DNA from: Arthrobacter luteolus NBRC 107841
GTDB lineage: Bacteria > Actinomycetota > Actinomycetes > Actinomycetales > Micrococcaceae
NCBI RefSeq assembly: GCF_001552075.1
Contig: NZ_BCQM01000003.1
Span: forward strand, 62,001-126,000
DNA length: 64,000 bases
Direction: 5' to 3'
Part shown: piece after piece, positions 1 through 64,000 of the stretch
Position numbering within the stretch: the stretch's first letter is position 1
Layout: every line of letters begins with the position of its first letter
Notes under the pieces: model-generated
Databases searched by the model: none
Told to the model about the DNA's origin: nothing
The model's input: the letters and a program-made list of their open reading frames with translations, nothing else
Program-made: the position numbers and the translations under genes

Positions 1-2
1 CC

Positions 3-1136
3 CGGGAATCCGGGGCGGCGGACAAGGGCAGCGGCGCGGACCTGGTCCTGTCCGGAATCACCAAACGCTTCAGCGACTTCACCGCCGTCGACAACCTGGA
101 CCTGGTGATCCCCTCAGGTTCCTTCTTCGCCCTGCTGGGCCCCTCCGGCTGCGGAAAAACGACGACGCTGCGTATGGTCGCCGGGCTGGAACAGCCCACC
201 GCCGGCAGCATCAGCCTCGGCGGCAAGGACATTACGGGCACCAGTTCGTACCAGCGGCCGGTCAATACTGTCTTCCAGAACTACGCGCTCTTCCCACACA
301 TGAGCGTGCTGGACAATGTGGCCTTCGGGCTCAAGCGGCGCAAGGTCCGCGACGCCGATGCCCAGGCCAAGGCTGCCCTTGAACTGGTGGAGCTGAGCCA
401 CCTGGCAACGCGGCGTCCGGCCCAGCTTTCCGGCGGGCAGCAGCAGCGGGTCGCCCTGGCCCGCGCCGTCGTGAACCAGCCGGCGGTCCTGCTCCTGGAC
501 GAACCGCTCGGCGCCCTGGACATGAAACTGCGCCGCCAGATGCAGGTGGAACTGAAGAAGATCCAGACCGAGGTCGGCCTGACCTTCGTCCATGTCACCC
601 ACGACCAGGAAGAGGCCATGACCATGGCCGACACCGTGGCTGTGATGAACCACGGCCAGGTTGAGCAGATGGGCCCGCCGCAGGAACTGTACGACCTTCC
701 GCGAACAGCATTTGTCGCGAACTTCCTGGGCAAGTCCAACCTCATGCCGGCCACGGTGACCGGAGAAGCCGGTGAGTTCCTCCAGCTGGATGTGGCGGGC
801 AATGCCCTGACCCTGCTGAAGGACCGGGCCACGGACCACAGCGGCCGGATCCTGGTAGGGATCCGGCCGGAGAAACTGCGGATGGAAGCGGATCTGGCCA
901 CCTCGGCGCAGGACTCCATCCGGGGCGTGGTCCTGGATGCTTCCTTCACCGGAGCCAGCACGGAGTACCTGGTCGAGGCAGAGGGGATCGGCACGGTTGG
1001 CGTTTTTGCGCAGAACCACGGCGGTGCCCTGTTCGCTGACGGGGACCGGGTCCGCCTGGCCTGGGATCCCACGCACGCCTTCGGGCTCAGCGGAAGCGAG
1101 GACCGGGAGGCCGGAGCCGGAGAGGACGGCCTCTGA
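3..1136 (+). CDS. PotA-type polyamine ABC transporter ATPase (5' partial)
   Basis: ATP-hydrolysing subunit of a spermidine/putrescine-type ABC importer. The reading frame is open to the left edge, so the start lies outside the window; about 377 residues are visible. Walker A GPSGCGKT is at visible residues 46-53, followed by the Q-loop QNYALFPHM, signature LSGGQQQR, Walker B VLLLDEPLGALD and switch His in VTHDQEEAM. The C-terminal part has the TOBE_2-like motif GIRPEKLRM found in PotA/CysA/UgpC-class ATPases. Its TGA overlaps the ATG of the next permease (TGATG), so the three genes are translationally coupled. Polyamine specificity is inferred from the type of its two permease partners. Confidence 0.9.
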   Translation, partial: RESGAADKGSGADLVLSGITKRFSDFTAVDNLDLVIPSGSFFALLGPSGCGKTTTLRMVAGLEQPTAGSISLGGKDITGTSSYQRPVNTVFQNYALFPHMSVLDNVAFGLKRRKVRDADAQAKAALELVELSHLATRRPAQLSGGQQQRVALARAVVNQPAVLLLDEPLGALDMKLRRQMQVELKKIQTEVGLTFVHVTHDQEEAMTMADTVAVMNHGQVEQMGPPQELYDLPRTAFVANFLGKSNLMPATVTGEAGEFLQLDVAGNALTLLKDRATDHSGRILVGIRPEKLRMEADLATSAQDSIRGVVLDASFTGASTEYLVEAEGIGTVGVFAQNHGGALFADGDRVRLAWDPTHAFGLSGSEDREAGAGEDGL

Positions 1137-2056
1137 TGGCGCTGCTGACCGCGGGGAAAGCCACCGGTCCCAGTGCCGCCGAGGAGGAAGCGAGTAAACG
1201 GCGCGGACGGGTCGGTTACCTGCTGATCCTTCCGGGTTTCATTTTCCTGCTCCTGTTCTTCGCACTGCCGGTGGTTTCGCTGCTGGCGACCTCGCTCTAC
1301 GTCAAGCCGGAGGGCGCCGACGTCGGGCAGTTTGTTCCGGCGCTGGAGTTCGGCAACTACCTGGTGGTCCTGCGGGACTACTGGCCGGCGCTGCTGCGAT
1401 CCTTCGGGTTCGCGCTGATTGCCACCGTGGCCGCCCTGATCATCGGTTACCCGATGGCCTACCTGGTGGCTGTCCGGCTGCGGGAGCGGAAGCTGCTCAA
1501 GGGCATCCTGCTGGTGCTGATCATCGCCCCCTTCTTCACCAGCTTCATCCTGCGCACGCAGGCCTGGAAGCAGATCCTGGCGGATGAGGGGCCGGTGGTG
1601 TCGGTGCTCCGGTCGCTGGCCCTGCTGCCGGAGGACGGGCGTCTCACCGCCACGGCGTTCGCCGTGATCTGCGGCCTGACCTACAACTTCCTGCCGTTTA
1701 TGACGCTGCCGATCTACGCCAACCTGGAACGGCTGGATACCCGGCTGATCGAGGCCGGCGGGGATCTGTACGCGAACGGCTTCACCACTTTCCGCAAGGT
1801 CACCTTTCCGCTTTCCCTGCCCGGCGTAATGGCCGGGACCCTGCTGACCTTTATCCCGGCCACGGGCGACTACGTGAACGCGGCGCTGCTGGGCAACAAC
1901 CAGAACACCACCATGATCGGCCAGGTCATCGACTCCCGTTTCTTCCGGGTGGTGGACTACCCGGGCGCCTCCGCCCTGTCCTTCCTCCTCATGCTGGCGA
2001 TCCTGTTCCTGGTGATCCTGTACGTGCGGCGTTTCGGCACCAAAGAACTGATGTAA
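1136..2056 (+). CDS. PotB-type ABC transporter permease
   Basis: 306-residue inner-membrane permease of the same importer. Hydrophobic segments begin near residue 28, and the cytoplasmic EAA loop is visible (IEAGGDLYANGFTTFRKV), which docks to the ATPase. The motif ATGDYVNAALLG near the C-terminus is typical of PotB proteins. The start is the ATG overlapping the preceding stop, and the next gene follows after 9 bases. I infer uptake of a polyamine or a similar small cation; the substrate-binding protein is not in the window and probably lies to the left. Confidence 0.9.
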   Translation: MALLTAGKATGPSAAEEEASKRRGRVGYLLILPGFIFLLLFFALPVVSLLATSLYVKPEGADVGQFVPALEFGNYLVVLRDYWPALLRSFGFALIATVAALIIGYPMAYLVAVRLRERKLLKGILLVLIIAPFFTSFILRTQAWKQILADEGPVVSVLRSLALLPEDGRLTATAFAVICGLTYNFLPFMTLPIYANLERLDTRLIEAGGDLYANGFTTFRKVTFPLSLPGVMAGTLLTFIPATGDYVNAALLGNNQNTTMIGQVIDSRFFRVVDYPGASALSFLLMLAILFLVILYVRRFGTKELM

Positions 2057-2065
2057 GGACAAGCC

Positions 2066-2863
2066 ATGAAACAGAAAATAGGCCGCTGGCTGGTGCCGGT
2101 ATTCGGGGGACTGGCGTTCCTGTTCCTGCTGGTTCCGATCGCCTACGTGTTCGCCTTCTCCTTTAACGACGCCGGCCGCACCAACCTGACCTGGCGGGGC
2201 TTCACGCTGGAGAACTGGAAAAACCCCTGCGGCGCACCGGATGTGTGCCAGGCACTGGGCAACAGCCTCCAAATCGGGTTCATAGCCACGGTCCTGGCCA
2301 CTACGCTTGGCACGGCCATCGCCATTGGGCTGGTGCGCTACCGGTTCAAGTTCAATGCGACGGCGAACATGCTCATCTTCCTGCCGCTGGCCACACCGGA
2401 AGTGGTCCTGGGTGCTTCCCTGCTGGCACAGTTCCTCAACCTTGGCGCCGAACTGGGCATGGGCACCGTGATCATCGCCCACACCATGTTCTGCATCTCC
2501 TTCGTGGTGGTGACGGTCAAGGCCCGGGTGGCGAGCCTGGATCCGAAACTCGAGGAGGCCGCCGGAGACCTGTATGCCTCCCCGGTCCAGGCCTTCTGGA
2601 GGGTCACCTTCCCGCTGCTGCTGCCCGGAATCGTCGCGGCCGCGCTGCTGGCCTTCGCCATGAGCTTCGACGACTTCATCATCACCAACTTCAACTCCGG
2701 CAACGTTGATACGTTCCCGAAGTTCATCTACGTCGCCGCAACCCGCGGAATCCCGGCGCAGGCCAATGTGATCGGCTCGGCCATGTTCATCCTCGCCCTG
2801 CTGGTGGTCATCGGCGGACAGGTCCTCTCGCACCGGCGGGCGAAAATGCTCGCCGCCCGCTGA
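2066..2863 (+). CDS. PotC-type ABC transporter permease
   Basis: 265-residue second permease of the polyamine-type importer. A first membrane segment covers residues 10-31. The EAA loop is LEEAAGDLYASPVQAFWRV, and the motif SFDDFIITNF is characteristic of PotC. A ribosome site AAGGA lies just before the ATG. It is the last gene of the operon; the next bases downstream hold a decayed minus-strand gene fragment. Confidence 0.9.
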   Translation: MKQKIGRWLVPVFGGLAFLFLLVPIAYVFAFSFNDAGRTNLTWRGFTLENWKNPCGAPDVCQALGNSLQIGFIATVLATTLGTAIAIGLVRYRFKFNATANMLIFLPLATPEVVLGASLLAQFLNLGAELGMGTVIIAHTMFCISFVVVTVKARVASLDPKLEEAAGDLYASPVQAFWRVTFPLLLPGIVAAALLAFAMSFDDFIITNFNSGNVDTFPKFIYVAATRGIPAQANVIGSAMFILALLVVIGGQVLSHRRAKMLAAR

Positions 2864-2870
2864 TCCAAAA

Positions 2871-3023
2871 TTAGTCCGTCCCGGCCAGCAGTTCCCGAAG
2901 GCGCCGCGCGTTATGCACCGCGGCGCCGTCGCCGTCGTTAGTGAAGTAAGCAGAGGCATCCCGGCCGGAACCCTGCCATTCCCGGATCCGGCCCGCCCAC
3001 GGGCTGAAAACCGGTGGAGCGCC
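2871..3023 (-). pseudogene. C-terminal remnant of a DUF72 (YecE-like) protein
   Basis: About 50 codons on the minus strand resemble the end of actinobacterial DUF72 proteins: a WAGRIREW helix, then GRDASAYFTNDGDGAA, then the terminal helix with RRLRELLAG. Intact relatives have roughly 250 residues and the form GRDVYVYFDND at this place. Nothing of the N-terminal barrel is present, because a plus-strand gene begins at 3091. This is probably a gene relic left after deletion. It was judged by eye from memory of the family, so the identification is moderately sure. Confidence 0.55.
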
Positions 3024-3090
3024 GTGCCTGCTGCCGCCGACGGACGCACACTTAAAGGGACCACTGCGGTTCCTCGAGGAAGGGCACACC

Positions 3091-3573
3091 ATGGCACAGC
3101 CAGCAGAATCCGGTTCCCGCCGGGGAATCTACCTGGAAATGGTGCGGAGCTTCGCTGCCCAGCCGGAGGCCGTTTATAACGCCTGGGCAGACCTGGCCCA
3201 CGCCACCGACTGGTGGGGGCCCGAAGGCTTCATCGTCCCGGCAGACCGGGTCAGTGTGGATGACCGGGAGGGCGGAAAATACAAGGCCTGCATGGTCAAC
3301 ACCATCACCGGCGACGAGCTGTGGTGGGGCGGCACACTCGAACGCCTGGACCCGCCGGACCATCTGTCGATGACCCAGCAGTGGGAAGGGCCGGACGGCA
3401 CCCCGGCCAGCAACCTCACCCTGATCACGGTGGACCTGGAACCGCACAACGGCGGAACACAGATGACTTTCCGGCAGGGGCCGTTTCCGAAAGCCGAGGA
3501 CCGCGACAGCCATGAAACCGGCTGGAGCCAGTCCTTCCACCGGCTTTCGAACTTCCTGGCGCGCCACCGGTGA
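3091..3573 (+). CDS. SRPBCC (AHSA1-like) domain protein
   Basis: 160-residue START/AHSA1-fold protein. Typical features are the early segment SFAAQPEAVYNAWAD, the WWGPEGF motif, the central GGKYKACMV strand and the closing helix with GWSQSFHRLSNFL. These proteins bind small hydrophobic ligands or act as partners in stress response; the substrate cannot be told from sequence. The ATG follows a GAGGAAGG ribosome site. The DUF72 relic overlaps its upstream region on the other strand, and the gene appears to stand alone. Confidence 0.85.
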   Translation: MAQPAESGSRRGIYLEMVRSFAAQPEAVYNAWADLAHATDWWGPEGFIVPADRVSVDDREGGKYKACMVNTITGDELWWGGTLERLDPPDHLSMTQQWEGPDGTPASNLTLITVDLEPHNGGTQMTFRQGPFPKAEDRDSHETGWSQSFHRLSNFLARHR

Positions 3574-3718
3574 CCTGCCGCCGGCCGGGGAAGGAACCCG
3601 GTTGAAATAAGCCGGACATCTTTGCGGTTGAACCAAGAGTCCCGTCCTGCACCGCCTGCCCACAGCGGCGCTGCAGCGAAGGGACAGGACAAACCCCGCA
3701 ACGAAAGGCCAGCATTCC

Positions 3719-4708
3719 ATGCCGTACCCGCTCTCCATCCTCGACTTCGCATCCATTGAAGAGGGCGGAACCGCAACGGATTCCTTCCGGGACAGCCTGG
3801 CCCTGGCACAGCACGCAGAGAAGCTGGGCTACCGGCGGATCTGGTATGCCGAGCACCACAACATGCCGACCATCGCATCGTCCGCCACCAGCGTGCTCAT
3901 CTCCTACATCGGTGCCCATACCTCCTCGATCCGGCTCGGCGCCGGCGGCATCATGCTGCCGAACCACGCTCCGCTGACCATCGCTGAGCAGTTCGGCACC
4001 CTGGAATCCCTCTACCCCGGACGTATCGACCTGGGTCTCGGCCGGGCACCGGGCAGCGACCAGAAGACCATGCGGGCGCTGCGGCGGGACCCGATGTCCG
4101 CTGACAGCTTCCCGCGGGACGTCCAGGAGCTGCAGGGGTACCTGACCGGCAACAGCCTGATCCCGGGCATCGACGCAATCCCCGGCAAGGGGACCAACGT
4201 CCCGCTCTACATTCTGGGCTCCTCCTTGTTCGGTGCCCGCCTGGCCGCTGCACTGGGCCTGCCGTACTCCTTCGCCTCGCATTTCGCCCCGCAGGCCCTG
4301 CAGGACGCCGTCGCCCTGTACCGCCGGGAGTTCCAGCCCTCCGCGCAGCTCGCGGAGCCGTATGTCATTGCCGGCGTGAATGTGCTCGCCGCCAACACCA
4401 CCGAAGAAGCCCAGGCCATCTTTACGCAGTCCCAGCGCCGCCGGGTCACCCAGCTGCTGGGCAAGGACCGGACCTACACGGACGAAGAAGCGGACCTGGT
4501 GCTCGAGTCACCCGCCGGCCAGCACATCAAGATGATGGGCCACTACTCCGGTGTGGGAACCACCGCCCAGGTACGGGAGTACCTGGACTGGTTCGCTGAG
4601 CATGCCCAGGCGGACGAGCTGATCGTCGCCACGCACGCTGCCACGCTGGAGCAGCGGCTGCGGTCCTTCACCCTCCTGGCCCAGGTGATGCAGCCCGCCG
4701 GAGCGTAG
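3719..4708 (+). CDS. LLM-class flavin-dependent oxidoreductase (YhbW-like)
   Basis: 329-residue bacterial-luciferase-like monooxygenase with a TIM-barrel fold using FMNH2 or F420H2. The N-terminus begins directly with strand one ([13 protein letters not shown]), followed by [11 protein letters not shown] and [16 protein letters not shown], and then [14 protein letters not shown], all characteristic of the group-1 luciferase family that includes E. coli YhbW. Length is normal for the family. The real substrate is unknown. The ATG is preceded by an AACGAAAGG stretch that serves as ribosome site. Confidence 0.9.
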
Positions 4709-4802
4709 CCGCGGATCCCGGGGCAGCCGCAGGGGCTGCTCCGGGCGTAACGCCGGCAGCCGCAGCAGGGGTGCAATGCAGCCCTGTGCCAAAATCGGAT
4801 TC

Positions 4803-5273
4803 ATGACGAATTCTTCCCATGTCATCCGTGTGAACGTGCCCATGCGGTGGTCGGACATGGACGCCTACGGCCACATCAACAACGTGGAGATCCTCCGCAT
4901 GCTGGAAGAAGCCCGCATCCTGGCCTTCGGTCCGCCCGGCGGCACCGGGGCACCGGGCACGGAACCGCCCATCGCACTCTTCAACTCGGTCCCGGCGAAC
5001 ACACAGTCCCTGATTTCCGAGCATCGGGTGAAGTACCTGGCTCCGCTGGAGTACCGCAACATCCCGGCGGACGTCGATATCTGGATCAGCTCGGTGAAAG
5101 CAGCGAGCCTGGGCATCTCCTATCTGGTGTCCGATCCGGTGACCGGAGCGCCGTGCGTCAAGGCGGAGACCGTCCTGGCTTTTGTCGATGGCGCATCCGG
5201 CCGCCTGCTGAGGGTGAGTGCGGAACAGCGGGAGCTGATCCGTCCCTGGGCCGGGGAATCGGTTTTCGCCTGA
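4803..5273 (+). CDS. Hotdog-fold acyl-CoA thioesterase (4HBT family)
   Basis: 156-residue single-hotdog thioesterase hydrolysing acyl-CoA. The catalytic segment PMRWSDMDAYGHINNV carries the family's Asp and the HxN motif, and the central strand HRVKYLAPLEYR is present. I chose the ATG at 4803 because family members begin close to the RWSDMD motif; an in-frame ATG at 4776 with a GGGG stretch before it would add nine residues. The stop is followed by a row of further in-frame TGA codons, described separately. Confidence 0.88.
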   Translation: MTNSSHVIRVNVPMRWSDMDAYGHINNVEILRMLEEARILAFGPPGGTGAPGTEPPIALFNSVPANTQSLISEHRVKYLAPLEYRNIPADVDIWISSVKAASLGISYLVSDPVTGAPCVKAETVLAFVDGASGRLLRVSAEQRELIRPWAGESVFA

Positions 5274-5321
5274 GCCTGAGCCTGAGCCTGACCCGGGACC
5301 TGAACCTGACCTGGAACCTGA
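5268..5321 (+). repeat. Tandem 6-bp repeat carrying seven in-frame stop codons
   Basis: The last codon and stop of the thioesterase (GCC TGA) are repeated as GCCTGA units. In the gene's frame TGA occurs at 5271, 5277, 5283, 5289, 5301, 5307 and 5319. The repeat looks like slippage expansion of the gene's own end. Confidence 0.85.
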
Positions 5322-5413
5322 GGCGGGAATGCGGGCGGAAGCGCTGACCGGGATAAGGGCGGCGGGCTAGTCTGGGCTGACGGGGGACCAGGCGCACCCG
5401 TTAGGAGACCACC

Positions 5414-5959
5414 GTGTGGCACAGCCTTGGAATTTCGCCTCTTGAAGCGCTCTGGGTCGTTATTTCGGCCCTGGGCATCTATCTCGCCTTTTTCCTGCTG
5501 GTCCGGGGTTTTGGCCAGCGCGCGCTGGCCAGCTGGTCGACTATGGACAAGGCGATAGTCATTGCCCTGGGTTCTGTCCTGGGCCGGGTGGTGCTCGGCT
5601 ACACCCCAACGCTGGCGGCAGGCATCATCGGGCTGGCCACGATGTTCGGGATGCTGCGGCTGGAAGCCTACCTGCGGCAGACCAGGCACGGAACGTACCT
5701 AAGCAGCAGGCCAATTCTGCTGATGGCCGGAGAACAGGTCCTGGCCCAGGGGCTGAAGCGGGCCCGGATTCAGGAAGACGAGCTGTACTTCAAACTGCGG
5801 CAGGCAGGGATCAGGAACTTCTCTGAAATCGCCCTGGTGATCCTGGAACCAACCGGGGATGTCAGTGTGCTCCGGCGGGGGCTTCCGATCGACCGGGTCC
5901 TGCTTCGCCGGATCGCCGACCGGGGCCGGATTCCGGCGGAACTCCTGGAGCCGGAGTGA
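5414..5959 (+). CDS. DUF421 (YetF-like) membrane protein
   Basis: 181-residue membrane protein with three N-terminal membrane segments (about residues 12-33, 46-62 and 65-82) and a small soluble DUF421 domain containing RPILLMAGEQVL and DELYFKLRQAGI, the usual signature of the family. The function is unknown in general; relatives occur beside stress and sporulation genes in other Gram-positives. The start is GTG with a TAGGAG ribosome site eight bases before it. It is monocistronic, ending shortly before the cold-shock promoter. Confidence 0.85.
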   Translation: MWHSLGISPLEALWVVISALGIYLAFFLLVRGFGQRALASWSTMDKAIVIALGSVLGRVVLGYTPTLAAGIIGLATMFGMLRLEAYLRQTRHGTYLSSRPILLMAGEQVLAQGLKRARIQEDELYFKLRQAGIRNFSEIALVILEPTGDVSVLRRGLPIDRVLLRRIADRGRIPAELLEPE

Positions 5960-6011
5960 GGTCCAGGCACCCTGTTGGCGGAGGGATGTAGCACTCTCGG
6001 GAAAACTCGTG

Positions 6012-6017
6012 TATAGT
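6012..6017 (+). promoter_or_regulatory. Probable -10 box of cold-shock gene 1
   Basis: TATAGT, with a weak TAGCAC 17 bases upstream (5989-5994). Transcription starting a few bases downstream would give a leader of about 140 bases whose first part is nearly identical to that of cold-shock gene 2. Confidence 0.55.
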
Positions 6018-6023
6018 CATTTT

Positions 6024-6166
6024 CAGTTGTTGTGTTGCGCGTTTTGTATTTCAAGCGGCGAAACCCATACGGGCTAGCCGCTTTTTCTGTAGAAGCGGTA
6101 AAAACGGACACCGCGACTGAAACCCCCGAAAGTCGGAGCGGTTTCGAGCAGAAAGAAGTATTAAAA
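6024..6166 (+). promoter_or_regulatory. Conserved structured leader of cold-shock gene 1
   Basis: After the segment TTGTTGTGTTG comes a hairpin with arms AAGCGGC (6053-6059) and GCCGCTT (6077-6083), an inner CCC/GGG pairing and a T-run, which has the form of an intrinsic terminator inside the leader. A second small hairpin CCGA/TCGG (6126-6136) lies before the purine-rich ribosome site. The same elements occur in the leader at 8335-8481, 2.3 kb away. The probable role is cold-dependent control of elongation or translation; this is inference. Confidence 0.7.
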
Positions 6167-6370
6167 ATGGCTACAGGTACCGTGAAGTGGTTCAACTCCG
6201 AAAAGGGCTTCGGCTTCATTGAGCCGGACGACGGCAGCGCCGACGTCTTCGCTCACTACTCCGCTATCAACTCCAGCGGCTACAAGTCCCTCGAAGAGAA
6301 CCAGAAGGTCTCCTTCGACACCGAGCAGGGCCCCAAGGGTCCGCAGGCCACGAACATCCAGGGCCTCTAA
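6167..6370 (+). CDS. cspA: Cold-shock protein (CspA family), copy 1
   Basis: 67-residue single cold-shock domain that binds single-stranded RNA and DNA and melts RNA structure. RNP1 (KGFGFI) and RNP2-like (DVFAHY) motifs are both intact. The ATG was chosen because the family always starts with [10 protein letters not shown]; the purine-rich AGAAAGAAG before it is the ribosome site. It differs from copy 2 (8482-8685) by only a few residues, and the leader is conserved too, so the two are a segmental duplication. Confidence 0.96.
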
Positions 6371-6411
6371 TTCCAGAAGCCTAGACACCGCCGTAAAGGC
6401 AGGTATCTAAA

Positions 6412-6447
6412 AAGAAGAGCAGGACGGTTGCCCGTCCTGCTCTTCTT
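6412..6447. terminator. Bidirectional terminator, cspA copy 1 / glsA
   Basis: A perfect 16-bp stem (arms 6412-6427 and 6432-6447) with the loop TTGC, followed by TTGTTT on the plus side. It lies between convergent cspA and glsA and can serve both. Confidence 0.85.
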
Positions 6448-6456
6448 GTTTAACCG

Positions 6457-8271
6457 CTAGTCCTGCACCCGCACTGCCGTTTCACGCAGGTACTGCTCCA
6501 CCCGTGTGTAGGCGTCCTGGGTCAGGGCCCGCCAGAACTGCATGGCCAACCTCGGTTCGTCCGCCTCCATCCGGGCGATCTCCTCGGCCGGGAGCCGCCA
6601 TACCTGGACCTCGCCGTCGGCCTTGACCGTGGTTTCCTGGCGCTTGTCGTCGCCGAGCGCCATTTCGCCGAAGGTCATGCCGGCGCCCAGCCGGTTCAGC
6701 TTCACCCGGTGCCCGTCAGGCCCGGGCATCAGAGTCTGCACATACCCGGAGGAAATAAAGTACACGCCGCTGAACCGTTGTCCGATGCGCCGGATCACAT
6801 CACCGTCGGCGTAGGAGAGTTCCTCCATCCGTCCGGCCAGATCCCCGGCGGCCTCCTGCCCCAGCGGGGCCAGGGCAGGGGAGTCCGCGGGGAGGATCCG
6901 CTCCGGCTGGACCAGATCCGCGCCGTAGCGCCCCAGCAGCTCGTCTTCGCACCATTCCACTGCAGCCGAGCGGGTGGTAAACGCGGGCACGGGGTGGCCG
7001 TGCTGTGTCAGATCGGCGGAGACGGTGCCGGCGGTATCCACCAGGGCCAGCTGCCGGCCGGAGTCCTTCAGCATCTGCGCCGCCTCACCGAACATCCGAA
7101 GGGCTACGCCGGAGACTTCGTCCACGCTCCGCAGGTCCAGGACCACCAGTTCGACGTCGTCATGAAGCGAGGAGAGCTCGCGGACCATCGCCTCGGCCCC
7201 GGCAAAAAGCAGATCCCCATTTAGTTCGAGGACGTGCGCGCGGTGCGCGTTGGCGCGGAGCACGGCGGCGGCTTCCTCGCTTCGGCGGATGCCGGACGGC
7301 GTGGTTCCGATGTCATAGGCAGCCCGGAGCGCTGACCGTCCGGTCCGTCCGGCCCGGACAAAGTGCAGTTCCAGGTCGTGGGACAGCCGCTGGCTGACCG
7401 CGACCCCGCGGACGCTGCTCCCATGGGCATCCAGCGGCGGAGAATAAACAGCCAGCCCGATCTGGCCGGGCAGCACTGCGATCGTTCCGCCGCCCACACC
7501 GGACTTAGCGGGCATCCCGACGCTGCTCATCCACGCGCCGGCATCGTCGTACATGCCGCAGGTCGCCATAACCGAGAGCACACGTTCCACCGAAGCGATG
7601 TCCAGCACCTGCTCATTGCTCAGGGGATTGCGGCCGCTGTTGGCCAGCGTTGCAGCCATCATCGCCAGGTCGAGGGCAGTCACCATAACGGAGCACTGCC
7701 GGAAGTAGTCCTCGATCACCGGCGTCGGGTCGGATTCGATGATGCCGAAGCTGCGCAGCAGGTAGGCCAGGGCGTGGTTGCGGTGTCCGTGTTTCAACTC
7801 GGACTGGTAGATGCGTTCGCTGACGGATAGCTGGCGGCCCGCGAACGCCGAATAGGTATTCAGGATCCGCTTGAAACGGGAGTTGCCGCCGGAACCGCGC
7901 ACCAGGGAAGTGGCCGTCAGCGCACCCGCATTGATCATCGCGTTGGCTGGCCGTCCCGTCCCTTCGGCGAGGGAGATTTCGTTGAAGGAATCTCCGGAGG
8001 GCTCGACGTCGACTTTGGCATCGACGTCATCCATCCCGCGGTCGGCCAGCGCCAGCCCGTAAGTGAACGGCTTGGAGATCGACTGGATGCTGAATTCCTC
8101 GCGGGTGTCACCCACCTCGTATACGTAGCCGTCGGCGGTGGCGAGGACGATTCCGAAACGGTCCGGATCAACGTTCGCCATGGCCGGAATGGAGCTGTAG
8201 GGTTTTCCGTCCTTAAGGTCGGAAATCTCGGCGTGGATGCGCTGCAGGTAGTGCTCGATCGGGGAGTCCAT
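6457..8271 (-). CDS. glsA: Glutaminase A with STAS and cyclic-nucleotide-binding domains
   Basis: 604 residues, twice the length of a simple glutaminase. Residues 1-305 form the glutaminase domain, which converts L-glutamine to glutamate and ammonia. The nucleophile motif is S64-x-x-K67 in QSISKPF, and the EGTGRPANAMINAG segment follows. About residues 340-430 resemble a STAS (anti-sigma-antagonist) domain with LVVLDLRSVDEVSG, and about residues 475-590 resemble a cAMP/CRP-type sensor domain (GVYFISSGYVQTL, GEMALGDDKR). This three-domain form is known in actinobacteria and suggests control by a second messenger. TAGGCT six bases before the ATG fits a leaderless transcript. It lies between the two cold-shock copies on the opposite strand. 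Confidence 0.93.
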   Translation of the reverse strand: MDSPIEHYLQRIHAEISDLKDGKPYSSIPAMANVDPDRFGIVLATADGYVYEVGDTREEFSIQSISKPFTYGLALADRGMDDVDAKVDVEPSGDSFNEISLAEGTGRPANAMINAGALTATSLVRGSGGNSRFKRILNTYSAFAGRQLSVSERIYQSELKHGHRNHALAYLLRSFGIIESDPTPVIEDYFRQCSVMVTALDLAMMAATLANSGRNPLSNEQVLDIASVERVLSVMATCGMYDDAGAWMSSVGMPAKSGVGGGTIAVLPGQIGLAVYSPPLDAHGSSVRGVAVSQRLSHDLELHFVRAGRTGRSALRAAYDIGTTPSGIRRSEEAAAVLRANAHRAHVLELNGDLLFAGAEAMVRELSSLHDDVELVVLDLRSVDEVSGVALRMFGEAAQMLKDSGRQLALVDTAGTVSADLTQHGHPVPAFTTRSAAVEWCEDELLGRYGADLVQPERILPADSPALAPLGQEAAGDLAGRMEELSYADGDVIRRIGQRFSGVYFISSGYVQTLMPGPDGHRVKLNRLGAGMTFGEMALGDDKRQETTVKADGEVQVWRLPAEEIARMEADEPRLAMQFWRALTQDAYTRVEQYLRETAVRVQD

Positions 8272-8300
8272 CTTTCCAGCCTAGGGGAGTCAAAAGACCC

Positions 8301-8329
8301 GTGACGCTGCCCTGGCCGCTGTGTATACT
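8301..8329 (+). promoter_or_regulatory. Promoter of cold-shock gene 2
   Basis: GTGACG (8301-8306), 17 bases, TATACT (8324-8329). It lies 30 bases from the divergent glsA start. Confidence 0.65.
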
Positions 8330-8334
8330 AGCCG

Positions 8335-8481
8335 CAGTTGTTGTGTTGAGCATTTTGTATCCAAGCGGCCGAAACCCAGATCCAGGGCAAAGCCGCTTTT
8401 TTTGTAGAACGCCGTAGACGGCACAGCAACTGGAAGCTCCCCGACGGTCGGGGATGTTTCGCCTCAGAAGGATGATTAAAA
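8335..8481 (+). promoter_or_regulatory. Conserved structured leader of cold-shock gene 2
   Basis: Same order of elements as in the first leader: TTGTTGTGTTG, hairpin AAGCGGC (8363-8369) / GCCGCTT (8392-8398) ending in a T-run, then a hairpin CCCCGA (8439-8444) / TCGGGG (8448-8453), GTTTCG, and the ribosome site AGAAGGATG before ATTAAAAATG. The loops differ between the copies while the stem arms are kept. Confidence 0.72.
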
Positions 8482-8685
8482 ATGGCAACTGGCACCGTGA
8501 AATGGTTCAACTCTGAAAAGGGCTTCGGCTTCATCGAGCCCGACGACGGCAGCGCCGATGTTTTCGCCCACTACTCCGCCATCAATGCGAGCGGCTACCG
8601 CTCCCTCGAAGAGAACCAGAAGGTTAGCTTCGATACCGAACAGGGACCCAAGGGCCCCCAGGCGGTAAACATCCAGGCTGTCTAA
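8482..8685 (+). CDS. cspA: Cold-shock protein (CspA family), copy 2
   Basis: 67-residue cold-shock domain with intact KGFGFI and DVFAHY RNA-binding motifs. It differs from copy 1 at only about five positions, including the ends (QGL in copy 1, QAV here). Its own promoter, leader and terminator show that it is an independent transcription unit. Keeping two near-identical copies suggests gene dosage or different temperature set points of the leaders. Confidence 0.96.
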
Positions 8686-8722
8686 CTAAGACTTCCGGCC
8701 CCTTTCACGGGCCAGCTGGACG

Positions 8723-8754
8723 CAGATGCAGGACGGATTTCCGTCCTGCATCTG
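8723..8754 (+). terminator. Terminator of cspA copy 2
   Basis: Stem arms CAGATGCAGGACGGA (8723-8737) and its complement (8740-8754), followed by TTGTTTAAAC. The stem core GCAGGACGG also occurs in the terminator of copy 1. Confidence 0.85.
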
Positions 8755-8859
8755 TTGTTTAAACAGCTCTGCCGAACCTGCGGCCGTTTCGCCGGCGGTG
8801 TTTCCTGGGCGGGACGGGATACCTTCCAAAGCCCTCCAGCCGCGCGTACGTTGGCATCC

Positions 8860-9309
8860 ATGGCGACAAACGAGCGGAAAATGACTCCTGCCGACCTGGG
8901 CATCGACCTCGCCGGCGGCGACCCCAGCCAGCTGTACCGCTGGTTCCTGGCCAGCCTGCTGTTCGGCAAGCGCATTCAGCAGGACCTCGCTGCCAGCACC
9001 TGGCACGTGCTGATGGACAACGGGCTGACGAGTCCAGAGAGCTTCGCCTCCGTCAGCCGGGAACGCCTGATGGAGCTCCTGACCGAAGGCGGCTACGTGC
9101 ATTACCGCTGGAAAGAGGACGACGAACTGCACACCGTGATGGCCGGAGTCATTCAGCGCTACGGGTCACTGGAGCAGATGGTCAAAGGCGCCGGCTCCGC
9201 CGAGGAGCTGAAGCGGCGCCTGGAAGAATTCAAGGGCATCGGCCCGGTCACAGCGGGCATCTTCATGGAGTGGATTCCGCAGCAGTACAACGGGACGTAT
9301 CCGGGCTAG
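8860..9309 (+). CDS. Helix-hairpin-helix (endonuclease III-like) protein
   Basis: 149 residues, shorter than a full HhH-GPD glycosylase (about 210). The C-terminal half has the helix-hairpin-helix FKGIGPVTAGIFM, like the LPGVGRKTA motif of endonuclease III, preceded by a helical bundle with LYRWFLASLLFGKRIQ. I do not see the iron-sulphur cysteines or a convincing catalytic Lys/Asp pair, so it may bind DNA without glycosylase activity. The ATG at 8860 (MATNERK) is preferred over upstream starts that overlap the cspA terminator; ATG 8881 is the alternative. Confidence 0.7.
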   Translation: MATNERKMTPADLGIDLAGGDPSQLYRWFLASLLFGKRIQQDLAASTWHVLMDNGLTSPESFASVSRERLMELLTEGGYVHYRWKEDDELHTVMAGVIQRYGSLEQMVKGAGSAEELKRRLEEFKGIGPVTAGIFMEWIPQQYNGTYPG

Positions 9310-9376
9310 CCCTGCGTGGGCTCCGGCGCAGATGACGCGGGCTGTAACAGAACACACATTGGGTCCGGCGTAAGGC

Positions 9377-9382
9377 TATACT
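9377..9382 (+). promoter_or_regulatory. Possible -10 box before the small ORF/PIN pair
   Basis: TATACT, without a clear -35 box. A transcript from here would have a leader of about 110 bases. Its first part holds a stem-loop (GCGGCCG-CCAAG at 9402-9413 with CTTGG-CCGC at 9420-9428), which could also be an operator for an autoregulated pair. Confidence 0.4.
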
Positions 9383-9497
9383 TCCAACAGCTTCAAGAAC
9401 TGCGGCCGCCAAGCTCCGACTTGGCCGCATACCAACCCCACGCTCGTTGGGTGGTTCGGATGAAGAAGCGGCCTGCACTCGCCCCAAGGGGCAACCG

Positions 9498-9671
9498 GTG
9501 CCAGGCAAGAGCACGCCGAAAGGACCGGCGCACGGCGCCGCACCCATGGACACATTTGTTCCCGCACGACCCTCCCTTCACGCAGTCAGCCTCCAGGAGT
9601 ATGAAGCCGTGGTCAGCGGGCGGGAAGCCTTTATCAGCTTCCTGCTCGGCGACCCGGCTGCCGCAGTATGA
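9498..9671 (+). CDS. Small protein upstream of PIN gene, candidate antitoxin
   Basis: 57 codons from a GTG that has the ribosome site AAGGGG (9486-9491) at good spacing. The frame is open further up but without a better start. The N-terminal third is basic and Pro/Gly-rich; the second half (SLQEYEAVVSGREAFISFL) looks helical. Its stop overlaps the start of the PIN gene (ATGA), the arrangement of VapBC-type pairs, yet I recognise no Phd, AbrB or ribbon-helix-helix fold. Calling it an antitoxin rests only on position. Confidence 0.45.
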   Translation: MPGKSTPKGPAHGAAPMDTFVPARPSLHAVSLQEYEAVVSGREAFISFLLGDPAAAV

Positions 9672-10093
9672 GCGCTCCGGCAGGGCTGCTCCTCGATACG
9701 CCGGTCGTCGCGGAGGTGCGCGGCGCGGCCCCGGATCCCGGCGTCGTGGCCTTTCTGCGCAGCCGGAGCCATCTGCGCATATTTGTCTCCGCCCTCACCC
9801 TTGCGGAGCTGGACGCGCAGGAAAGCCCCGACGGATGGCTCGAGGAGTTCATCAACCGGTTTTCCGGGAACATCCTGCCGGTCAGCCACCACGTGGCGGT
9901 GGCGTGGCGGTCGCTGCCCTCCGTCCCGGCGGCGGAGACCGGCGACGCGCGGGAGGCGTTCCGCTCCCTCATCGCGGCCACTGCCATAGAGGCAGGCCTG
10001 ACCGTCGTGACGCACGAAACCGGGGCCTATGAGGCCTATGGTGCACCTGCGGTGAGCCCGTTCAGAAAATTCGGTGCGGCACAAGGGGTGTGA
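9668..10093 (+). CDS. PIN-domain protein (VapC-like), degenerate active site
   Basis: 141 residues of PIN fold. The first acid D10 (LLLDTPVV) and E47 (LTLAELDA) are present. The third acid, normally the Asp in a DALIAATA motif, is Ser100 (RSLIAATA), and the usual TRNxxDF motif reads THETGAY, so two of the four metal-binding positions are altered. Ribonuclease activity is therefore doubtful. It is translationally coupled to the 57-codon ORF before it, and the transporter start follows 87 bases later. It could be a retired toxin, or a PIN protein used for another purpose. Confidence 0.75.
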   Translation: MSAPAGLLLDTPVVAEVRGAAPDPGVVAFLRSRSHLRIFVSALTLAELDAQESPDGWLEEFINRFSGNILPVSHHVAVAWRSLPSVPAAETGDAREAFRSLIAATAIEAGLTVVTHETGAYEAYGAPAVSPFRKFGAAQGV

Positions 10094-10180
10094 GAGAATT
10101 CATTGTCCCGGGTGAGCCCCGGCACATTGCCGCGGCTGCTGTCCCGCCGTGGCCTCCCGCACGATAGGAATCCCAGGCCG

Positions 10181-11485
10181 ATGGCTGAGAACAACGCCCG
10201 CGCGGGTGCCGTCCCGCACTCCGAGCGCGTCGATGACGACGGCGGCGCACCCGCCAAATGGAAGATAGTCGGCCCCGGGCTGGTGGTCGCGGCAACCGGT
10301 GTCGGCGCGGCTGACATGGTCGCGACCCTGGTCGCCGGGTCCCGGTACGGCTACGGGCTGCTGTGGGCTGTCATCCTCGGTGTGATCCTGAAGATCATCC
10401 TGGTCGAAGGCGCCGGCCGCTTCACGCTGGCCACCGGAAAAACCATCTTCGAAGGCTGGCGTTCCCTCGGACGCTGGACCACCTGGTACTTCGGCCCCTA
10501 CATCATGATCTGGGGCTTCGTCTACGGAGCGACGGCGATGTCCTCCGCGGCCCTCCCGCTTGCCGCGGTGTTCCCTGTCCTCCCGCTCTGGGCCTGGGCC
10601 ATCTGCATGGGACTGGCCGGTTTCGTCATGGTCTGGTTCGGCAAGTACGCCACCTTTGAGAAGATCACCGCCGTTCTGGTGGGCCTGATGTTCGTTTCCG
10701 TCGTGGGCCTGGCCATCATCGCTGTGCCGAACATCCCGGAAATGTTCAAGGGCCTCGTCCCGGTCATTCCGGAAGGCGGCGTCGTTTACACCCTGGCGCT
10801 TGCCGGCGGTGTGGGCGGCACGATCACGCTCGCTGCTTACGGTTACTGGCTCCGCGAAAAGGGCTGGTACACGCCCAAGTGGATGAAGGTCATGCGGATC
10901 GACAACTCCATGGCCTACGTCATGACCGGCATCTTTGTGGTGGCCATGCTGATCGTCGGGGCCGAGGTGGTCCGGACCGCCGGCATCTCGCTCAGCGCCG
11001 GCGATGAGGGCCTGCTGGACCTCTATGACGTGCTGAAGGTGGAGTACGGAGACTTCGTCGGCACCGGCTTCCTCGTGGGCTTCTGGGCTGCCTCCTTCTC
11101 CTCGATCATCGGTGTGTGGAACGGCGTCTCGCTGATGTTCGCCGATTTCTGGGGCAACATGCGCGGCAAGGAATCCGGGCACCCGGACACCCGGGTCGGC
11201 GGCAAGTACTTCAAGTTCTACGTCCTCTGGCTGACCTTCCCGCCGATGATCCTGTTCGCGCTGGGCCAGCCGATCGGCCTGATCCTGGCCTACGGTGTCC
11301 TTGGTTCGCTGTTTATGCCGTTCCTTGCCCTGACCCTGCTGGGCCTGCTCAACGGCAAGCGGATTCCGAAGGCCTACGCCAACCGCCTGCACACAAACAT
11401 CGCGCTGGGAATCACCGCCCTGCTGTTCATCATCCTGGGACTGCAGCAGGCCTGGAAGGCGCTGGCCCCGGTCTTCGGCGGCTAA
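10181..11485 (+). CDS. Nramp-related transporter lacking canonical metal motifs
   Basis: 434 residues with about eleven membrane segments. The start of segment 1 (GPGLVVAATG, followed by GSRYGYGLLWA) matches the Nramp layout. However, the metal-binding DPGN of segment 1 is replaced by GAAD, and the MPHN of segment 6 is replaced by LAAY within GGTITLAAYGYWLREKG. Classical Mn/Fe transport by MntH needs these motifs, so the substrate is open: magnesium, as in Nramp-related magnesium transporters, or an organic solute. The ATG at 10181 was chosen over the TTG at 10103 because it follows AGGAA and starts near the first membrane segment. Confidence 0.8.
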   Translation: MAENNARAGAVPHSERVDDDGGAPAKWKIVGPGLVVAATGVGAADMVATLVAGSRYGYGLLWAVILGVILKIILVEGAGRFTLATGKTIFEGWRSLGRWTTWYFGPYIMIWGFVYGATAMSSAALPLAAVFPVLPLWAWAICMGLAGFVMVWFGKYATFEKITAVLVGLMFVSVVGLAIIAVPNIPEMFKGLVPVIPEGGVVYTLALAGGVGGTITLAAYGYWLREKGWYTPKWMKVMRIDNSMAYVMTGIFVVAMLIVGAEVVRTAGISLSAGDEGLLDLYDVLKVEYGDFVGTGFLVGFWAASFSSIIGVWNGVSLMFADFWGNMRGKESGHPDTRVGGKYFKFYVLWLTFPPMILFALGQPIGLILAYGVLGSLFMPFLALTLLGLLNGKRIPKAYANRLHTNIALGITALLFIILGLQQAWKALAPVFGG

Positions 11486-11495
11486 AAACACCCTT

Positions 11496-11570
11496 CCCCC
11501 GTCCGGCCGCAGGCCGGGCGGGGGACGACTGTCCAACTGCCCTGCCGGGGTCAAACGCGGCAGGGCAGTT
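11496..11570 (+). terminator. Two stem-loops after the Nramp-like gene
   Basis: First stem: CCCCCGTCCGGCC (11496-11508) with GGCCGGGCGGGGG (11512-11524). Second stem: AACTGCCCTGCCG (11535-11547) with CGGCAGGGCAGTT (11558-11570), followed by TTAG. The second has the stronger terminator form. Confidence 0.75.
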
Positions 11571-11686
11571 TAGCGTATTCGACGCACTTCCACGAGGGAA
11601 AAACCCGGTTCGAAAATAAGTACCCGGACCCCATCTACGTGCTGCAAACCACCCGTTACTCTTAAGTGGCGAGAGAAGGTTGCAGC

Positions 11687-13171
11687 ATGGAAATCAGCGC
11701 AGCGGGTGGCCTGAATCGTCTGATTGCGGGCCGTTACCGACTCACCGAACCCATAGGCCACGGTGGCATGGCCACCGTCTATCGAGGACAGGATGAAGCT
11801 CTCGGCCGCGATATTGCGGTGAAGCTCTTCCGAGCCAGTGCTGTGGATCCCGACGACGTCGAGCGCCAGGACACGGAAATGCACCTGCTGGCCTCCCTCA
11901 CCCACCCCGGGCTGGTCACCCTGTTTGATGCCGGCAAGGATGATGCCGGCCGCGACGACGGCGCCGCCGGCGAACCGCGTGCCTTCCTGGTCATGGAACT
12001 CATTGATGGTCCGGACCTTCGGAAACGGCTGCGGGACAAACCCGTGCCGGCTGCCGACGTCGCGTATATCGGAGCCGAACTTGCCGGAGCGCTGGCCTAT
12101 ATCCATGCCCGTGGTGTTGTACACCGGGACGTGAAGCCGGCCAATATCCTGCTGCCGCCGGCAATCGCGGGAACTGCCCCGCGGGCCAAGCTCACCGATT
12201 TCGGTATAGCGCGGATGGTGGATGGTGCCCGCATCACGGCAACCGGCGCGACCCTGGGAACCGCCAACTATCTGAGCCCCGAGCAGGCGTCCGGCAGTTC
12301 CGCCTGTGCGTCGTCAGATATCTATTCGCTCGGGCTGGTCCTGCTGGAGAGCGTCACGGGCCGGATCGAATTCGGGGGCAGTGCCGTGGAGGCCGCCGTC
12401 GCGAGGTTGAGCCGTGACCCGGAGATACCAGCAACCCTGGGGCCGATGTGGCGGTCGCTGCTGAGTGCCATGACGGCACGGACCCCGGAGGACAGGCCCA
12501 CGGCAGGAGAAGTATCTGCGTCCCTGCTGGATTTCCGCTGGGCGGGCGCGTCCGCTGCGTTCCGGCCTGCAGATGATGCCGGAGTTCCCGGGCCGGCACA
12601 GGACGCCGCAGCATCGATTGTGTCCGGGGCGGTCGCCGGAACAGCGGGAATGAGTGGAACGGGAGGGACAGCCGGAACCGGTGGCACGGGAACAGCGGGC
12701 CCGGAGCCGGATCAGGAAGCGGCGGACTTTCCAGTACCCGCGGCGCCTGTCCCCGCTGTGGAACAGGCGGCAGCCGCTTATCTATCGGGCGGTGATGGGC
12801 CCGGCCATCCGGATGTCCACACGCCCGCAGCCCCGCCGACACCCCCCTCGATTGGCCTGTTGCCGGTTTCCGCGCCCGTTGGGCGGCGGAACGGCGGGCG
12901 GTGGCGGACCGGCGGGTCACGCCGAAGCAGCGGATCACGGCGGATCAGCGGGTCACGCAGTGCCGTCCAGGGCTACGCGGGGTCCGTCCGCGTGGCTCCC
13001 AGCCGTGCGGTGATTACCGGCCGGGCGCTGCTTGCTGTCCTCGCCATGACGGTGCTGACCGTCGCCGTCGTCCTGGCAGCGGGGCGGGTGGGCGCCGCCG
13101 GCCAAGACCGCTACCCGGTTAATCCCGGGCACATCAGTGGAACAACACCCCAGCCGATCAGCCCGCCGTAG
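11687..13171 (+). CDS. Hanks-type Ser/Thr protein kinase, membrane-anchored
   Basis: 494 residues. The kinase domain spans about 17-290: glycine loop IGHGGMATVY (23-32), ATP lysine K46 (IAVKLF), catalytic HRD at 146-148 with KPAN following, DFG at 171-173, activation segment GTANYLSPEQ (191-200). A disordered Gly/Thr/Pro-rich linker follows, then a membrane segment (LLAVLAMTVLTVAVVLAAG) and a tail of only about 28 residues, with no PASTA repeats. It therefore resembles PknA/PknF-like kinases more than PknB. The ATG has an AGAAGG ribosome site at 11674-11679. There is no phosphatase or FHA gene beside it. Confidence 0.93.
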   Translation: MEISAAGGLNRLIAGRYRLTEPIGHGGMATVYRGQDEALGRDIAVKLFRASAVDPDDVERQDTEMHLLASLTHPGLVTLFDAGKDDAGRDDGAAGEPRAFLVMELIDGPDLRKRLRDKPVPAADVAYIGAELAGALAYIHARGVVHRDVKPANILLPPAIAGTAPRAKLTDFGIARMVDGARITATGATLGTANYLSPEQASGSSACASSDIYSLGLVLLESVTGRIEFGGSAVEAAVARLSRDPEIPATLGPMWRSLLSAMTARTPEDRPTAGEVSASLLDFRWAGASAAFRPADDAGVPGPAQDAAASIVSGAVAGTAGMSGTGGTAGTGGTGTAGPEPDQEAADFPVPAAPVPAVEQAAAAYLSGGDGPGHPDVHTPAAPPTPPSIGLLPVSAPVGRRNGGRWRTGGSRRSSGSRRISGSRSAVQGYAGSVRVAPSRAVITGRALLAVLAMTVLTVAVVLAAGRVGAAGQDRYPVNPGHISGTTPQPISPP

Positions 13172-13213
13172 CCCTGTTTATGCATGGGACCCGGAGTCTC
13201 GCATACTTGTAGA

Positions 13214-13609
13214 ATGACTTTTCCGGTGCTGAACACCTCCGACCGCTGCCCCTGCCTCAGCGGGGACACCTACGGCGGATGCTGCCACCGCTTCCACGCA
13301 GGCAGTGTGCCCGCCCCGACGGCGGAAGCACTGATGCGGTCCCGCTATTCCGCCTTCGTGACCGGAGACAGCAACTATCTGCTCCGCACCTGGCATCCGA
13401 GTGCGCGTCCCGCCCGGCTGGACCTGGATCCGGCACGCGTCTGGCGGCGGCTGGACATCCTGTCCACCCAGGCCGGCGGCCCCCTGGACTCCACCGGCGT
13501 CGTCGCTTTCGCCGCACATTACCGGGAGGATGATGCTCCCGGCGTCCAGAGCGAACGCAGCAGTTTCCTCCGGGAAGCAGGCCGTTGGCTGTATGTGGAT
13601 GGTGAGTAG
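13214..13609 (+). CDS. YchJ-family (UPF0225) metal-binding protein
   Basis: 131 residues. The N-terminus has the SEC-C-like cysteine cluster CPCLSGDTYGGCC followed by His, then the family motif LMRSRYSAFVTGDSNYLLRTWHPS, and an NTF2-like body (VVAFAAHYRE). YchJ-type proteins probably bind zinc; their function is not established. The ATG at 13214 is preferred because the cysteine cluster starts 14 residues later, as in relatives; there is little room for a leader after the kinase gene. Confidence 0.85.
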   Translation: MTFPVLNTSDRCPCLSGDTYGGCCHRFHAGSVPAPTAEALMRSRYSAFVTGDSNYLLRTWHPSARPARLDLDPARVWRRLDILSTQAGGPLDSTGVVAFAAHYREDDAPGVQSERSSFLREAGRWLYVDGE

Positions 13610-13754
13610 CCGTTGAACCTTCCGCGGAGTGCGGCTCCGGCCTAGGGTTAGGGGCAGCCCGGCGGAAGGCTGGCGAAACCGGCACGTGCCGGGAAAGCCG
13701 GCAGCAGCGCTCAGCCGGGCCTGCCCCAGGCCAGACCGAGCGGACGAGGACACC

Positions 13755-14810
13755 ATGAAAGCACTCGTTTACGAAGGACCCGGACAGAAATCCTGGAAGG
13801 ATGTGCCGGACCCGCGCATCCAGGAACCGCGTGATGCGATCGTCCGGATCGACACAACCACCATCTGCGGAACGGACCTCCACATCCTCAAAGGTGATGT
13901 TCCTGCTGTCACTCCCGGGCGGATATTAGGGCACGAGGGCGTCGGCACCGTCACCGAAACCGGAACCGGGGTGAATTCCTTCAAAGCCGGAGACAAGGTC
14001 ATTCTCGCCTGCGTTTCAGCCGATGGCTCCTGCACGTTCTGCAAGGAGGGACTCTATTCCCACTGCCTCGGCGATGAGGGGCAATCCGGGATTGGCTGGA
14101 TTTTCGGGCACCTCATTGACGGCACACAGGCGGAGTACGTCCGGGTGCCCTACGCGGACACTTCGATGTATCTCCTGCCGGAGGGTGTTTCCGAGGAACA
14201 CGGTGTTCTGCTCAGCGACATTTTTCCGACCGGCTTCGAAATCGGCGTGCAGTATGGCCGGACCAAACCGGGCGACGTCGTAGCCGTCGTCGGCGCCGGG
14301 CCGGTTGGCCTTGCTGTCATTGCGACCGCCGGACTCTACGGAGCGGCAAAGATCATCGCCGTTGACCTGGACGCCAACCGGGTGCAGCAGGCGCGGCGCT
14401 TTGGCGCCACACACGGCGTCAATTCGGGGGACCAGGACTGGAAGGAACAGATCCTGGCCCAGACCGATGGCCTGGGCGTGGACGTTGCCGTGGAAGCTGT
14501 CGGCATCCCCGCAACCTTCGACATGTGCACGCAGATCGTGCGGCCGGGCGGCAACGTGGCAAACGTGGGTGTCCACGGCAAACCGGTCAGCTTGGCCCTG
14601 GACCAGCTGTGGATCAGGAACATCGGCATCAGCACCGGTCTGGTCAACACAAATACCCTGTCCATGCTGCTGAAGCTGGTCGCCGAAGGAAAGCTGCCGG
14701 CCGATCAGTTCATCAGCCACCGGTACCCCCTGCAGGACATCATGACCGCCTATGACACCTTCTCCCGGGCAGCGGAAACCGATGCCCTCAAGGTGATTCT
14801 GCAGGCCTGA
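13755..14810 (+). CDS. Zinc-dependent alcohol dehydrogenase
   Basis: 351-residue medium-chain dehydrogenase. Catalytic zinc ligands lie in TTICGTDLH and GHEGVGTV; the Rossmann fold begins VVAVVGAGPVGLAV with the acid of VDLDANR pointing to NAD preference. The segment GWIFGHLIDGTQAEYVRVP is typical of the FdhA/Adh subgroup. In the structural-zinc loop the first cysteine of the usual C-G-x-C-x-x-C is Asp (SADGSCTFC), so only three cysteines remain there. Start ATG follows GACGAGGA. The next gene has its own promoter, so the two dehydrogenases are not an obligate operon. Confidence 0.9.
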   Translation: MKALVYEGPGQKSWKDVPDPRIQEPRDAIVRIDTTTICGTDLHILKGDVPAVTPGRILGHEGVGTVTETGTGVNSFKAGDKVILACVSADGSCTFCKEGLYSHCLGDEGQSGIGWIFGHLIDGTQAEYVRVPYADTSMYLLPEGVSEEHGVLLSDIFPTGFEIGVQYGRTKPGDVVAVVGAGPVGLAVIATAGLYGAAKIIAVDLDANRVQQARRFGATHGVNSGDQDWKEQILAQTDGLGVDVAVEAVGIPATFDMCTQIVRPGGNVANVGVHGKPVSLALDQLWIRNIGISTGLVNTNTLSMLLKLVAEGKLPADQFISHRYPLQDIMTAYDTFSRAAETDALKVILQA

Positions 14811-14829
14811 CGGCACGCGCCGGCTGTTT

Positions 14830-14858
14830 TTGGCGCAATTGTTACCCGGGCAGATAAT
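14830..14858 (+). promoter_or_regulatory. Promoter of the second dehydrogenase
   Basis: TTGGCG (14830-14835), 17-base spacer, GATAAT (14853-14858). The leader would be about 50 bases, ending in the ribosome site AAGAGG before ATG 14914. Confidence 0.6.
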
Positions 14859-14913
14859 GGGGTTCTGCGGCCGCACCCGCAGCCGCAGTTTCCACTGTTA
14901 TAAGAGGTTTGCA

Positions 14914-15939
14914 ATGTCTAACGGCACTACCCGGATGATGATCGCCGGACGCCTGAATGTCGAAACCGGAAAGTTCTCCATGCAGGAAGTTCCGGTGCCG
15001 GACCCAGGCCCCGGTTTCGTCCGTATCAAGGTGGGCGCGGCAGGCGTCTGCCTTTCAGATGTCCACCTGATCCAGGGCCTGCTCCGCCCCAAATTCCTTC
15101 AGGGCGATGAAGTCACGCTTGGCCACGAAGTAGCGGGGACGGTGGATCTCGCCGGACCCGGCGTCACCTCGGTGGCGGCGGGGGACCGCGTAGTGGTCCA
15201 GGCGGGCTACGAGCACAATGGCAGGACTCTCACCATGGGAGTGGATTACGACGGCGGTTGGGCTGAGTATTTGGTAGTCCCGGCCGGTGTGCTGGTCCCG
15301 CTGGGTGACCAAATACCGTTCGACCAGGCATCGATCATTCCGGACGCCGTCTCCACTCCGTGGGGTGCCATTGCCTCCACCGCAGATGTGCGCGCCGGCG
15401 AATCCGTCGGCGTTTGGGGTATCGGCGGGCTGGGCGCCCACGGCGTGCAGCTGCTCCGGCTCATCGGGGCCGCGCCGATTATTGCCGTTGACCCGATTCC
15501 GGAAGCCCGGGAGCGGGCCCTCGCCTTCGGCGCCGACTACGCCCTGGATCCAATGGCAGGGAACTTTGCGGAGGCCATGGCGGCCGCGACCGGTGGACGG
15601 GGGCTGGACGCGGCGCTGGATTTCGCCGGCGTCGACGCGGTCCGGTCCCAGGCACTCGACTGCCTGGGACTGCGCGGGCGGCTGGTGCTCGTGGGCCTCA
15701 GCGGCAAGCCGATGACCATCAGCGACAGCACCGAGTTCTCCTACGCGCGCAAGCAGATCCGCGGGCACTATGGATCCGAGGCCCATCATGTGCCCCAGCT
15801 GGTGTCCCTGGCCCGGCTGGGACGCCTGGACTTTGCCAAGTCCGTCAGTGCGCGGATTCCGCTCGCAGACGCCGAGCAGGCCGTGAAATCCCTGGACGCC
15901 AAGGAAGGTAATCCGATCCGGCTGGTTTTGATTCCCTAA
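14914..15939 (+). CDS. Zinc-binding medium-chain dehydrogenase
   Basis: 341 residues of the alcohol dehydrogenase superfamily. Catalytic region: GVCLSDVHL and LGHEVAGTV; nucleotide-binding region: VGVWGIGGLGAHGVQLL followed by IAVDPIPEAR. The structural four-cysteine loop is absent (VVVQAGYEHNGRTL instead), so at most the catalytic zinc is bound. Oxidation of an alcohol or polyol with NAD(P) is the family reaction; the substrate is unknown. The start is ATG after AAGAGG; longer frames upstream would run into the promoter. Confidence 0.87.
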   Translation: MSNGTTRMMIAGRLNVETGKFSMQEVPVPDPGPGFVRIKVGAAGVCLSDVHLIQGLLRPKFLQGDEVTLGHEVAGTVDLAGPGVTSVAAGDRVVVQAGYEHNGRTLTMGVDYDGGWAEYLVVPAGVLVPLGDQIPFDQASIIPDAVSTPWGAIASTADVRAGESVGVWGIGGLGAHGVQLLRLIGAAPIIAVDPIPEARERALAFGADYALDPMAGNFAEAMAAATGGRGLDAALDFAGVDAVRSQALDCLGLRGRLVLVGLSGKPMTISDSTEFSYARKQIRGHYGSEAHHVPQLVSLARLGRLDFAKSVSARIPLADAEQAVKSLDAKEGNPIRLVLIP

Positions 15940-15958
15940 CTACACAAGCCGCAGTACT

Positions 15959-15994
15959 GAAGGGACCTTCCGCGCGCCTCCGGAAGGCCCCTTC
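15959..15994 (+). terminator. Terminator after the second dehydrogenase
   Basis: Arms GAAGGGACCTTCCG (15959-15972) and CCGGAAGGCCCCTTC (15980-15994) with one bulge, followed by TGTTAT. Confidence 0.7.
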
Positions 15995-16055
15995 TGTTAT
16001 CCGGGTTGCGTTTCATGACGCGTGGGTGCCGGATTTGCGGGACCGGCGGGTATAG

Positions 16056-16076
16056 GAGTTGCCTAATAAGCAACTC
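16056..16076. promoter_or_regulatory. Palindromic operator candidate before the NTF2/NCS1 operon
   Basis: GAGTTGC, seven bases, GCAACTC, an exact 7-bp inverted repeat in an AT-richer stretch 88 bases before the first start codon. Its size fits a dimeric repressor of the GntR or TetR type; no regulator gene is adjacent. Confidence 0.5.
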
Positions 16077-16163
16077 TTGATGTTTAGTAGTCACACTCGT
16101 GTTGCATTGGTGATGCGACCCACAGCCCTGCCCGCCGTTCCGGGCACAGTAAGGATGTCCGCC

Positions 16164-16577
16164 ATGAATCTGACCCGCGATGAGGTCCAAGCCGCTGCCG
16201 AGCGTCTTGTTGCCGCGTTTGCCGCCACCGATACCGAGGCCTACTTCGGTGCCTTCGCCGAAGATGCCACGTTCGTGTTCCACACCGAGCCGGCGCGGCT
16301 GGAGTCACGGAGCGAATACCGTGCCCTCTGGGAGGGCTGGACCGCCGGGGGCTGGGCCATTGAGTCCTGCACCAGCACTAATGCCCGGATCCAGCTCGCC
16401 GGCCCGTCCGCCGTCTTCACCCATGACGTGCACACCGTCGCCGGCACTCCCGGCGCACTGGAAGAGACCCGGGAACGCGAGACCATTGTGTTCGCGCGCT
16501 CCACAGACGGCGCTGTCCTGGCTGTCCATGAACACCTGTCGCCGGCACCCGCGGCCAATGAGAACGAGGCAGCATGA
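16164..16577 (+). CDS. SnoaL/NTF2-like protein (DUF4440 type)
   Basis: 137-residue alpha+beta barrel. Typical elements are the first helices (RDEVQAAAERLVAAFAATDTEAYFGAFAED split by the TDTEAY turn), then ATFVFHTEP, and a C-terminal strand set ending VLAVHEHLS. The AAGG at 16151-16154 points to the ATG at 16164, not the one at 16155. Its stop overlaps the transporter start (ATGA), so it is expressed with the permease. It may be an enzyme or sensor acting on the imported compound; NTF2-like folds serve many roles. Confidence 0.82.
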   Translation: MNLTRDEVQAAAERLVAAFAATDTEAYFGAFAEDATFVFHTEPARLESRSEYRALWEGWTAGGWAIESCTSTNARIQLAGPSAVFTHDVHTVAGTPGALEETRERETIVFARSTDGAVLAVHEHLSPAPAANENEAA

Positions 16578-18121
16578 GTACAACAACCGCGCCGGTAGCC
16601 CGGGTGGAACAACACGGCATTGAACCGATTCCCGCCCCGGAACGGACATCCCGGCCCCTGGACCTCTTCCGCCTCTCTTTTGGCGGTGCCAACACCTTTG
16701 CCACGGTAGTGCTGGGATCCTTCCCGATTATCTTCGGCCTGTCCTTCCGCGATGCCTTGCTGGCCACAGTCCTGGGCCTGGTGGCCGGGGCCCTGGTCCT
16801 GGCGCCGATGGCGGTCTTCGGGCCGACCAACGGCACTAACAACGCTGTCTCCTCCTCGGCGCACCTGGGCGTGCACGGCCGCATCGTCGGCTCCTTCCTG
16901 TCCCTGCTGACTGCTTTCGCCTTCTTCTCCATCTCTGTCTGGAGCTCCGGCGACGCGCTGGTGGGCGGGGCCAACCGGCTGGTCGGCCTGCCGAACAACG
17001 TTTTCACGCTGAGTGTTGCCTACGCGGTGTTCGCCATCCTGATCCTCACCGTGTGCATCTACGGGTACCGGTTTATGCTGTGGGTCAACAAAATCGCAGT
17101 GGTTGCCGCTTCCGCGCTCTTCCTGCTGGGCATCGTCGCCTTCGCGGGTGCGTTCGATCCGTCCTACGCCGGAATTTTCGGGCCCGGTGCAGATGCCGAA
17201 ACCGCTGCCCTGTACTGGCCTTCGTTTATCGGCGCAGCGCTGATCGTGATGTCCAACCCGGTGTCCTTCGGTGCCTTCCTGGGTGACTGGTCCCGCTACA
17301 TCCCGGCAGAAACTCCTAAGGTCCGGATTCTGGGTGCGGCTTTCCTGGCCCAGATGGCCACCATGGTGCCGTTCCTCTTCGGCCTGGTCACCGCCACGAT
17401 TATCGCCATCCAGGCACCGGCATTCCTGGAAAGCTCGGACTACGTTGGCGGCCTGCTGGAGATCGCCCCGGCCTGGTACTTCCTGCCGGTGTGCCTGATC
17501 GCGCTGATCGGCGGTATGTCCACGGGCACCACCGCCCTCTACGGAACCGGCCTGGACTTCTCCTCCGTGTTCCCCCGGTTCTCCCGGATCCAGGCCACCA
17601 TCTTCATCGGCACCGTTGCGATCATCTTCATCTTCGTTGGCCGGTTTGCCTTCAACATCGTCCAGAGCATCTCAACCTTCGCCGTGCTGATCATCACCTG
17701 CACCGCCCCCTGGATGATCATCATGATGGTTGGTTTCGTGACCCGCCGCGGCTGGTACGACTCCGATTCGCTGCAGGTCTTCAACCGCCGCCAGGTGGGA
17801 GGCCGCTACTGGTTCAACAACGGCTGGAACTGGCGGGCCATGGGCGTCTGGGGCGTCTCTGCCGTCACGGGCCTGATGTTCGTCAACCTCCCGGGCCAGT
17901 TCGTTGGTCCGCTGGGCAACCTCGCGGCAGGCGTGGATCTGAGCATCCCGGTATCGATCGGCCTGGCCGCGGTGCTCTACCCGCTGGTACTGGTGCTGTT
18001 CCCTGAACCTGCCGACGCCTACGGACCCGCCGGTCCGCGGTTCGTCCGGGCCGCAGCACCTAAGAACACTCCGATCACGTCGGAGGACGCGGCAGCTGCG
18101 GATCCGGTAACCGCCGGCTAG
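16574..18121 (+). CDS. NCS1-family purine/cytosine permease
   Basis: 515-residue nucleobase:cation symporter with about twelve membrane segments. Family signs: the N-terminal motif with PLDLFRLSFGGANTFATV, the GPTNGTNNAVSSSAHLGVHG stretch, and SNPVSFGAFLGDWSRYIP. Relatives carry cytosine, purines, allantoin, thiamine precursors or hydantoins; the substrate is not decidable. It is coupled to the NTF2-like gene by a 4-base overlap. The palindrome at 16056-16076 is the likely control site. Confidence 0.9.
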   Translation: MSTTTAPVARVEQHGIEPIPAPERTSRPLDLFRLSFGGANTFATVVLGSFPIIFGLSFRDALLATVLGLVAGALVLAPMAVFGPTNGTNNAVSSSAHLGVHGRIVGSFLSLLTAFAFFSISVWSSGDALVGGANRLVGLPNNVFTLSVAYAVFAILILTVCIYGYRFMLWVNKIAVVAASALFLLGIVAFAGAFDPSYAGIFGPGADAETAALYWPSFIGAALIVMSNPVSFGAFLGDWSRYIPAETPKVRILGAAFLAQMATMVPFLFGLVTATIIAIQAPAFLESSDYVGGLLEIAPAWYFLPVCLIALIGGMSTGTTALYGTGLDFSSVFPRFSRIQATIFIGTVAIIFIFVGRFAFNIVQSISTFAVLIITCTAPWMIIMMVGFVTRRGWYDSDSLQVFNRRQVGGRYWFNNGWNWRAMGVWGVSAVTGLMFVNLPGQFVGPLGNLAAGVDLSIPVSIGLAAVLYPLVLVLFPEPADAYGPAGPRFVRAAAPKNTPITSEDAAAADPVTAG

Positions 18122-18145
18122 GCCGTTGGCCGAGGCCCACTTTTC

Positions 18146-18192
18146 GCTGTCCCTGCCCGCCCGGAGCTTTGTTCCGGAGGGGCAGGGACAGC
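18146..18192 (+). terminator. Terminator after the NCS1 operon
   Basis: Arms GCTGTCCCTGCCC (18146-18158) and GGGCAGGGACAGC (18180-18192), with a smaller CCGGA hairpin inside the loop, followed by GCTGTTT. Confidence 0.8.
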
Positions 18193-18300
18193 GCTGTTTC
18201 CGGCCGCGTTAACACGGGGTGACCTTCCGTTTACGTCACCGCAATGCAGGGTTCGTACGATCAGGGTCTGCCCCCGCCGGTTCAACGCCTTGAGGTCCCC

Positions 18301-19359
18301 ATGCAAACTGCGCCCAATCCGTCTGCCCCCTCCGTCCGCAGTGCCCTGTGGGGCATGGGCCTGGCCGTCGGCGCGCTGCATCTGCTCGCCTGGGGCGGGT
18401 TCGCGCTGCTGGTCCTGCCGCACAGCTACCGGACGGGAGACGGCGGCGCGGTCTTCGGTGCAGGCCTGGCCATTACTGCCTACCTCCTGGGGGTACGGCA
18501 CGCCTTCGACGCCGACCACATATCTGCCATCGACAACACCACCCGGCGGCTTGCCGTGGGGTCGGAACGGCCGGTCTCCACGGGGTTCTGGTTCGCTCTG
18601 GGCCACTCGACGATTGTGGTGGGGGCAGTGGCGCTGCTGGCTGCGGGGGTGGACGCCCTGGCCGGGCAGCTTTCGGACGACGGTTCAGCGCTGAAGCAGA
18701 TTTCCGGCATCTGGGGCCCAGCGGTTTCCGGTACCTTCCTGCTGCTGATCGGGACAATCAACCTGGTTGCCCTCGCCGGTATTGTGCGGGTCTTCCGCCA
18801 GCTGCGTTCTGGCAGTTTCCTTGAGGAAGAGCTTGAGGCAGCTTTGGAACAGCGAGGGTTTGTCAGCCGGCTGCTGGGGCCCGTTGCCCGGCGTGTGGAC
18901 CGGCCGTGGAAAATGTACCCGCTCGGTTTCCTGTTCGGCCTGGGCCTGGATACCGCGACCACCATCGGCCTGTTTGTGGTCGCCGGCGGCGCGGTGGTCC
19001 TCTTGCCCTGGTATGTGGTGATGATCCTGCCGCTGCTCTTCACCTCCGGCATGGTGCTCTTTGACTCCCTGGACGGGGTGCTGATGGCGGGGGTTTACAA
19101 GTGGGCCTACGATGCTCCGGCGCGCAAGGTGTTCTACAACCTCGTCATCACCGGTGTTTCAGTGGCCGTGGCGTTCCTAGTGGGTGCGGCGGTGCTGGGC
19201 GGCCTGTTCACCGACATCCTGGGTCTCCAGACGGGGCCGGTGGCCTGGCTCGGCGGGCTGGACCTGGAGTACTTCGGGTTCGCCGTCGTTGGGATCTTCC
19301 TGGCCGCCTGGGCCGCTGCGGCAGCCTACTGGAAGACATCGGACGGGCTGACCCGCTGA
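18301..19359 (+). CDS. HoxN/NixA-type nickel (cobalt) permease
   Basis: 352 residues, about eight membrane segments. The nickel signature RHAFDADHISAIDNTTR lies in the second segment, with LGHSTIVV, LGLDTATTIGL and LFDSLDGVLM in the later ones; all four are hallmark motifs of the NiCoT family. It faces the urease operon, which needs nickel, across a short convergent interval, so nickel supply for UreC is the likely task. The ATG has GAGG seven bases upstream. The 3' end runs into repeats of its own last codons. Confidence 0.93.
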   Translation: MQTAPNPSAPSVRSALWGMGLAVGALHLLAWGGFALLVLPHSYRTGDGGAVFGAGLAITAYLLGVRHAFDADHISAIDNTTRRLAVGSERPVSTGFWFALGHSTIVVGAVALLAAGVDALAGQLSDDGSALKQISGIWGPAVSGTFLLLIGTINLVALAGIVRVFRQLRSGSFLEEELEAALEQRGFVSRLLGPVARRVDRPWKMYPLGFLFGLGLDTATTIGLFVVAGGAVVLLPWYVVMILPLLFTSGMVLFDSLDGVLMAGVYKWAYDAPARKVFYNLVITGVSVAVAFLVGAAVLGGLFTDILGLQTGPVAWLGGLDLEYFGFAVVGIFLAAWAAAAAYWKTSDGLTR

Positions 19360-19388
19360 CCTGCTGACCTGCTGACCCGCTGACCGGG
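19349..19388 (+). repeat. 8-bp tandem repeat over the stop codon of the nickel permease
   Basis: Units of the type CTGACCTG begin every eight bases, putting TGA at 19349, 19357 (the real stop), 19365, 19373 and 19381. Because eight is not a multiple of three, all reading frames meet a stop within 24 bases. Confidence 0.8.
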
Positions 19389-19497
19389 CGGCCGGGAGGC
19401 CCGCTGACCGGGCGCCGGGGCCGAAGGGACAGCTTCCCCGTCCGCGGGGCCTCCCGGCGGACGCCTTGCCGCAGCCGGACGGCAGCACCAAGCCGCG

Positions 19498-19610
19498 CGG
19501 TTCAGCTAGCGCGCGGTTCAGCTAGCGCACGGTTCAGTTATCGCACGGTTCAGTTATCGCGCACGGTTCAGCTAGTCCGTAACGCGGTTCAGCTGGTCCG
19601 TAAGCTGAAC
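19498..19610 (-). repeat. 16-bp tandem repeat copied from the ureD 3' end
   Basis: Units resembling GCGCGGTTCAGCTAGC (plus strand) occur about six times, two exact, two as GCACGGTTCAGTTATC, and two longer ones that lie inside the last codons of ureD. Read in the ureD direction, each outer unit carries TAG or TAA plus a TGA, in rotating frames. Confidence 0.8.
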
Positions 19611-20426
19611 CTTCCACCGGTCGTACTCCGGCTGCACCAGCCGGTCGGCCTGATGGGCCGAATCGGCCAGGGCGCGGAGGACAGCACCGTCGGCGGCAAG
19701 CTCGAACCGGTGTGCCGCGGGACCGGCCGTTCCCGGGCCTGCGTTTCCCGGGCCGGTGATTCGGTCCGGACCAGCGCCCGGGTCCTCGCCGGTCTCCGGC
19801 CCCTGCCCCGGTGACGGCCGCCAGCCGGCCGCCGTCGCACTGGAGAGCACCTTGGAGGTGCCCAGCACGCCGATGGCCTGCCGCCGGACGCCGGTAAGAT
19901 CCAGATCCTCGTACAGGAAGTCACCGCCGGGGCCGGTCAGCCGGGTCACGCTGCGCAGTGCGCCGCCGGCTTCCCCGGAGCGTCCCAGCACCAGGGTTTC
20001 CCGGATCAGCACCCGGGCTCCGGCGCCCATCCGCACACGGGTCTGCCGGAGGACATTCGCACCGCCGGCAATCACAAACGGTGCACCGTCCCACACCAGT
20101 GCCGAACCCTCACCCAGGACGGCGTCCAGCGTCCAGCGGGAGGCGACCCCTTCGGCGTCGTAGGCCACCATCCCGGCCGGTTCGATCACCTCCAGCGTGA
20201 CCCCGGGACCAACGTTGAGCTCAATCCGGATGTCGTCCCCGCCCAGCAGCATCATGTGGATCCCAATCAGGGCAACGCGCAGATGCGGGGTCCCGCCGTC
20301 CGGCGCGCGCAGCGGGGCACTGACCGGCCGCGGCGCCAGATAGAGTCCCTGGTCCAGCACGGAGAACCGGGCACCGGCCCCCGATCGTTCCACACAAATC
20401 CGGGTGGGCCGGGAGCCGGTATCCAC
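19572..20426 (-). CDS. ureD: Urease accessory protein UreD (UreH)
   Basis: 284 residues from a GTG start. UreD forms the scaffold to which UreF and UreG bind during delivery of nickel to the urease apoenzyme. Core motifs: LYLAPRPVSAPLRA, IGIHMMLLGGDD, LEVIEPAGMVAYDA, VWDGAPFVIAGGANV, RETLVLGRSGEAGG. The GTG at 20426 is the first possible start after the ureG stop; it has no good ribosome site, so translation may be coupled to ureG. A Gly/Pro-rich insert lies between about residues 215 and 240. The last codons are part of a tandem repeat. Confidence 0.85.
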   Translation of the reverse strand: MDTGSRPTRICVERSGAGARFSVLDQGLYLAPRPVSAPLRAPDGGTPHLRVALIGIHMMLLGGDDIRIELNVGPGVTLEVIEPAGMVAYDAEGVASRWTLDAVLGEGSALVWDGAPFVIAGGANVLRQTRVRMGAGARVLIRETLVLGRSGEAGGALRSVTRLTGPGGDFLYEDLDLTGVRRQAIGVLGTSKVLSSATAAGWRPSPGQGPETGEDPGAGPDRITGPGNAGPGTAGPAAHRFELAADGAVLRALADSAHQADRLVQPEYDRWKVQLTDQLNRVTD

Positions 20427-20442
20427 GGCGCCGCAGACAGGA

Positions 20443-21189
20443 TCAGTGACGGTGGACAGCGCCGGGCTCCTCGTCGTGGCTGTGGATAAACCCGCCGTCC
20501 TCGTCAGCGTGGAAGTGCGGTGCCATGGGCCCAGGGTCCTGCGGGGTGTGCGAACCGGCGCGGTGCTGGGCGACCATCCAGCGCACCCAGGCACTGAGCT
20601 GGTCGATGGTTTCCTGGCGTTTGCGGGACAGTGCCAGGACCGGTCCGCCCTCGCGTGCAGCGGTGGCATCAGCGACCATCTGGTCCACATCCACGTCCAC
20701 GTGCGGGGCCAGATCGATCTTGTTAATCACCAGCAGGTCCGCGCGGGCGATGCCGGGCCCGCCCTTGCGCGCGACGTCGCCGCCGCCCGCGACGTCGAGT
20801 ACGAAGATCTGGGCGTCCACCAGGGCGGGGGAGAAGGTCGCGGTGAGGTTGTCGCCGCCGCTTTCCACGAGGACCAGGTCCAGGGGAGCGAAGTCCGCTT
20901 CGAGGTCCTCGACGGCCAGCAGATTGGTCGTGACGTCGTCGCGGATGGCGGTGTGCGGGCAGGCCCCGGTCTCAACTGCCCGGATCCGCTCAGCGGGCAG
21001 GACACCGGCCGAGCGAAGGAACCGGGCATCCTCATCCGTGTAGATGTCATTGGTGATCACCCCGATGCTCAGTTCCCCGGACATCGCCCGGCAGACCGTG
21101 GCGATCAGTGAGCTTTTTCCCGTCCCCACGGGTCCTGCGACTCCGAGACGCAGGGAACGGGTGGACGGGGGTGTGGCGGACGGGTGCAT
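20443..21189 (-). CDS. ureG: Urease accessory GTPase UreG
   Basis: 248-residue SIMIBI-class GTPase that binds nickel and powers its transfer to urease. P-loop GPVGTGKSS is near residue 20; nickel site [13 protein letters not shown], the [11 protein letters not shown] segment, and guanine motif NKIDLAP are all present. The C-terminus has a His-rich tail ([18 protein letters not shown]), a common extra nickel store. The ATG at 21189 lies eight bases after the ureF stop, and a longer frame would run into ureF. Confidence 0.95.
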
Positions 21190-21196
21190 GGGGTTT

Positions 21197-21967
21197 TCAG
21201 GCAACGAACAGTCTCCTTGTTCTGGTGGTGTGGTCTTCGGCCCAGTGCTCCATCCACGGGGCACTGAGGGCGGGCAGGTCTTCGAGTCCGCGGGCGGCCA
21301 CCGCGGATTCTGCGACGTCGTTGATCTCGCCCTCAGCGGCGAGGATCCAGCCGGCCGCGGTCATGGGGTCGATCGGCAGCAGCTTCAGGGCCGCGGATAC
21401 GACGGACTGGGCATCGTCGTAGCAGCAGAGCCGGGCCAGCGGACCCTCCGTCATACCGAGTGCGGCTGCGGTCACCCCGAGGGCTACGGGCCGGGTGGGT
21501 TTCGGCACGGTCTGTTTCAGGAGCGCGACGGCGGGATCCCCGGCCTTCAGGGTGGCCGCCAGGCGCAGCATGCCGCGGCCGAGCCGGCGGGATGCGTCGC
21601 GCTGGGCGGCGGACGGGGTGCGGGCGTCGAGTGCGGCTTCCAGCTCCACGAAGCCGGGAGGGACCGTTTCCTGTCCGGTATCCGGACGCGGCTCCGAACC
21701 GGTTCCTGAACCGGGCTGCGGGACCGGACCGGCGGTGCGGATCGCCTGAGCTGCCCGGAAGGCCAGCACAGCGGCGCATGCCTCCATCCGCACCACGGTG
21801 GAAAGCCGCGCCAGTAAGTAGGGGTACACACCCTCGACGCCCAGCCCGGCGAGCACCGCGGGTTCCATGCCCGCGGGTTCCATGCCCGCGGAGTGTGAAT
21901 AGGCGCCGGACGGCAGCCGGGAATCGGCGAGCAGGAACCCTGCCAGGGCAGAGCCGGTGTCAGACAT
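21197..21967 (-). CDS. ureF: Urease accessory protein UreF
   Basis: 256 residues, all-helical partner of UreD that gates UreG GTPase activity. Family motif [16 protein letters not shown] is at the N-terminus, and the segments [20 protein letters not shown] and EINDVAESA follow. Two oddities: an exact short duplication [10 protein letters not shown] near residue 30, coded by a 15-base repeat, and a Pro/Gly-rich insert (about residues 80-105). Neither breaks the frame, so the protein is probably functional. Confidence 0.92.
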
Positions 21968-21978
21968 GGTGCCCCGGC

Positions 21979-23685
21979 CTAGAAGAGGGTGTAGCGCTGG
22001 GTCAGCGGGAGCTCGGAAACCGGTGCCGGTTCAATGACCTGGCCGTCGATGCTGACCAGGAATGTTTCCGGATTCACCTGGATGTCCGGCAGTGCAGTGT
22101 TATTCGGCAGGGACGCTTTGGTGACGTTGCGGGTGGAGGTGATTGCGGTCAGGGGACGGGTGAGTCCCAGCTTCTCCGCCAGGCCGTCCTCCAGTGCCGC
22201 CGGGGCAACGAACGACGTCGAGAGGTGTGGTGCCGAGGAAGCGCGGCCGGCGAGGGCCTCGCGCATCCAGACCGGCTGCGGAGTGGGCAGCGAAGCGTTC
22301 GGGTCGCCCATCTGCCCGGCCACGATTGCCCCGCCCTTGATCACGATTGCGGGACGGATGCCGAAGAACGCCGGATTCCACAGCACCAGGTCCGCCATTT
22401 TGCCGACCTCGATGGACCCGACCTCGCCGTCAATGCCGTGGGCCACAGCGGGACAGATCGTGTACTTGGCGATGTAGCGCCGGACCCGTTCGTTGTCCGC
22501 GGGCAGGGAGGATTCCGTGGTGCCCATGTAATCCTTCATCACGTGGGCCACCTGCCAGGTGCGGGTGATGGTTTCGCCGATCCGGCCCATGGCCTGGGCA
22601 TCCGAAGAAGTGATGGACATGGCGCCGAGGTCCTGGAGGACGTCCTCGGCCATCATGGTGTTGGCCCGGATCCGGGATTCGGCGAAGGCCAGGTCCTCCG
22701 GGATCCGCGGGTTGAGGTGATGGCAGACCATCAGCATGTCCAGGTGCTCGGCCACCGTGTTCACGGTGAAGGGCAGGGTGGGATTGGTCGACGCCGGCAG
22801 TACGTTGGCGGCCGCCGCCACGGTAATGATGTCCGGGGCATGGCCGCCGCCGGCGCCTTCGGCGTGGAACACATGGATACCGCGGCCCTTGATGGCGGCC
22901 AGGGTGTCCTGGACGTAGCCGGCCTCGTTCAGCGAGTCGGCGTGCAGGGCCACCTGGACACCCCAGCTCTCCGCCGCCGTGAGTGCGGCGTCGATGGCGG
23001 CGGGGGTGGAGCCCCAGTCCTCGTGCACCTTGTAGCCGGCGGCGCCGGCAAGGGCCTGCTCTTCGAGGGCCGCCTGGCTGACAGTGTTGCCCTTGCCGTA
23101 GAGCAGGAAGTTCATCGGCAGCGTATCGAGGGCCCGGTGCATGACCTGCAGGTTCCAGGCTCCCGGGGTTGCGGTGGTGGCCTTGGATCCCTCGGCCGGC
23201 CCGGTGCCGCCGCCTCCCACCGTGGTGATCCCGGAGGCCAGGGCTTCGCGCAGGGCGTCAGTGCCGAGCAGGTGCACGTGCGTGTCGATTCCTCCGGCGG
23301 TGAGGATCCTGCCCTCCCCGGCGACCACCTCGGTTCCCGGTCCGATCACCAGTGCCGGGTCGATTCCGTCCATGATGTCCGGGTTGCCGGACTTGCCGAT
23401 TCCGGCGATCCGGCCGTTTTTCACCCCGACGTCGGCGCGGACGATTCCCCAATGGTCCACGATCACCACGTTCGTGATGATCAGGTCCGGTGCGCCCTCG
23501 GCTGAGGTCCGGGTGGACTGGGCCATGGACTCACGGATGTTCTTCCCGCCGCCGAAAACCGATTCGTCCCCTCCGAAGGTGTAGTCCTTTTCCGGGGAAA
23601 TCCAGAGGTCCGTGTCCGCGAGCCGGATCTGGTCCCCGACGGTGGGTCCGTACAGCTGGGCGTAGTCGTGCCGGCTGACCTGCAT
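21979..23685 (-). CDS. ureC: Urease alpha subunit
   Basis: 568 residues, catalytic subunit hydrolysing urea to ammonia and carbamate. All active-site residues are in place: H136 and H138 ([10 protein letters not shown]), carbamylated K219 with H221 (GYKVHEDWG), H248 (ALHADSL), H274 and H282 in the [12 protein letters not shown] segment, flap C321-H322-H323, and D362 (SSDAQAMGR). The numbering is two higher than in Klebsiella UreC, so there are no gaps in the core. Stop and start spacings to ureB (2 bases) and ureF (11 bases) show a tight operon. Confidence 0.98.
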
Positions 23686-23687
23686 TA

Positions 23688-24008
23688 CTAGGCTCCTTTG
23701 GGGGCGGTGCGAATCTGGAGCCCGGGCACAGTCGCGCTTCCGGCGAACCTCACCAGCAGCACTTCGCGGGAGGCCCCGGGCTCAAAGCGCACGGCAGTTC
23801 CAGCCGGAACTCCCAGCCGGAATCCGGCTGCTGCGGCCCGGTCGAAGGAGAGGGCTGAGTTCACGTCCGCGAAGTGGAAGTGCGAACCCACCTGGATGGG
23901 CCGGTCGCCGTCGTTCATCACCACCAGCGTCCGGGACTCGCGGCCCGCATTGATCTCCAGGAAGCCCGTGGCGGTGCGGACTTCACCGGGAACCAGGGGC
24001 CCGCTCAT
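23688..24008 (-). CDS. ureB: Urease beta subunit
   Basis: 106 residues, the usual size. Motifs: [18 protein letters not shown] at the start and [19 protein letters not shown], where the family has VGSHFHFFE or similar, then [14 protein letters not shown]. It forms the structural trimer with UreA and UreC. Its ATG overlaps the ureA stop by four bases. Confidence 0.97.
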
Positions 24009-24307
24009 GAGATGGGATCCGTGATGGTGACGAGTTTGCGCCCATCCGGGAAGGTGGCTTCGATCTGCAGGTCCGGGATCATCTCCGGAACGCCTTCCAT
24101 GACGTCAGTGCGGGAGAGCACACTGCGCCCGTCACTCATCAGATCGGCCACCAGGCCGCCTTCGCGGGCGCGTTCCATCACCCAGCAGGAGAGCAGGGCA
24201 ACGGCTTCGGGGTAGTTGAGCCTTAACCCGCGTGTCCGACGGTCGCGCGCGACCATCCCGGCAACACTGAGCAGCAGCTTGTCCGTATCGGCAGGCGTAA
24301 GAAACAT
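24005..24307 (-). CDS. ureA: Urease gamma subunit
   Basis: 100 residues, first gene of ureABCFGD. Family motifs: [38 protein letters not shown] with the Asn-Tyr-Pro-Glu core, and a C-terminus LVTITDPIS where most relatives read LVTVHxPI. The start follows GGAAG in the minus-strand sense. No operator is obvious between here and the DoxX-like gene on the same strand 94 bases upstream. Confidence 0.96.
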
Positions 24308-24401
24308 GGGGAAAGTCTTCCACCGGCATGTTTCAGGTTGTCGCCACTGTGTTTCCGGGACGTTGCGGGCTTACTGGAAGGCTGCCTTCCGGGGCCGGGA
24401 G

Positions 24402-24926
24402 TTACTTGCCCTTGCCCTTATGCGAATGGGCGTGCGCATCCTTGGCGTCCTTAGCCGCCTTCACTGCGGCGGCTGCTGCGGCGGTCTTCACCGGGGTGGG
24501 AACCTTAACGACCTTGACCTTTTTCTTGTTCTTGGTATCCAGAATCAGTGCCGCAGCGATCCCCGCCAGCCAGATGTCCTTCGCGAACGGCACACCGGCG
24601 TTGCTCGGCCGGAAGCCGTCGTCCTCCGTAAACTCCGGAGTCTTCAGGTACATGGTGACCATTCCGCCGGAAAACGCGCCCAGCGCCAGGCCAGCCAGCT
24701 TACTGGGCACAAACGGTGTCAGGAGGAACAGCCCAAGCGTGATTTCCGCGGCGCAGAGGAGTTTGCCGAACCGCACGGGTTCCAGGTCCAGGACCTGGGG
24801 GAAGGCATTTCCGGCCAGATGCTGCAGCCCGGCCGCTGATTCGGCGTCCAGATTGCGCTTGTTCAGGCCGGAATTGAGGATATAGGCGCCGGTGGTGAGC
24901 CGCAGCGGAATATGGCTGAGTTTCAT
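24402..24926 (-). CDS. DoxX-like membrane protein
   Basis: 174 residues with four predicted membrane segments (RFGKLLCAAEITLGLFLL is one). The opening IPLRLTTGAYILNSGLNK and the later FPQVLDLEP are typical of DoxX-like proteins in actinobacteria. The C-terminus is a soluble, Lys/Ala-rich stretch ending in a His/Lys cluster (HAHSHKGKGK). DoxX relatives are linked to redox and detoxification complexes, but no partner is adjacent. It lies upstream of ureA on the same strand, with a small GGAAGGC/GCCTTCC hairpin (24376-24390) between. Confidence 0.78.
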   Translation of the reverse strand: MKLSHIPLRLTTGAYILNSGLNKRNLDAESAAGLQHLAGNAFPQVLDLEPVRFGKLLCAAEITLGLFLLTPFVPSKLAGLALGAFSGGMVTMYLKTPEFTEDDGFRPSNAGVPFAKDIWLAGIAAALILDTKNKKKVKVVKVPTPVKTAAAAAAVKAAKDAKDAHAHSHKGKGK

Positions 24927-25160
24927 AGTGGTTCCTTACGGGGGTCGGCGGTTTCACGCACGAGCCTACGGCCGGGCAGGGGCCGGCACCAGAGCGGGCC
25001 ACAAAAACCGGACTGGCCGGCGGGTTCCGGACCGGCACTTCATGAACACCGGATGGCTGGCAGGTGCACATCGGGTGCCGGGGCCAACACACGGCCGTAA
25101 AGTTACCCCGATCACCTTATTTCTGCTTTGATTAAGCCGGTACCGAGCTTCCGAATCCCC

Positions 25161-25190
25161 GACGACACTAGACGACACCGGACGACACTA
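25161..25190. repeat. Three 10-bp tandem repeats
   Basis: GACGACACTA, GACGACACCG, GACGACACTA, directly before the ribosome site GAAGG of the phosphodiesterase. The remaining stretch 24927-25160 shows no other feature that I can support. Confidence 0.7.
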
Positions 25191-25201
25191 GAAGGTCAAC
25201 A

Positions 25202-26098
25202 ATGGATTACCTCCCGGCCGAACATCCCCGGCCGCGACACTTCATCCTTCATCTGAGCGACACCCATCTGCTGGCCGGCCCCGGTCCGCTTTACGGGACG
25301 GTGGACAGCCGGGCGAAGCTGCTCTCCCTCTTTGCGCGGCTGGAGGCGGCGGAGCGCCGGCCCGAAGCGATAGTTTTCACCGGAGACCTCGCAGACAAGG
25401 GTGAGGCGGCAGCCTACGACTCCCTGCGGGCAATCGTGGAACCTGCAGCGCAGCGGATGGGCGCCCGGGTGATCTGGGTTATGGGCAACCACGACCGGCG
25501 GGACACGTTCAAGGAACGCCTGCTGGACGAGGCGCCGGACATGGCACCGATGGACCGGGTCTACGAGGTCAACGGCCTGCGCGTCATCACCCTGGACTCC
25601 ACCGTTCCCGGCTACCACCACGGCGAGCTCAGCGGAGCCCAACTGGTGTGGCTGCGCTCCGTCCTGGCGGATCCGGCACCGGACGGGACCATCCTGGCCC
25701 TGCACCATCCGCCGGTTCCCAGCGTCCAGGACCTCAGTGTCCTGGTGGAACTTCGGGATCAGCGCGCCCTGGCGTCTGCCCTGGAGGGAACGGATGTCCG
25801 GGCCATCATCGCCGGCCATCTGCACTATTCCACCTTCGCCACCTTCGCCGGCATCCCGGTGTCCGTTGCCTCGGCCACCTGTTACACGCAGGACCTTGCG
25901 ACGCCGGGAACCCGGGGGCAGGACGCCGGGCAGGGCTTCAACATGATCCATGTGTATGAGGACTCCGTGGTCCACTCGGTCGTGCCCTTGGAGGAGCAGG
26001 AAACCGTGGGAGAGCGGGTCGATGAGACGGAGACCCGGCGCCGGCTTGAAGCTGCCGGAATCCGCATCCTCGAGGCCCGGAGCATGAGCCACGCCTGA
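25202..26098 (+). CDS. Calcineurin-like phosphodiesterase (CpdA/Rv0805-like)
   Basis: 298-residue metallophosphoesterase. The metal-binding series is complete: SDTHLL (D-x-H), VFTGDLAD (G-D), MGNHDRR (G-N-H-D), ALHHPPVP and AGHLHYS (G-H-x-H). This order and length fit class III cyclic-nucleotide phosphodiesterases such as Rv0805 or CpdA. cAMP is the expected substrate, which would link it to the cNMP-sensing glutaminase in the same region, though relatives are promiscuous. ATG with GAAGG upstream. The last ten bases before the stop recur just downstream. Confidence 0.88.
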
Positions 26099-26140
26099 GG
26101 GCATCGGCCACGCCTGGGGCGCGGAGGTTTACTGCCGGTC

Positions 26141-26240
26141 CTTCCGGGACCCGGTCAGTCCTTCCGGGACCCGGTCAGTCCTGCCCGGACCCGGTCAGTC
26201 CTGCCCGGACCCGGTCAGTCCTCCGCGGACCCGGTCAGTC
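26141..26240 (-). repeat. Five 20-bp tandem repeats copied from the PPOX gene end
   Basis: Five head-to-tail units of exactly 20 bases (26141, 26161, 26181, 26201, 26221). The last one contains the TGA of the PPOX gene (26235-26237). Each unit reads GGACTGACCGGGTCC in the gene's direction, so TGA returns every 20 bases, shifting frame each time. Confidence 0.9.
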
Positions 26241-26660
26241 CTGCCCGGGTTCCGGACCGAGGTTGAAGAACCGCCCTGAGATACTCGTGGGCGTCAGCTC
26301 AACATACCGGTGTTTTTCGGTGCGGACCCACGGCCGCAGGGGGAGCTCCTCGGCAGCCTCGATCTCAGCAGCGCGCTCGAGCTCCCGGGTGGTTCCATGG
26401 ATGACGACGGACCAGGCTTCGTCGCTGTAGACCCCATCCACCTCGAAGGCGACCTGGGAGTTCACAGTCAGCTCCGCCAGTTTTGTGCCGGGCGCAGTCC
26501 GGAACAGGATCACGCCGTCGTGCGCGTAATAATTCACTGGGAAGATGTCCGGCCGGTTGCCGACGCTCAGCGCCAGCCGGCCGTGGAAGGTTTTTTCGAC
26601 GAACTTCCAGGATTCTTCGGCCGTGAGTTCGACAACGGGCGGCTTCTCATCGCTTGTCAT
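26235..26660 (-). CDS. Pyridoxamine 5'-phosphate oxidase-family flavoprotein
   Basis: 141-residue split-barrel protein. The fold's signature is the sequence RLALSVGNRPDIFPVNYY followed by ILFRTAPGTKLAEL and VAFEVDGV, then the pairing strand WSVVIHGTTREL. Such proteins bind FMN or F420 and often act in nitro or pyridoxine-derivative reduction. The start is ATG 26660 (MTSDEKPP); the upstream extension is unlikely. It is convergent with the phosphodiesterase, and the stop lies in the last unit of a tandem repeat. Confidence 0.87.
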   Translation of the reverse strand: MTSDEKPPVVELTAEESWKFVEKTFHGRLALSVGNRPDIFPVNYYAHDGVILFRTAPGTKLAELTVNSQVAFEVDGVYSDEAWSVVIHGTTRELERAAEIEAAEELPLRPWVRTEKHRYVELTPTSISGRFFNLGPEPGQD

Positions 26661-26803
26661 GCCCCAAGTGTGCCAAGCGGACCGCGCGGCCGCCACCGCC
26701 GGGCCGGCAGCGGGGTCTTGACCCGGGCGGAAGAGGTTAGAAGAGTGGCAGGGGAACCTTTGAATTTTTCCCGGAACACCTCAGCCAATGCTAGGGGAAG
26801 ACG

Positions 26804-28453
26804 ATGACGGATGATGAGAAGTCCTATGAAGCCCAGGTGCCGCTGACCACGCGGCAGGGTCACCCGGTCTACGACAACCAGAACTCGCGCACGGTCGGCC
26901 CCCGCGGGCCCGCGACGCTGGAGAATTACCACTTTCTGGAGAAGATCAGCCATTTTGACCGGGAACGGATACCCGAGCGGGTGGTCCACGCCCGGGGTTT
27001 TGTAGCCTTTGGCGATTTCGAAGCCACCGGCAAATGGGGTGGGGAACCGATCGGGACTTATACCCGGGCAGCGCCCTTCGCAGCCCCGGGCAAAAAGACC
27101 GACGTCGCCATCCGGTTCTCCACCGTGATCGGCGGGCGGGACTCTTCCGAGGCGGCGAGGGACCCGCGCGGCTTCGCGGTGAAGTTCTATACCGAGGAGG
27201 GTAACTGGGACCTGGTGGGCAACAACCTGGGTGTTTTCTTCATCCGGGACGCCATCAAGTTCCCGGACGTGATCCATTCGCTGAAACCCGATCCGCTGAC
27301 GTTCCGGCAGGACCCGGCCCGGATTTTCGACTTTATGTCCCAGACCCCGGAGTCCATGCACATGCTGGTAAACCTGTTCAGTCCCCGCGGCATCCCTGCG
27401 GACTACCGCCACATGCAGGGTTTTGGGGTGAACACCTACAAATGGGTGAACGAGGAGGGTGAGACCAAGCTGGTGAAATACCACTGGCAGCCCAGGCAGG
27501 GGGTGAAGTCACTGACCGAAGCCGATGCAGCCAACATCCAGTCGGGAGACCTCGGCCATGCGTCCAAGGACCTGTACGAAGCGATCGAGTCGGGCGAGTA
27601 TCCGCAGTGGGATCTCTACGTGCAGATGATGGAGGACAACGATCATCCGGAACTGGACTTCGACCCGCTTGATGACACCAAGACCTGGCCGGAGCAGGAC
27701 TTTGTGCCCCGGCTGGTGGGCACCATGACGCTGAACCGCAACGTCTCCGACCATCATGAGGAAAACGAGCAGATCGCGTTCGGAACCGGCGTGCTGGTGG
27801 ATGGCCTGGACTTCTCCGACGACAAGATGCTGGTGGGCCGGACCTTTAGCTACTCGGATACCCAGCGGCACCGTGTTGGGCCAAATTACCTGCAGCTGCC
27901 GGTGAACTCGCCGAAGCATGCCCGTCATGCGACCAACCAGCGCGGCGGGCAGATGTCCTATGGTGTGGACCTGGCGCCTGGCCAGAACCCGCATGTGAAC
28001 TACGAGCCGAACATTACCGGCGGACTGCAGGAGGCGCCCAAGCCCGCCCACGAGGAACAGGGGCCGGACCTTACGGGCAAGCTGACCCGCAAACGGATCC
28101 CGCGCACCAATGATTATCTGCAGGCCGGGCAGCGCTACCAGCTGCTGGAGCAGTGGGAGCAGGATGACCTGGTGAAGAACCTCTCCGACAACATTTCCGA
28201 AGCCAGCCGCCCGGTGCAGGAACGCATGCTCTGGCACTTCTACATGTGCGACGACGAACTGGGCTCACGGGTCGGCGAGGGCCTCGGTATTGGCCTGGAC
28301 GAGGTCAGGGACCTGGGCCCGCTCGCCACGCAGACCCTGAACGGCGAGGAAACCGCGCGGATGCAGAACCTGGGAAACAACGGTCCGCGCAGCGTCGAAG
28401 GGCTGACCATGACCCACTGTGTCCCGGACGAGCACGTGGTTATCGGCCGCTGA
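26804..28453 (+). CDS. katA: Heme catalase
   Basis: 549 residues, removes hydrogen peroxide. The distal His is H62 ([12 protein letters not shown]), the Asn lies at 140-141 ([18 protein letters not shown]), and the proximal heme Tyr motif region reads [17 protein letters not shown]. The C-terminal domain ([17 protein letters not shown]) is that of small-subunit catalases. No NADPH-linked or flavodoxin-like domain is added. Ribosome site AGGGGAAG just before the ATG. A TTGACC element (26718-26723) upstream may be the -35 box. Confidence 0.96.
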
Positions 28454-28470
28454 GTCCTGCTTGGCCCAAA

Positions 28471-28505
28471 GGCGGCGGCGGCCGGGCACCTGCCCGGCCG
28501 CCGCC
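28471..28505 (+). terminator. Catalase terminator
   Basis: GGCGGCGGCCGGGCA and TGCCCGGCCGCCGCC form a long stem with a tiny loop, followed by GTCGTTCTGTTT. Confidence 0.8.
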
Positions 28506-28514
28506 GTCGTTCTG

Positions 28515-28565
28515 TTTAGATTTCCCAGCTTCTAGATTTGGCTGGTTTAGATTTCCCAGGGTGCT
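28515..28565 (-). repeat. Duplicated 3' end of the Stealth gene
   Basis: TTTAGATTTCCCAG occurs twice, once at the gene's own end (TAA stop at 28547-28549) and once about 34 bases further downstream in the gene's direction, with a degenerate TCTAGATTT between. Both carry the stop codon. Confidence 0.75.
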
Positions 28566-30154
28566 TTGATCGGGAAGTACTTTTCCAGGAAGCCGGTCAC
28601 CCGGGCGGTGCGTTCTTCGGTGGGGACCTCGGGGAAGGAACCGTCATTGAGGCAGAACAGGTCCTTGTTGCGCTTCTCCAGGAGCCGGTCCATGGACTTG
28701 AGCCCACGGTAGGACGTGGTGTCCACGTACTTCACCTTGGCCGTTTCCTGGGTGACAGCGCGCCCGGTCAGCAGGGCGTAGTAATGGTAGAGCGAGTTGG
28801 TGACGGAGATGTTGTCCTTCGCCCGGAACCTGCTGGCGGCCGTGGCAGCGAATTCCTCCGGGAATACGGCTTCCATCTCCACCAGGACACTCTTGCGCAG
28901 CGGTGCGGCAGTGTGTTCCAGATGCCGGGTGGTGATGCGGCCGAAACGCTCCCACAGGAGGTGCCGGTTGACCCGGGCGGCGTTCTCGAAGCCGCTGCGC
29001 TCGGGGTCGTTGGCGCCGAGCCCGATCCGCGTGCTGGCCTCAATGAACTTGGTGATCCCGCCGGGGGAGAAAAACAGATCCGGGCCCACGGGACGGCCGA
29101 AGAACATGTCGTCATTGGAATAGAGGAAGTGTTCGGACAAACCCGGAATGTGCTGGAGCTGGGATTCCACGGCCTGCGAGTTGAACGTCGGCAGCACCGA
29201 CGGATCGCGGAAATGTTCCACGGCCGGCACGAAGGTCACCGAGGGATGGTCGGCCAGCCAGTCCGGGCGCGGGGAATCGGAGGCGATGAAGATGCGCCGG
29301 ATCCAGGGCGCGAACATATAGACGGAACGCAGCGCGTATTTCAGTTCGTTGATCTGCCGGTAGCGGGCTTCGTGGTCGTCACCTTCGCCGACGACGGCGT
29401 CCTGCATCAGGGCAGCACGGCGGGCGCGGTATTCCGGGGAACTGCCGTCCACCCAGGAGAAAACGAGGTCCACGTCGAAGCGGATGTCCGTGGCGTGGTC
29501 AGCGAACATGTTCTCGATGGTCGGCCAGGTCAGGCCATGCTTATCCACGCTGCCGCGGACCACCTCAGAGGCGGGCAGGGTGCGGCGGGTCAGGGAGTTC
29601 TCCACCGGGAGGGTGATTTCGGTGTCGCCGAGGTCCCAGAGCTCCACCTGGACACCCGCAGAGGGGCCGAAAACCAGGTTGGTGCCGCTGGTCCCGCGGG
29701 GCCGGAACAGCCGGATGATGCGGGTTTTTTCGTATGGGGAGAGCTCGCCGTCGGCAATCAGCAGGGTGCGGGACTTCTCGGTGTCCACGCTGCGGGAGTA
29801 GAACGGCTCGTCCCGGCAGGCGTCAACCAGGGCGCTGCGCAGCTGTTCGCGCAGCCGGATGTCGATCGCGATGACCGGGCGTTCGTCGTTTCCGCGGACC
29901 AGCAGGTAGTCGATGCCCGCGCCGTCCAGCACACGCCGGACGAAGAGCAGGTCCTCCACCATCGCCTGGTGCGGGGTGAGGCCGGTGTCCATCAGGGTCA
30001 GGCGGCCCTTTATTTTCTGGACGTTGGGGCGGTGCTCCACCCGTTGGATAACGGCCAGGGAAGCGGTCTGCAGATCTTCGGGCTCGCTCCCGTCTTCGGG
30101 AGTTCCAAAGTAAACGTCGTGTTCGGCGGAGATATCGGTAATGGGAGCCTCCAA
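28547..30154 (-). CDS. Stealth-family sugar-phosphotransferase
   Basis: 535 residues with the four Stealth conserved regions: CR1 DVDLVFSWVDGSSPEYRARR, CR2 from RYRQINELKYALRSVY to IFIASDSP, a third region around SNDDMFFGRP and RVNRHLLWERFG, and CR4-like ALLTGR near the end. The family transfers hexose-1-phosphate to glycans, building phosphodiester-linked cell-wall or capsule polymers. Here the substrate is unknown and no glycan genes are adjacent. The start is uncertain: a TTG at 30154 is the most upstream plausible one, with no clear ribosome site. It is convergent with the catalase gene. Confidence 0.87.
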   Translation of the reverse strand: MEAPITDISAEHDVYFGTPEDGSEPEDLQTASLAVIQRVEHRPNVQKIKGRLTLMDTGLTPHQAMVEDLLFVRRVLDGAGIDYLLVRGNDERPVIAIDIRLREQLRSALVDACRDEPFYSRSVDTEKSRTLLIADGELSPYEKTRIIRLFRPRGTSGTNLVFGPSAGVQVELWDLGDTEITLPVENSLTRRTLPASEVVRGSVDKHGLTWPTIENMFADHATDIRFDVDLVFSWVDGSSPEYRARRAALMQDAVVGEGDDHEARYRQINELKYALRSVYMFAPWIRRIFIASDSPRPDWLADHPSVTFVPAVEHFRDPSVLPTFNSQAVESQLQHIPGLSEHFLYSNDDMFFGRPVGPDLFFSPGGITKFIEASTRIGLGANDPERSGFENAARVNRHLLWERFGRITTRHLEHTAAPLRKSVLVEMEAVFPEEFAATAASRFRAKDNISVTNSLYHYYALLTGRAVTQETAKVKYVDTTSYRGLKSMDRLLEKRNKDLFCLNDGSFPEVPTEERTARVTGFLEKYFPIKAPWEI

Positions 30155-30335
30155 AAGGGGTCGGGCGCAAGGCAGGTGTTTGTGGAAATGTGCGACGCTG
30201 CACGGGTACTGGACTCCCGCAGGCGCACCGGGCCGGTTTGGCCGAACGGGTGCGTGGAACTGCGGAAGCTATGGGTGGCACGGCCGGGGCTGCGTAGCAT
30301 GGTTGCTGAGCACGCGGAAACCTCCGGGAGCCGAT

Positions 30336-31067
30336 GTGAGATACCGTAACACCCTGATTGCGGCGGGAATAATGGGCGGCCTCTGCCTGCCGTCCTGTGC
30401 GGTGTCTCCGGCGCCGGATGCCGCACCGGAGAGTGCTTCTCCCGGCTGGGCAACCTATGCCGTTGAGCGCTCTGACCTGGAGTTTGAGTACCGTACCGAC
30501 TGGTCGGTGGAGGAAGTGGCGGCCCTGGCCAACGATCCGGCCGGCGGGGTGTCGCTGCGGGTGCACGACGCCGGCGGAAGAGTGATTGCCTGGCTGGACA
30601 CCGGGATCATCACCGACCAGATCTGCGCGCCGTTGCCGGAGCCGGTGGCGTACACCGAATACGATGCTGCGCCCATGCCGGGGCTGATATCTGCCCAGGG
30701 GACGGTGCAGCGGTTTGTCTACCGGTCAGTCGTCCCGGCCGGTGGCGGAGAAGCTCAGGTGACCTACGCTGTCGTCAGCGCTCCGACGCCGTCTGCGGAG
30801 GAGGCTGCCTGTGGGCTTTTCGATTTCTTTACGCTGACGGAGTCCAGCGGCGGGCGGTTCGCCGGGGCGGTTCCTGCGGACGGCGGGGCTGCTGGTGGGG
30901 GTGCCGGTGGGGCTGAGGCTGGAGGCGGAGCTGGAGCCGAGGCTGGAGCGGGGCCTGGGGATCATCTGGAGAAGACGGATCATCTGGAGAAGGCAGCGGC
31001 GTTTGAGGAATCTCAGGAGTTCCGTGATGTGAAGCGGATGCTGGCTTCCCTGCACAATGCGGGTTGA
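30336..31067 (+). CDS. Putative lipoprotein with low-complexity Gly/Ala tail
   Basis: 243 residues from GTG, with GGGAG as ribosome site. A short signal peptide ends in LPSC (C21), a fair lipobox, so the mature protein should be anchored to the outer face of the membrane. The middle has a strand-rich domain (residues about 40-170) that I cannot assign. It is followed by a Gly/Ala/Glu tract and an exact DHLEK duplication, then a helical end. Function not recognised. It stands before another lipoprotein gene, 157 bases away. Confidence 0.7.
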   Translation: MRYRNTLIAAGIMGGLCLPSCAVSPAPDAAPESASPGWATYAVERSDLEFEYRTDWSVEEVAALANDPAGGVSLRVHDAGGRVIAWLDTGIITDQICAPLPEPVAYTEYDAAPMPGLISAQGTVQRFVYRSVVPAGGGEAQVTYAVVSAPTPSAEEAACGLFDFFTLTESSGGRFAGAVPADGGAAGGGAGGAEAGGGAGAEAGAGPGDHLEKTDHLEKAAAFEESQEFRDVKRMLASLHNAG

Positions 31068-31224
31068 TGTGTCCCTGGCAGCGGACCGGCGGGTCGCTGG
31101 TAACGGAATTTCTGCTTTTTGGACGGCTGTTTCGGTGGCGCCCTGTGGATAAGTCAGTATGCTTTGCGGCAGTTTGAGTAGCATCTACCGCACTGGTCCT
31201 GATGGCTTACCCCGGGGGTCTTAC

Positions 31225-31929
31225 ATGTTTAGTCTCGTTGAGCGTCGTCGTGCTGCTGCTGGCGCTGGTGCTTCTGCCGCCGGCGCCGGTGCAGGATTCA
31301 CGGGTGGCGGGTGGCTTGCTGTTGCAGTCGCGGGGGCTTTGATGCTGTCCGGGTGTTCCGGTTCGGGGGACCGGGATGCGGATGCTGCCGAGACCCCAAG
31401 CGTGAGCTCCTCTTCGAGTTCTCCGGAAGCTCCGAGCCCCTCTCCGTCTCCCTCTGCTGTGTATAAGCCGGCGTCGGCTGAGGGTCCTGCGGAGAACGTG
31501 CCGCTGCCGGTGATGCCGGAGGAAGCGAAAGTCGAATCCAAGGAGGGGCTGATCGCTTTCGCAAGGCATTGGTACGACCTGGCGAACTATGGATATGAAA
31601 CCGGGGATGTCGAGCCGGTCAAAGCTACAAGTGGAACAAGCTGTTCTGGATGCACACGGTATTTAAGTGTCGTGGAACGGGGATTCAGTGCGAACGATTG
31701 GATGGCAGGATCTCTGATCGATTTTCGGAGTGTCCACAGCGACTATGTCCTTACGCCAGAAGGACGCTACCAAGTGCTGATTCAATTTACGCAGGAACCG
31801 ATTGAGTTTTACGGACCAAGCGGAGAATCCTATGGCACCGATCCGGGGAGCGAGATGCCGGTCGTCCAAATGCTGGAAGCGCGTTTCGAGTCCGGAAAGT
31901 GGACCGTCGAGCAGTTGTCGAGCATGTAA
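31225..31929 (+). CDS. DUF6318-type lipoprotein
   Basis: 234 residues. An unusually long Ala/Gly-rich N-terminus (residues 10-30) precedes the hydrophobic core and lipobox LSGC with C44. A Ser/Pro-rich linker follows, then the DUF6318 domain: EGLIAFARHWYDLANYGYETGD, with the two-cysteine motif TSCSGCTRY that could form a disulfide. The function is unknown; these lipoproteins are frequent in Arthrobacter. Its stop codon overlaps the next start (TAATG), so the two secreted proteins are coupled. Confidence 0.8.
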   Translation: MFSLVERRRAAAGAGASAAGAGAGFTGGGWLAVAVAGALMLSGCSGSGDRDADAAETPSVSSSSSSPEAPSPSPSPSAVYKPASAEGPAENVPLPVMPEEAKVESKEGLIAFARHWYDLANYGYETGDVEPVKATSGTSCSGCTRYLSVVERGFSANDWMAGSLIDFRSVHSDYVLTPEGRYQVLIQFTQEPIEFYGPSGESYGTDPGSEMPVVQMLEARFESGKWTVEQLSSM

Positions 31930-32834
31930 TGGAGACAGCAGCCGTGTCATTGCGAATCGGGACCGTGGGCACAACTTTCCTTGTCATGATGTCACTTTTG
32001 TGGCTCGGCTCGGCCCATGCCGACACCGACAAGACCGGAGATTCATCGTTTTATGACGACACAGTGGTGACTCGATGGCAGCAACATCAGAGTGGAGTGT
32101 GGACGCAGGTCCCAATCGGCGTTCCCGAGAGTCCAAACGGGTTCCGATACGAACCGGCGTGCTTCGACGATCAAAACTCAGGGGACGTTCAGTGCCTAGT
32201 TCAATCTGACAGCTGTTCAGCAGGGCCGGATGGGCGCCTAGTGTGGTGGTACTCAGGGCTTCGGGTTGTTGATCCAGCGACTTGGCCTCGGTACGGTTCA
32301 GCCCCCACCTGCATCTACTCCGAAGACCCCGCAGCTTTTGAAGAGCGGCTCCGCGCAGCTGTGCTCTCCGCATTCCAGGAAAGTCCGATTGCGCCCGGTC
32401 AATTGTCAGTACAGCCGAGTCCGCACACGCTTATCGGAGCGCACACGAATGTGTATGTCGAAGCCGGTGAGCAGGTGTTCGAGATGAATCTGCTTGGCCA
32501 GTCGATCCGGATAGTCGCCAGTCCCACGGAATACACCTTCGATTATGGTGACGGAACGGCTTACGGCCCGGCTCGGGTTCCCGGCGGGCCGCTTCCGGAA
32601 TCCCGCTGGGGCGAACAGACCGCAACGAGCCATGCCTATGAAGCCACCGGAGATTTCCCGGTGACCGTGACGACGTTCTTTTCCGGCGAGTATTCGGTCA
32701 ACGGGGGCCCGATGGTTCCGATCGATGGCCGGGCCCAGGTGACCTCGCCCGTTCAGCTGCTCAGCGTATGGCGTTCAGAATCCCGAAATGTGGCGGATGA
32801 CTGCCTGGTCAACCCGGCGGGAGTTGGCTGCTGA
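31929..32834 (+). CDS. Secreted PKD-domain protein
   Basis: 301 residues with a signal peptide (VGTTFLVMMSLLWLGSAHA). The C-terminal part contains a PKD-like segment YTFDYGDGTAYG followed by SHAYEATGDFPVTVTT, the typical GDG and Ala-Tyr-x-x-x-G motifs. The N-terminal part has several cysteines. The region has AT-richer codon use than its neighbours, hinting at transfer or weaker selection. Coupled to the DUF6318 lipoprotein; a surface complex is plausible. An in-frame GTG at 31944 with GGAG upstream is an alternative start. Confidence 0.78.
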   Translation: METAAVSLRIGTVGTTFLVMMSLLWLGSAHADTDKTGDSSFYDDTVVTRWQQHQSGVWTQVPIGVPESPNGFRYEPACFDDQNSGDVQCLVQSDSCSAGPDGRLVWWYSGLRVVDPATWPRYGSAPTCIYSEDPAAFEERLRAAVLSAFQESPIAPGQLSVQPSPHTLIGAHTNVYVEAGEQVFEMNLLGQSIRIVASPTEYTFDYGDGTAYGPARVPGGPLPESRWGEQTATSHAYEATGDFPVTVTTFFSGEYSVNGGPMVPIDGRAQVTSPVQLLSVWRSESRNVADDCLVNPAGVGC

Positions 32835-32860
32835 CCCGGCTGGGCCACCCGCGAGCCACT

Positions 32861-33649
32861 TCAGCCCTCCGGGACGGGCACTGTGAACAGTGTCCGGGGA
32901 TCCTGCAGGAGCGCTGGATAGGTGAAGGCAGCCCGGTTCAAGACCTCGCCGGTCAGCGACACCCGCCGCCGGGCAGTGTCATTCGTCAACGTGACCGGTC
33001 CAACCTCTCCCAGTTCCAGCCGGGAACGGTCAGATCCGAGCAGCGCGACGGGATCGCCGTCGTTCATTACCTCCAGGAAACGCTCCAGCTGGCGGCCTTT
33101 CTTGCCGGTGATCGGAGTCCCGCGGGCAGAGAGCATGGGCAGCTCAATGACCGGCCCGTCCGGGTTCCGGACCGGGCGGGCAATCCACAGCCAGCGGTCA
33201 GCGGGTTCGGTAGGCGCTGTCGGCATGGCCGGCTCCGGCCAGACGTAGGGCAGGCCGGCCGGTGTTCCGGGGAACAGCTCTGCATAGAAATCCGGATCCT
33301 TCACCAGGAGGTTGGAGCGGTGGCCCTCATGAAACGCCCCGCCGCCCAGCCACGGCGGCCGGGGAACGACGTCGGACGCGGCCTCCGGTGCGAACTCCAG
33401 CAGCTGCTCCCGGACCGTGTCGGCAAAACCCCGGGCCACCCACTCATCGGTCATCGCGAGTCCGTAGGCGGCCAGCGCGGGTACATACCCCATCCACATC
33501 CGGGTCGCAGGATGGCTCTGCCAACCGTAGTCCGGGACCACGAGGGCGCGCAGAATCTGCAGGGTTTCAACCCGCTGTTTGCCCAGCCGGGGTGAATCCA
33601 GGACCCGGGCGCTGCGTGAAAAACTCTCGTAGGGGAGGAAGGTCTGCAC
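32861..33649 (-). CDS. MSMEG_6728-type pyrimidine-dimer DNA glycosylase-like protein
   Basis: 262 residues. The N-terminal half has the T4 endonuclease V-like segment: MQTFLPYESFSRSARVLD, then RLGKQRVETLQILRAL and HPATRMWMGYVPALAAYG, which matches actinobacterial proteins named MSMEG_6728. The lower half (DRWLWIARPVRNPDG) is lineage-specific. Repair of UV lesions is likely by family but not proved here. The GNAT gene ends 3 bases upstream, so it is the last gene of a minus-strand operon. Confidence 0.82.
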   Translation of the reverse strand: MQTFLPYESFSRSARVLDSPRLGKQRVETLQILRALVVPDYGWQSHPATRMWMGYVPALAAYGLAMTDEWVARGFADTVREQLLEFAPEAASDVVPRPPWLGGGAFHEGHRSNLLVKDPDFYAELFPGTPAGLPYVWPEPAMPTAPTEPADRWLWIARPVRNPDGPVIELPMLSARGTPITGKKGRQLERFLEVMNDGDPVALLGSDRSRLELGEVGPVTLTNDTARRRVSLTGEVLNRAAFTYPALLQDPRTLFTVPVPEG

Positions 33650-33652
33650 GAA

Positions 33653-34219
33653 TCAGCCTGCGGAGATGAGAGAACGGGCGAACACTAGATCGTCGAAAAG
33701 ATGCGGTCCCAATGAAAACTGTTTACGGCCCACGACGGAGAATCCGGACTTCCGGTAGAAAGCCTGCGCCCGCAGGTTCATACCGTTCACCCCGAGCCAC
33801 ACCGTGCCGATCCCTGCCTCCTCCGCAGTTTCGAGGACAGCAGTCATCAGCCCGGACGCTACACCCCGCCCGTGCGCTGCCGGATGCGTGTAGAACTTGG
33901 AGAGCTCCGCTGTCGGACCGGGGAGGCCCTCCAATGCAGCGGCGATCTGCGGATCTGCAGGCGGTTCCAGGACCAGCAAGGCGTAGCCGACCAGCCCCGG
34001 ATCAGCCCGTGCCACGAGGACCCGGCGGGCAGGATTGGCGGCGAAACCCGCGAAAGCATCCTCCGACAGCATTCGGGCAGCGAATTCAGCCGCTTCTTCC
34101 TCCGTCACAGCAGGCGGGCAGGCAAGCGGGAAGGTCAGGGCGGCCAGCGAAGCCAGCGCAGCAGTATCTGTGTCCCGCGCCGGACCGACGGCAAACACCG
34201 CGCGATCAGTATTCGGCAT
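33653..34219 (-). CDS. GNAT-family acetyltransferase
   Basis: 188 residues. The acetyl-CoA site is ELSKFYTHPAAHGRGVASGLM (core HGRGVASGL) and the closing helix is RAQAFYRKSGFSVVG. The N-terminal segment is helical. The substrate is not predictable. I chose the ATG at 34219 because AGGTGAG lies five bases before it; it overlaps the last codons of the DUF1684 gene by 14 bases, which points to coupled translation. Confidence 0.88.
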   Translation of the reverse strand: MPNTDRAVFAVGPARDTDTAALASLAALTFPLACPPAVTEEEAAEFAARMLSEDAFAGFAANPARRVLVARADPGLVGYALLVLEPPADPQIAAALEGLPGPTAELSKFYTHPAAHGRGVASGLMTAVLETAEEAGIGTVWLGVNGMNLRAQAFYRKSGFSVVGRKQFSLGPHLFDDLVFARSLISAG

Positions 34220-34838
34220 ACAGCTCACCTGCCATCAAAGGAACATCCAGCCGGTTATCCGGTCCGGGCAGCGGGCAGGCCCAACGCTCGTCATATGCAC
34301 AAGAAGGGTTATACAGGAAGTTGAAGTCCAGGACGAGCGAATCATCGCCACCGGCGCCGAGATGCGCGCCCTTAATGGTGTCGAGCAGGTATCGGCCGCC
34401 GCCGTAGGTTCCGCCGTTCCGGCCGGCGAGGGCATCGCGCACCGGCAGGAAGAGCCCGCCGCCGTACGTGGCCAGCCGCCACAGCGCCAGGCCGCCGACG
34501 TCGGGGAGCTGCACTGTCCCCAGGCGCTCAAAATACACCGTCCCGTCCGTACCCGTGGCGGCCTCGAAGCGCTGCCCGGCGCCGTCGTCGTCAATCACCG
34601 CCTCGAAACGCAATGCAGGATCATAAGGCGCGAGGGCGAGGCCCGTGAAACGCGCCTTCGCCGCCTCACTCAGCGGCGAGGCAGGATGGGTACCGAACAT
34701 TAAGTCCCGTTCGCGGCGCCACAGATCATGGGCGGACGACGGCGATTCGTCCGCAGCTGCGCGCCGAACCTGGGCATATATCTCGAACATGCGTCTGCGC
34801 CAGTCAGCCGTCCGGAGTGCCGAAGCAGGAGAAACCAT
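34206..34838 (-). CDS. DUF1684 protein
   Basis: 210 residues. The family signature is at the C-terminus: GGGRYLLDTIKGA, then LDFNFLYNPSCAYDERWAC followed by PLPGPDNRLDVPLMAGE, with a conserved Cys pair. The N-terminal WRRRMFEIYAQVR helix also fits. DUF1684 has no settled function. First gene of a three-gene minus operon with the GNAT and glycosylase-like genes; the divergent TSUP gene starts 15 bases away, so the two promoters must overlap each other's coding ends. Confidence 0.85.
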   Translation of the reverse strand: MVSPASALRTADWRRRMFEIYAQVRRAAADESPSSAHDLWRRERDLMFGTHPASPLSEAAKARFTGLALAPYDPALRFEAVIDDDGAGQRFEAATGTDGTVYFERLGTVQLPDVGGLALWRLATYGGGLFLPVRDALAGRNGGTYGGGRYLLDTIKGAHLGAGGDDSLVLDFNFLYNPSCAYDERWACPLPGPDNRLDVPLMAGELYAEY

Positions 34839-34852
34839 AGGCCCAGCGTAGT

Positions 34853-35614
34853 GTGTTTGGCGTGACTACCGGACTTCTCATTGTGGTGCTGACCTCGATT
34901 TTTATCGGCGCGGTCGCCCAGCGAATCGCCGGTCTCGGCTTCGCGCTGCTCATTTCCCCCTTCCTGGTCATCATTCTTGGAGCCCACGGCGGCGTCCTGA
35001 TGGTGAACGTGTGCGGATTGATTTCCTCCCTCCTGATCATGTTCCGCGTCTGGAAGGAAGTGGATTGGAGCATGTACCGCTGGCTGGCGATACCGGCGGT
35101 CATCGGCAGCATCCCTGCTTCGATGGCAGCCGTTTACCTGCCGGCCGCGCCAATGGCCGTCATTGTGGGCGGGATTGTGCTTGTTGCCCTGGGCGCCTCG
35201 TTGGTGCTGGCACGGAATTCGGTGGTGGTGACCGGCAACAAAGCCAAGGCAATTGCGGGGTTCGCATCCGGCATCACGAATGCTGTGGCCGGCGTCGGCG
35301 GTCCCGCAGTAAGCGCCTACGCCGTGATGGCGCGGTGGCCGCAGCGCCCGTTCGCGGCGACGCTTCAGCCGTTTTTCGTGACCATTGCTGTCGTCACCCT
35401 GAGCGTGAAGCTCACGATGGACCCGGGGCAGATGCCTCCTTTCAGCACACTGGCGTGGATTCTGATCGGTGTCCTGATTGTGGCAGGCATCTATGCGGGG
35501 GAGCAGCTTCAGAAGCACATCAGTGACGAACATGTACGGTTCGGCGTTATTGTCATTGCCTTCCTTGGCGCTGCGGCGGCCATGGCCAAGGGGCTGTTCG
35601 ACCTCTACGCGTAA
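34853..35614 (+). CDS. TauE/SafE (TSUP) family membrane exporter
   Basis: 253 residues, about eight membrane segments, with the family motifs GLGFALLISPFLV near the start and ITNAVAGVGGPAVSAYAV in the second half. TSUP members export sulfite, sulfonates or other C2 anions. Starts GTG 34853 or GTG 34862; TAGTGT at 34849-34854 lies at the right distance for a leaderless message beginning at 34862, so the shorter form is possible. Divergent from DUF1684. Confidence 0.88.
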   Translation: MFGVTTGLLIVVLTSIFIGAVAQRIAGLGFALLISPFLVIILGAHGGVLMVNVCGLISSLLIMFRVWKEVDWSMYRWLAIPAVIGSIPASMAAVYLPAAPMAVIVGGIVLVALGASLVLARNSVVVTGNKAKAIAGFASGITNAVAGVGGPAVSAYAVMARWPQRPFAATLQPFFVTIAVVTLSVKLTMDPGQMPPFSTLAWILIGVLIVAGIYAGEQLQKHISDEHVRFGVIVIAFLGAAAAMAKGLFDLYA

Positions 35615-35727
35615 CCTCGGCCGATGCACGTACATCCGGTTCGACGGCGTGGGCTGGGACCGGGGCTGGAGTTCCGCACCGTCCGTGAGGCAGCGGACTC
35701 GGCCCGCCCGAAACCACCGGAAATAAG

Positions 35728-35758
35728 CAGGTAATTGGGGCTGAAAGTCCCGTACCTG
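35728..35758 (+). other. Stem-loop upstream of the DUF222-HNH gene
   Basis: CAGGTA (35728-35733) pairs with TACCTG (35753-35758), with an inner GGG/CCC. It lies in the 206-base gap between the TSUP and DUF222 genes. No T-run follows, so it may be a control hairpin or a relic. Confidence 0.4.
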
Positions 35759-35820
35759 GTGAACGCGTGATTCGTCGATTTTGGGCCTCGAATGTCAGTG
35801 GCGGCTGAAAGTGTTGGGGT

Positions 35821-38325
35821 ATGAAGAGCTCCCCGAGCACACCGTTCTTCCGGTCCGCAGATCGGGAAGATTGCGGTGTGCCTGGAGCTTCCGATCGTGG
35901 ACAGTGCGAAGGTTCCGCCGGGGCCGGGGCCGGGGCTGGCGCCGAGGCTCGGGCTGGGGCTGGGGCTGGGGCTCGGGAACGGGATCAGGCTCGGGCTGGG
36001 GCTCGGGCTGGGGCCGGCACTGGGGATGGTGCTCGGGATCGGGCTGGGGCCGGGTCCGAGACTCGGGCTAGGGCCGGGGGTTCCTCGGGTCCTGCCGGGG
36101 AGAAGAACCGGGCCCCCGACGCTTCGAATACCGGCGCTTCAAATACCAGCGCTTCGGGTGCCGGCATGAGGCGGGACGTAGGCGCGGCAAGCGGCCCTGA
36201 GTCGGCCGATTCAGGGGCGGCCCCGGGCGGCATCTGTGGATCTGTGGCTGTGTTTTGGGCTGCCCCGGCGGCTGCTCCGGCGGAGGACATCGCGGGGATC
36301 CCGGAGGGTTTCGACGGGCGGCTGTCCCTGCGTTCGGCGGAGCTGCTGGGATTCGCGGAAACCGTGGAGGCATTAGAGCGGCTGGGCGTGCTGATCTGCT
36401 GGGCCCAGGCGCAGCAGGCCAGGACCGCGGCGCGGCTGGAGGAGCTTTTCGCGCGGGACATTGCTCGGGCTGCCGGCCGGGAGGATCCGGGATTGGCACT
36501 GTCCCTCGCGGCAGCTGAGGCTGGTGCGGTGCTGAATCTGCCGCATATGAGCGCGATGCGGTTGGTGAGTGAGTCCTCCCGGCTGAACCGGGAACACGCT
36601 CAGACACTCGCGAGGCTGGCCGAGGGACGGATCGGGTACCAGCACGCACGGATCATCCTGGACGAAACCCAGTTCGTCCCCGACGGACCTGACCCCGATG
36701 CCAGCGCAGATGCCGGTCCGGCTGGCGGTGCAGGCAACGGAACGGACAGCCCAAACCCAGGGGAAGACTCCCAGCCCGAATTGGATCTGCTGGGCACAGC
36801 AGGTTCTGACGACGATGGGAGTAATCCGGAATCTGTGAATGCGAAGCCGGTGAACGCGCGGCAGCGTTTCGAAGCGGACCTCCTGAGTAACGCCGAGGGC
36901 CGGACAGCGGCGGGATTCGGGAAGAAGGCCCGCCGGCTCCGGGAGTCCCGGTTTCCAGAGACGATCCCGGTCCGGCACCGGGACGCTTTTGAGAAGCGGC
37001 GCGTGTGTTTCGACGCGCTTCCCGATGGAATGTCCTGTTTGACGGCATTCCTGGCTGCGGAGCAGGGGCAGGCTATCTATGCAGCCCTGTCGGGTGCGGC
37101 CCGTGCCGGAAAAGCCGCCGGTGACCCTCGAACCATGGACCAACTGCGCGCTGACACCTTGGCTACGGTATTGCTCGACGGCGGCAGGCCGGCGGAGGCG
37201 GCCCCACCGGCCGTGCTGCAGGACGGAAGAACGCGGTCTCCGGGCCCTGTGGCCCCGGCTCGGGCCGCACCGGCAGCTCCTGCAGACCCGGCAGCTCCTG
37301 CAGACCCGGAAACTCCCGAGGGCCCGGAGGCACCGGAGGCGCCGGTAACTCCCGCACCGTCTGTGGCTCCCGCAGGTCCGGTAACTCCGTGGGCGCCTGG
37401 TGCCCACGGGGCTTCGGCAAGGCCCGTGGCTCCGGTAGCTCCGGCACCGTCTGTGGCTCCCGAGGTTCCAGTAACCCCGTCAGTGCCTGTGGCTCCCGCC
37501 TCTCCAGGGGATGCGGTGGGGAGACCGGCGTCTGCAGCTCGAAAGCGGAGCGGGGCGCCGAAACGGGTTCGGCGGGCGGAGCGGCACCGGAATCAAACCC
37601 GGACGAAGACTGAGGTGATGGTACTGATCAACGTTGACACCCTCGCGGGTTTGGACGATGCCCCAGTCGAATTGAACGGATACGGCCCGATCAGTCCTGA
37701 GGCGGGTCGGCGAATGGTTCTGCAGGCACTGAGCTGGACACCACTGGTACAGGACCCAACGACGGGGGAGATTCTCGGGGTGGGACGAAGGCGGCGGATA
37801 CCTGCCGGTCTGAAACGTTGGCTCCAAGCACGGGACGGAACCTGCCGGTTCCCCGGCTGCGCCGTTAGCATGACCCGCTCCGAAATCGACCACACCACGC
37901 CCTGGGCCCGGGGTGGCCCCACCGAGCATTCGAACCTGGAGCACCTCTGCCCCAAACACCACCGGTTCAAGACACTCGGCCACTGGAAAGCCCGTCAGCC
38001 CGAACCCGGCAGCATCGAGTGGACCTCTCCAACAGGACGGGCTTACCGCACCGAAGCCGCTCTCGACTACCTTGGCCATCTACCCCCGGGCTTGGGCATG
38101 GGCATGGGAAAGGGCTTGGGAATGGACCCGGGAATGGACCCGGACACAAATGCGGATGTGGATGCAGACGCGGATACAAATACGGATACCGGGACGGGGG
38201 CCGGGACTGTCTCCGGCCGGGGGAACGGCAACCGTGAACCAGGGGCACCTGCTGCTGCGGATACAGCTCCCATGGCGCCTGTGAGGCCCGATCTGCAGCA
38301 GGAAAACGAAGCGCCACCCTTCTAA
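35821..38325 (+). CDS. DUF222 / HNH nuclease (13E12-type) with low-complexity inserts
   Basis: 834 residues. The DUF222 domain starts near residue 155 ([23 protein letters not shown]) and continues past the [18 protein letters not shown] segment. The HNH domain is at about 677-720: [20 protein letters not shown], with HLCPKHH as the second half. Such proteins are multicopy in actinobacteria (REP13E12 in Mycobacterium) and of unproved role. Three unusual inserts: an Ala/Gly/Arg tract at about 30-90 coded by GGGGCTGGGGCTCGGG-type repeats, a Pro/Ala tract at about 470-580, and a C-terminal Asp/Thr/Gly/Met tract. The start at 35821 is uncertain; ATG 36166 after the first tract is an alternative. 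Confidence 0.8.
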
Positions 38326-38365
38326 GGACAGCTGGCGTCCCTAGGAACGGCTTTGTTGATTCGTC

Positions 38366-38575
38366 CCGCCCCGCCTTGGCCACGTTTATCCCCTCGGTCC
38401 CCGCGCCGCCTTGGCCACGTTTATCCCGTCGCACCCCACCCCGCCTTGGCCACGATAATCTCTCGTACCCCGCGCCGTCCGGGTCACGATAATCCCCTCG
38501 GTCCCCGCGCCGCCTTGGCCACGATAATCTCTCGTACCTCGCGCCGTCCGGGTCACGATAATCTCTCGCACCCCG
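38366..38575. repeat. 34-35-bp minisatellite (iteron-like)
   Basis: The 444-base gap 38326-38769 holds six units of 34-35 bases, each with the core CCTTGGCCACGATAATC or the variant TCCGGGTCACGATAATC, plus a degenerate seventh. Core positions are about 38374, 38409, 38444, 38479, 38513 and 38548. No gene is convincing here; both strands stay open only because of composition. No promoter for the following gene is clear. Confidence 0.85.
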
Positions 38576-38769
38576 CCCGGGTCGCCCTGATCCCTCCATG
38601 CCCCCTCCACCGCTCCGTCCACAGATCCCCCTGCCGCCATCACCTCCGCTGGCCCCGCAGCGATGGCCCCGCAGCGCCCGGGAGAGTGCCTCGAGCCGCG
38701 ACACTATGCGCCGACTCACACCCGGTACCTGAAGGGCGCGCAGGGTCCCCAATGGCACGATAGAAAGCG

Positions 38770-40092
38770 ATGAAACTCTTTAAACGCCCGAAGAAACCGG
38801 GTGTGGTGCCCATGCCGCTGTGGCTGCAGGGAATGTTCGAACTGGGGCAGGCAGCAGTGCTGTCGGCCCTGGTAGTCATCCTGCCGCTGACCGGTGTCTG
38901 GGCCGCGAACGGGTTCTCGGACCGCGACTACGCCTCCCTTGCCCGGCTGAGCGGTCAGGCCTGGCTGCTCCTCCACGGAGTGCCGCTGTCCCTGACGTTC
39001 CCGGCGGGCACGGTTGGGCCGGAAGAGACGGGAGGGCTCCTCTCCCTCATCCCACTGGGCCTGACCCTCATCCCGTTCTTCCTCGCCTGGCGAGCAGGCC
39101 GCCGACTGGCCCGGGCGTCGTACACGGACCAGCTGTGGCAGGCCCTGCTGGGCGCGGTTGGAATCTATGCCCTGGTTGGAACAGCGGCAGCTTACTTTTC
39201 GGCAAACGACGACGTCCGAATCTCACTCGTCGCAGGTGGGCTGGTGCCCCTTATCCCGGCAGGCCTGGGCCTCATCATTGGTGCCCGCAGGGAAGCCGGT
39301 TCCTGGGTGCGGCTCATCGGCGTGGACCTCACCGACTGGATCGCCCGGACCAGCCAGCATTCCCGCTGGGCGGGTTCCTACCTGTGGGCCGCGGTACGCG
39401 CCGGGGTTGTGGGAATCAGTGCGGCGCTGGGGCTTTCGGCACTGCTTCTGGTCGTGGCGCTGGCACTGAACTGGGCACAGATGGTAGCCATCTACGAGCG
39501 GCTCGACGCCGGAATTATCGGCGGAGTGGTGCTCACCGTGGCTCAGCTGGGACTGATCCCCAACTTCGTCGGCTGGACCCTGTCCTGGGCCTCAGGTGCG
39601 GGGTTCGCGCTTGGTGCCGGCAGCACGATCAGCCCGCTGGAAACAACAGTCGGACCTCTGCCGGCCCTGCCCGTGCTGGCTGCGCTCCCCAGCGGACACA
39701 TGGACTTCGCCTACGCAGCGCTGCTGATCCCGGTTGCGGCGGGGGTCCTCGCCGGCTGGTGGTTCCTGCGCGAAGGAGAGAACCATTTCGATGAGTGGCT
39801 GGCTATCAAGATCCATGCCCGCTGGTTCACCGCCCCGGTTTCGACCATCGCGCTGGGCGCAATCATCGGAATTGTCTCCGGACTGTTCGCAATGGCAGCT
39901 GCCTGGATATCCAGGGGCTCCCTCGGCATCGGACGCTTCACGGAGATCGGCCCGGACCCCCTGTGGACCGGCATCTGGATAGCTGCGGAAGTCGCCGTCG
40001 GCGCCGTCATCGGCTTTGCGGCCGGTCCTTGGCTGGAACACGAAAAGCGGCGCCGTCCGGCTGTTTCGGAAGAGGTTCTGGACAACGTTTAG
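38770..40092 (+). CDS. DUF6350 / PerM-type membrane protein
   Basis: 440 residues with about nine to ten membrane segments (first: AVLSALVVILPLTGVWA). Signature segments are LLHGVPLSLTFPAGTVG and PNFVGWTLSWASGAGFALGAGS. In mycobacteria PerM supports cell division and persistence; it usually lies beside purN, as here. The start is ATG with a possible GAAAGCG site. The 3' end leads directly into a stop-rich 15-bp repeat. Confidence 0.85.
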   Translation: MKLFKRPKKPGVVPMPLWLQGMFELGQAAVLSALVVILPLTGVWAANGFSDRDYASLARLSGQAWLLLHGVPLSLTFPAGTVGPEETGGLLSLIPLGLTLIPFFLAWRAGRRLARASYTDQLWQALLGAVGIYALVGTAAAYFSANDDVRISLVAGGLVPLIPAGLGLIIGARREAGSWVRLIGVDLTDWIARTSQHSRWAGSYLWAAVRAGVVGISAALGLSALLLVVALALNWAQMVAIYERLDAGIIGGVVLTVAQLGLIPNFVGWTLSWASGAGFALGAGSTISPLETTVGPLPALPVLAALPSGHMDFAYAALLIPVAAGVLAGWWFLREGENHFDEWLAIKIHARWFTAPVSTIALGAIIGIVSGLFAMAAAWISRGSLGIGRFTEIGPDPLWTGIWIAAEVAVGAVIGFAAGPWLEHEKRRRPAVSEEVLDNV

Positions 40093-40111
40093 GCGCACCC
40101 GGACTGGCCGC

Positions 40112-40395
40112 CCGCTGGCCTGACGCCGAGCCGGCTGACGCCGGCCCCGCTGACGCCGAGCCGGCTGACGCCGGCCCCGCTGACGCCGAGCCGGCTGACG
40201 CCGGCCTCCGCCCGCTGACGCCGCTCCGCCCGCTGACGCCGGCCTCCGCCCGCTGACGCCGCTCAGCCCGCGGACGCCGGCCTGACGCCGGCGTCCGTCC
40301 ACTGGCGCCGGCCCGGCTGACGCCGGCCTCAGCCCGCCAGCCTCAGCCCGCTGACGCCGGCCTGACGCCGAGCCGGCTGACGCCGGACCCGCTGG
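40112..40395. repeat. 15-bp tandem repeat between convergent genes
   Basis: The 303-base gap between perM-like and the next minus gene is almost wholly units such as CTGACGCCGAGCCGG and CTGACGCCGGCCCCG, spaced 15 bases at 40120-40200 and irregular later. TGA recurs at 40121, 40136, 40151, 40166, 40181 and 40196, all in one frame that is not the perM frame. Nothing else is visible in the gap. Confidence 0.85.
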
Positions 40396-40839
40396 CTACG
40401 GTTCGGGGATCATTCCGCCGAAGGTCATGTAGTCCTGCACACAGTTCTCGGTCGCCTGGACCGTCAAGGCCGACTGCATGCAGGTCTCGTACTTGGCTGT
40501 CAGCGGCCACAATGCCACCATGGCGGCGAGCCCCAGAGTCATAAACGCGGTAGCTGCCAGGCCCATGGAAACGATGACCCGGAGCATCCGGTGCATACCG
40601 AAACGGATGATCTTGACCATCGCCATGATGCCAACCACCAGGGCGGCAACGCCCAATGCCAGCGGCAGCAGCTTCCAGGGCAGGGCCAGTTCGGAGCTGA
40701 TCAGCATACCGGCGAGTAAAGCGATAAACACCCAGAGGAAGGACCGGGCTTCTTTGGTCTGCGCCTCGGTCGGCTCGGGCTTGCGGGTAGCCGGAGGAAA
40801 CGGCGGTCGCGCATTCAGTGGAGGGCCGTCGTTGTTCAT
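40396..40839 (-). CDS. Small membrane protein of unknown function
   Basis: 147 residues. A soluble Pro-rich N-terminus (residues 1-30) is followed by three or four membrane segments, e.g. FLWVFIALLAGMLISSELAL and KLLPLALGVAALVVGIMAMV. Two cysteines near the end (YETCMQ, ENCVQD) could pair outside the membrane. I do not recognise a family. It is convergent with the PerM gene, separated by the repeat, and divergent from purN with 39 bases between starts. Confidence 0.75.
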   Translation of the reverse strand: MNNDGPPLNARPPFPPATRKPEPTEAQTKEARSFLWVFIALLAGMLISSELALPWKLLPLALGVAALVVGIMAMVKIIRFGMHRMLRVIVSMGLAATAFMTLGLAAMVALWPLTAKYETCMQSALTVQATENCVQDYMTFGGMIPEP

Positions 40840-40878
40840 GGATTAAGCCTAGGCGACGCTTGGACTTAAGGTTGACAC

Positions 40879-41466
40879 ATGCGAATTGTTGTTCTGGTCT
40901 CCGGCACCGGCTCTAACCTCCAGGCCGTCATCGACGCCGTAGCCGCGGGGGATCTGGACCTTGAGATCGCCGCGGTGGGGGCCGACCGCCCGGGCACCTA
41001 CGGCGTCGAGCGGGCTGCAGCGGCGGGATATGAAACGTTCCTGGTGAATTTCCGGGACTACGCCGTCCGGGCTGACTGGAACCGCGCGCTGACGGAGAAG
41101 GTCGCGTCCTACGCGCCCGACGTCGTTCTGTCCTCGGGTTTTATGCGGATTGTGGACGAGCACTTTATCGACACCTTTGCCGGCCGCTACATCAACACCC
41201 ACCCGGCGCTGCTGCCCTCTTTCCCCGGTGCGCACGGCGTCCGCGATGCCCTGGCCTACGGGGTGAAGATCACCGGCTGCACGGTTCATATTGCCGACGC
41301 CGGTGTGGACACTGGTCCGATCCTCGCTCAGACGGCAGTGGAGGTGCTCGACGGCGACACCGAGGAATCGCTGCACGAACGAATTAAGGTCCAGGAACGC
41401 CGGCTGCTGATTGAAACGCTGCGGCAGCTAAGCACCATGGGTGTTCCCTCGCTTCCCCAGCGCTGA
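40879..41466 (+). CDS. purN: Phosphoribosylglycinamide formyltransferase
   Basis: 195 residues; transfers the formyl group from 10-formyl-THF to GAR in purine synthesis. Motifs: SGTGSNLQA near the N-terminus, then YINTHPALLPSFPGAHGVRD with the catalytic Asn-x-His, and VDTGPILAQ carrying the catalytic Asp. Normal length. Usually followed directly by purH; here an MFS gene on the other strand and a long repeat-filled gap come between. Confidence 0.96.
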   Translation: MRIVVLVSGTGSNLQAVIDAVAAGDLDLEIAAVGADRPGTYGVERAAAAGYETFLVNFRDYAVRADWNRALTEKVASYAPDVVLSSGFMRIVDEHFIDTFAGRYINTHPALLPSFPGAHGVRDALAYGVKITGCTVHIADAGVDTGPILAQTAVEVLDGDTEESLHERIKVQERRLLIETLRQLSTMGVPSLPQR

Positions 41467-41488
41467 CCGCCGGCGCTGACCTGAGGCA

Positions 41489-41532
41489 GTGCGGGACCGG
41501 CCGGAAATCTGCATGCTCCCGGCCGATCCCAC
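41489..41532. terminator. Terminator between convergent purN and MFS gene
   Basis: GTGCGGGACCGGCCGG (41489-41504) pairs with CCGGCCGATCCCAC (41519-41532) with small bulges, followed by AAAACTCC on the plus side, which is a T-run for the minus-strand MFS gene. Confidence 0.7.
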
Positions 41533-41539
41533 AAAACTC

Positions 41540-42892
41540 CTAGTCCAGTGCGGTGCCCCGGGTCTCCGGTGAAAAGCGGGCCATCCACAGCACCGCGGCC
41601 AGAACCAGGACGCCGGCAACCGCAAAGGACAGCGGCAGGCCCAGATACGGCCACAGCACGGAGACAAACAGCAGCGGGCCAAACCCGGCCCCCACCCGCG
41701 ACGCCGTTGACGCCCACCCGAAACCGCTGGCACGCAGCCTGGTCGGGTACAGCTCGGAGACATAGGTGTACAGCACGGGGATGGCTATCTGCACCACGAA
41801 CCCGTAGATCAGCAGCCAGGTGGTTGCTGCAGCCGGAACATCCACCACCAGTGCCACCACCACAAGAGACGCTGCGGCAGCGGGCCCGGTGACCGCGAGC
41901 AGCCACTTGCGGCCCACACGTTCGACGAGCAGGGCGGCTGCCACCACACCCAAGAGGCCGACGGCGGCCATGCCGGACGTTGTCAGGAACGCTTTGTATT
42001 CGGCGAAGCCGGCGTCAACCAGGATTTTCGGCATCCACTGCAGGGCCAGGTAGTAGACCAGCAGGATCGTCACGAACAGGGACCACGCGGTGACGGTCGA
42101 TTTCGGGTTGGAACGCCAGACTTCCGTCAGCTGGCTGCCCATGGTCTTCAGCGTGAACTTCGGTGCCGGCTCGGGTTCGGGCAGCCGCCATTCGGTCTGG
42201 GTCCCGCCGGTGCGGGCAATGAGGTCATTGATCACGGCCTTGGCTTCTTCGGTGCGCCCCGTGCGGACCAGGAAGAGCGGCGATTCCGGAACTGAGCGGC
42301 GCACCCAGAACACCAGCAGGGCCGGCGCCACCATGATCAGCATGGTCCAGCGCCAATCCGCGACGGTTGCCATAATCACCGCGGAGGTGACGCCGCACAG
42401 GGCAGCGCCCACCGGCCACCAGCCGTCCATGGCCGTGAGTACCCGGCCGCGCTGCTTCCGCGGAGTGAACTCTCCGACCAGTGCGTAGTCCACCGGTACA
42501 CAACCGCCAAGCCCGATTCCCGCGAAGAACCTGAAGACGCAGAACCAGGCGATGTCAGGTGCGAACGCACCGAGAACAGTGAAGATCGAGAAGATCAGCA
42601 GGGTGGCGGTGAAAGCCCGCTTGCGGCCGATCGCATCGGCGATAGACCCCCACACGAAGGCGCCGATCGCCATACCGAGCAGGTTGGCGGTGCCAATCCA
42701 AGCTGCCTGGGCGGGGACCAGGCCCCACTCCTTCGAGAGCAGCGGAATCAGGACGCCGTTCAGCGTGACGTCCCAGGCGTCGAACATAAAACCGAGCCCG
42801 CCGATGAGGAAAATCCTGCCTTGGACCCGCCAGCGCCAAGGCAGATTCTGGACTACCTCGTCACCCGCCGGGAGGGTGTGGGTTGTGGTCAT
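41540..42892 (-). CDS. MFS transporter, SV2/NiaP-like
   Basis: 450 residues, twelve membrane segments. Segment 1 carries the acidic motif FMFDAWDVTLNG, loop 2-3 has WGSIADAIGRKR, and RFFAGIGLGGCVPVDYALVGEF is typical of the metabolite:proton symporter group with NiaP (nicotinate) and aromatic-acid carriers. TELYPT-like YVSELYPTRLRASGFG is present. The substrate is not decidable. ATG 42892 follows GGAAGG; the long upstream extension of the frame is repeat DNA. It separates purN from purH. Confidence 0.88.
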   Translation of the reverse strand: MTTTHTLPAGDEVVQNLPWRWRVQGRIFLIGGLGFMFDAWDVTLNGVLIPLLSKEWGLVPAQAAWIGTANLLGMAIGAFVWGSIADAIGRKRAFTATLLIFSIFTVLGAFAPDIAWFCVFRFFAGIGLGGCVPVDYALVGEFTPRKQRGRVLTAMDGWWPVGAALCGVTSAVIMATVADWRWTMLIMVAPALLVFWVRRSVPESPLFLVRTGRTEEAKAVINDLIARTGGTQTEWRLPEPEPAPKFTLKTMGSQLTEVWRSNPKSTVTAWSLFVTILLVYYLALQWMPKILVDAGFAEYKAFLTTSGMAAVGLLGVVAAALLVERVGRKWLLAVTGPAAAASLVVVALVVDVPAAATTWLLIYGFVVQIAIPVLYTYVSELYPTRLRASGFGWASTASRVGAGFGPLLFVSVLWPYLGLPLSFAVAGVLVLAAVLWMARFSPETRGTALD

Positions 42893-42943
42893 GAGTGGCC
42901 TTCCGGGGGAGTTATAGTCAAATTCGTCGAAACTCGTAAAACT

Positions 42944-42950
42944 GTACAAC
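42944..42950 (-). promoter_or_regulatory. GTACAAC motif upstream of the MFS gene
   Basis: GTACAAC occurs in an AT-richer stretch (42915-42960) that probably holds the MFS promoter; on the minus strand TATAAC (42914-42919 as GTTATA) could be a -10 box. The same heptamer occurs twice in the M20/peptide-transporter promoter region at 49.45-49.57 kb. Confidence 0.3.
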
Positions 42951-43029
42951 GAAATTCCCGGAACCGCTCCCGACGCTGGCAAACGGTGACTTTTTCGGCT
43001 CACCGCAAGGTTTGTCCCCGGCACCGGTG

Positions 43030-43230
43030 CCCAGCCCCCAGTGTCCGGCCCAGCCCCGCGGCCAGTTCCCGGCGCTCCGGCCCACAGTGTCCGGCCCAGC
43101 CCCGCGGCCAGTTCCCAGCGCTCCGGCCCACAGTGTCCGGCCCAGCCCTGCGGCCGGCTCCAGTGTCCGTCCCAGCCCCCAGCGCCCGTCCCGGCCCCGG
43201 GGCCAGTTCCCAGCGCCCCGTCCAACTGTC
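43030..43230. repeat. 46-bp minisatellite between MFS gene and purH
   Basis: In the 668-base gap 42893-43560, units starting CAGTGTCCGGCCCAGCCCCG recur at 46-base spacing three times, then as shortened degenerate copies. A 16-base perfect palindrome GCTGCCAGCTGGCAGC follows at about 43353-43368. The rest of the gap, up to the purH ribosome site, shows no gene; a TAAACT at 43477-43482 may be a -10 box for purH. Confidence 0.8.
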
Positions 43231-43560
43231 AGGCGGAGCCTGTGAAGTGTGCACTGGGAGCTTCTGGAGGACTAGGAGGGTGAAGCAGGGTGCGAGGAAT
43301 GGGCGCCGTCGAGGGCGAGCGATGTTTGAGCCAGCCAGCGGGCTCACGCTGCCAGCTGCCAGCTGGCAGCCCTAACAGTCAGACCATGGATGGCTCCCAG
43401 GAGGGATATCGGGGCGAATGAGTCCGCAGGCTCCGGCTCTGTTACCCGCAGTCGGTAAAGCTCAGTGCGCCGGGCATAAACTGGTCCCGGGCCCGCCCGG
43501 CCGCAATCCGCGGCGGTCGCGGCTCGATCTGCCGAAACCACGTCACCTGGAGTGCCTTCC

Positions 43561-45174
43561 GTGAAACACACCCCCCTCGACCGTGTCCCCATCCGCCGGG
43601 CCCTGATCTCGGTTTATGACAAGACCGGACTGACGGAACTGGCCCAGGGCCTCTCCGCTGCCGGCGTCAGCATCGTCTCCACCGGCTCGACCGCCAAGCA
43701 GATCGCTGCGGCCGGCGTGCCGGTCACCGAGGTTGCCGAAGTCACCGGCTTCGCTGAATGTCTGGACGGCCGGGTGAAAACGCTGCACCCGCGCGTACAC
43801 GCCGGTATCCTCGCTGACCGCCGCCGCCAGGACCACAGGGACCAGCTGGAGGAACTTGGCATCGAGGCCTTCGACCTGGTGGTCGTCAACCTGTACCCGT
43901 TCGTCGAAACCGTGAAGTCCGGCGCTGCCCAGGACGACGTCGTGGAGCAGATCGACATCGGCGGACCCTCCATGGTCCGCGCCGCGGCTAAGAACCACCC
44001 GTCGGTCGCCGTTGTCGTTGACCCGGCAAAGTACAGCGCCGTCACTACTGCTGCCGCTGAAGGCGGCTTTGACCTCAACGAACGACGCCGGCTGGCCGCC
44101 GAAGCGTTCGCGCACACCGCTGCGTACGACACTGCTGTAGCAACCTGGACCGCCCAGCAGTTCGGCGACGGCACCGAAGCCGGCGCCGCCTGGCCCGCTT
44201 ACACCGGCATGGCGCTGGAACGCTCCGAGGTGCTGCGCTACGGCGAAAACCCGCACCAGGCCGCCGCGCTTTACGCTGATCAGGAGGCGCTGCCCGGCGT
44301 CGCCCAGGCTGACCAGCTGCACGGCAAGGCGATGTCCTACAACAACTACGTCGACGCTGATGCCGCCCTGCGCGCCGCCTTCGACTTCGACGAACCGGCA
44401 GTCGCCGTCGTCAAGCACGCCAACCCCTGCGGTGTGGCTGTGGCCTCTCCGGGTGCCGCGGACCCGATCGCCAACGCCCACCTGAAGGCGCACGCCTGCG
44501 ATCCGGTCTCCGCCTACGGTGGAGTCATCGCGGCGAACCGGACTGTTACCGCGGGCATGGCCGAAACCGTGAAGGACATCTTCACCGAAGTTGTCATCGC
44601 TCCGGACTTCGAGCCCGAGGCCGTGGAAATCCTGACCCGCAAGAAGAACATCCGCCTGCTGACCCTGCCCGACGGCTACGGCCGCAACCCGGTGGAGTTC
44701 CGCCAGGTCTCCGGCGGTGTGCTGATGCAGCAGCCGGACACCGTGCAGGCCGAAGGGGACGACCCAGCCAACTGGACGCTGGCCGCCGGCGAAGCCGCGG
44801 ACGAAAAGACGCTGGCTGATCTGGTCTTCGCCTGGACCGCGGTCCGCGCCGCCAAGTCCAACGCGATCCTGCTGGCCCGTGACGGAGCCTCCGTCGGCGT
44901 CGGCATGGGCCAGGTCAACCGGGTGGACTCCTGCAAGCTCGCCGTGGAACGCGCCAACACCCTCGCCGGGGACGACGACGAGCGCGCCCGCGGCGCGGTG
45001 GCCGCCTCCGACGCGTTCTTCCCGTTCGCCGACGGCCTTCAGATCCTGCTGAACGCCGGTGTCCGCGCCGTCGTCCAGCCCGGGGGTTCAGTCCGTGATG
45101 AAGAGGTAATTGCAGCAGCCAATGCTGCCGGCGTCACCATGTACTTCACCGGCGCCCGCCACTTCTTCCACTAG
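43561..45174 (+). CDS. purH: Bifunctional AICAR transformylase/IMP cyclohydrolase
   Basis: 537 residues, last two steps of IMP synthesis. The N-terminal MGS-like domain ([35 protein letters not shown]) is the cyclohydrolase. The C-terminal AICARFT domain has [20 protein letters not shown] with the catalytic Lys-His, and [10 protein letters not shown] chose GTG 43561 with GGAG (43549-43552) eight bases upstream; GTG 43552 is less well placed. Confidence 0.97.
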
Positions 45175-45197
45175 GAAGCGTCCTCCGGCCCTCCGGT

Positions 45198-45236
45198 CTG
45201 CAGGCTGCGCGTGTGACGAATGCGCGCAGCCTGCAG
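45198..45236 (+). terminator. purH terminator
   Basis: CTGCAGGCTGCGCG (45198-45211) and its complement (45223-45236), followed by TTTATGG. A perfect 14-bp stem. Confidence 0.85.
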
Positions 45237-45349
45237 TTTATGGAGCGCAAGGGCGCTGTGGCATAGTTGGACTCAGATACCAGACCCAAAAAGCCGGGTC
45301 CCTGCATGTCAAAAGCCATGTCCGGACCCCCATCACACTAGGAGACCGT

Positions 45350-46570
45350 GTGGCTGACAAAATCAAGGTTGTGGGCTCTGTCGTAGAGCTCGACGGCGAC
45401 GAGATGACACGGATCATCTGGCAGTTCATCAAGGACCGCCTGATCAATCCGTACCTGGACGTTGACCTCAAGTACTACGACCTGTCGATCCAGAACCGCG
45501 ACGCCACGGATGACCAGGTCACCATCGACGCCGCCAACGCCATCAAGGAACACGGTGTGGGCGTCAAGTGCGCCACCATCACTCCGGACGAGGCCCGCGT
45601 CGAAGAATTCGGCCTGAAGAAGATGTGGGTTTCCCCCAACGGGACCATCCGTAACATCCTCGGCGGCGTCGTCTTCCGTGAACCGATCATCATCTCCAAC
45701 ATCCCGCGCCTGGTTCCGGGCTGGAACAAGCCGATCATCATCGGCCGCCACGCCCACGGCGACCAGTACAAGGCCACTAACTTCAAGGTGCCCGGTGCCG
45801 GTACCCTGACGCTGACGTACACCCCCAAGGACGGCGGGGAAGAAATCAAGACCCAGGTTGTCACCTACGGTGACGACGGCGGCGTGGCCATGGGTATGTA
45901 CAACTTCAACGACTCCATCCGCGACTTCGCCCGGGCCTCCTTCGCCTACGGCCTGCAGCGGAACTACCCGGTGTACCTCTCCACGAAGAACACGATCCTG
46001 AAGGCCTACGACGGCCAGTTCAAGGACCTCTTCCAGGAAGTCTTCGACGCCGAGTTCAAGGACCAGTTCGAAGCAGCCGGCCTCACCTACGAGCACCGCC
46101 TGATCGATGACATGGTTGCCTCCGCGATGAAGTGGGAAGGCGGCTACGTCTGGGCCTGCAAGAACTACGACGGCGACGTCCAGTCCGACACTGTGGCGCA
46201 GGGCTTCGGCTCGCTGGGCCTGATGACCTCCGTGCTGATGACCCCGGACGGCAAGACCGTCGAGGCTGAAGCAGCTCACGGTACGGTTACCCGTCACTAC
46301 CGCCAGCACCAGCAGGGCAAGCCCACCTCCACGAACCCGATCGCCTCGATCTTCGCGTGGACCCGTGGCCTGATGCACCGCGGCAAGCTGGACAACACCC
46401 CCGAGGTCATCAACTTCGCCGAGACCCTTGAAGACGTCGTCATCAAGACGGTCGAATCCGGCAAGATGACCAAGGACCTTGCAGCCCTGGTCGGACCCGA
46501 CCAGGCTTACCTGACCACCGAAGAGTTCCTCGCCGCACTGGACGAGAACCTGAAGGTGCGCCTGGGCTAA
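45350..46570 (+). CDS. icd: NADP-dependent isocitrate dehydrogenase (eukaryotic-like type)
   Basis: 406 residues; oxidises isocitrate to 2-oxoglutarate. It is the dimeric type II form found in many actinobacteria and eukaryotes: GDEMTRIIW at the N-terminus, [14 protein letters not shown] with the substrate-binding Ser/Asn/Arg, the [17 protein letters not shown] segment and [12 protein letters not shown] for NADP. GTG start with GGAG (45341-45344). Confidence 0.97.
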
Positions 46571-46594
46571 AACCCGGCATCCAGTACTAAAACT

Positions 46595-46632
46595 GCAGCC
46601 AGCCCCGGTCCGATTGGACCGGGGCTGGCTGC
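46595..46632. terminator. Bidirectional terminator, icd / serine hydrolase
   Basis: GCAGCCAGCCCCGGTCC (46595-46611) with its complement (46616-46632) and a small GATT loop, a stem of 17 bp. T-run GTT on the plus side is short. Confidence 0.85.
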
Positions 46633-46649
46633 GTTATCCCGGAAAGCGG

Positions 46650-48125
46650 TTAGGCGCGGATCAGACCGAGCGCCCCTTCTGGTTTTACCGAGAACTCCAG
46701 TTCCTGAATGAGCTCCGGCCGCACCGGGGTGATGCTAAGCGAACAGTGCAGATCTGCATACCGGCCTGGGACGCGCCAGCTGATCTTCGAGGAGCTCTCC
46801 GGGACAGCTGGCGTTGCCCGAGCCGGGCTGAGGCCACCTGTCTCCTTCATGAGTCTGGTCAGTTCCGCCCGGCGGTGCTCCATTGGAAGATCCTTCACCA
46901 TATTGTCAGCGAAAACCGCGCATGCGTGTGCGTCATCCCATTGGGTCAGCAGCTCGTTGATCCGCTCTCGGGCGTGGAGGGTTGAGGCCCAAGGCTCCGG
47001 CCGCGGCGGTACGGGGCAGGGAAGCGCGGATTCCCGCGCGCCCTGGCCATGGACCGGCGGCGCGTTGTCCTCCAACAGCCGGGCAAAAATCCGCCTGACC
47101 GGCACCGCCGCCTCAGCATAGGTGGCGTTCTCCACTCCGATGCCGAAGAGCCCGGTTTCAGGATGCCAGCGCATATGTGAGCTGAAACCCGGATAGCCGC
47201 CGGAGTGGGAAACCACGGTTCCGTAACCGGGCACCTCCTCAATAAAGAGGCCGAAGCCGTAGGCACGCGGCAGCTCCGCCACCTGCCCGTTCTGAGCGGG
47301 CATAAGCAGGCGCTGTCTCTGCTGCATCTCGCGTCGGGACGCAGGGGCCAGGACATCCGGCCGTTCCGGTTCCGGGGCAAAAGCCGAAGCGAGCCATCCG
47401 GCCCATCTGGCCATGTCCGCTGCCGAGCTGAAAAGCCCTCCGATCGGCGAAAATGCCCCGGGGCTGGTGAAGGGCTCAACTTGCCAGGCGCCGTCCAGAC
47501 GGCGGAAACCCGGGGCCGGGGGAGCGTTGAGGGCTCCGGCGGAGAACGCAGTTTCGGTCAGGCCAAGCGGCTGCAGCAGCCGTTCGGCGATCAGGTCCGT
47601 ATACGGTGTGCCCGTAATTTCCTCCACGATGCGGCCCAGAATGGCGTAGCTCAGATTGGAGTAGGCGAACCCGGTCCCCGGATCGGCAGCGAGAGGCAGC
47701 CCAAGGGCCAGCAGCCGGTCCAGTGCGGCTGCCGGCATTGACTCCTGGCGGTCGGCCCAGTGGTTGTCTGTTGCCAGGCCCGCGGACATGGTCAGGAGCA
47801 TTTCAGCAGTCGGATGGATACGTTCGTGGAAGGCACTGCGGAGCACTGGCAGGTAGTCTTCCGCCGGACGGCTCAGATCCAGCAGCCCTTCGTCGCGGAG
47901 GATAAGGACCAGTGCAGCAGTGAAGCTCTTGGTACAGGAGGCGACCCGGTATGGCGTGTGTGTATCCGGCGTGTTGTCTCCTCCCGGGTCCACACTGCCG
48001 TAACCACCCGAGGCAATCACCTTTCCGTGCCGGCCGAAGGTATATGCACCCCCTGGCACGATTCCGGCCAGGACACGCGTGGAAAACTCCTCCGCAGCGG
48101 AACCGGGCAGTCCTGGGTCACACAT
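46650..48125 (-). CDS. Class-C-beta-lactamase-like serine hydrolase
   Basis: 491 residues. Active-site motifs: S63-C-T-K66 (VASCTKSF), Tyr-x-Asn in AYSNLSYAILG, and HSGG (VVSHSGGYPG) in place of the KTG triad. The C-terminal part (about 380-491) is an added domain. No signal peptide is visible: the N-terminus is MCDPGLPGSAAEEF, so it is cytoplasmic. D-aminopeptidases and esterases share this fold. The ATG (48125) overlaps the M20 stop by eight bases (ATGTGTGA), so it is coupled to that peptidase. Confidence 0.87.
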   Translation of the reverse strand: MCDPGLPGSAAEEFSTRVLAGIVPGGAYTFGRHGKVIASGGYGSVDPGGDNTPDTHTPYRVASCTKSFTAALVLILRDEGLLDLSRPAEDYLPVLRSAFHERIHPTAEMLLTMSAGLATDNHWADRQESMPAAALDRLLALGLPLAADPGTGFAYSNLSYAILGRIVEEITGTPYTDLIAERLLQPLGLTETAFSAGALNAPPAPGFRRLDGAWQVEPFTSPGAFSPIGGLFSSAADMARWAGWLASAFAPEPERPDVLAPASRREMQQRQRLLMPAQNGQVAELPRAYGFGLFIEEVPGYGTVVSHSGGYPGFSSHMRWHPETGLFGIGVENATYAEAAVPVRRIFARLLEDNAPPVHGQGARESALPCPVPPRPEPWASTLHARERINELLTQWDDAHACAVFADNMVKDLPMEHRRAELTRLMKETGGLSPARATPAVPESSSKISWRVPGRYADLHCSLSITPVRPELIQELEFSVKPEGALGLIRA

Positions 48126-49434
48126 GAATGAGGAAATCGCCCAGTACAGCAGCGCCGGACCGGACGGATGCCACGGGAACCCGCTCATCGACGCCGTGTA
48201 CCCCGGCAACGGTGCGGCCGTCCGGGTCTGCACCCAACGGGGAGAACCCGTAGCAATTGATGCCGAGTGCGCTGAACGCCTTTGCATCGGTGCCGCCGCC
48301 CATGCAGACAGGGACCACCACGCCTTCCGGATCGTGCCGCACAAGCGCGGCCCTCATAGCTTCGAACCAGGATGAATCCACCGGTGAGGACACTGCCGGC
48401 TGGTTGGAAAGGAACTCGCGGCTGACCTGGGGGCCCAGCATGGCGTCTATCGTGGCAAGGACATCGTCCTCCGTTCCCGGCAGGCACCGCACGTCCACCT
48501 CGGCCTCGGCCAGGCCGGGAATAACATTGACTTTGTAACCCGCGCGCAGGACTGTCGTTGTCGATGAACACCGAATCGTAGCCCGTGCCACATTGCCGGC
48601 ATCACCGAGTGTGTCAATGGCCGCCAGGATCCCCTCGTCGCTGCAAAGATCGGGTTCGTAACCCAAGGCCCTTGAGACACCGTCGATATAGCTGCGGACC
48701 GTCTCGGTCAGGACGATCGGCCACGTATGGTGGTTGATCCTGTGGACCGCGTCAAGCAAAGCGGTGACGGCACTGTCCGGGACTGGCCGGGACCCGTGGC
48801 CTGACGTTCCGGTTGCACTCAAGCGAAGGTGCAGCGTGCCGCGCTCCGCCGCTGCCACCGGATACACCGTCACCGTGGAGCCGTCGGCGGCCAGCAGTGG
48901 AGTCGCGTTGCCGCCGGATTCTCCGATCGCGGCTTCCACACCTGCGAAAAGCCCAGGGTGCTCGCGGACCAGCCACAACGCGCCGTACTCGCCCTTGTCT
49001 TCCTCGTCGGCTACAAAAACGACAACGATGTCCCGGCGCGGCTGAAGACCACGTTCAGCCCAGTCCAGCAGCGTGGCCAGAGTCATCGCGGCCATGTCCT
49101 TCATGTCGCTGGCGCCGCGGCCGTAGATGTAGCCGTCCTGGATAATCCCGGCAAACGGATCAAAGCTCCACTGCTCCGGTTCTGCCGGGACCACATCGAT
49201 GTGGGCATGAACCAGCAGCCCCGGAAGATCCCTGTCCTTCCCGGGGACCCGCACGACCACGGAAGCGCGGTCGGGGGAGGGGCCCAGTATCTGGGCGTCA
49301 TAGTGGGCCGCCTTAAGTAAATTCTGGATAAATTCTGCGCACTCTTTCTCGCCTTTCCCATACCCGTTGCCAAGGTTGGTGGTGTCAAAACGGATCAGAT
49401 CGGCGCAGAGTGCCGCGGGGTCAGTCGTGCTCAA
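48118..49434 (-). CDS. M20-family metallopeptidase
   Basis: 438 residues. Two-zinc site: VHAHIDVVP (H-x-D), then YGRGASDMKDM, the catalytic Glu pair in VADEEDKGEYG, and the closing His in GVHGVDERVP. The dimerisation domain lies between (GTSGHGSRPVPDSA). M20 members are aminoacylases, carboxypeptidases or dipeptidases. TTG start with ribosome site AGGAGAG six bases away. Divergent from the peptide-importer operon. Confidence 0.92.
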   Translation of the reverse strand: MSTTDPAALCADLIRFDTTNLGNGYGKGEKECAEFIQNLLKAAHYDAQILGPSPDRASVVVRVPGKDRDLPGLLVHAHIDVVPAEPEQWSFDPFAGIIQDGYIYGRGASDMKDMAAMTLATLLDWAERGLQPRRDIVVVFVADEEDKGEYGALWLVREHPGLFAGVEAAIGESGGNATPLLAADGSTVTVYPVAAAERGTLHLRLSATGTSGHGSRPVPDSAVTALLDAVHRINHHTWPIVLTETVRSYIDGVSRALGYEPDLCSDEGILAAIDTLGDAGNVARATIRCSSTTTVLRAGYKVNVIPGLAEAEVDVRCLPGTEDDVLATIDAMLGPQVSREFLSNQPAVSSPVDSSWFEAMRAALVRHDPEGVVVPVCMGGGTDAKAFSALGINCYGFSPLGADPDGRTVAGVHGVDERVPVASVRSGAAVLGDFLIHV

Positions 49435-49452
49435 AGAAGCTCTCCTAGGCGT

Positions 49453-49565
49453 AGTACAACACAGGTTCCGTGGGAAGTGGAGCGTTTCGGGAATGTTTCA
49501 AACTGTTGGATTTTGACAACTATAGGACAGTTGCGGGATTAGTTTGCCGTTCTATATGTTGTACT
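49453..49565. promoter_or_regulatory. Inverted operator pair in a divergent promoter
   Basis: AGTACAACA (49453-49461) and its exact complement TGTTGTACT (49557-49565) lie 104 bases apart, about ten helical turns, in an AT-richer region. One is just outside the M20 start and the other is towards the importer. A TTGACA (49513-49518) lies between. This fits a repressor that binds both sites and loops DNA. The sequence between the sites also has AACTGT/ACAGTT inverted repeats. Confidence 0.5.
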
Positions 49566-49679
49566 CAATCGTTCGTGATTTTGGGTTTTATTGCGGGTAA
49601 ATGTGCATCGAAAACGATGTATCTGCATGCAATATGCGTCTTCAGCATTATCAGTTTCACAACAGAAAAGAGCCTCCAC

Positions 49680-51551
49680 ATGGTGTTCCAACGCTGGTCC
49701 ATACGCTCGAAGTCTCTCCCGGAACCCGGCGCAGGGGAGGTCCGGCGGCACCGCGGCCGCACGGCGGCGGCGGTTCTGGGGGCCGGGGCCATCGTTGTCT
49801 CCCCGCTGGCCTTGGCAGTACCGGCGCAGGGAACCGCATCCACAGCTCCGATGCTCAAGGCGGCGCTGATCGGTGACATCGATACTCTCAATCCGTTCCT
49901 TTCGGTCCTGGCTACCGGGTCGGACATCCTGACGTTCCAGTATGAGAACCTGGTTCAGTTCGGGGCGGAAAACAATGAAATCGTGCCCGGGATCGCGGAC
50001 AGCTGGGAGACGTCGGAGGACGGTACGGTCTGGACCTACACGCTTCCGGGCGATGCACTGTGGTCCGACGGCGAACCGCTGACGGCCGAGGACGTGGCCT
50101 GGACGTACAACGCCATCATGGAGATCGACGAGCTTAAACAGGCCAACGGCTCGCTGGTGGAGAACTTCGTGTCGGTTGAGGCGCCCGATGACACAACGGT
50201 CGAAATCACACTCTCCGAAGCCCAGGCACCCAATCCGGGTGCTGACATCCCGGTTGTGCCGGAACATATCTGGGGCGCTCTTGAGGACCCGGCCACCTTC
50301 GAAAACGCAGCTGACACCGTTGGAAGCGGACCGTTTGTCATCACCAGCTATGACCAGGCAGCCGGTGTGCAGCTCGCTTCCAACCCGAACTACCGTCACG
50401 GGGAGGCCAAGGTCAGCGGCCTCACCTACGTTCCGTACAAGAACACTGATGCAGCTGTCCAGGCGCTAAAGACCGGTGAAGTGGACATTGTCAGCGGCCT
50501 GACCCCGGCCCAGTTCCAGGCGCTGGAATCCGAACCCACCATCACAGTCAACGAAGGGACAGGCCGCCGCTACACTGCACTGGCCGTCAACCCCGGTGCC
50601 TTGGACTCGGACGGTAAACCGCTGGGCAACGGAAACCCTGCCCTGCAGGACCAAGTGCTCCGCCAGGCCATTGCACGTGCTGTCGACAACGCAACCCTGC
50701 TGTCCAAGGTTCGCCAGGGGCTTGGAATTCTCGGTACCGGAGAGGTGCCCACCACCTATCCGCTGTATCACTGGGATGCGGCACCCGAGGAGCTCGTGCT
50801 GTCCTTTGATCCGGAAGCCGCCAACAAAATGCTGGACGACGCCGGATATACCGCCGGCCCCGACGGCATCCGTGCGGACAAATCGGGAAATCCGCTCTCC
50901 CTGCGCCTGATGGGGCGCAGCACGGACCCAACCCACCAGCAGATGGCTGACTACATCAAACCCTGGCTGCGGGACATCGGAATCGACGTCACCACAGAGA
51001 TGAAGGCTCCAGCCCAGGTAAATGACGATTCCACGGTAGGCAACTACGACATGTACTTCACCGGATGGGGCATGGGGCCGGATCCGGACTTCCAGCTCTC
51101 CATCAACCAGTGCTCCTCGAGGCCTAACGCGGACGGCACCGGAGCCACCAGCGAATCGAACTGGTGCTCCCCGGAATTCGACGAACTTTACCTTGCGCAG
51201 CACACGGAACTCGACCAGGAAAAGCGCAGTGAACTTGTTATTCAGGCGCAGAAGGAAATCTACAACGCTGCCGTAAACAACGTAATCTATTACGGCAGTG
51301 CGTTGGAAGCGTATCGTTCGGACCGCTTTACCGGATTCGTGACGCAACCATCCGAATCAGGTGTTATTTCCTCGCAGAACGGTCCGTGGGGACTCTATAG
51401 CGCAACGCCGGTTTCCGCCATAGACACCGCATCTGAAACCTCGCCGTCACCGGCACCGTGGATTGTGGGCGGTGCAGTTGTCCTGGTGCTCGTCGCAGGG
51501 GCGGTCGTCCTCCTTCGGCGCCGGGCCGCTACTGCCGACGACCGGGAGTAA
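49680..51551 (+). CDS. Peptide-type substrate-binding protein with C-terminal membrane anchor
   Basis: 623 residues of SBP family 5 (DppA/OppA). The body starts with the core strand LKAALIGDIDTLNPFLSV, then VPGIADSWETSEDGTVWTY and DALWSDGEPLTAEDVAWTY, as in peptide- and nickel-binding proteins. The signal peptide is at about residues 20-50 (AAAVLGAGAIVVSPLALA), with no lipobox cysteine. Instead a single membrane segment (APWIVGGAVVLVLVAGAVVLL) near the C-terminus followed by RRRAA anchors it, which is rare for this class. First gene of a seven-gene operon; ATG 49680 has weak AAGAG upstream. Confidence 0.9.
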   Translation: MVFQRWSIRSKSLPEPGAGEVRRHRGRTAAAVLGAGAIVVSPLALAVPAQGTASTAPMLKAALIGDIDTLNPFLSVLATGSDILTFQYENLVQFGAENNEIVPGIADSWETSEDGTVWTYTLPGDALWSDGEPLTAEDVAWTYNAIMEIDELKQANGSLVENFVSVEAPDDTTVEITLSEAQAPNPGADIPVVPEHIWGALEDPATFENAADTVGSGPFVITSYDQAAGVQLASNPNYRHGEAKVSGLTYVPYKNTDAAVQALKTGEVDIVSGLTPAQFQALESEPTITVNEGTGRRYTALAVNPGALDSDGKPLGNGNPALQDQVLRQAIARAVDNATLLSKVRQGLGILGTGEVPTTYPLYHWDAAPEELVLSFDPEAANKMLDDAGYTAGPDGIRADKSGNPLSLRLMGRSTDPTHQQMADYIKPWLRDIGIDVTTEMKAPAQVNDDSTVGNYDMYFTGWGMGPDPDFQLSINQCSSRPNADGTGATSESNWCSPEFDELYLAQHTELDQEKRSELVIQAQKEIYNAAVNNVIYYGSALEAYRSDRFTGFVTQPSESGVISSQNGPWGLYSATPVSAIDTASETSPSPAPWIVGGAVVLVLVAGAVVLLRRRAATADDRE

Positions 51552-51558
51552 CCCCGCC

Positions 51559-52593
51559 ATGTCCGGAGTGCTGAGCTCCGAAATTGAAGCAGTAACCGAC
51601 CATGACGAACCAGCAAGAGGGATGTCCTGGCTCCGGTACGCCGGCAGGAAAGCAGGCGGAGCCGGGATCTCCCTGATTATGGTCGTCATCCTGGGGTTCT
51701 TCGCCTTCCGGATTCTGCCCGGTGATCCTGTCAGGTCCATGTCGGACGGGCGGCGGGTCAGCGCGGAGCAGATGGAAATCCTGCGCAGTCAACTGGGACT
51801 GGACCAGCCGCTGCTGGTCCAGTTCTGGACCTACCTCACGAACCTCCTGACCGGAGACCTGGGGTACTCCTACACCTACAATCAGCCGGTGGTTCAGCTG
51901 ATCGGAGACCGGATGGGAGCCACCCTGCTCCTCACCGGATCCGCAGCGGTCATCTCCGTCCTGCTTGGACTATGGCTCGGGCAGAAGGCGGCCTGGCGGC
52001 GGAATTCACTGTTCGACAAGCTGCAGACCGGACTGGCGCTGGTGTTCTGGTCCGTGCCGACGTTCTGGCTCGGCTTGCTCCTGTTGCTCCTGTTTGGAGG
52101 AACTCTGCGCTGGTTCCCTACCGGCGGCATGGTCACGGCCGGAAGCTCACTGACCGGGCCTGCGTACATCTGGGATGTTGCCATGCATATGGTGCTGCCT
52201 GTCCTGACTATGGTCGCCGTGGTTTACGCACAGTACCTGCTGGTCATGCGTGCGTCTTTGCTGGAGGAAATGACGTCCGACTACCTGACCACCGCCCGCG
52301 CCAAGGGCCTGAAGGAGGATCTGGTCCGGCGCCGGCACGCGGTGCCCAACGCCCTGCTGCCCACCGTAACGCTGATCTTCCTCACTCTGGGCGGCCTGGT
52401 CGGCGGCGCGGTCACGGTCGAAACAGTTTTCTCCTGGCCCGGGCTGGGGTACCTGACCTTCCAGGCACTCAGTGCGCCTGACTTTCCTGTTCTTCAGGGC
52501 ACATTCGTGGTGTTCTCCTCCATTGTGATCCTGATGAATTTCCTGGCGGACCTGCTGTACAGGGTCCTCGATCCAAGGCTGCGTACGTCATGA
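51559..52593 (+). CDS. DppB-type ABC permease
   Basis: 344 residues. Family motifs: FRILPGDPV, then QLGLDQPLLVQFWTYL and LLTGDLGYSYTYNQPV, and the ATPase-docking EAA-like loop DYLTTARAKGLKED. Importer subunit for peptides. The ATG at 51559 has GGGAG about ten bases upstream; it lies seven bases after the binding-protein stop. Its stop overlaps the start of the partner permease. Confidence 0.93.
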   Translation: MSGVLSSEIEAVTDHDEPARGMSWLRYAGRKAGGAGISLIMVVILGFFAFRILPGDPVRSMSDGRRVSAEQMEILRSQLGLDQPLLVQFWTYLTNLLTGDLGYSYTYNQPVVQLIGDRMGATLLLTGSAAVISVLLGLWLGQKAAWRRNSLFDKLQTGLALVFWSVPTFWLGLLLLLLFGGTLRWFPTGGMVTAGSSLTGPAYIWDVAMHMVLPVLTMVAVVYAQYLLVMRASLLEEMTSDYLTTARAKGLKEDLVRRRHAVPNALLPTVTLIFLTLGGLVGGAVTVETVFSWPGLGYLTFQALSAPDFPVLQGTFVVFSSIVILMNFLADLLYRVLDPRLRTS

Positions 52594-53531
52594 CCAATCA
52601 ATCGACCCGTAATCCGGGAGACACCGCACCACCCGCCGGCCAGAACGGCCGCAGCAGCGTCGCCGCCCAGCGCCGCCGGCAGCGCGTGGCAGAGGTGTGG
52701 CGCGAATTCCGTTCCAGCGGAACCGGTATGACGGGGCTCGTGTTCCTCCTGGCGGTCATCGCATTGGCTGTACTCGCGCCCGTCCTGGTCCCGGCCGAAA
52801 CGCTCGACGTCACACGCATCGACACACCCCAGAACCAGCCGCCCACCCTCGCCAACCCGCTGGGTACCGATCCGGCTGGCAGGTCCATCCTGGGCATGCT
52901 GTTGTGGGGGGCCCGGATCTCGCTCCTCGTCGGCTTCGCCGCCACGATTGTCTCCGTGGTTATCGGAACCGTGATGGGCATGGCTGCGGGACACTTCAAG
53001 GGGATGACCCAGGGAGTCCTCATGCGCATCATCGACTTCTTCCTGGTGGTCCCGTCCCTGGTACTGGCCATTGTGCTTTCATCGGTCATCGGCCCCGGAG
53101 TACTCACGATCATCGTGGCCATTGGGGTGACTTCCTGGGCCAGTACGGCCCGTCTGGTCCGGTCCCAGACCCTCACTGTCGAATCCCGTCCGTACATTGA
53201 ACGGTCCTGGGCGCTGGGTGCTTCCGACAGCCACGTCATTTCCCGGCATGTACTCCCCGCAGTGATGCCCCTCGTGATGGCCAACACCACGCTCACCGTC
53301 GGATCCGCCATCATCGCGGAGTCAACGCTGGCCTTCCTTGGCCTGGGTGACCCCAGCACCATTTCCTGGGGATCGATGCTGAAAATGGCGATGGACACGG
53401 GGGCTGCGACTGGCGGCTACTGGTGGTACGTCCTGCCCCCTGGCATCGCGATCGTCGTCGTCGTGCTTGCCTTTACACTGGTAGGCCGGGCGTTCGAAGC
53501 GGTCATCAACCCCACTTTGCGAGGTCGCTAA
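52590..53531 (+). CDS. DppC-type ABC permease
   Basis: 313 residues. Features: the N-terminal soluble segment, then NPLGTDPAGRSILGMLLWGARISLLVG split around the GTD-x-x-GR motif, and the docking loop YIERSWALGASDSHVISRHV. With the DppB-like protein it forms the membrane pore. It starts with ATGA overlapping the previous gene and ends one base before the ATPase start. Confidence 0.93.
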   Translation: MTNQSTRNPGDTAPPAGQNGRSSVAAQRRRQRVAEVWREFRSSGTGMTGLVFLLAVIALAVLAPVLVPAETLDVTRIDTPQNQPPTLANPLGTDPAGRSILGMLLWGARISLLVGFAATIVSVVIGTVMGMAAGHFKGMTQGVLMRIIDFFLVVPSLVLAIVLSSVIGPGVLTIIVAIGVTSWASTARLVRSQTLTVESRPYIERSWALGASDSHVISRHVLPAVMPLVMANTTLTVGSAIIAESTLAFLGLGDPSTISWGSMLKMAMDTGAATGGYWWYVLPPGIAIVVVVLAFTLVGRAFEAVINPTLRGR

Positions 53532-55241
53532 ATGCCCAAGCTTGAATTCAAAGACGTCCGGATTTCCTATGAGACTCCTGCACAAAGCGGACGCGGCACG
53601 GTGTCCGCCGTCAACGGGGTGGACCTGATCATCGAGGCTGGATCATCGGTGGGGCTGGCCGGGGAATCGGGCTGCGGAAAGTCCACCCTGGCCATGTCCG
53701 TCCTGCGGCTGTTGCCCGCCAACGCGAGGATCTCAGGGAGCATCCTGCTGGGAGATGAGGACATCTCCACCTTGAGCTGGGGGAGGCTGCGCGCCGTGCG
53801 CTGGAGCGAAGCAGCCATTGTTTTCCAAGGGGCAATGCACTCCCTGAATCCCGTTCAACGGATTAGGGATCAGATCGGTGAGGCCCTGTCGATCCACGCC
53901 ACGGGGGAGCAGGCGAAATACAAATCCGAGCAGGAACGCAGCAGGCGTGTCAGCGAACTCCTGGCACAGGTAGATATCCCGGTCAGCAAGGCGGGCAGCT
54001 ATCCGCATGAGCTTTCAGGCGGCCAGAAGCAGCGGGTTATGATCGCCATGGCCCTGGCGTGTGAGCCGGAAGTCATTATTGCGGACGAACCCACCACGGC
54101 CCTGGATGTTATTGTCCAATCCCAGGTTCTTGAACTGCTGACGGAACTGGTCCGCAGCCGCGGTATCACGCTGGTGATGATCAGCCACGATCTTTCCGTC
54201 CTGGCAGCCACCTGCTCACGGATCGTGGTGATGCAGGGCGGAGAGATTGTCGAGGACGGTCCTTCGGCTCAGGTGATGCGCAGCCCGCAGCACCCTCACA
54301 CTCAGGCACTGGCTGCAGCCTTCCCAATCATCGGGGATCCGGCCTCCCGGCTCAGCCTGCCCAAATACACCGCTCCCAATGCGCCGTCGGCCCCGGGCGC
54401 GGAGGCCAAGCCGCAGGACGGGGTACGTCCGGAACCACTCATCCGGGCGGAGGACATCACGGTTCGTTTCGGCGGAGGGAATGGGCGGGGGACGACGGCG
54501 GTCGACTCCGTGTCGCTGGCCTGTGGGCGGGGTGAAATTGTGGCACTTGTGGGTCAGTCCGGTTCAGGGAAAACAACCCTGGCACGGACGATCCTGGGAC
54601 TGCAGGCACCTTCTTCGGGGCAGATTACCTTCGACGGCAAACCGCTGGGCCGCGGCCGGGCTGCCCTCAAGGAATACCGGCGCCAGGTGCAGTTTGTCCT
54701 GCAGGACCCATCCGCGGCGCTCAACCCCAAGCACTCGGTCTACGAGGCAGTCGCGGAGGGACCGCGTCTGCACAAGCTGCAGCAGGCCGAGCAGGACACT
54801 GTTATCCAGGCACTGGTCTCAGCGGAGCTGACCCCGCCGGAGCGGTTCCTTTCGGCAATTCCCCAGGAGCTGTCCGGTGGGCAGCGCCAGCGGGTGGTTA
54901 TCGCCGGAGCGCTGGCCCTCGATCCCGCCTTTATTGTGGCGGACGAACCGGTGGCAAGCCTGGATGCATCAGTCCGCGCGGAAATCCTGGCCTTGCTGCT
55001 CAGACTTAAATGCGAACTCGGTCTTGGCGCTCTGGTCATCACGCACGACCTTGGACTGGCGTGGAACATAGCTGACCGTGTGGCTGTGATGTACAGGGGA
55101 AGGATAGTGGAAGAAGGCCGGACCGAGGACGTGCTGCTCAGGCCTCGGCATGAGTACACGAAGAAGCTCCTGGCAGTCGTCCCGGCGAACAACACGCTGG
55201 ACGACGCCGGCGGCGATGACCGCAGCGAGGCGCGGCTGTGA
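53532..55241 (+). CDS. Fused double ABC ATPase (DppD-DppF type)
   Basis: 569 residues with two ATPase domains. Domain 1: Walker A GESGCGKST, signature LSGGQKQR, Walker B VIIADEPTTALD. Domain 2 starts near residue 300: Walker A GQSGSGKTT, signature LSGGQRQR, Walker B FIVADEPVASLD. In dipeptide importers DppD and DppF are often separate proteins; here they are one chain. Its stop overlaps the next start (GTGA), so the ATPase and the LD-carboxypeptidase are translationally coupled. Confidence 0.95.
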   Translation: MPKLEFKDVRISYETPAQSGRGTVSAVNGVDLIIEAGSSVGLAGESGCGKSTLAMSVLRLLPANARISGSILLGDEDISTLSWGRLRAVRWSEAAIVFQGAMHSLNPVQRIRDQIGEALSIHATGEQAKYKSEQERSRRVSELLAQVDIPVSKAGSYPHELSGGQKQRVMIAMALACEPEVIIADEPTTALDVIVQSQVLELLTELVRSRGITLVMISHDLSVLAATCSRIVVMQGGEIVEDGPSAQVMRSPQHPHTQALAAAFPIIGDPASRLSLPKYTAPNAPSAPGAEAKPQDGVRPEPLIRAEDITVRFGGGNGRGTTAVDSVSLACGRGEIVALVGQSGSGKTTLARTILGLQAPSSGQITFDGKPLGRGRAALKEYRRQVQFVLQDPSAALNPKHSVYEAVAEGPRLHKLQQAEQDTVIQALVSAELTPPERFLSAIPQELSGGQRQRVVIAGALALDPAFIVADEPVASLDASVRAEILALLLRLKCELGLGALVITHDLGLAWNIADRVAVMYRGRIVEEGRTEDVLLRPRHEYTKKLLAVVPANNTLDDAGGDDRSEARL

Positions 55242-56167
55242 CGGGCCGATCCGTGCCGGCCCCGCTGCAGCCCGGCGACCGAGTAGGAATTGTGTGCCCG
55301 TCAGGGCCGGCCTCCGCGGAACGGCTCAGACAGGCGATGGAGCTGCTGCAAAGCTGGGATCTGGTGCCTGTACCCGGTCCCAACGCCCGGGCCGTTCATC
55401 CACGGGCCGGCTACCTGGCCGGTACCGACGCCGAACGCGCCGCCGACCTGCAGGACGCCTGGTGCGATGACACGCTCAAGGCGGTCTTCTGTGCCCGGGG
55501 CGGGTACGGCGCGGTGCGGATCCTGGATTTACTGGACACGGACAAGCTGCGGGCGGCTGCGCCCAAGGCGCTCTTCGGCTCCTCCGATGTCACAGCCCTG
55601 CACGAGTTCTGGTCTGAGCAACTGGGATTGGCTACCTGGTTCAGCCCCATGATCGGAACCGATGCCGTCCTCGGGGATGACATCGCGGCCGAAGACCTGC
55701 ACAGCGCGGTTTTCGGGACCCACCCGGGTGTGTACCAAGCCGGGACCGGCGCCCGAACCATGGTCGCTGGAAGGGCCACGGGAGAACTCACCGGCGGAAA
55801 CCTCAGCCTTCTTGCCATGACCACCGGTACGCGTGGACGAACGCGGAAGCGGGCCGAGGGAAAAATCGTCCTCCTCGAAGACGTCACCGAGGAGCCATAC
55901 CGGCTTGATGCCCTGCTCCACATCCTGCTCCGTTCCGGGTATTTCGAGGGTGCAGCCGGAATCGTACTGGGAACCTGGGTTGAATGCGGCGAACTTACGG
56001 CTGTCCTCGATCTCCTGGACGAAGTACTCTCGCCCCTCGGTATCCCTCTGGCCTCCGGATTTCCCCTTGGGCACGGTCCACAGGCCCGCAGCATCCCGCT
56101 GGGAGTGCGGGCTGAACTGCACGCGGGTCAGGAAGCTGTATTGACCCTGCAGGGATCCCGCGGATGA
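55238..56167 (+). CDS. LD-carboxypeptidase-like protein (S66 peptidase)
   Basis: 309 residues. S66 catalytic triad: S116 in LFGSSDVTALH (family GxSD), the Glu of IVLLEDVTEEPYRLD, and the His of GFPLGHGPQ. E. coli LdcA cuts the terminal D-Ala from murein tetrapeptide; MccF, the other branch, detoxifies microcin C-like aminoacyl nucleotides. The lack of a signal peptide fits a cytoplasmic enzyme acting on imported peptides. GTG start within the ATPase stop. Confidence 0.9.
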   Translation: MTGRSVPAPLQPGDRVGIVCPSGPASAERLRQAMELLQSWDLVPVPGPNARAVHPRAGYLAGTDAERAADLQDAWCDDTLKAVFCARGGYGAVRILDLLDTDKLRAAAPKALFGSSDVTALHEFWSEQLGLATWFSPMIGTDAVLGDDIAAEDLHSAVFGTHPGVYQAGTGARTMVAGRATGELTGGNLSLLAMTTGTRGRTRKRAEGKIVLLEDVTEEPYRLDALLHILLRSGYFEGAAGIVLGTWVECGELTAVLDLLDEVLSPLGIPLASGFPLGHGPQARSIPLGVRAELHAGQEAVLTLQGSRG

Positions 56168-57012
56168 GCGTGGTCTCCGCTTACAGCGACGGTAAGCCGT
56201 TCATCTCCTGCTGCCTGCGGGATCCAGCCGGGAAAATTCTCCTGGGGCTCCGGGAAGATGAACCTGTCTATTCCGCCAGCACGATAAAGGTGGGTGTGCT
56301 CCTGGCGGCAATGGAACAAGTCGCCGCCGGACGGCTGGACCTTTCCCAACCGCTAACCGCCACCCGGACGTTTTCCAGTCGAATCAGGGGTGCCGGAACC
56401 TATGACTTCGATCCTGAAGAAGTCGACGAAGCGATGATCCCGGGCACCCTCATGTGCCTGGACGATGTGCTGCGCCGGATGATCGAGGTCTCCTCCAACG
56501 AAGCGACCAATATGGCAGCAGCCCTTGTCGGCCTGGACACAGTTGACGCCGCCATAAGCAGGTCCGGGGCCTCCAACTCCGGAATGGGCCGGTTATTCGG
56601 AGACTATGCTGCCTTGGCCGCCGGATTTACGAACGTAACCACCGCCTCGGACCTCACCCTGCTGATGCGCGCGGCGGCGACGCGGGAGGGCCCCACTGGG
56701 GAAGCCATGCGCGACTACCTGCGTGGGCAGCGGCACCTTGTCATCGCGGCCGAGCTACTGGCGGTCCAGGGGACTGGGGGCATGAAGCTGGACTGGGGGA
56801 GCAAGTCAGGCAGCGTGACGGGGATCGAGCACGACGTTGCCTTCTTCCGTCCCAACGGAGGCGGCCTCCAGGACGTTTACACCCTGGCCGTATGTACCAG
56901 GGGCTACGCACCGGAGCATGCGCAGGAGATTATTCGTGCCGTAACAGCCTCGGCCCTGCTTCCGGCAGGGCTCATTGCCAGCGTGCCAGCGTGGTCAGGA
57001 GACAAACCATGA
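56164..57012 (+). CDS. Class-A-beta-lactamase-like serine hydrolase 1
   Basis: 282 residues. SxxK is S39-T-I-K42 (SASTIKVGVL), the SxN is SSNEATN at about 110-116, and the KTG counterpart is KSG in WGSKSGSVTG. The layout is that of Pfam beta-lactamase2 rather than true class A enzymes. No signal peptide is present (MSVVSAYSDGKPF), so the protein stays inside, unlike a protective beta-lactamase. It is coupled by ATGA overlaps to the S66 peptidase and to its own paralog. Confidence 0.88.
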   Translation: MSVVSAYSDGKPFISCCLRDPAGKILLGLREDEPVYSASTIKVGVLLAAMEQVAAGRLDLSQPLTATRTFSSRIRGAGTYDFDPEEVDEAMIPGTLMCLDDVLRRMIEVSSNEATNMAAALVGLDTVDAAISRSGASNSGMGRLFGDYAALAAGFTNVTTASDLTLLMRAAATREGPTGEAMRDYLRGQRHLVIAAELLAVQGTGGMKLDWGSKSGSVTGIEHDVAFFRPNGGGLQDVYTLAVCTRGYAPEHAQEIIRAVTASALLPAGLIASVPAWSGDKP

Positions 57013-57773
57013 ACGGGCCCCGCATAGGATTCTGCCTCACCGACACAACTGGCAGGGTCCTGGCCTCCCGCGGTGATCATGCTTCGTTTTACGGGGCAAG
57101 CACGGTGAAGCTTGGTGTACTCCTCGCCTTGGCGGAACGGATTGACACCGGTTTGCTGGCCTGGGACCTGAATTTGCCAAGCCGTCACTGGTTCTCCAGC
57201 CGGATAGCGGGCGCCGGCGAGTTCGGCTTCGTCCCTGGTGAAGTCGACCACGGTATGCCATCAGTGGGCACACCCGTGACTCTCCGGGATCTTGCCGGGC
57301 GGATGATCGCCTTCTCCTCAAACGAGGCAACCAACATCCTGGCTGAGCTGATGGGCCTGGATGCGGTTAATGCCGCCTTCGCCCGGGTGGGAGCGGAAGA
57401 CGCCGGCATGGACCGTTTGATCGGCGACTATCCCGCCCGGGAGGCCGGCTTCTCCCACGACGTCTCGCCGCGCGCGCTCGCCATCACCATGGCCGCCGTC
57501 GTTTCGGGGCGGGCCGCCAGCCCGGAGACGACGGCGGTGCTGCTCGGTATGCTGCGGGACCAGCAGTATCCGGTCATTGCGGATGTGCTCGGTCCTGGCC
57601 GGGACTGGGGCAGTAAATCAGGCTGGGTGGACGGGATCGAACACGATGTAGCCTTTGTGGGCCCTGCGGATTCCGGCGGGGAGACCTTGTGCCTGGCGGT
57701 GTGCACGGAGGGCTATGCCCCCGATCCTGCGAAGGAAGCCATCCGGGCGCTCGCCGCGGTGTTGTTGAACTGA
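57009..57773 (+). CDS. Class-A-beta-lactamase-like serine hydrolase 2
   Basis: 254 residues, paralog of the preceding gene. SxxK is S31-T-V-K34 (GASTVKLGVL), then FSSNEATN and WGSKSGWVDGIEHDVAF, closely parallel to the first. Also no signal peptide. The two may act on different peptides or form a heterodimer. Last gene of the operon; ATG overlaps the preceding stop. Confidence 0.88.
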   Translation: MNGPRIGFCLTDTTGRVLASRGDHASFYGASTVKLGVLLALAERIDTGLLAWDLNLPSRHWFSSRIAGAGEFGFVPGEVDHGMPSVGTPVTLRDLAGRMIAFSSNEATNILAELMGLDAVNAAFARVGAEDAGMDRLIGDYPAREAGFSHDVSPRALAITMAAVVSGRAASPETTAVLLGMLRDQQYPVIADVLGPGRDWGSKSGWVDGIEHDVAFVGPADSGGETLCLAVCTEGYAPDPAKEAIRALAAVLLN

Positions 57774-57836
57774 ACCAAACGGTTCCTTTCGGCCGGTATC
57801 CCGGGCTGGGCCCGGAAGTATGCACTAAGTACAAGC

Positions 57837-57874
57837 AGCACAGAGCCCGGTCCGAGTGGACCGGGCTCTGTGCT
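57837..57874 (+). terminator. Terminator of the peptide operon
   Basis: AGCACAGAGCCCGGTCC (57837-57853), loop GAGT, complement (57858-57874), a perfect 17-bp stem followed by GTC. Confidence 0.85.
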
Positions 57875-57889
57875 GTCAGGTCCAGCCAG

Positions 57890-58450
57890 CTAGATGCCGG
57901 CGCCGTCTGAATATCCCGGCTGGGACGAACCGGTTCCGGAACCTGATGACGTGCCTGTCCCCGTGCCGGAGCTGCCAGAAGAGCCAGCACCAGCGGAGGA
58001 GCCGACCGAGGCGGAGGACGTTTCGCCCTGAATGACGTTTCCGCTGTCCTTGTAGGAGGCGGAAACTTCAATCTTCCGGGGCTTGGCCCGCTCGCTGACG
58101 GGGATAAAGACGCTCAGCACACCGTTTTCGTACTTCGCGGAAATACCGTCGATATCAATGCCCTGGCCAAGGTTCAGCTGCCGCAGGAAACTTCCGGACT
58201 CACGCTCCCGGGTCAGCCAGGTGGCGCCTTCCGGGGCCTGGATGGTGCGCTCAGCGCGGATGGTCAGAAGCTGGCCGTCCACGTCCACATCAACGGATCC
58301 CGGATCGATTCCCGGCAGGTCCGCGTTCATGATGTAGTGGTCGCCCTCGCGGTACAGGTCGATCGGCATCAGCCGCAGCCTCTGCCGCGGATCCAGGAGA
58401 GCGCCTGCTACCCGGTCCAGTTCGCGGAAGGGATCGAATTTCATCGCCAT
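57890..58450 (-). CDS. Hsp20 / alpha-crystallin small heat-shock protein
   Basis: 186 residues. The alpha-crystallin domain (about residues 20-120) has NADLPGIDPGSVDVDVDG at its start, then LTIRAERT and the closing YENGVLSVFIPVSE with the conserved G-V-L motif. The C-terminal 55 residues are a Ser/Gly/Thr-rich tail instead of the usual short I-x-I end. Function: ATP-independent holdase. The start is ATG 58450 because AAGGAG lies nine bases before it; two other Met codons (58456, 58444) are near. Controlled by CIRCE and HAIR (see those entries). Confidence 0.93.
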   Translation of the reverse strand: MAMKFDPFRELDRVAGALLDPRQRLRLMPIDLYREGDHYIMNADLPGIDPGSVDVDVDGQLLTIRAERTIQAPEGATWLTRERESGSFLRQLNLGQGIDIDGISAKYENGVLSVFIPVSERAKPRKIEVSASYKDSGNVIQGETSSASVGSSAGAGSSGSSGTGTGTSSGSGTGSSQPGYSDGAGI

Positions 58451-58549
58451 TCTCATCAACTCCTTTTCACCGTCCCGCCGGGGCGGTGAGCTGTGTTCGT
58501 CACTGATAGAAATCAAACAACCAGAAATGAATAAACGAAGGGTCGACAA

Positions 58550-58570
58550 CTTGAGCCGACTACGCTCAAG
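58550..58570. promoter_or_regulatory. HAIR element (HspR binding site)
   Basis: CTTGAGC, seven bases, GCTCAAG, matching the HspR-associated inverted repeat (CTTGAGT-N7-ACTCAAG) with one symmetrical change per arm. It lies just downstream of the probable -10 box of hsp20. Confidence 0.85.
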
Positions 58571-58579
58571 TGTGGAATT

Positions 58580-58609
58580 AGATTAGCACTCTCATATGGA
58601 GAGTGCCAA
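58580..58609 (-). promoter_or_regulatory. hsp20 promoter with embedded CIRCE operator
   Basis: On the minus strand TTGGCA (58604-58609) and TAATCT (58580-58585), spaced 18 bases, form a vegetative-type promoter. TTAGCACTC (58583-58591), nine bases, GAGTGCCAA (58601-58609) is a CIRCE with one mismatch from the HrcA consensus. Repressor binding would cover both promoter boxes. Confidence 0.85.
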
Positions 58610-58687
58610 TGATCACAAGGTAACTCCCGCCGGCTACTTCCAGTGTTGGCCACCCGCCGCGCTCCTGCCTAGACCGGACGCCGCTGG

Positions 58688-60157
58688 CTAGTCCAGCGGC
58701 CACAAATGCACCGGCTCGTTGCTGTGCATGTGGTGCCAGTACCGCCGGGTCATTTCGGACAAGGCCGCGGTCCGGCCGAAACCTGCAGCCTCGAGCTTCC
58801 CCAGCACCGCGATCTGCCAGGAAGCACCGTTCTGCTCGCTGCGCGCCCGTTCCCCAATAACGCCGAGGTAGCGTGCGATGCAGGCTTCGTCCACGCCAAG
58901 TTCCCGCAGCCCGTCCGCGGCCATGGGGACGAGGTGCCGCACCACGAGTTCCGCCACGGGAATGTCACCAATGCCCGGCCAATAGACCGAGGCGTCCAGC
59001 CCCAGGCGGGAGCACGCCAGGAAATTGTCCGTGGCTGTCTTGAACGCCATTCTGGTCCAGAGCGGACGGTCGGCTGTCCGCAGCGTATGGACAAGACCGT
59101 AGAAAAACGCCGCGTTGGCGGTAACATCCAGGACCGTGGGTCCGGCCGGCAGGGTGCGGTTTTCCAGCCGCAGGTTGGGTGTCTCGGTGCCGGGATCGTA
59201 GATCGGCCGGTTCCACCGGTAGACGGTGCCGTTGTGCAGGCGCAGTTCCGGCAGCAGCGGGGCGCCGGACTGGGTGGAACCCGAACCGGCAGCGGACACC
59301 TCGGGCAGCAGAGCCGGAAAATAACGGACGTTCTCCTCGAAGAGATCGAACATCGAGGTGATCCACCGTTCACCGAACCAGACCCTGGGCCTGACCCCTT
59401 GGTTCCGCATTTCCGGCGGACGGGTGTCGATGGCCTGTTTGAAGAGTTCGATGCGCGTTTCCTGCCACAGGATACGTTCCATAAACACGGGGGAGTTGGC
59501 GGCCAGGGCCACCTGTGGCCCGGCGATCAGCTGGGCTGCGTTCCACGCGGGGGCAAAATCGGAAGGGCTGACTTCCAGGTGCAGCTGCAGGGAGGTGCAG
59601 GCAGCCTCCGGAGCAATGTTCGCAGCATACCGGGACAGCGTTTCCACCCCGGTGAGCGACAGATACACGTCCTCGCCGCGCGCCTGGAGGACGGAAGTGT
59701 TCAGGGCCGCATACCGCGCCCCGGAACTGATCCAGGCATCTCCGTCGAGAACGGCCGGGGTGAGTGTTGGAAGAATTCCCACCATGAGGATGTTTGCTTC
59801 GGCCTTGGCTGCCAGCTCGTCTGCCCGGTTGAGCTGGCGCCGAAGGCTCGCTTCCAGTTCCTGCAGGCCCGCTGCCCGGATCGAGAGCGCCGGATGATTC
59901 ATCTCGATGTTGAAGGCGCCCATCTCGGTCTGGAACGCAGGATCGGCAATTTGTTCCAGCACGGAAGCATTGCGCAGGGCTGGGGTGAAATCGTCATTGG
60001 TCAGGTTGAGTTCAAGCTCGACGCCGATGCTTGCGGAGTCGGCGAATTCAGCGGTGCCCAGGAAACCGGCAAATCTGTCCAGGTTTTCCAGCAGGCGGGC
60101 ACGGTAACGGGTCCGCTGCTCGCGGCTGAAGGACTTGGAGGAGACTTCTGCGCCCAT
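58688..60157 (-). CDS. GCS2-type glutamate-cysteine ligase-like protein
   Basis: 489 residues. Family segments: SIGVELELNLTNDDF, the acidic motif GAFNIEMNHPALSI, then LQLHLEVSPSDFAPAWNAAQL and RPRVWFGERW. The ATP-dependent ligase joins Glu to a Cys or another amine. Mycothiol rather than glutathione is the expected thiol in this lineage, so the product may be something else, e.g. an ergothioneine precursor or a gamma-glutamyl peptide. There is no ribosome site; TACCTT five bases before the ATG suggests a leaderless message. Confidence 0.85.
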   Translation of the reverse strand: MGAEVSSKSFSREQRTRYRARLLENLDRFAGFLGTAEFADSASIGVELELNLTNDDFTPALRNASVLEQIADPAFQTEMGAFNIEMNHPALSIRAAGLQELEASLRRQLNRADELAAKAEANILMVGILPTLTPAVLDGDAWISSGARYAALNTSVLQARGEDVYLSLTGVETLSRYAANIAPEAACTSLQLHLEVSPSDFAPAWNAAQLIAGPQVALAANSPVFMERILWQETRIELFKQAIDTRPPEMRNQGVRPRVWFGERWITSMFDLFEENVRYFPALLPEVSAAGSGSTQSGAPLLPELRLHNGTVYRWNRPIYDPGTETPNLRLENRTLPAGPTVLDVTANAAFFYGLVHTLRTADRPLWTRMAFKTATDNFLACSRLGLDASVYWPGIGDIPVAELVVRHLVPMAADGLRELGVDEACIARYLGVIGERARSEQNGASWQIAVLGKLEAAGFGRTAALSEMTRRYWHHMHSNEPVHLWPLD

Positions 60158-60325
60158 GGATGAAGGTAACCACGGCTGCGGGATGTTGTATAGCGTGCCG
60201 GCGGGCTTGGCTGGAAAGCTCCCGGGGGCCTGTTGTGCCGGGCCCGCCTGTGCCTAGTCTCGTTGAAGGGGAACCAGAAACGGGCGCACCGCAGGCCCAC
60301 CGAAAGCCCATGTAAGGAGACAGAA

Positions 60326-60520
60326 ATGCAGATCGGAAAGCAGCAGATTATCGATTTCCTGAAGAGCAAGGGCAGCAGCGACCAGGCGGACCAGGCGGAA
60401 TCTGAATTGCCGGACCAGGTGGATACCGACAAGGACTCGGGTCTGCTCAGCAAGCTGGGTGTAAATCCGCAGGATCTGATCGGTAAGTTCTCCGGCGGCC
60501 TGGGTGGCCTGGGCGGGTAG
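60326..60520 (+). CDS. Small acidic protein of unknown function
   Basis: 64 residues starting MQIGKQQIIDFLKSKG, then an acidic middle (LPDQVDTDKDSGLL) and LLSKLGVNPQDLIGKF with a GGLGGLGG end. The strong TAAGGAG ribosome site (60312-60318) makes it a real gene. Similar short proteins with a helix, acidic spacer and Gly-rich end occur in Arthrobacter; I know no function. Divergent from the ligase gene. Confidence 0.75.
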   Translation: MQIGKQQIIDFLKSKGSSDQADQAESELPDQVDTDKDSGLLSKLGVNPQDLIGKFSGGLGGLGG

Positions 60521-60524
60521 CCCG

Positions 60525-60615
60525 GACGAGTCCCAGACCGACGCTTAGGAACCCCGAGCTTAGGCACCCGGCGCTTAGATACTGGGCGACTAGATACTGG
60601 GCTCAGGAACCGAAG
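60525..60615 (+). repeat. Stop-rich degenerate repeat after the 64-aa gene
   Basis: Units of about 15-18 bases such as CCGACGCTTAGGAAC, CCGAGCTTAGGCAC, CCGGCGCTTAGATACTGGG; TAG recurs in nearly all, following the gene's own TAG at 60518-60520. Confidence 0.7.
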
Positions 60616-60621
60616 CTTGGA

Positions 60622-60666
60622 AACCAAGGGCAGGGGCACCCGGTTCGGGGGCCCCTGCCGTTGGTT
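60622..60666. terminator. Bidirectional terminator, 64-aa gene / ABC ATPase
   Basis: AACCAA plus GGCAGGGGC pair with GCCCCTGCC plus TTGGTT, interrupted by an inner CCC/GGG hairpin, between convergent genes. Confidence 0.75.
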
Positions 60667-60674
60667 TGCAGCGG

Positions 60675-61346
60675 TTACTCTTCGACGATCTGGCCTTTGA
60701 GCAGCCGCAGCCGGCGGTCGGTTTTCCGGGCCAGGGCCTGGTCATGGGTGACCACCAGGATGGTGGTGTTCTCCCGCCGGCAGAGGTTCCGCAGGAGCTC
60801 GATGATCAGCTCACCGGTTTCCTCATCCAGGTTGCCGGTGGGCTCATCCGCCAGGATCAGCTGCGGCCGGTTCGCCAGGGCACGGGCTATGGAAACGCGC
60901 TGCTGCTGCCCGCCGGAAAGCCGGTTGGCCTTACGCCCGTGCAGCTCCTCCGTCAGCTCCACGCCGTTCAGCAGCTCACGGGCCCGGGCGATCCGGCCGG
61001 GTTTCGGGACACCGGCGAACTCCATGGGCAGCATAACGTTCTCCAAGGCCGTCAGGTTCGGAATCAGGTTGTACTGCTGGAACACAAAACCGATGTCATT
61101 GCGCCGGTAGTCCGTCAGTTTACCGTCCGGCAGGGCAGAGATGTTGACGCCGTTGACGATCACGTCTCCGCTGGTGGCTTTGTCCAGGGCGCCCAGGATG
61201 GAGAGCAGGGTGGATTTCCCGCTGCCGCTTTTGCCCAGGATCGCAGCAAAGGTGCCCTGCGGAAGGGTGAATGAGACGCCGTTAACCGGCTTGATCCTGC
61301 TGTCACCGGTCTTGAATTCCTTGACGACATTCTTTACTTCAAGCAT
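60675..61346 (-). CDS. MacB-type ABC transporter ATPase
   Basis: 223 residues. Walker A GKSGSGKST, signature LSGGQQQR, Walker B LILADEPTGNLD, with FVFQQYNLIPNLTALENV as the Q-loop region, all typical of the LolD/MacB class driving FtsX-like permeases. The permease gene lies two bases upstream on the same strand, forming a two-gene operon. Confidence 0.95.
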   Translation of the reverse strand: MLEVKNVVKEFKTGDSRIKPVNGVSFTLPQGTFAAILGKSGSGKSTLLSILGALDKATSGDVIVNGVNISALPDGKLTDYRRNDIGFVFQQYNLIPNLTALENVMLPMEFAGVPKPGRIARARELLNGVELTEELHGRKANRLSGGQQQRVSIARALANRPQLILADEPTGNLDEETGELIIELLRNLCRRENTTILVVTHDQALARKTDRRLRLLKGQIVEE

Positions 61347-61348
61347 GG

Positions 61349-62854
61349 TTATTCTCCTCGCAGGACTTCGATCGGCCGGATGCGTGCTGTCAGCAGAGCC
61401 GGAACCAGGGCACCCAGAACCGCGATGAACAGGATGCCCGCCGCACCCAGTCCGATGGTGGCCGGACCCACGGATGTGGTGACGGTTCCGATCAGGTCTG
61501 CGGTCTCGCCAAAGGGGCCTCCACGCATGGAGCCGCCGCCCGGCCCACCCGAGCCGGCGTCGGGTGGAGTGCCCATGGCCTGGCCGCCGGATTCCGGTGG
61601 AGCCTGCAGCTGTCCGCCGCCGGCCTGCCCGCCTCCGGGAACCGCAGCGGCGGCAGCGGTGGTGCCGGTATCGGTGCTGCTGTCCACCAGCGCCCCGGCG
61701 ATTGGCCCGCTTGCTCCCATGGCGATAGCCGATCCAACCACGGCCCCGAGCACCACCAGGACAACGGCTTCGAGGACGAACTGCAGTCCGATGGTCTTGT
61801 TCGAAGCGCCGATGGCCTTCAGGACACCGATCTCCCGGCGGCGCTCACGGACCACCATGATCATGATCAGCAGGACGATCAGGGCGGCGGTCACCAGGGC
61901 GGCGACGAAGCCGATGAGTGAAATCGCCTGCACGCTGGCGAGGGAATCGACAGCTTCCGACAGGCCGGTGGAGCCGGCAGTGACATCCACCCGGTCTGAA
62001 CCGAGTTCTTCGAGGAGAGCGGCCTGGACCGGCTCGACGTTCTCCATGCTGTCGACTGTCACCGAGATGGTGCTCAGTTCCCCGGCCTGGCCGCTCAGCT
62101 CCTGCGCTGCGGCGAGCGGAAGGTAGAGGGTGTTGTTGTCGAACTCCGTGCCGGCGTCGAACACTCCCGTGACGGTGAACGTGCGGCCCAGGGCTTCGAA
62201 GGTGGAACCCGTGGTCAGCCCGTTCTTCTCTGCCAGTGCGGTTCCCAGCAGGGCCTGCGTGGAGCTGGCCGAGTAGTCAGCGATGGCGGAGCCTTCGGTC
62301 AGGGTCAGCGCGTCGACGCCGGTGTCCATGGCGCTGCTGATCCCGGTGGCTGTGATGGGGAGGGAGAACGCGGGCATGGCCTGGCTGTCCGTGGAGCTGT
62401 CTCCGTTATTCCGCTGGCCCAGGGTGCCGGCTTCGACGGCGGATTCCAGGCTGGTGGAGCCCGCGGTGGACATCCCGCCTCCGGGTCCGCCCCTCTGGTT
62501 CTGGCTGGCTCCGGTATCCGCGGCGTCGGTTCCTTCCGTGGAATCGCTGGCCGTGGACAGGCGCAGGGCCAGGGTGCCTGACGCGGCAGAAACGTGATCT
62601 GCTCCCTGGATGGTGGCCAGGTCCTGGTCGGTGAGCGGTTCGCCTCCGCCTTCAAAACCCCGCGATCCCGCGGGGTTGACGGTGAGTTCCGTGCCGATTT
62701 GGCTCTTGAGGTCCGAGACCTTCGCGGCAACCGCTTGATGGGCGACCAGCATGGACAGGGCTAGGCCGATGGCCACCGCAAGAATGACGATGACGGCGCC
62801 GCTTCGCACTCGGTTGCGAAAGGCGTTGCCCATACTGCGGGCGAGAATGTTCAT
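61349..62854 (-). CDS. MacB/FtsX-type ABC permease
   Basis: 501 residues, four membrane segments: N-terminal (VIVILAVAIGLALSML), then after a large external domain (residues 40-300) three more near the C-terminus (ISLIGFVAALVTAALIVLL, VLEAVVLVVLGAVVGSAIAM, LGAAGILFIAVLGALVPALL). The external part has two Gly/Pro/Gln-rich inserts (e.g. GGPGGGMSTAG), the second between segments 3 and 4. Such proteins work as mechanotransmitters in antibiotic, lipid or peptide export. The start is followed upstream by GGAGG. Confidence 0.9.
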   Translation of the reverse strand: MNILARSMGNAFRNRVRSGAVIVILAVAIGLALSMLVAHQAVAAKVSDLKSQIGTELTVNPAGSRGFEGGGEPLTDQDLATIQGADHVSAASGTLALRLSTASDSTEGTDAADTGASQNQRGGPGGGMSTAGSTSLESAVEAGTLGQRNNGDSSTDSQAMPAFSLPITATGISSAMDTGVDALTLTEGSAIADYSASSTQALLGTALAEKNGLTTGSTFEALGRTFTVTGVFDAGTEFDNNTLYLPLAAAQELSGQAGELSTISVTVDSMENVEPVQAALLEELGSDRVDVTAGSTGLSEAVDSLASVQAISLIGFVAALVTAALIVLLIMIMVVRERRREIGVLKAIGASNKTIGLQFVLEAVVLVVLGAVVGSAIAMGASGPIAGALVDSSTDTGTTAAAAAVPGGGQAGGGQLQAPPESGGQAMGTPPDAGSGGPGGGSMRGGPFGETADLIGTVTTSVGPATIGLGAAGILFIAVLGALVPALLTARIRPIEVLRGE

Positions 62855-62955
62855 TTTTCCTCCGGGGACGCTGGTTCTGCCACAGCTTTCAACCTGCGGC
62901 TAGACCAGCATCCCGGGGGTTGCTGTGCCTGCCGCTGGGTTGGGCTGTGGCAGGA

Positions 62956-64000
62956 CTATGCGGAACCTGGGAGTTTGCTCAGCGTGTGCAGTGAGTGCCG
63001 CGGAGCGTCGTCGTTGGGGTAGCGGACCCCAAGCTGCGCCCGGGCCTCGTCAAAGAGCTGCATGGTGCGAAGAGAATCCGACCACGGCATGGTGGGGCTT
63101 TCGAGCAGCCCTTCCTGGATGCAGCGGGTGACTTCGCGGATCTCGTATGTGTAGCCGTTACCTACCTGCTGGAAGCGCTCAACCCGTGCCTCGCCCAGGT
63201 GCTGCTGGATATGCAGTTCCACGGGATTGTGCAGGGGCGCCCCGGTGCGGACCCAGCCCTCACTACCGGAGATCGTGGCCGTGCGGGGACCGGAAGAGAG
63301 CAGGGAGGACGTCAGCTGGGCCAGCGCCCCGGAATCGTAGCCCAGTGTGAGGGCGTTCTGGGTGTCCACGCCGTCCTTGTTCAGCGACCCCGTGGCCTGC
63401 ACACGCTGTGGGAAGCCGAGGGCCCCGACGGCGAGGGTCAGGGGATAGACCGCGAGGTCCAGGAGCGCGCCGCCGCCGGCCGCAGGATCCCAGAGCCGGT
63501 TTGCCGGGTTATAGGGTGCCGGAAACCCAAGATCGGCCTGCACCCAGTTGATGGTGCCCAGCTCGCCGCTGGCAAGGATTTCCCACAGCCGGTTGATGCA
63601 GGGGAGGAACCGGGTCCAGACGGCTTCCATCAGGAAAACCTCACGGCGGGCGGCAACCTCCATCAGGTCCGCCATTTCGGCGGCGTTGATGGTGATCGAT
63701 TTTTCGCACAGCACGTGCTTGCCGGCTTCGAGCGCTTCGCGGGCCAGCTCATAGTGCTGGGCGTGGGGAGAGGCGATGTAGACAACGTCGACGTCCGGAT
63801 CGTCAAAGAGCTGCCGGTGGCCTTTGCCCCGGGCCTCGTCGTCGCAATAGCTGGCAGCGAACCCGAACCGGTCCGCAAAGTCCACTGCCGTGGACTCGGA
63901 GCGGGAGCTCACGGCCTGCAGGACAGCGTCCTCAAGGCGGGCAATGTCTTCGGTGACCCGGCCCGCGATGTGTCCGGTGGCCACGACGCCCCACCTCAGG
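62956..64000 (-). CDS. Gfo/Idh/MocA-family oxidoreductase (5' partial)
   Basis: About 347 visible residues; the frame is open to the right edge, so the start is outside. The Rossmann opening is partly seen (RWGVVATGHIAG), then VDVVYIASPHAQHYELA, and the catalytic motif GKHVLCEKSITINAAEM with the Glu-Lys pair; the second half has MEAVWTRFLPC and GGGALLDLAVYPL. Family members oxidise sugars or polyols with NAD(P). The genes that would show the pathway are out of view. Confidence 0.93.
   Translation of the reverse strand, partial: LRWGVVATGHIAGRVTEDIARLEDAVLQAVSSRSESTAVDFADRFGFAASYCDDEARGKGHRQLFDDPDVDVVYIASPHAQHYELAREALEAGKHVLCEKSITINAAEMADLMEVAARREVFLMEAVWTRFLPCINRLWEILASGELGTINWVQADLGFPAPYNPANRLWDPAAGGGALLDLAVYPLTLAVGALGFPQRVQATGSLNKDGVDTQNALTLGYDSGALAQLTSSLLSSGPRTATISGSEGWVRTGAPLHNPVELHIQQHLGEARVERFQQVGNGYTYEIREVTRCIQEGLLESPTMPWSDSLRTMQLFDEARAQLGVRYPNDDAPRHSLHTLSKLPGSA

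Follow-up and report, generated by a model that had tools for sequence, protein, structure and literature searches.

Cold-shock genes of Arthrobacter luteolus carry a structured mRNA leader with the anatomy of a transcription attenuator

The window analysed here, a stretch of 64,000 nt from Arthrobacter luteolus NBRC 107841, contains two csp genes, each preceded by a leader of about 145 nt. We conclude that this is a real csp leader RNA with attenuator anatomy, in that a GC-rich stem followed by a U-run (P3) lies between the putative promoter and the gene. Our preferred reading, to which we assign a probability of about 0.5, is that the csp mRNA leader is regulated by attenuation at P3, such that read-through would set expression. 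The leader elements, their pairing and their conservation are demonstrated at the level of sequence comparison; termination at P3 in vivo is the presumed step. The features were as follows.

6012..6017, +, -10 element TATAGT, copy 1 (sequence; promoter and start site putative)
6024..6036, +, 5' element and P1 5' strand CAGTTGTTGTGTT, copy 1, presumed transcript start (column conservation, 89 aligned leaders)
6042..6048, +, P2 5' strand TTTTGTA, copy 1 (sequence; P2 pairing exceeds the null)
6053..6059, +, P3 5' arm AAGCGGC, copy 1 (sequence; P3 covariation)
6077..6086, +, P3 3' arm GCCGCTT and T-run, copy 1, terminator-like (terminator scan)
6088..6094, +, P2 3' strand TGTAGAA, copy 1 (sequence and P2 pairing test)
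6107..6119, +, P1 3' strand GACACCGCGACTG, copy 1 (pairing, covariation test)
6119..6145, +, P4 hairpin 5' of the ribosome site, copy 1 (folding; inner P4 covariation)
6150..6158, +, ribosome-binding region AGAAAGAAG, copy 1 (sequence)
6167..6370, +, csp gene copy 1, 67 aa, cold-shock domain (Pfam match)
6409..6450, +, gene-end terminator hairpin, copy 1 (terminator scan)
8324..8329, +, -10 element TATACT, copy 2 (sequence)
8335..8347, +, 5' element and P1 5' strand CAGTTGTTGTGTT, copy 2 (folding, pairing)
8363..8369, +, P3 5' arm AAGCGGC, copy 2 (sequence)
8392..8403, +, P3 3' arm GCCGCTT and T-run, copy 2 (terminator scan)
8420..8432, +, P1 3' strand GGCACAGCAACTG, copy 2 (folding, pairing)
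8433..8461, +, P4 hairpin, copy 2 (folding)
8466..8472, +, Shine-Dalgarno (SD) sequence AGAAGGA, copy 2 (sequence)
8482..8685, +, csp gene copy 2, 67 aa, cold-shock domain (Pfam match)
8723..8754, +, gene-end terminator hairpin, copy 2 (terminator scan)

The two proteins matched the cold-shock domain (CSD, Pfam PF00313; 8.3e-32 and 2e-31 for copies 1 and 2) and were identical at 62 of 67 residues. Our analysis bore out the first-pass annotation's description of a leader common to both genes: the shared sequence TTGTTGTGTTG (6027-6037 and 8338-8348), the AAGCGGC/GCCGCTT stem (arms 6053-6059/6077-6083 and 8363-8369/8392-8398), a T-run in each copy (TTTTT at 6082-6086, TTTTTTT at 8397-8403) and a second hairpin ahead of the ribosome site (about 6119-6145 and 8433-8461), with loops and spacers that are, as claimed, unlike between the two. 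It had overlooked P1, a long-range helix formed by the 5' end of the RNA with 6107-6119 or 8420-8432.

The 5' element consists mostly of G and U. Of the regions upstream of csp, 34 of 36 from Arthrobacter and 54 of 63 others from the same family have a TANNNT motif 4-10 nt before the element. Within the class, the element followed a -10 at 16 of 45 csp genes compared to 0.42 expected; 8 of these 16 come from close relatives within f37. Beyond the first, the ten paired columns of the P1 5' strand have each undergone 0-1 inferred substitutions among the 89 aligned leaders.

Terminators were scanned for at thresholds of -9 and 3.0, the latter being the U-tail cut-off. The P3 hairpins and their U-runs scored as terminator-like (ΔG of -14.9 and -13.2 kcal/mol, U-tails of 3.64 and 4.5), and at the same thresholds the window's other long ORFs yielded 1 pass among 48 upstream regions. 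As the U-tail threshold excludes both strong csp gene-end hairpins (tails 2.24 and 2.23), the scan under-calls terminators. Among the 36 regions upstream of Arthrobacter csp genes, 34 have a terminator-shaped hairpin inside the leader, as the first-pass annotation had described (4.9 expected from shuffles), and the remaining two have different leader types. For the wider comparison 60 loci were taken, and in three of them no csp gene was found (L088, L109, L113). Other genera of the same family had the terminator in 27 of 63 regions (5.3 expected from shuffles); it was present in all eight regions of one sister genus (g39), with differing stem sequences, and mostly missing from four other groups (1/11 in g24, 2/16 in g46, 0/3 in g34 and 0/7 in f22). 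The other families of the order together gave 3 of 27, with 2.25 expected. Many sister-genus leaders thus lack the terminator, which therefore cannot be the sole conserved function.

Two samples were drawn from the class. In the first, selected by CSD score or family and not by leader, 17 of 45 regions from other families had the terminator (4.9 expected). The second followed the CSD ranking approximately, passing over some hits, and was again not chosen by leader; one of its 40 loci (L291) belongs to the window's own order. The scan that covered it took in 51 loci, 6 of which offered no usable region upstream of csp. Here 11 of 36 regions passed in the sense orientation and 0 of 36 in antisense, compared to 3.15 expected from shuffles and 2 of 360 random pieces; the 11 hairpins include three identical and two identical ones, leaving 8 distinct. 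Upstream of other genes 3 of 71 passed (Fisher p 3e-4 against the 11 of 36 at csp genes, relatedness not being modelled). One Streptomyces-sized genome (G677) has 11 csp genes, of which 9 could be used; the scan called 2 of these, with 1.0 expected. Three further terminators in G677 were judged by eye and are unscored (L243, L244, L245).

In leaders with a recognisable 5' element, the distance from it to the end of the stem was 57-63 nt in Arthrobacter and g39 and 60 nt in two leaders of f38; single leaders of f39, f42 and f19 gave 62, 60 and 59 nt. Because terminators are enriched at csp genes and this spacing is usually about 60 nt, premature termination at P3 is likely.

The covariance check proposed in the first-pass annotation gave a divided result. 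In a tree-based null on the named helices of 89 leaders, none of 200 runs reached the observed value for P3 or for the inner part of P4; for P2 the counts were 0 (pairing) and 2 (double changes), and for P1, the weaker case, 3 and 3. A stricter all-pairs test with a substitution-shuffling null returned no base pair at E<0.05. The all-pairs test omitted six leaders (L001, L004, L119, L121, L122, L140), the column-wise tree null was designed after its result had been seen, and four leaders had been dropped from the leader set by start pattern. Pairing of P1 reached p<0.05 in 9 of 55 leaders from the rest of the family, 0 of 16 at order level and 2 of 25 at class level, a tally in which six sister-genus loci (L053, L056, L057, L058, L060, L063) are counted under Arthrobacter. 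P1 was therefore rejected as a class-wide feature; it is unsupported outside the family, and only for Arthrobacter and its close relatives is the pairing clear.

Compared to dinucleotide shuffles, the leader with its start codon folded better, with z-scores of -2.66 (6 of 200 equally good) for copy 1 and -3.94 (0 of 200) for copy 2, and the first 82-85 nt alone did not exceed shuffles (z -1.49, 13/200; z -0.68, 47/200). P1, P2 and P3 together comprise about 27-29 pairs with interrupting loops. They could be viewed as one long interrupted 5' hairpin that is an RNase III substrate and protects the mRNA against decay from its 5' end, as in the Staphylococcus aureus cspA 5'UTR, where RNase III processes a long 5'-terminal hairpin of the mRNA, stabilising the transcript and increasing translation (PMC3386247); the U-run would then be incidental. 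P1 begins at the presumed transcript start, the minimum-energy fold computed for copy 2 includes it, and a role in stability or processing accounts for leaders that have P1 and P3 and no U-run. However, the S. aureus structure is a near-perfect 32-bp helix, and the part of that report drawn on here describes no U-run terminator (PMC3386247), whereas the Arthrobacter helix is broken by internal loops and contains many G-U pairs. Class-level leaders retain terminators without a clear P1, and a processing role does not account for why U-runs are enriched downstream of the stem. We consider this explanation rather unlikely.

The first-pass annotation had also raised antitermination, and this part of its proposal was not supported. 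In predicted nascent folds the 5' element pairs with the 5' arm of P3, but over 77 leaders the mean pairing energy was -8.98 kcal/mol compared to -9.33 kcal/mol for shuffled arms, and only 4 of the 77 reached p<0.1. As shuffled arms pair equally well, a cold-stabilised antiterminator made of these two segments was set aside as unproven. The negative search agrees with an unregulated arrangement, in which P3 ends a constant share of transcripts and the 5' element is kept at the DNA level for initiation or early elongation, and so does the persistence of that element right after the -10 across the class, even where P1 is undetectable. Against this, the 3' partner tracks the 5' strand of P1 in Arthrobacter and relatives (88.8% paired compared to 82.4% under the null, 3/200), which argues for a role as RNA in this group. 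An unregulated attenuator is doubtful to a similar degree as a processing hairpin.

A more ambitious proposal is a class-wide actinobacterial attenuator, in which abundant cold-shock protein (CSP) would hold the nascent G/U-rich 5' end and let P3 terminate; once cold-structured mRNAs had titrated the CSP away, P3 would be disturbed by the 5' strand, allowing read-through. We regard it as quite improbable; if true, such a CSP-ligand attenuator would represent negative autoregulation of an RNA chaperone via intrinsic termination.

Still less probable is a translation switch resembling the E. coli cspA thermosensor, in which the P2 5' strand would alternatively pair with the ribosome site and AUG, closing the site, with temperature or CSP shifting the balance: the minimum-energy fold of copy 1 does pair 6040-6052 with the SD-AUG region in place of P1, copy 2 has a matching repeat (8351-8361/8474-8484), and six S. 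coelicolor csp genes are listed, in the portion of the report used, among those translationally induced by heat shock (PMC6009599), but the predicted folds of the two copies differ at each of the nine temperatures examined between 0 and 42 °C, and predicted SD accessibility changed between 10 and 37 °C by a mean of 0.02 and at most 0.30 over 88 leaders. With computed folding almost insensitive to temperature, an RNA thermometer that opens the ribosome site in the cold, as expected of the cspA thermoregulator family, was set aside as improbable.

Regulated attenuation at P3, the preferred reading, would operate as follows. Transcription of each gene would yield a csp mRNA whose structured leader, about 145 nt long, has the mostly G/U element at its extreme 5' end. 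About 60 nt on, P3 and its U-run would act as an intrinsic terminator, releasing a share of transcripts as short, roughly 65-nt leader RNAs; in the truncated transcript, P3 is predicted to be favoured at 37 °C (mean probability 0.94, 68 leaders). Read-through transcripts would close P1 between the 5' end and the region before P4, burying the 5' element and the RNA 5' end and presenting the ribosome site after P4. The level of csp expression would then be governed by the amount of read-through, and the signal may be CSP bound to the exposed 5' strand, cold, or both, giving autoregulation. The anatomy suggests that the supply of cold-shock protein may be set by early transcription termination.

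Each leader together with its gene matched the cspA thermoregulator family RF01766 at 57.5 and 36.6 bits, below the gathering score of 78, and a search with the copy 1 leader alone (6000-6167) returned nothing at E<=10. Membership in RF01766 was therefore rejected; the sub-threshold hits seem to be driven by the coding region. The E. coli cspA thermoregulator is likewise a long structured 5' leader on a csp mRNA with a conserved 5'-end element, called the cold box in E. coli, whereas the Arthrobacter leader has in addition a terminator-like hairpin. Attenuators of the riboswitch or leader-peptide type share the GC stem and U-run between promoter and gene; the csp leaders differ from them in that an Rfam search gave no riboswitch family match and no antiterminator was supported. 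The Corynebacterium glutamicum cg0215 cspA 5'UTR, about 180 nt in RNA-seq, is annotated as RF01766 (PMC3890552, PMC4046766). It resembles the Arthrobacter leader, by description and not by sequence, as an actinobacterial csp leader; it differs in having been identified solely via the RF01766 model, and the sections of those reports considered here describe no terminator or 5' element. The main text of five Streptomyces papers on transcript ends or non-coding RNA (including PMC3765725 and PMC8269248) does not contain 'cold shock', and the 2013 non-coding RNA paper (PMC3765725) was dropped on that ground as a source for csp attenuators. The Term-seq study, according to the part cited, disregards premature ends within the first 70 bp after the start site (PMC8269248), so a leader product of 60-65 nt could be missed. 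The csp leader RNA is apparently unregistered, and with its attenuator anatomy it is a variation on already known leader-RNA control.

Related csp leaders were found across the actinobacteria, which include soil bacteria, antibiotic producers and mycobacteria. The control of cold-shock genes in this group seems little described, and the Corynebacterium csp leader was annotated with an E. coli-type cspA model that the Arthrobacter leader does not match. A 5'-end element with an early terminator, whose relatives are recognisable as far as genomes of Streptomyces size, provides a simple, testable handle on csp autoregulation.

Five genes with a cold-shock domain (CSD) were found in the window's genome at E ≤ 0.001. 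Two csp genes of the window, identical at 62 of 67 residues, are each preceded by a structured leader RNA that runs in the order P1 5' strand, P2 5' strand, P3, U-run, P2 3' strand, P1 3' strand, P4, ribosome site and AUG. P1, a long-range helix joining the 5' end to the region before P4, is an addition to the first-pass annotation, in which it did not figure. The features are as follows.

6012-6017: −10 element TATAGT of copy 1
6167-6370: csp copy 1
6457-8271, minus strand: glutaminase-STAS-cNMP fusion gene, between the csp copies
8324-8329: −10 element TATACT of copy 2
8482-8685: csp copy 2
P1: 5' strand CAGUUGUUGUGUU, 3' strand GACACCGCGACUG or GGCACAGCAACUG
P2: 5' strand UUUUGUA, 3' strand UGUAGAA
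P3: AAGCGGC...GCCGCUU, followed by the U-run

Transcripts are presumed to start at 6024 (copy 1) and 8335 (copy 2), the sixth or seventh base past the −10 element, and from there the leaders measure 143 or 147 nt. The computed fold of the whole copy 2 leader contained P1, P2, P3 and P4; in that of copy 1, P1 was absent and the P2 5' strand paired with the ribosome site. The Rfam cspA thermoregulator model gave sub-threshold matches only, which begin at 6076 and 8435 and extend across the csp genes, and did not match the copy 1 leader alone. No paper describing the leader was found by title or abstract start in the open-licence literature, which is a weak negative.

Two leaders lie approximately 2.3-3.5 kb apart in other Arthrobacter genomes, a spacing which suggests that the arrangement with the fusion gene between the csp copies is kept there. 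The terminators at the csp gene ends (6419-6453 and 8728-8762) have GCAGGACGG...CCGTCCTGC in common and are 80% identical over 35 bases. Rfam matches in the window also include a SAM-IV riboswitch (9391-9517, plus strand, 63.9 bits) and 5_ureB_sRNA (23256-23535, plus strand, 50.5 bits); the latter exceeds its gathering score in an actinobacterial host and may stem from ureB coding homology.

With up to three mismatches allowed, a motif search detected the leader in 17 of the 39 related genomes searched, each belonging to the window's genus. The exact motif occurred in 21 named stretches, by title 15 Arthrobacter, 3 Paenarthrobacter, 1 Specibacter, 1 uncultured Micrococcaceae and 1 bin labelled Acidobacteria, some strains titled Arthrobacter being of other genera (g22, g46) in the grouping used. 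The Acidobacteria label of the leader-bearing metagenome bin (L174, JABBNV010000015.1) is probably wrong. At E ≤ 1, a covariance model built from 18 leaders had matches in 118 of 295 genomes and 14 of 32 genera within the family, and a csp gene adjoined the leader match in 57 of the 60 loci retrieved. One short leader (L121, G202:C1; 86-nt match) is without P3 and keeps P4, the csp gene and a variant 5' element that the strict motif misses.

The first-pass annotation had tied its proposal of attenuation to covariation in the stem. In a model-based alignment of 77 leaders (75 distinct), which is biased towards structure, double changes occurred in 30 of 38 pairs versus 15.6 (sd 2.1) in shuffles, and the covariation score was 0.287 versus 0.170 shuffled and 0.046-0.083 slid. 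Helices were also tested in a sequence-only alignment of 89 leaders, using a null that keeps the substitutions of each column and relocates them on the tree. P3 was 87.6% paired versus 68.7% under the null, with 7 double changes versus 1.7, and the P4 inner stem was 96.6% paired versus 85.3%, with 5 versus 0.4; these values were reached in 0 of 200 nulls. For P2, pairing was 76.9% versus 59.0% (0/200) and double changes 4 versus 1.0 (2/200); for P1, 88.8% versus 82.4% and 2 versus 0.2 (3/200 each). In a stricter all-pairs test, no single pair reached E < 0.05 (top pair, in P4, E 2.65). The 5' strand of P1 is almost invariant: of its paired columns, the ten that follow the first have 0-1 substitutions each. 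Its 3' strand varies, mostly remaining compatible through G-U or A-U.

Regions upstream of csp genes were scanned for terminators (hairpin of −9 kcal/mol or lower, then a U-tail, threshold 3.0). The scan passed 34 of 36 Arthrobacter regions versus 4.9 expected from shuffled sequences. Both misses (L001 and L004) are csp genes of one genome with other leaders. L001 (1200-1500) is the third csp gene of the window's genome (G000:C1:82711-82902); its leader, with hairpin GCTCGCAA...TTGCGAGCGTGAAGCTCC, is similar by eye to the csp leader of L213, from a distant genome of family f22, and the two may represent a second type of csp leader among actinobacteria. In the family's other genera, 27 of 63 regions passed versus 5.3 expected (g39 8/8, g43 8/9, g40 2/2, g33 1/1, g19 1/2, g22 4/9, g46 2/16, g24 1/11, g34 0/3, g20 0/1, g21 0/1), the family counts leaning upwards because loci were found with a model that includes the P3 hairpin. 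Other families of the order passed in 3 of 27 cases versus 2.25 expected, and those of the class in 17 of 45 versus 4.9 (f31 4/4, f29 2/2, f38 2/2, f37 3/8 with 2.3 expected, f45 1/6, f22 0/7). A second class sample of 40 loci, in approximate rank order of CSD score, had 36 usable loci and gave 11 sense passes (8 distinct hairpins) and 0 antisense, with 3.15 expected; 2 of 360 random pieces passed. Upstream regions of other genes at order- and class-level loci passed in 3 of 71 cases (Fisher p 3e-4, kinship ignored). Several csp paralogs of one Streptomyces-sized genome (G677, L242-L250) show hairpin-U-run signals in their leaders, the stems being unrelated in sequence; the scan picked up two of these (L246 and L250), and L243-L245 were judged by eye.

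Leaders generally have a stable hairpin between +12 and +76, with stem-end medians of 59.5-62; a strong U-run is not general.

Hairpin stability in the +12 to +76 stretch: mean dG (shuffles); leaders outdone by no more than 3 of 30 shuffles; leaders with a strong U-run (6 or more of 8)
Arthrobacter: −14.9 (−9.5); 29/35; 33/35
Other family members: −15.1 (−10.5); 41/62; 17/62
Order: −17.6 (−13.6); 10/19; 1/19
Class: −18.5 (−12.1); 20/28; 5/28

Among leaders with a recognised 5' element, the stem ended 57-63 nt past it in Arthrobacter and g39, at 60 nt in two f38 leaders, and in single leaders at 62 (f39), 60 (f42), 59 (f19), 51 (f52) and 48 nt (f2). Of the three f37 leaders, two were outliers (9 and 77), as was one leader from g24 (−2); these hairpins are probably unrelated.

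The 5' element, sought as a GTTG[CT][AT]GT-like sequence 4-10 nt past TANNNT, was present in 34 of 36 Arthrobacter csp genes and 54 of 63 from other family members. It was also found in 11 of 27 csp genes of the order versus 0.13 expected, these loci being partly selected by a second model, and in 16 of 45 of the class versus 0.42, 8 of the 16 being near-identical Streptomyces-sized relatives (f37). P1 complementarity was significant per leader (p < 0.05) in 32 of the 40 leaders in the Arthrobacter set, which may include as many as six from sister genera, and in 9 of 55 from the rest of the family, 0 of 16 from the order and 2 of 25 from the class. As P1 was detectable in few leaders outside Arthrobacter, the 5' element is kept more widely than the helix.

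The simplest reading is that the csp leader is an attenuator. In the truncated transcript of 68 leaders, the computed mean probability of P3 was 0.94 at 37 °C and somewhat lower, 0.82, at 4 °C (0.12 in f38), the direction that a cold-permissive terminator requires. We do not rely on this difference, because P3 probability was nearly constant in the window leaders (0.95 to 0.98 in one, steady at 0.99 in the other) and the fold competing with P3 was no better than composition gives. Control could instead be post-transcriptional, an alternative kept alive by analogy with the report from S. aureus that RNase III processes a long hairpin at the 5' end (PMC3386247) and with the translational induction of six csp genes reported in heat-shocked S. 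coelicolor (PMC6009599). If the leader is an attenuator, transcription would end early at P3, read-through would yield the full-length csp mRNA, and P1 would close after read-through; from what is generally known of cold-shock proteins, the G/U-rich 5' strand may be where such a protein binds.
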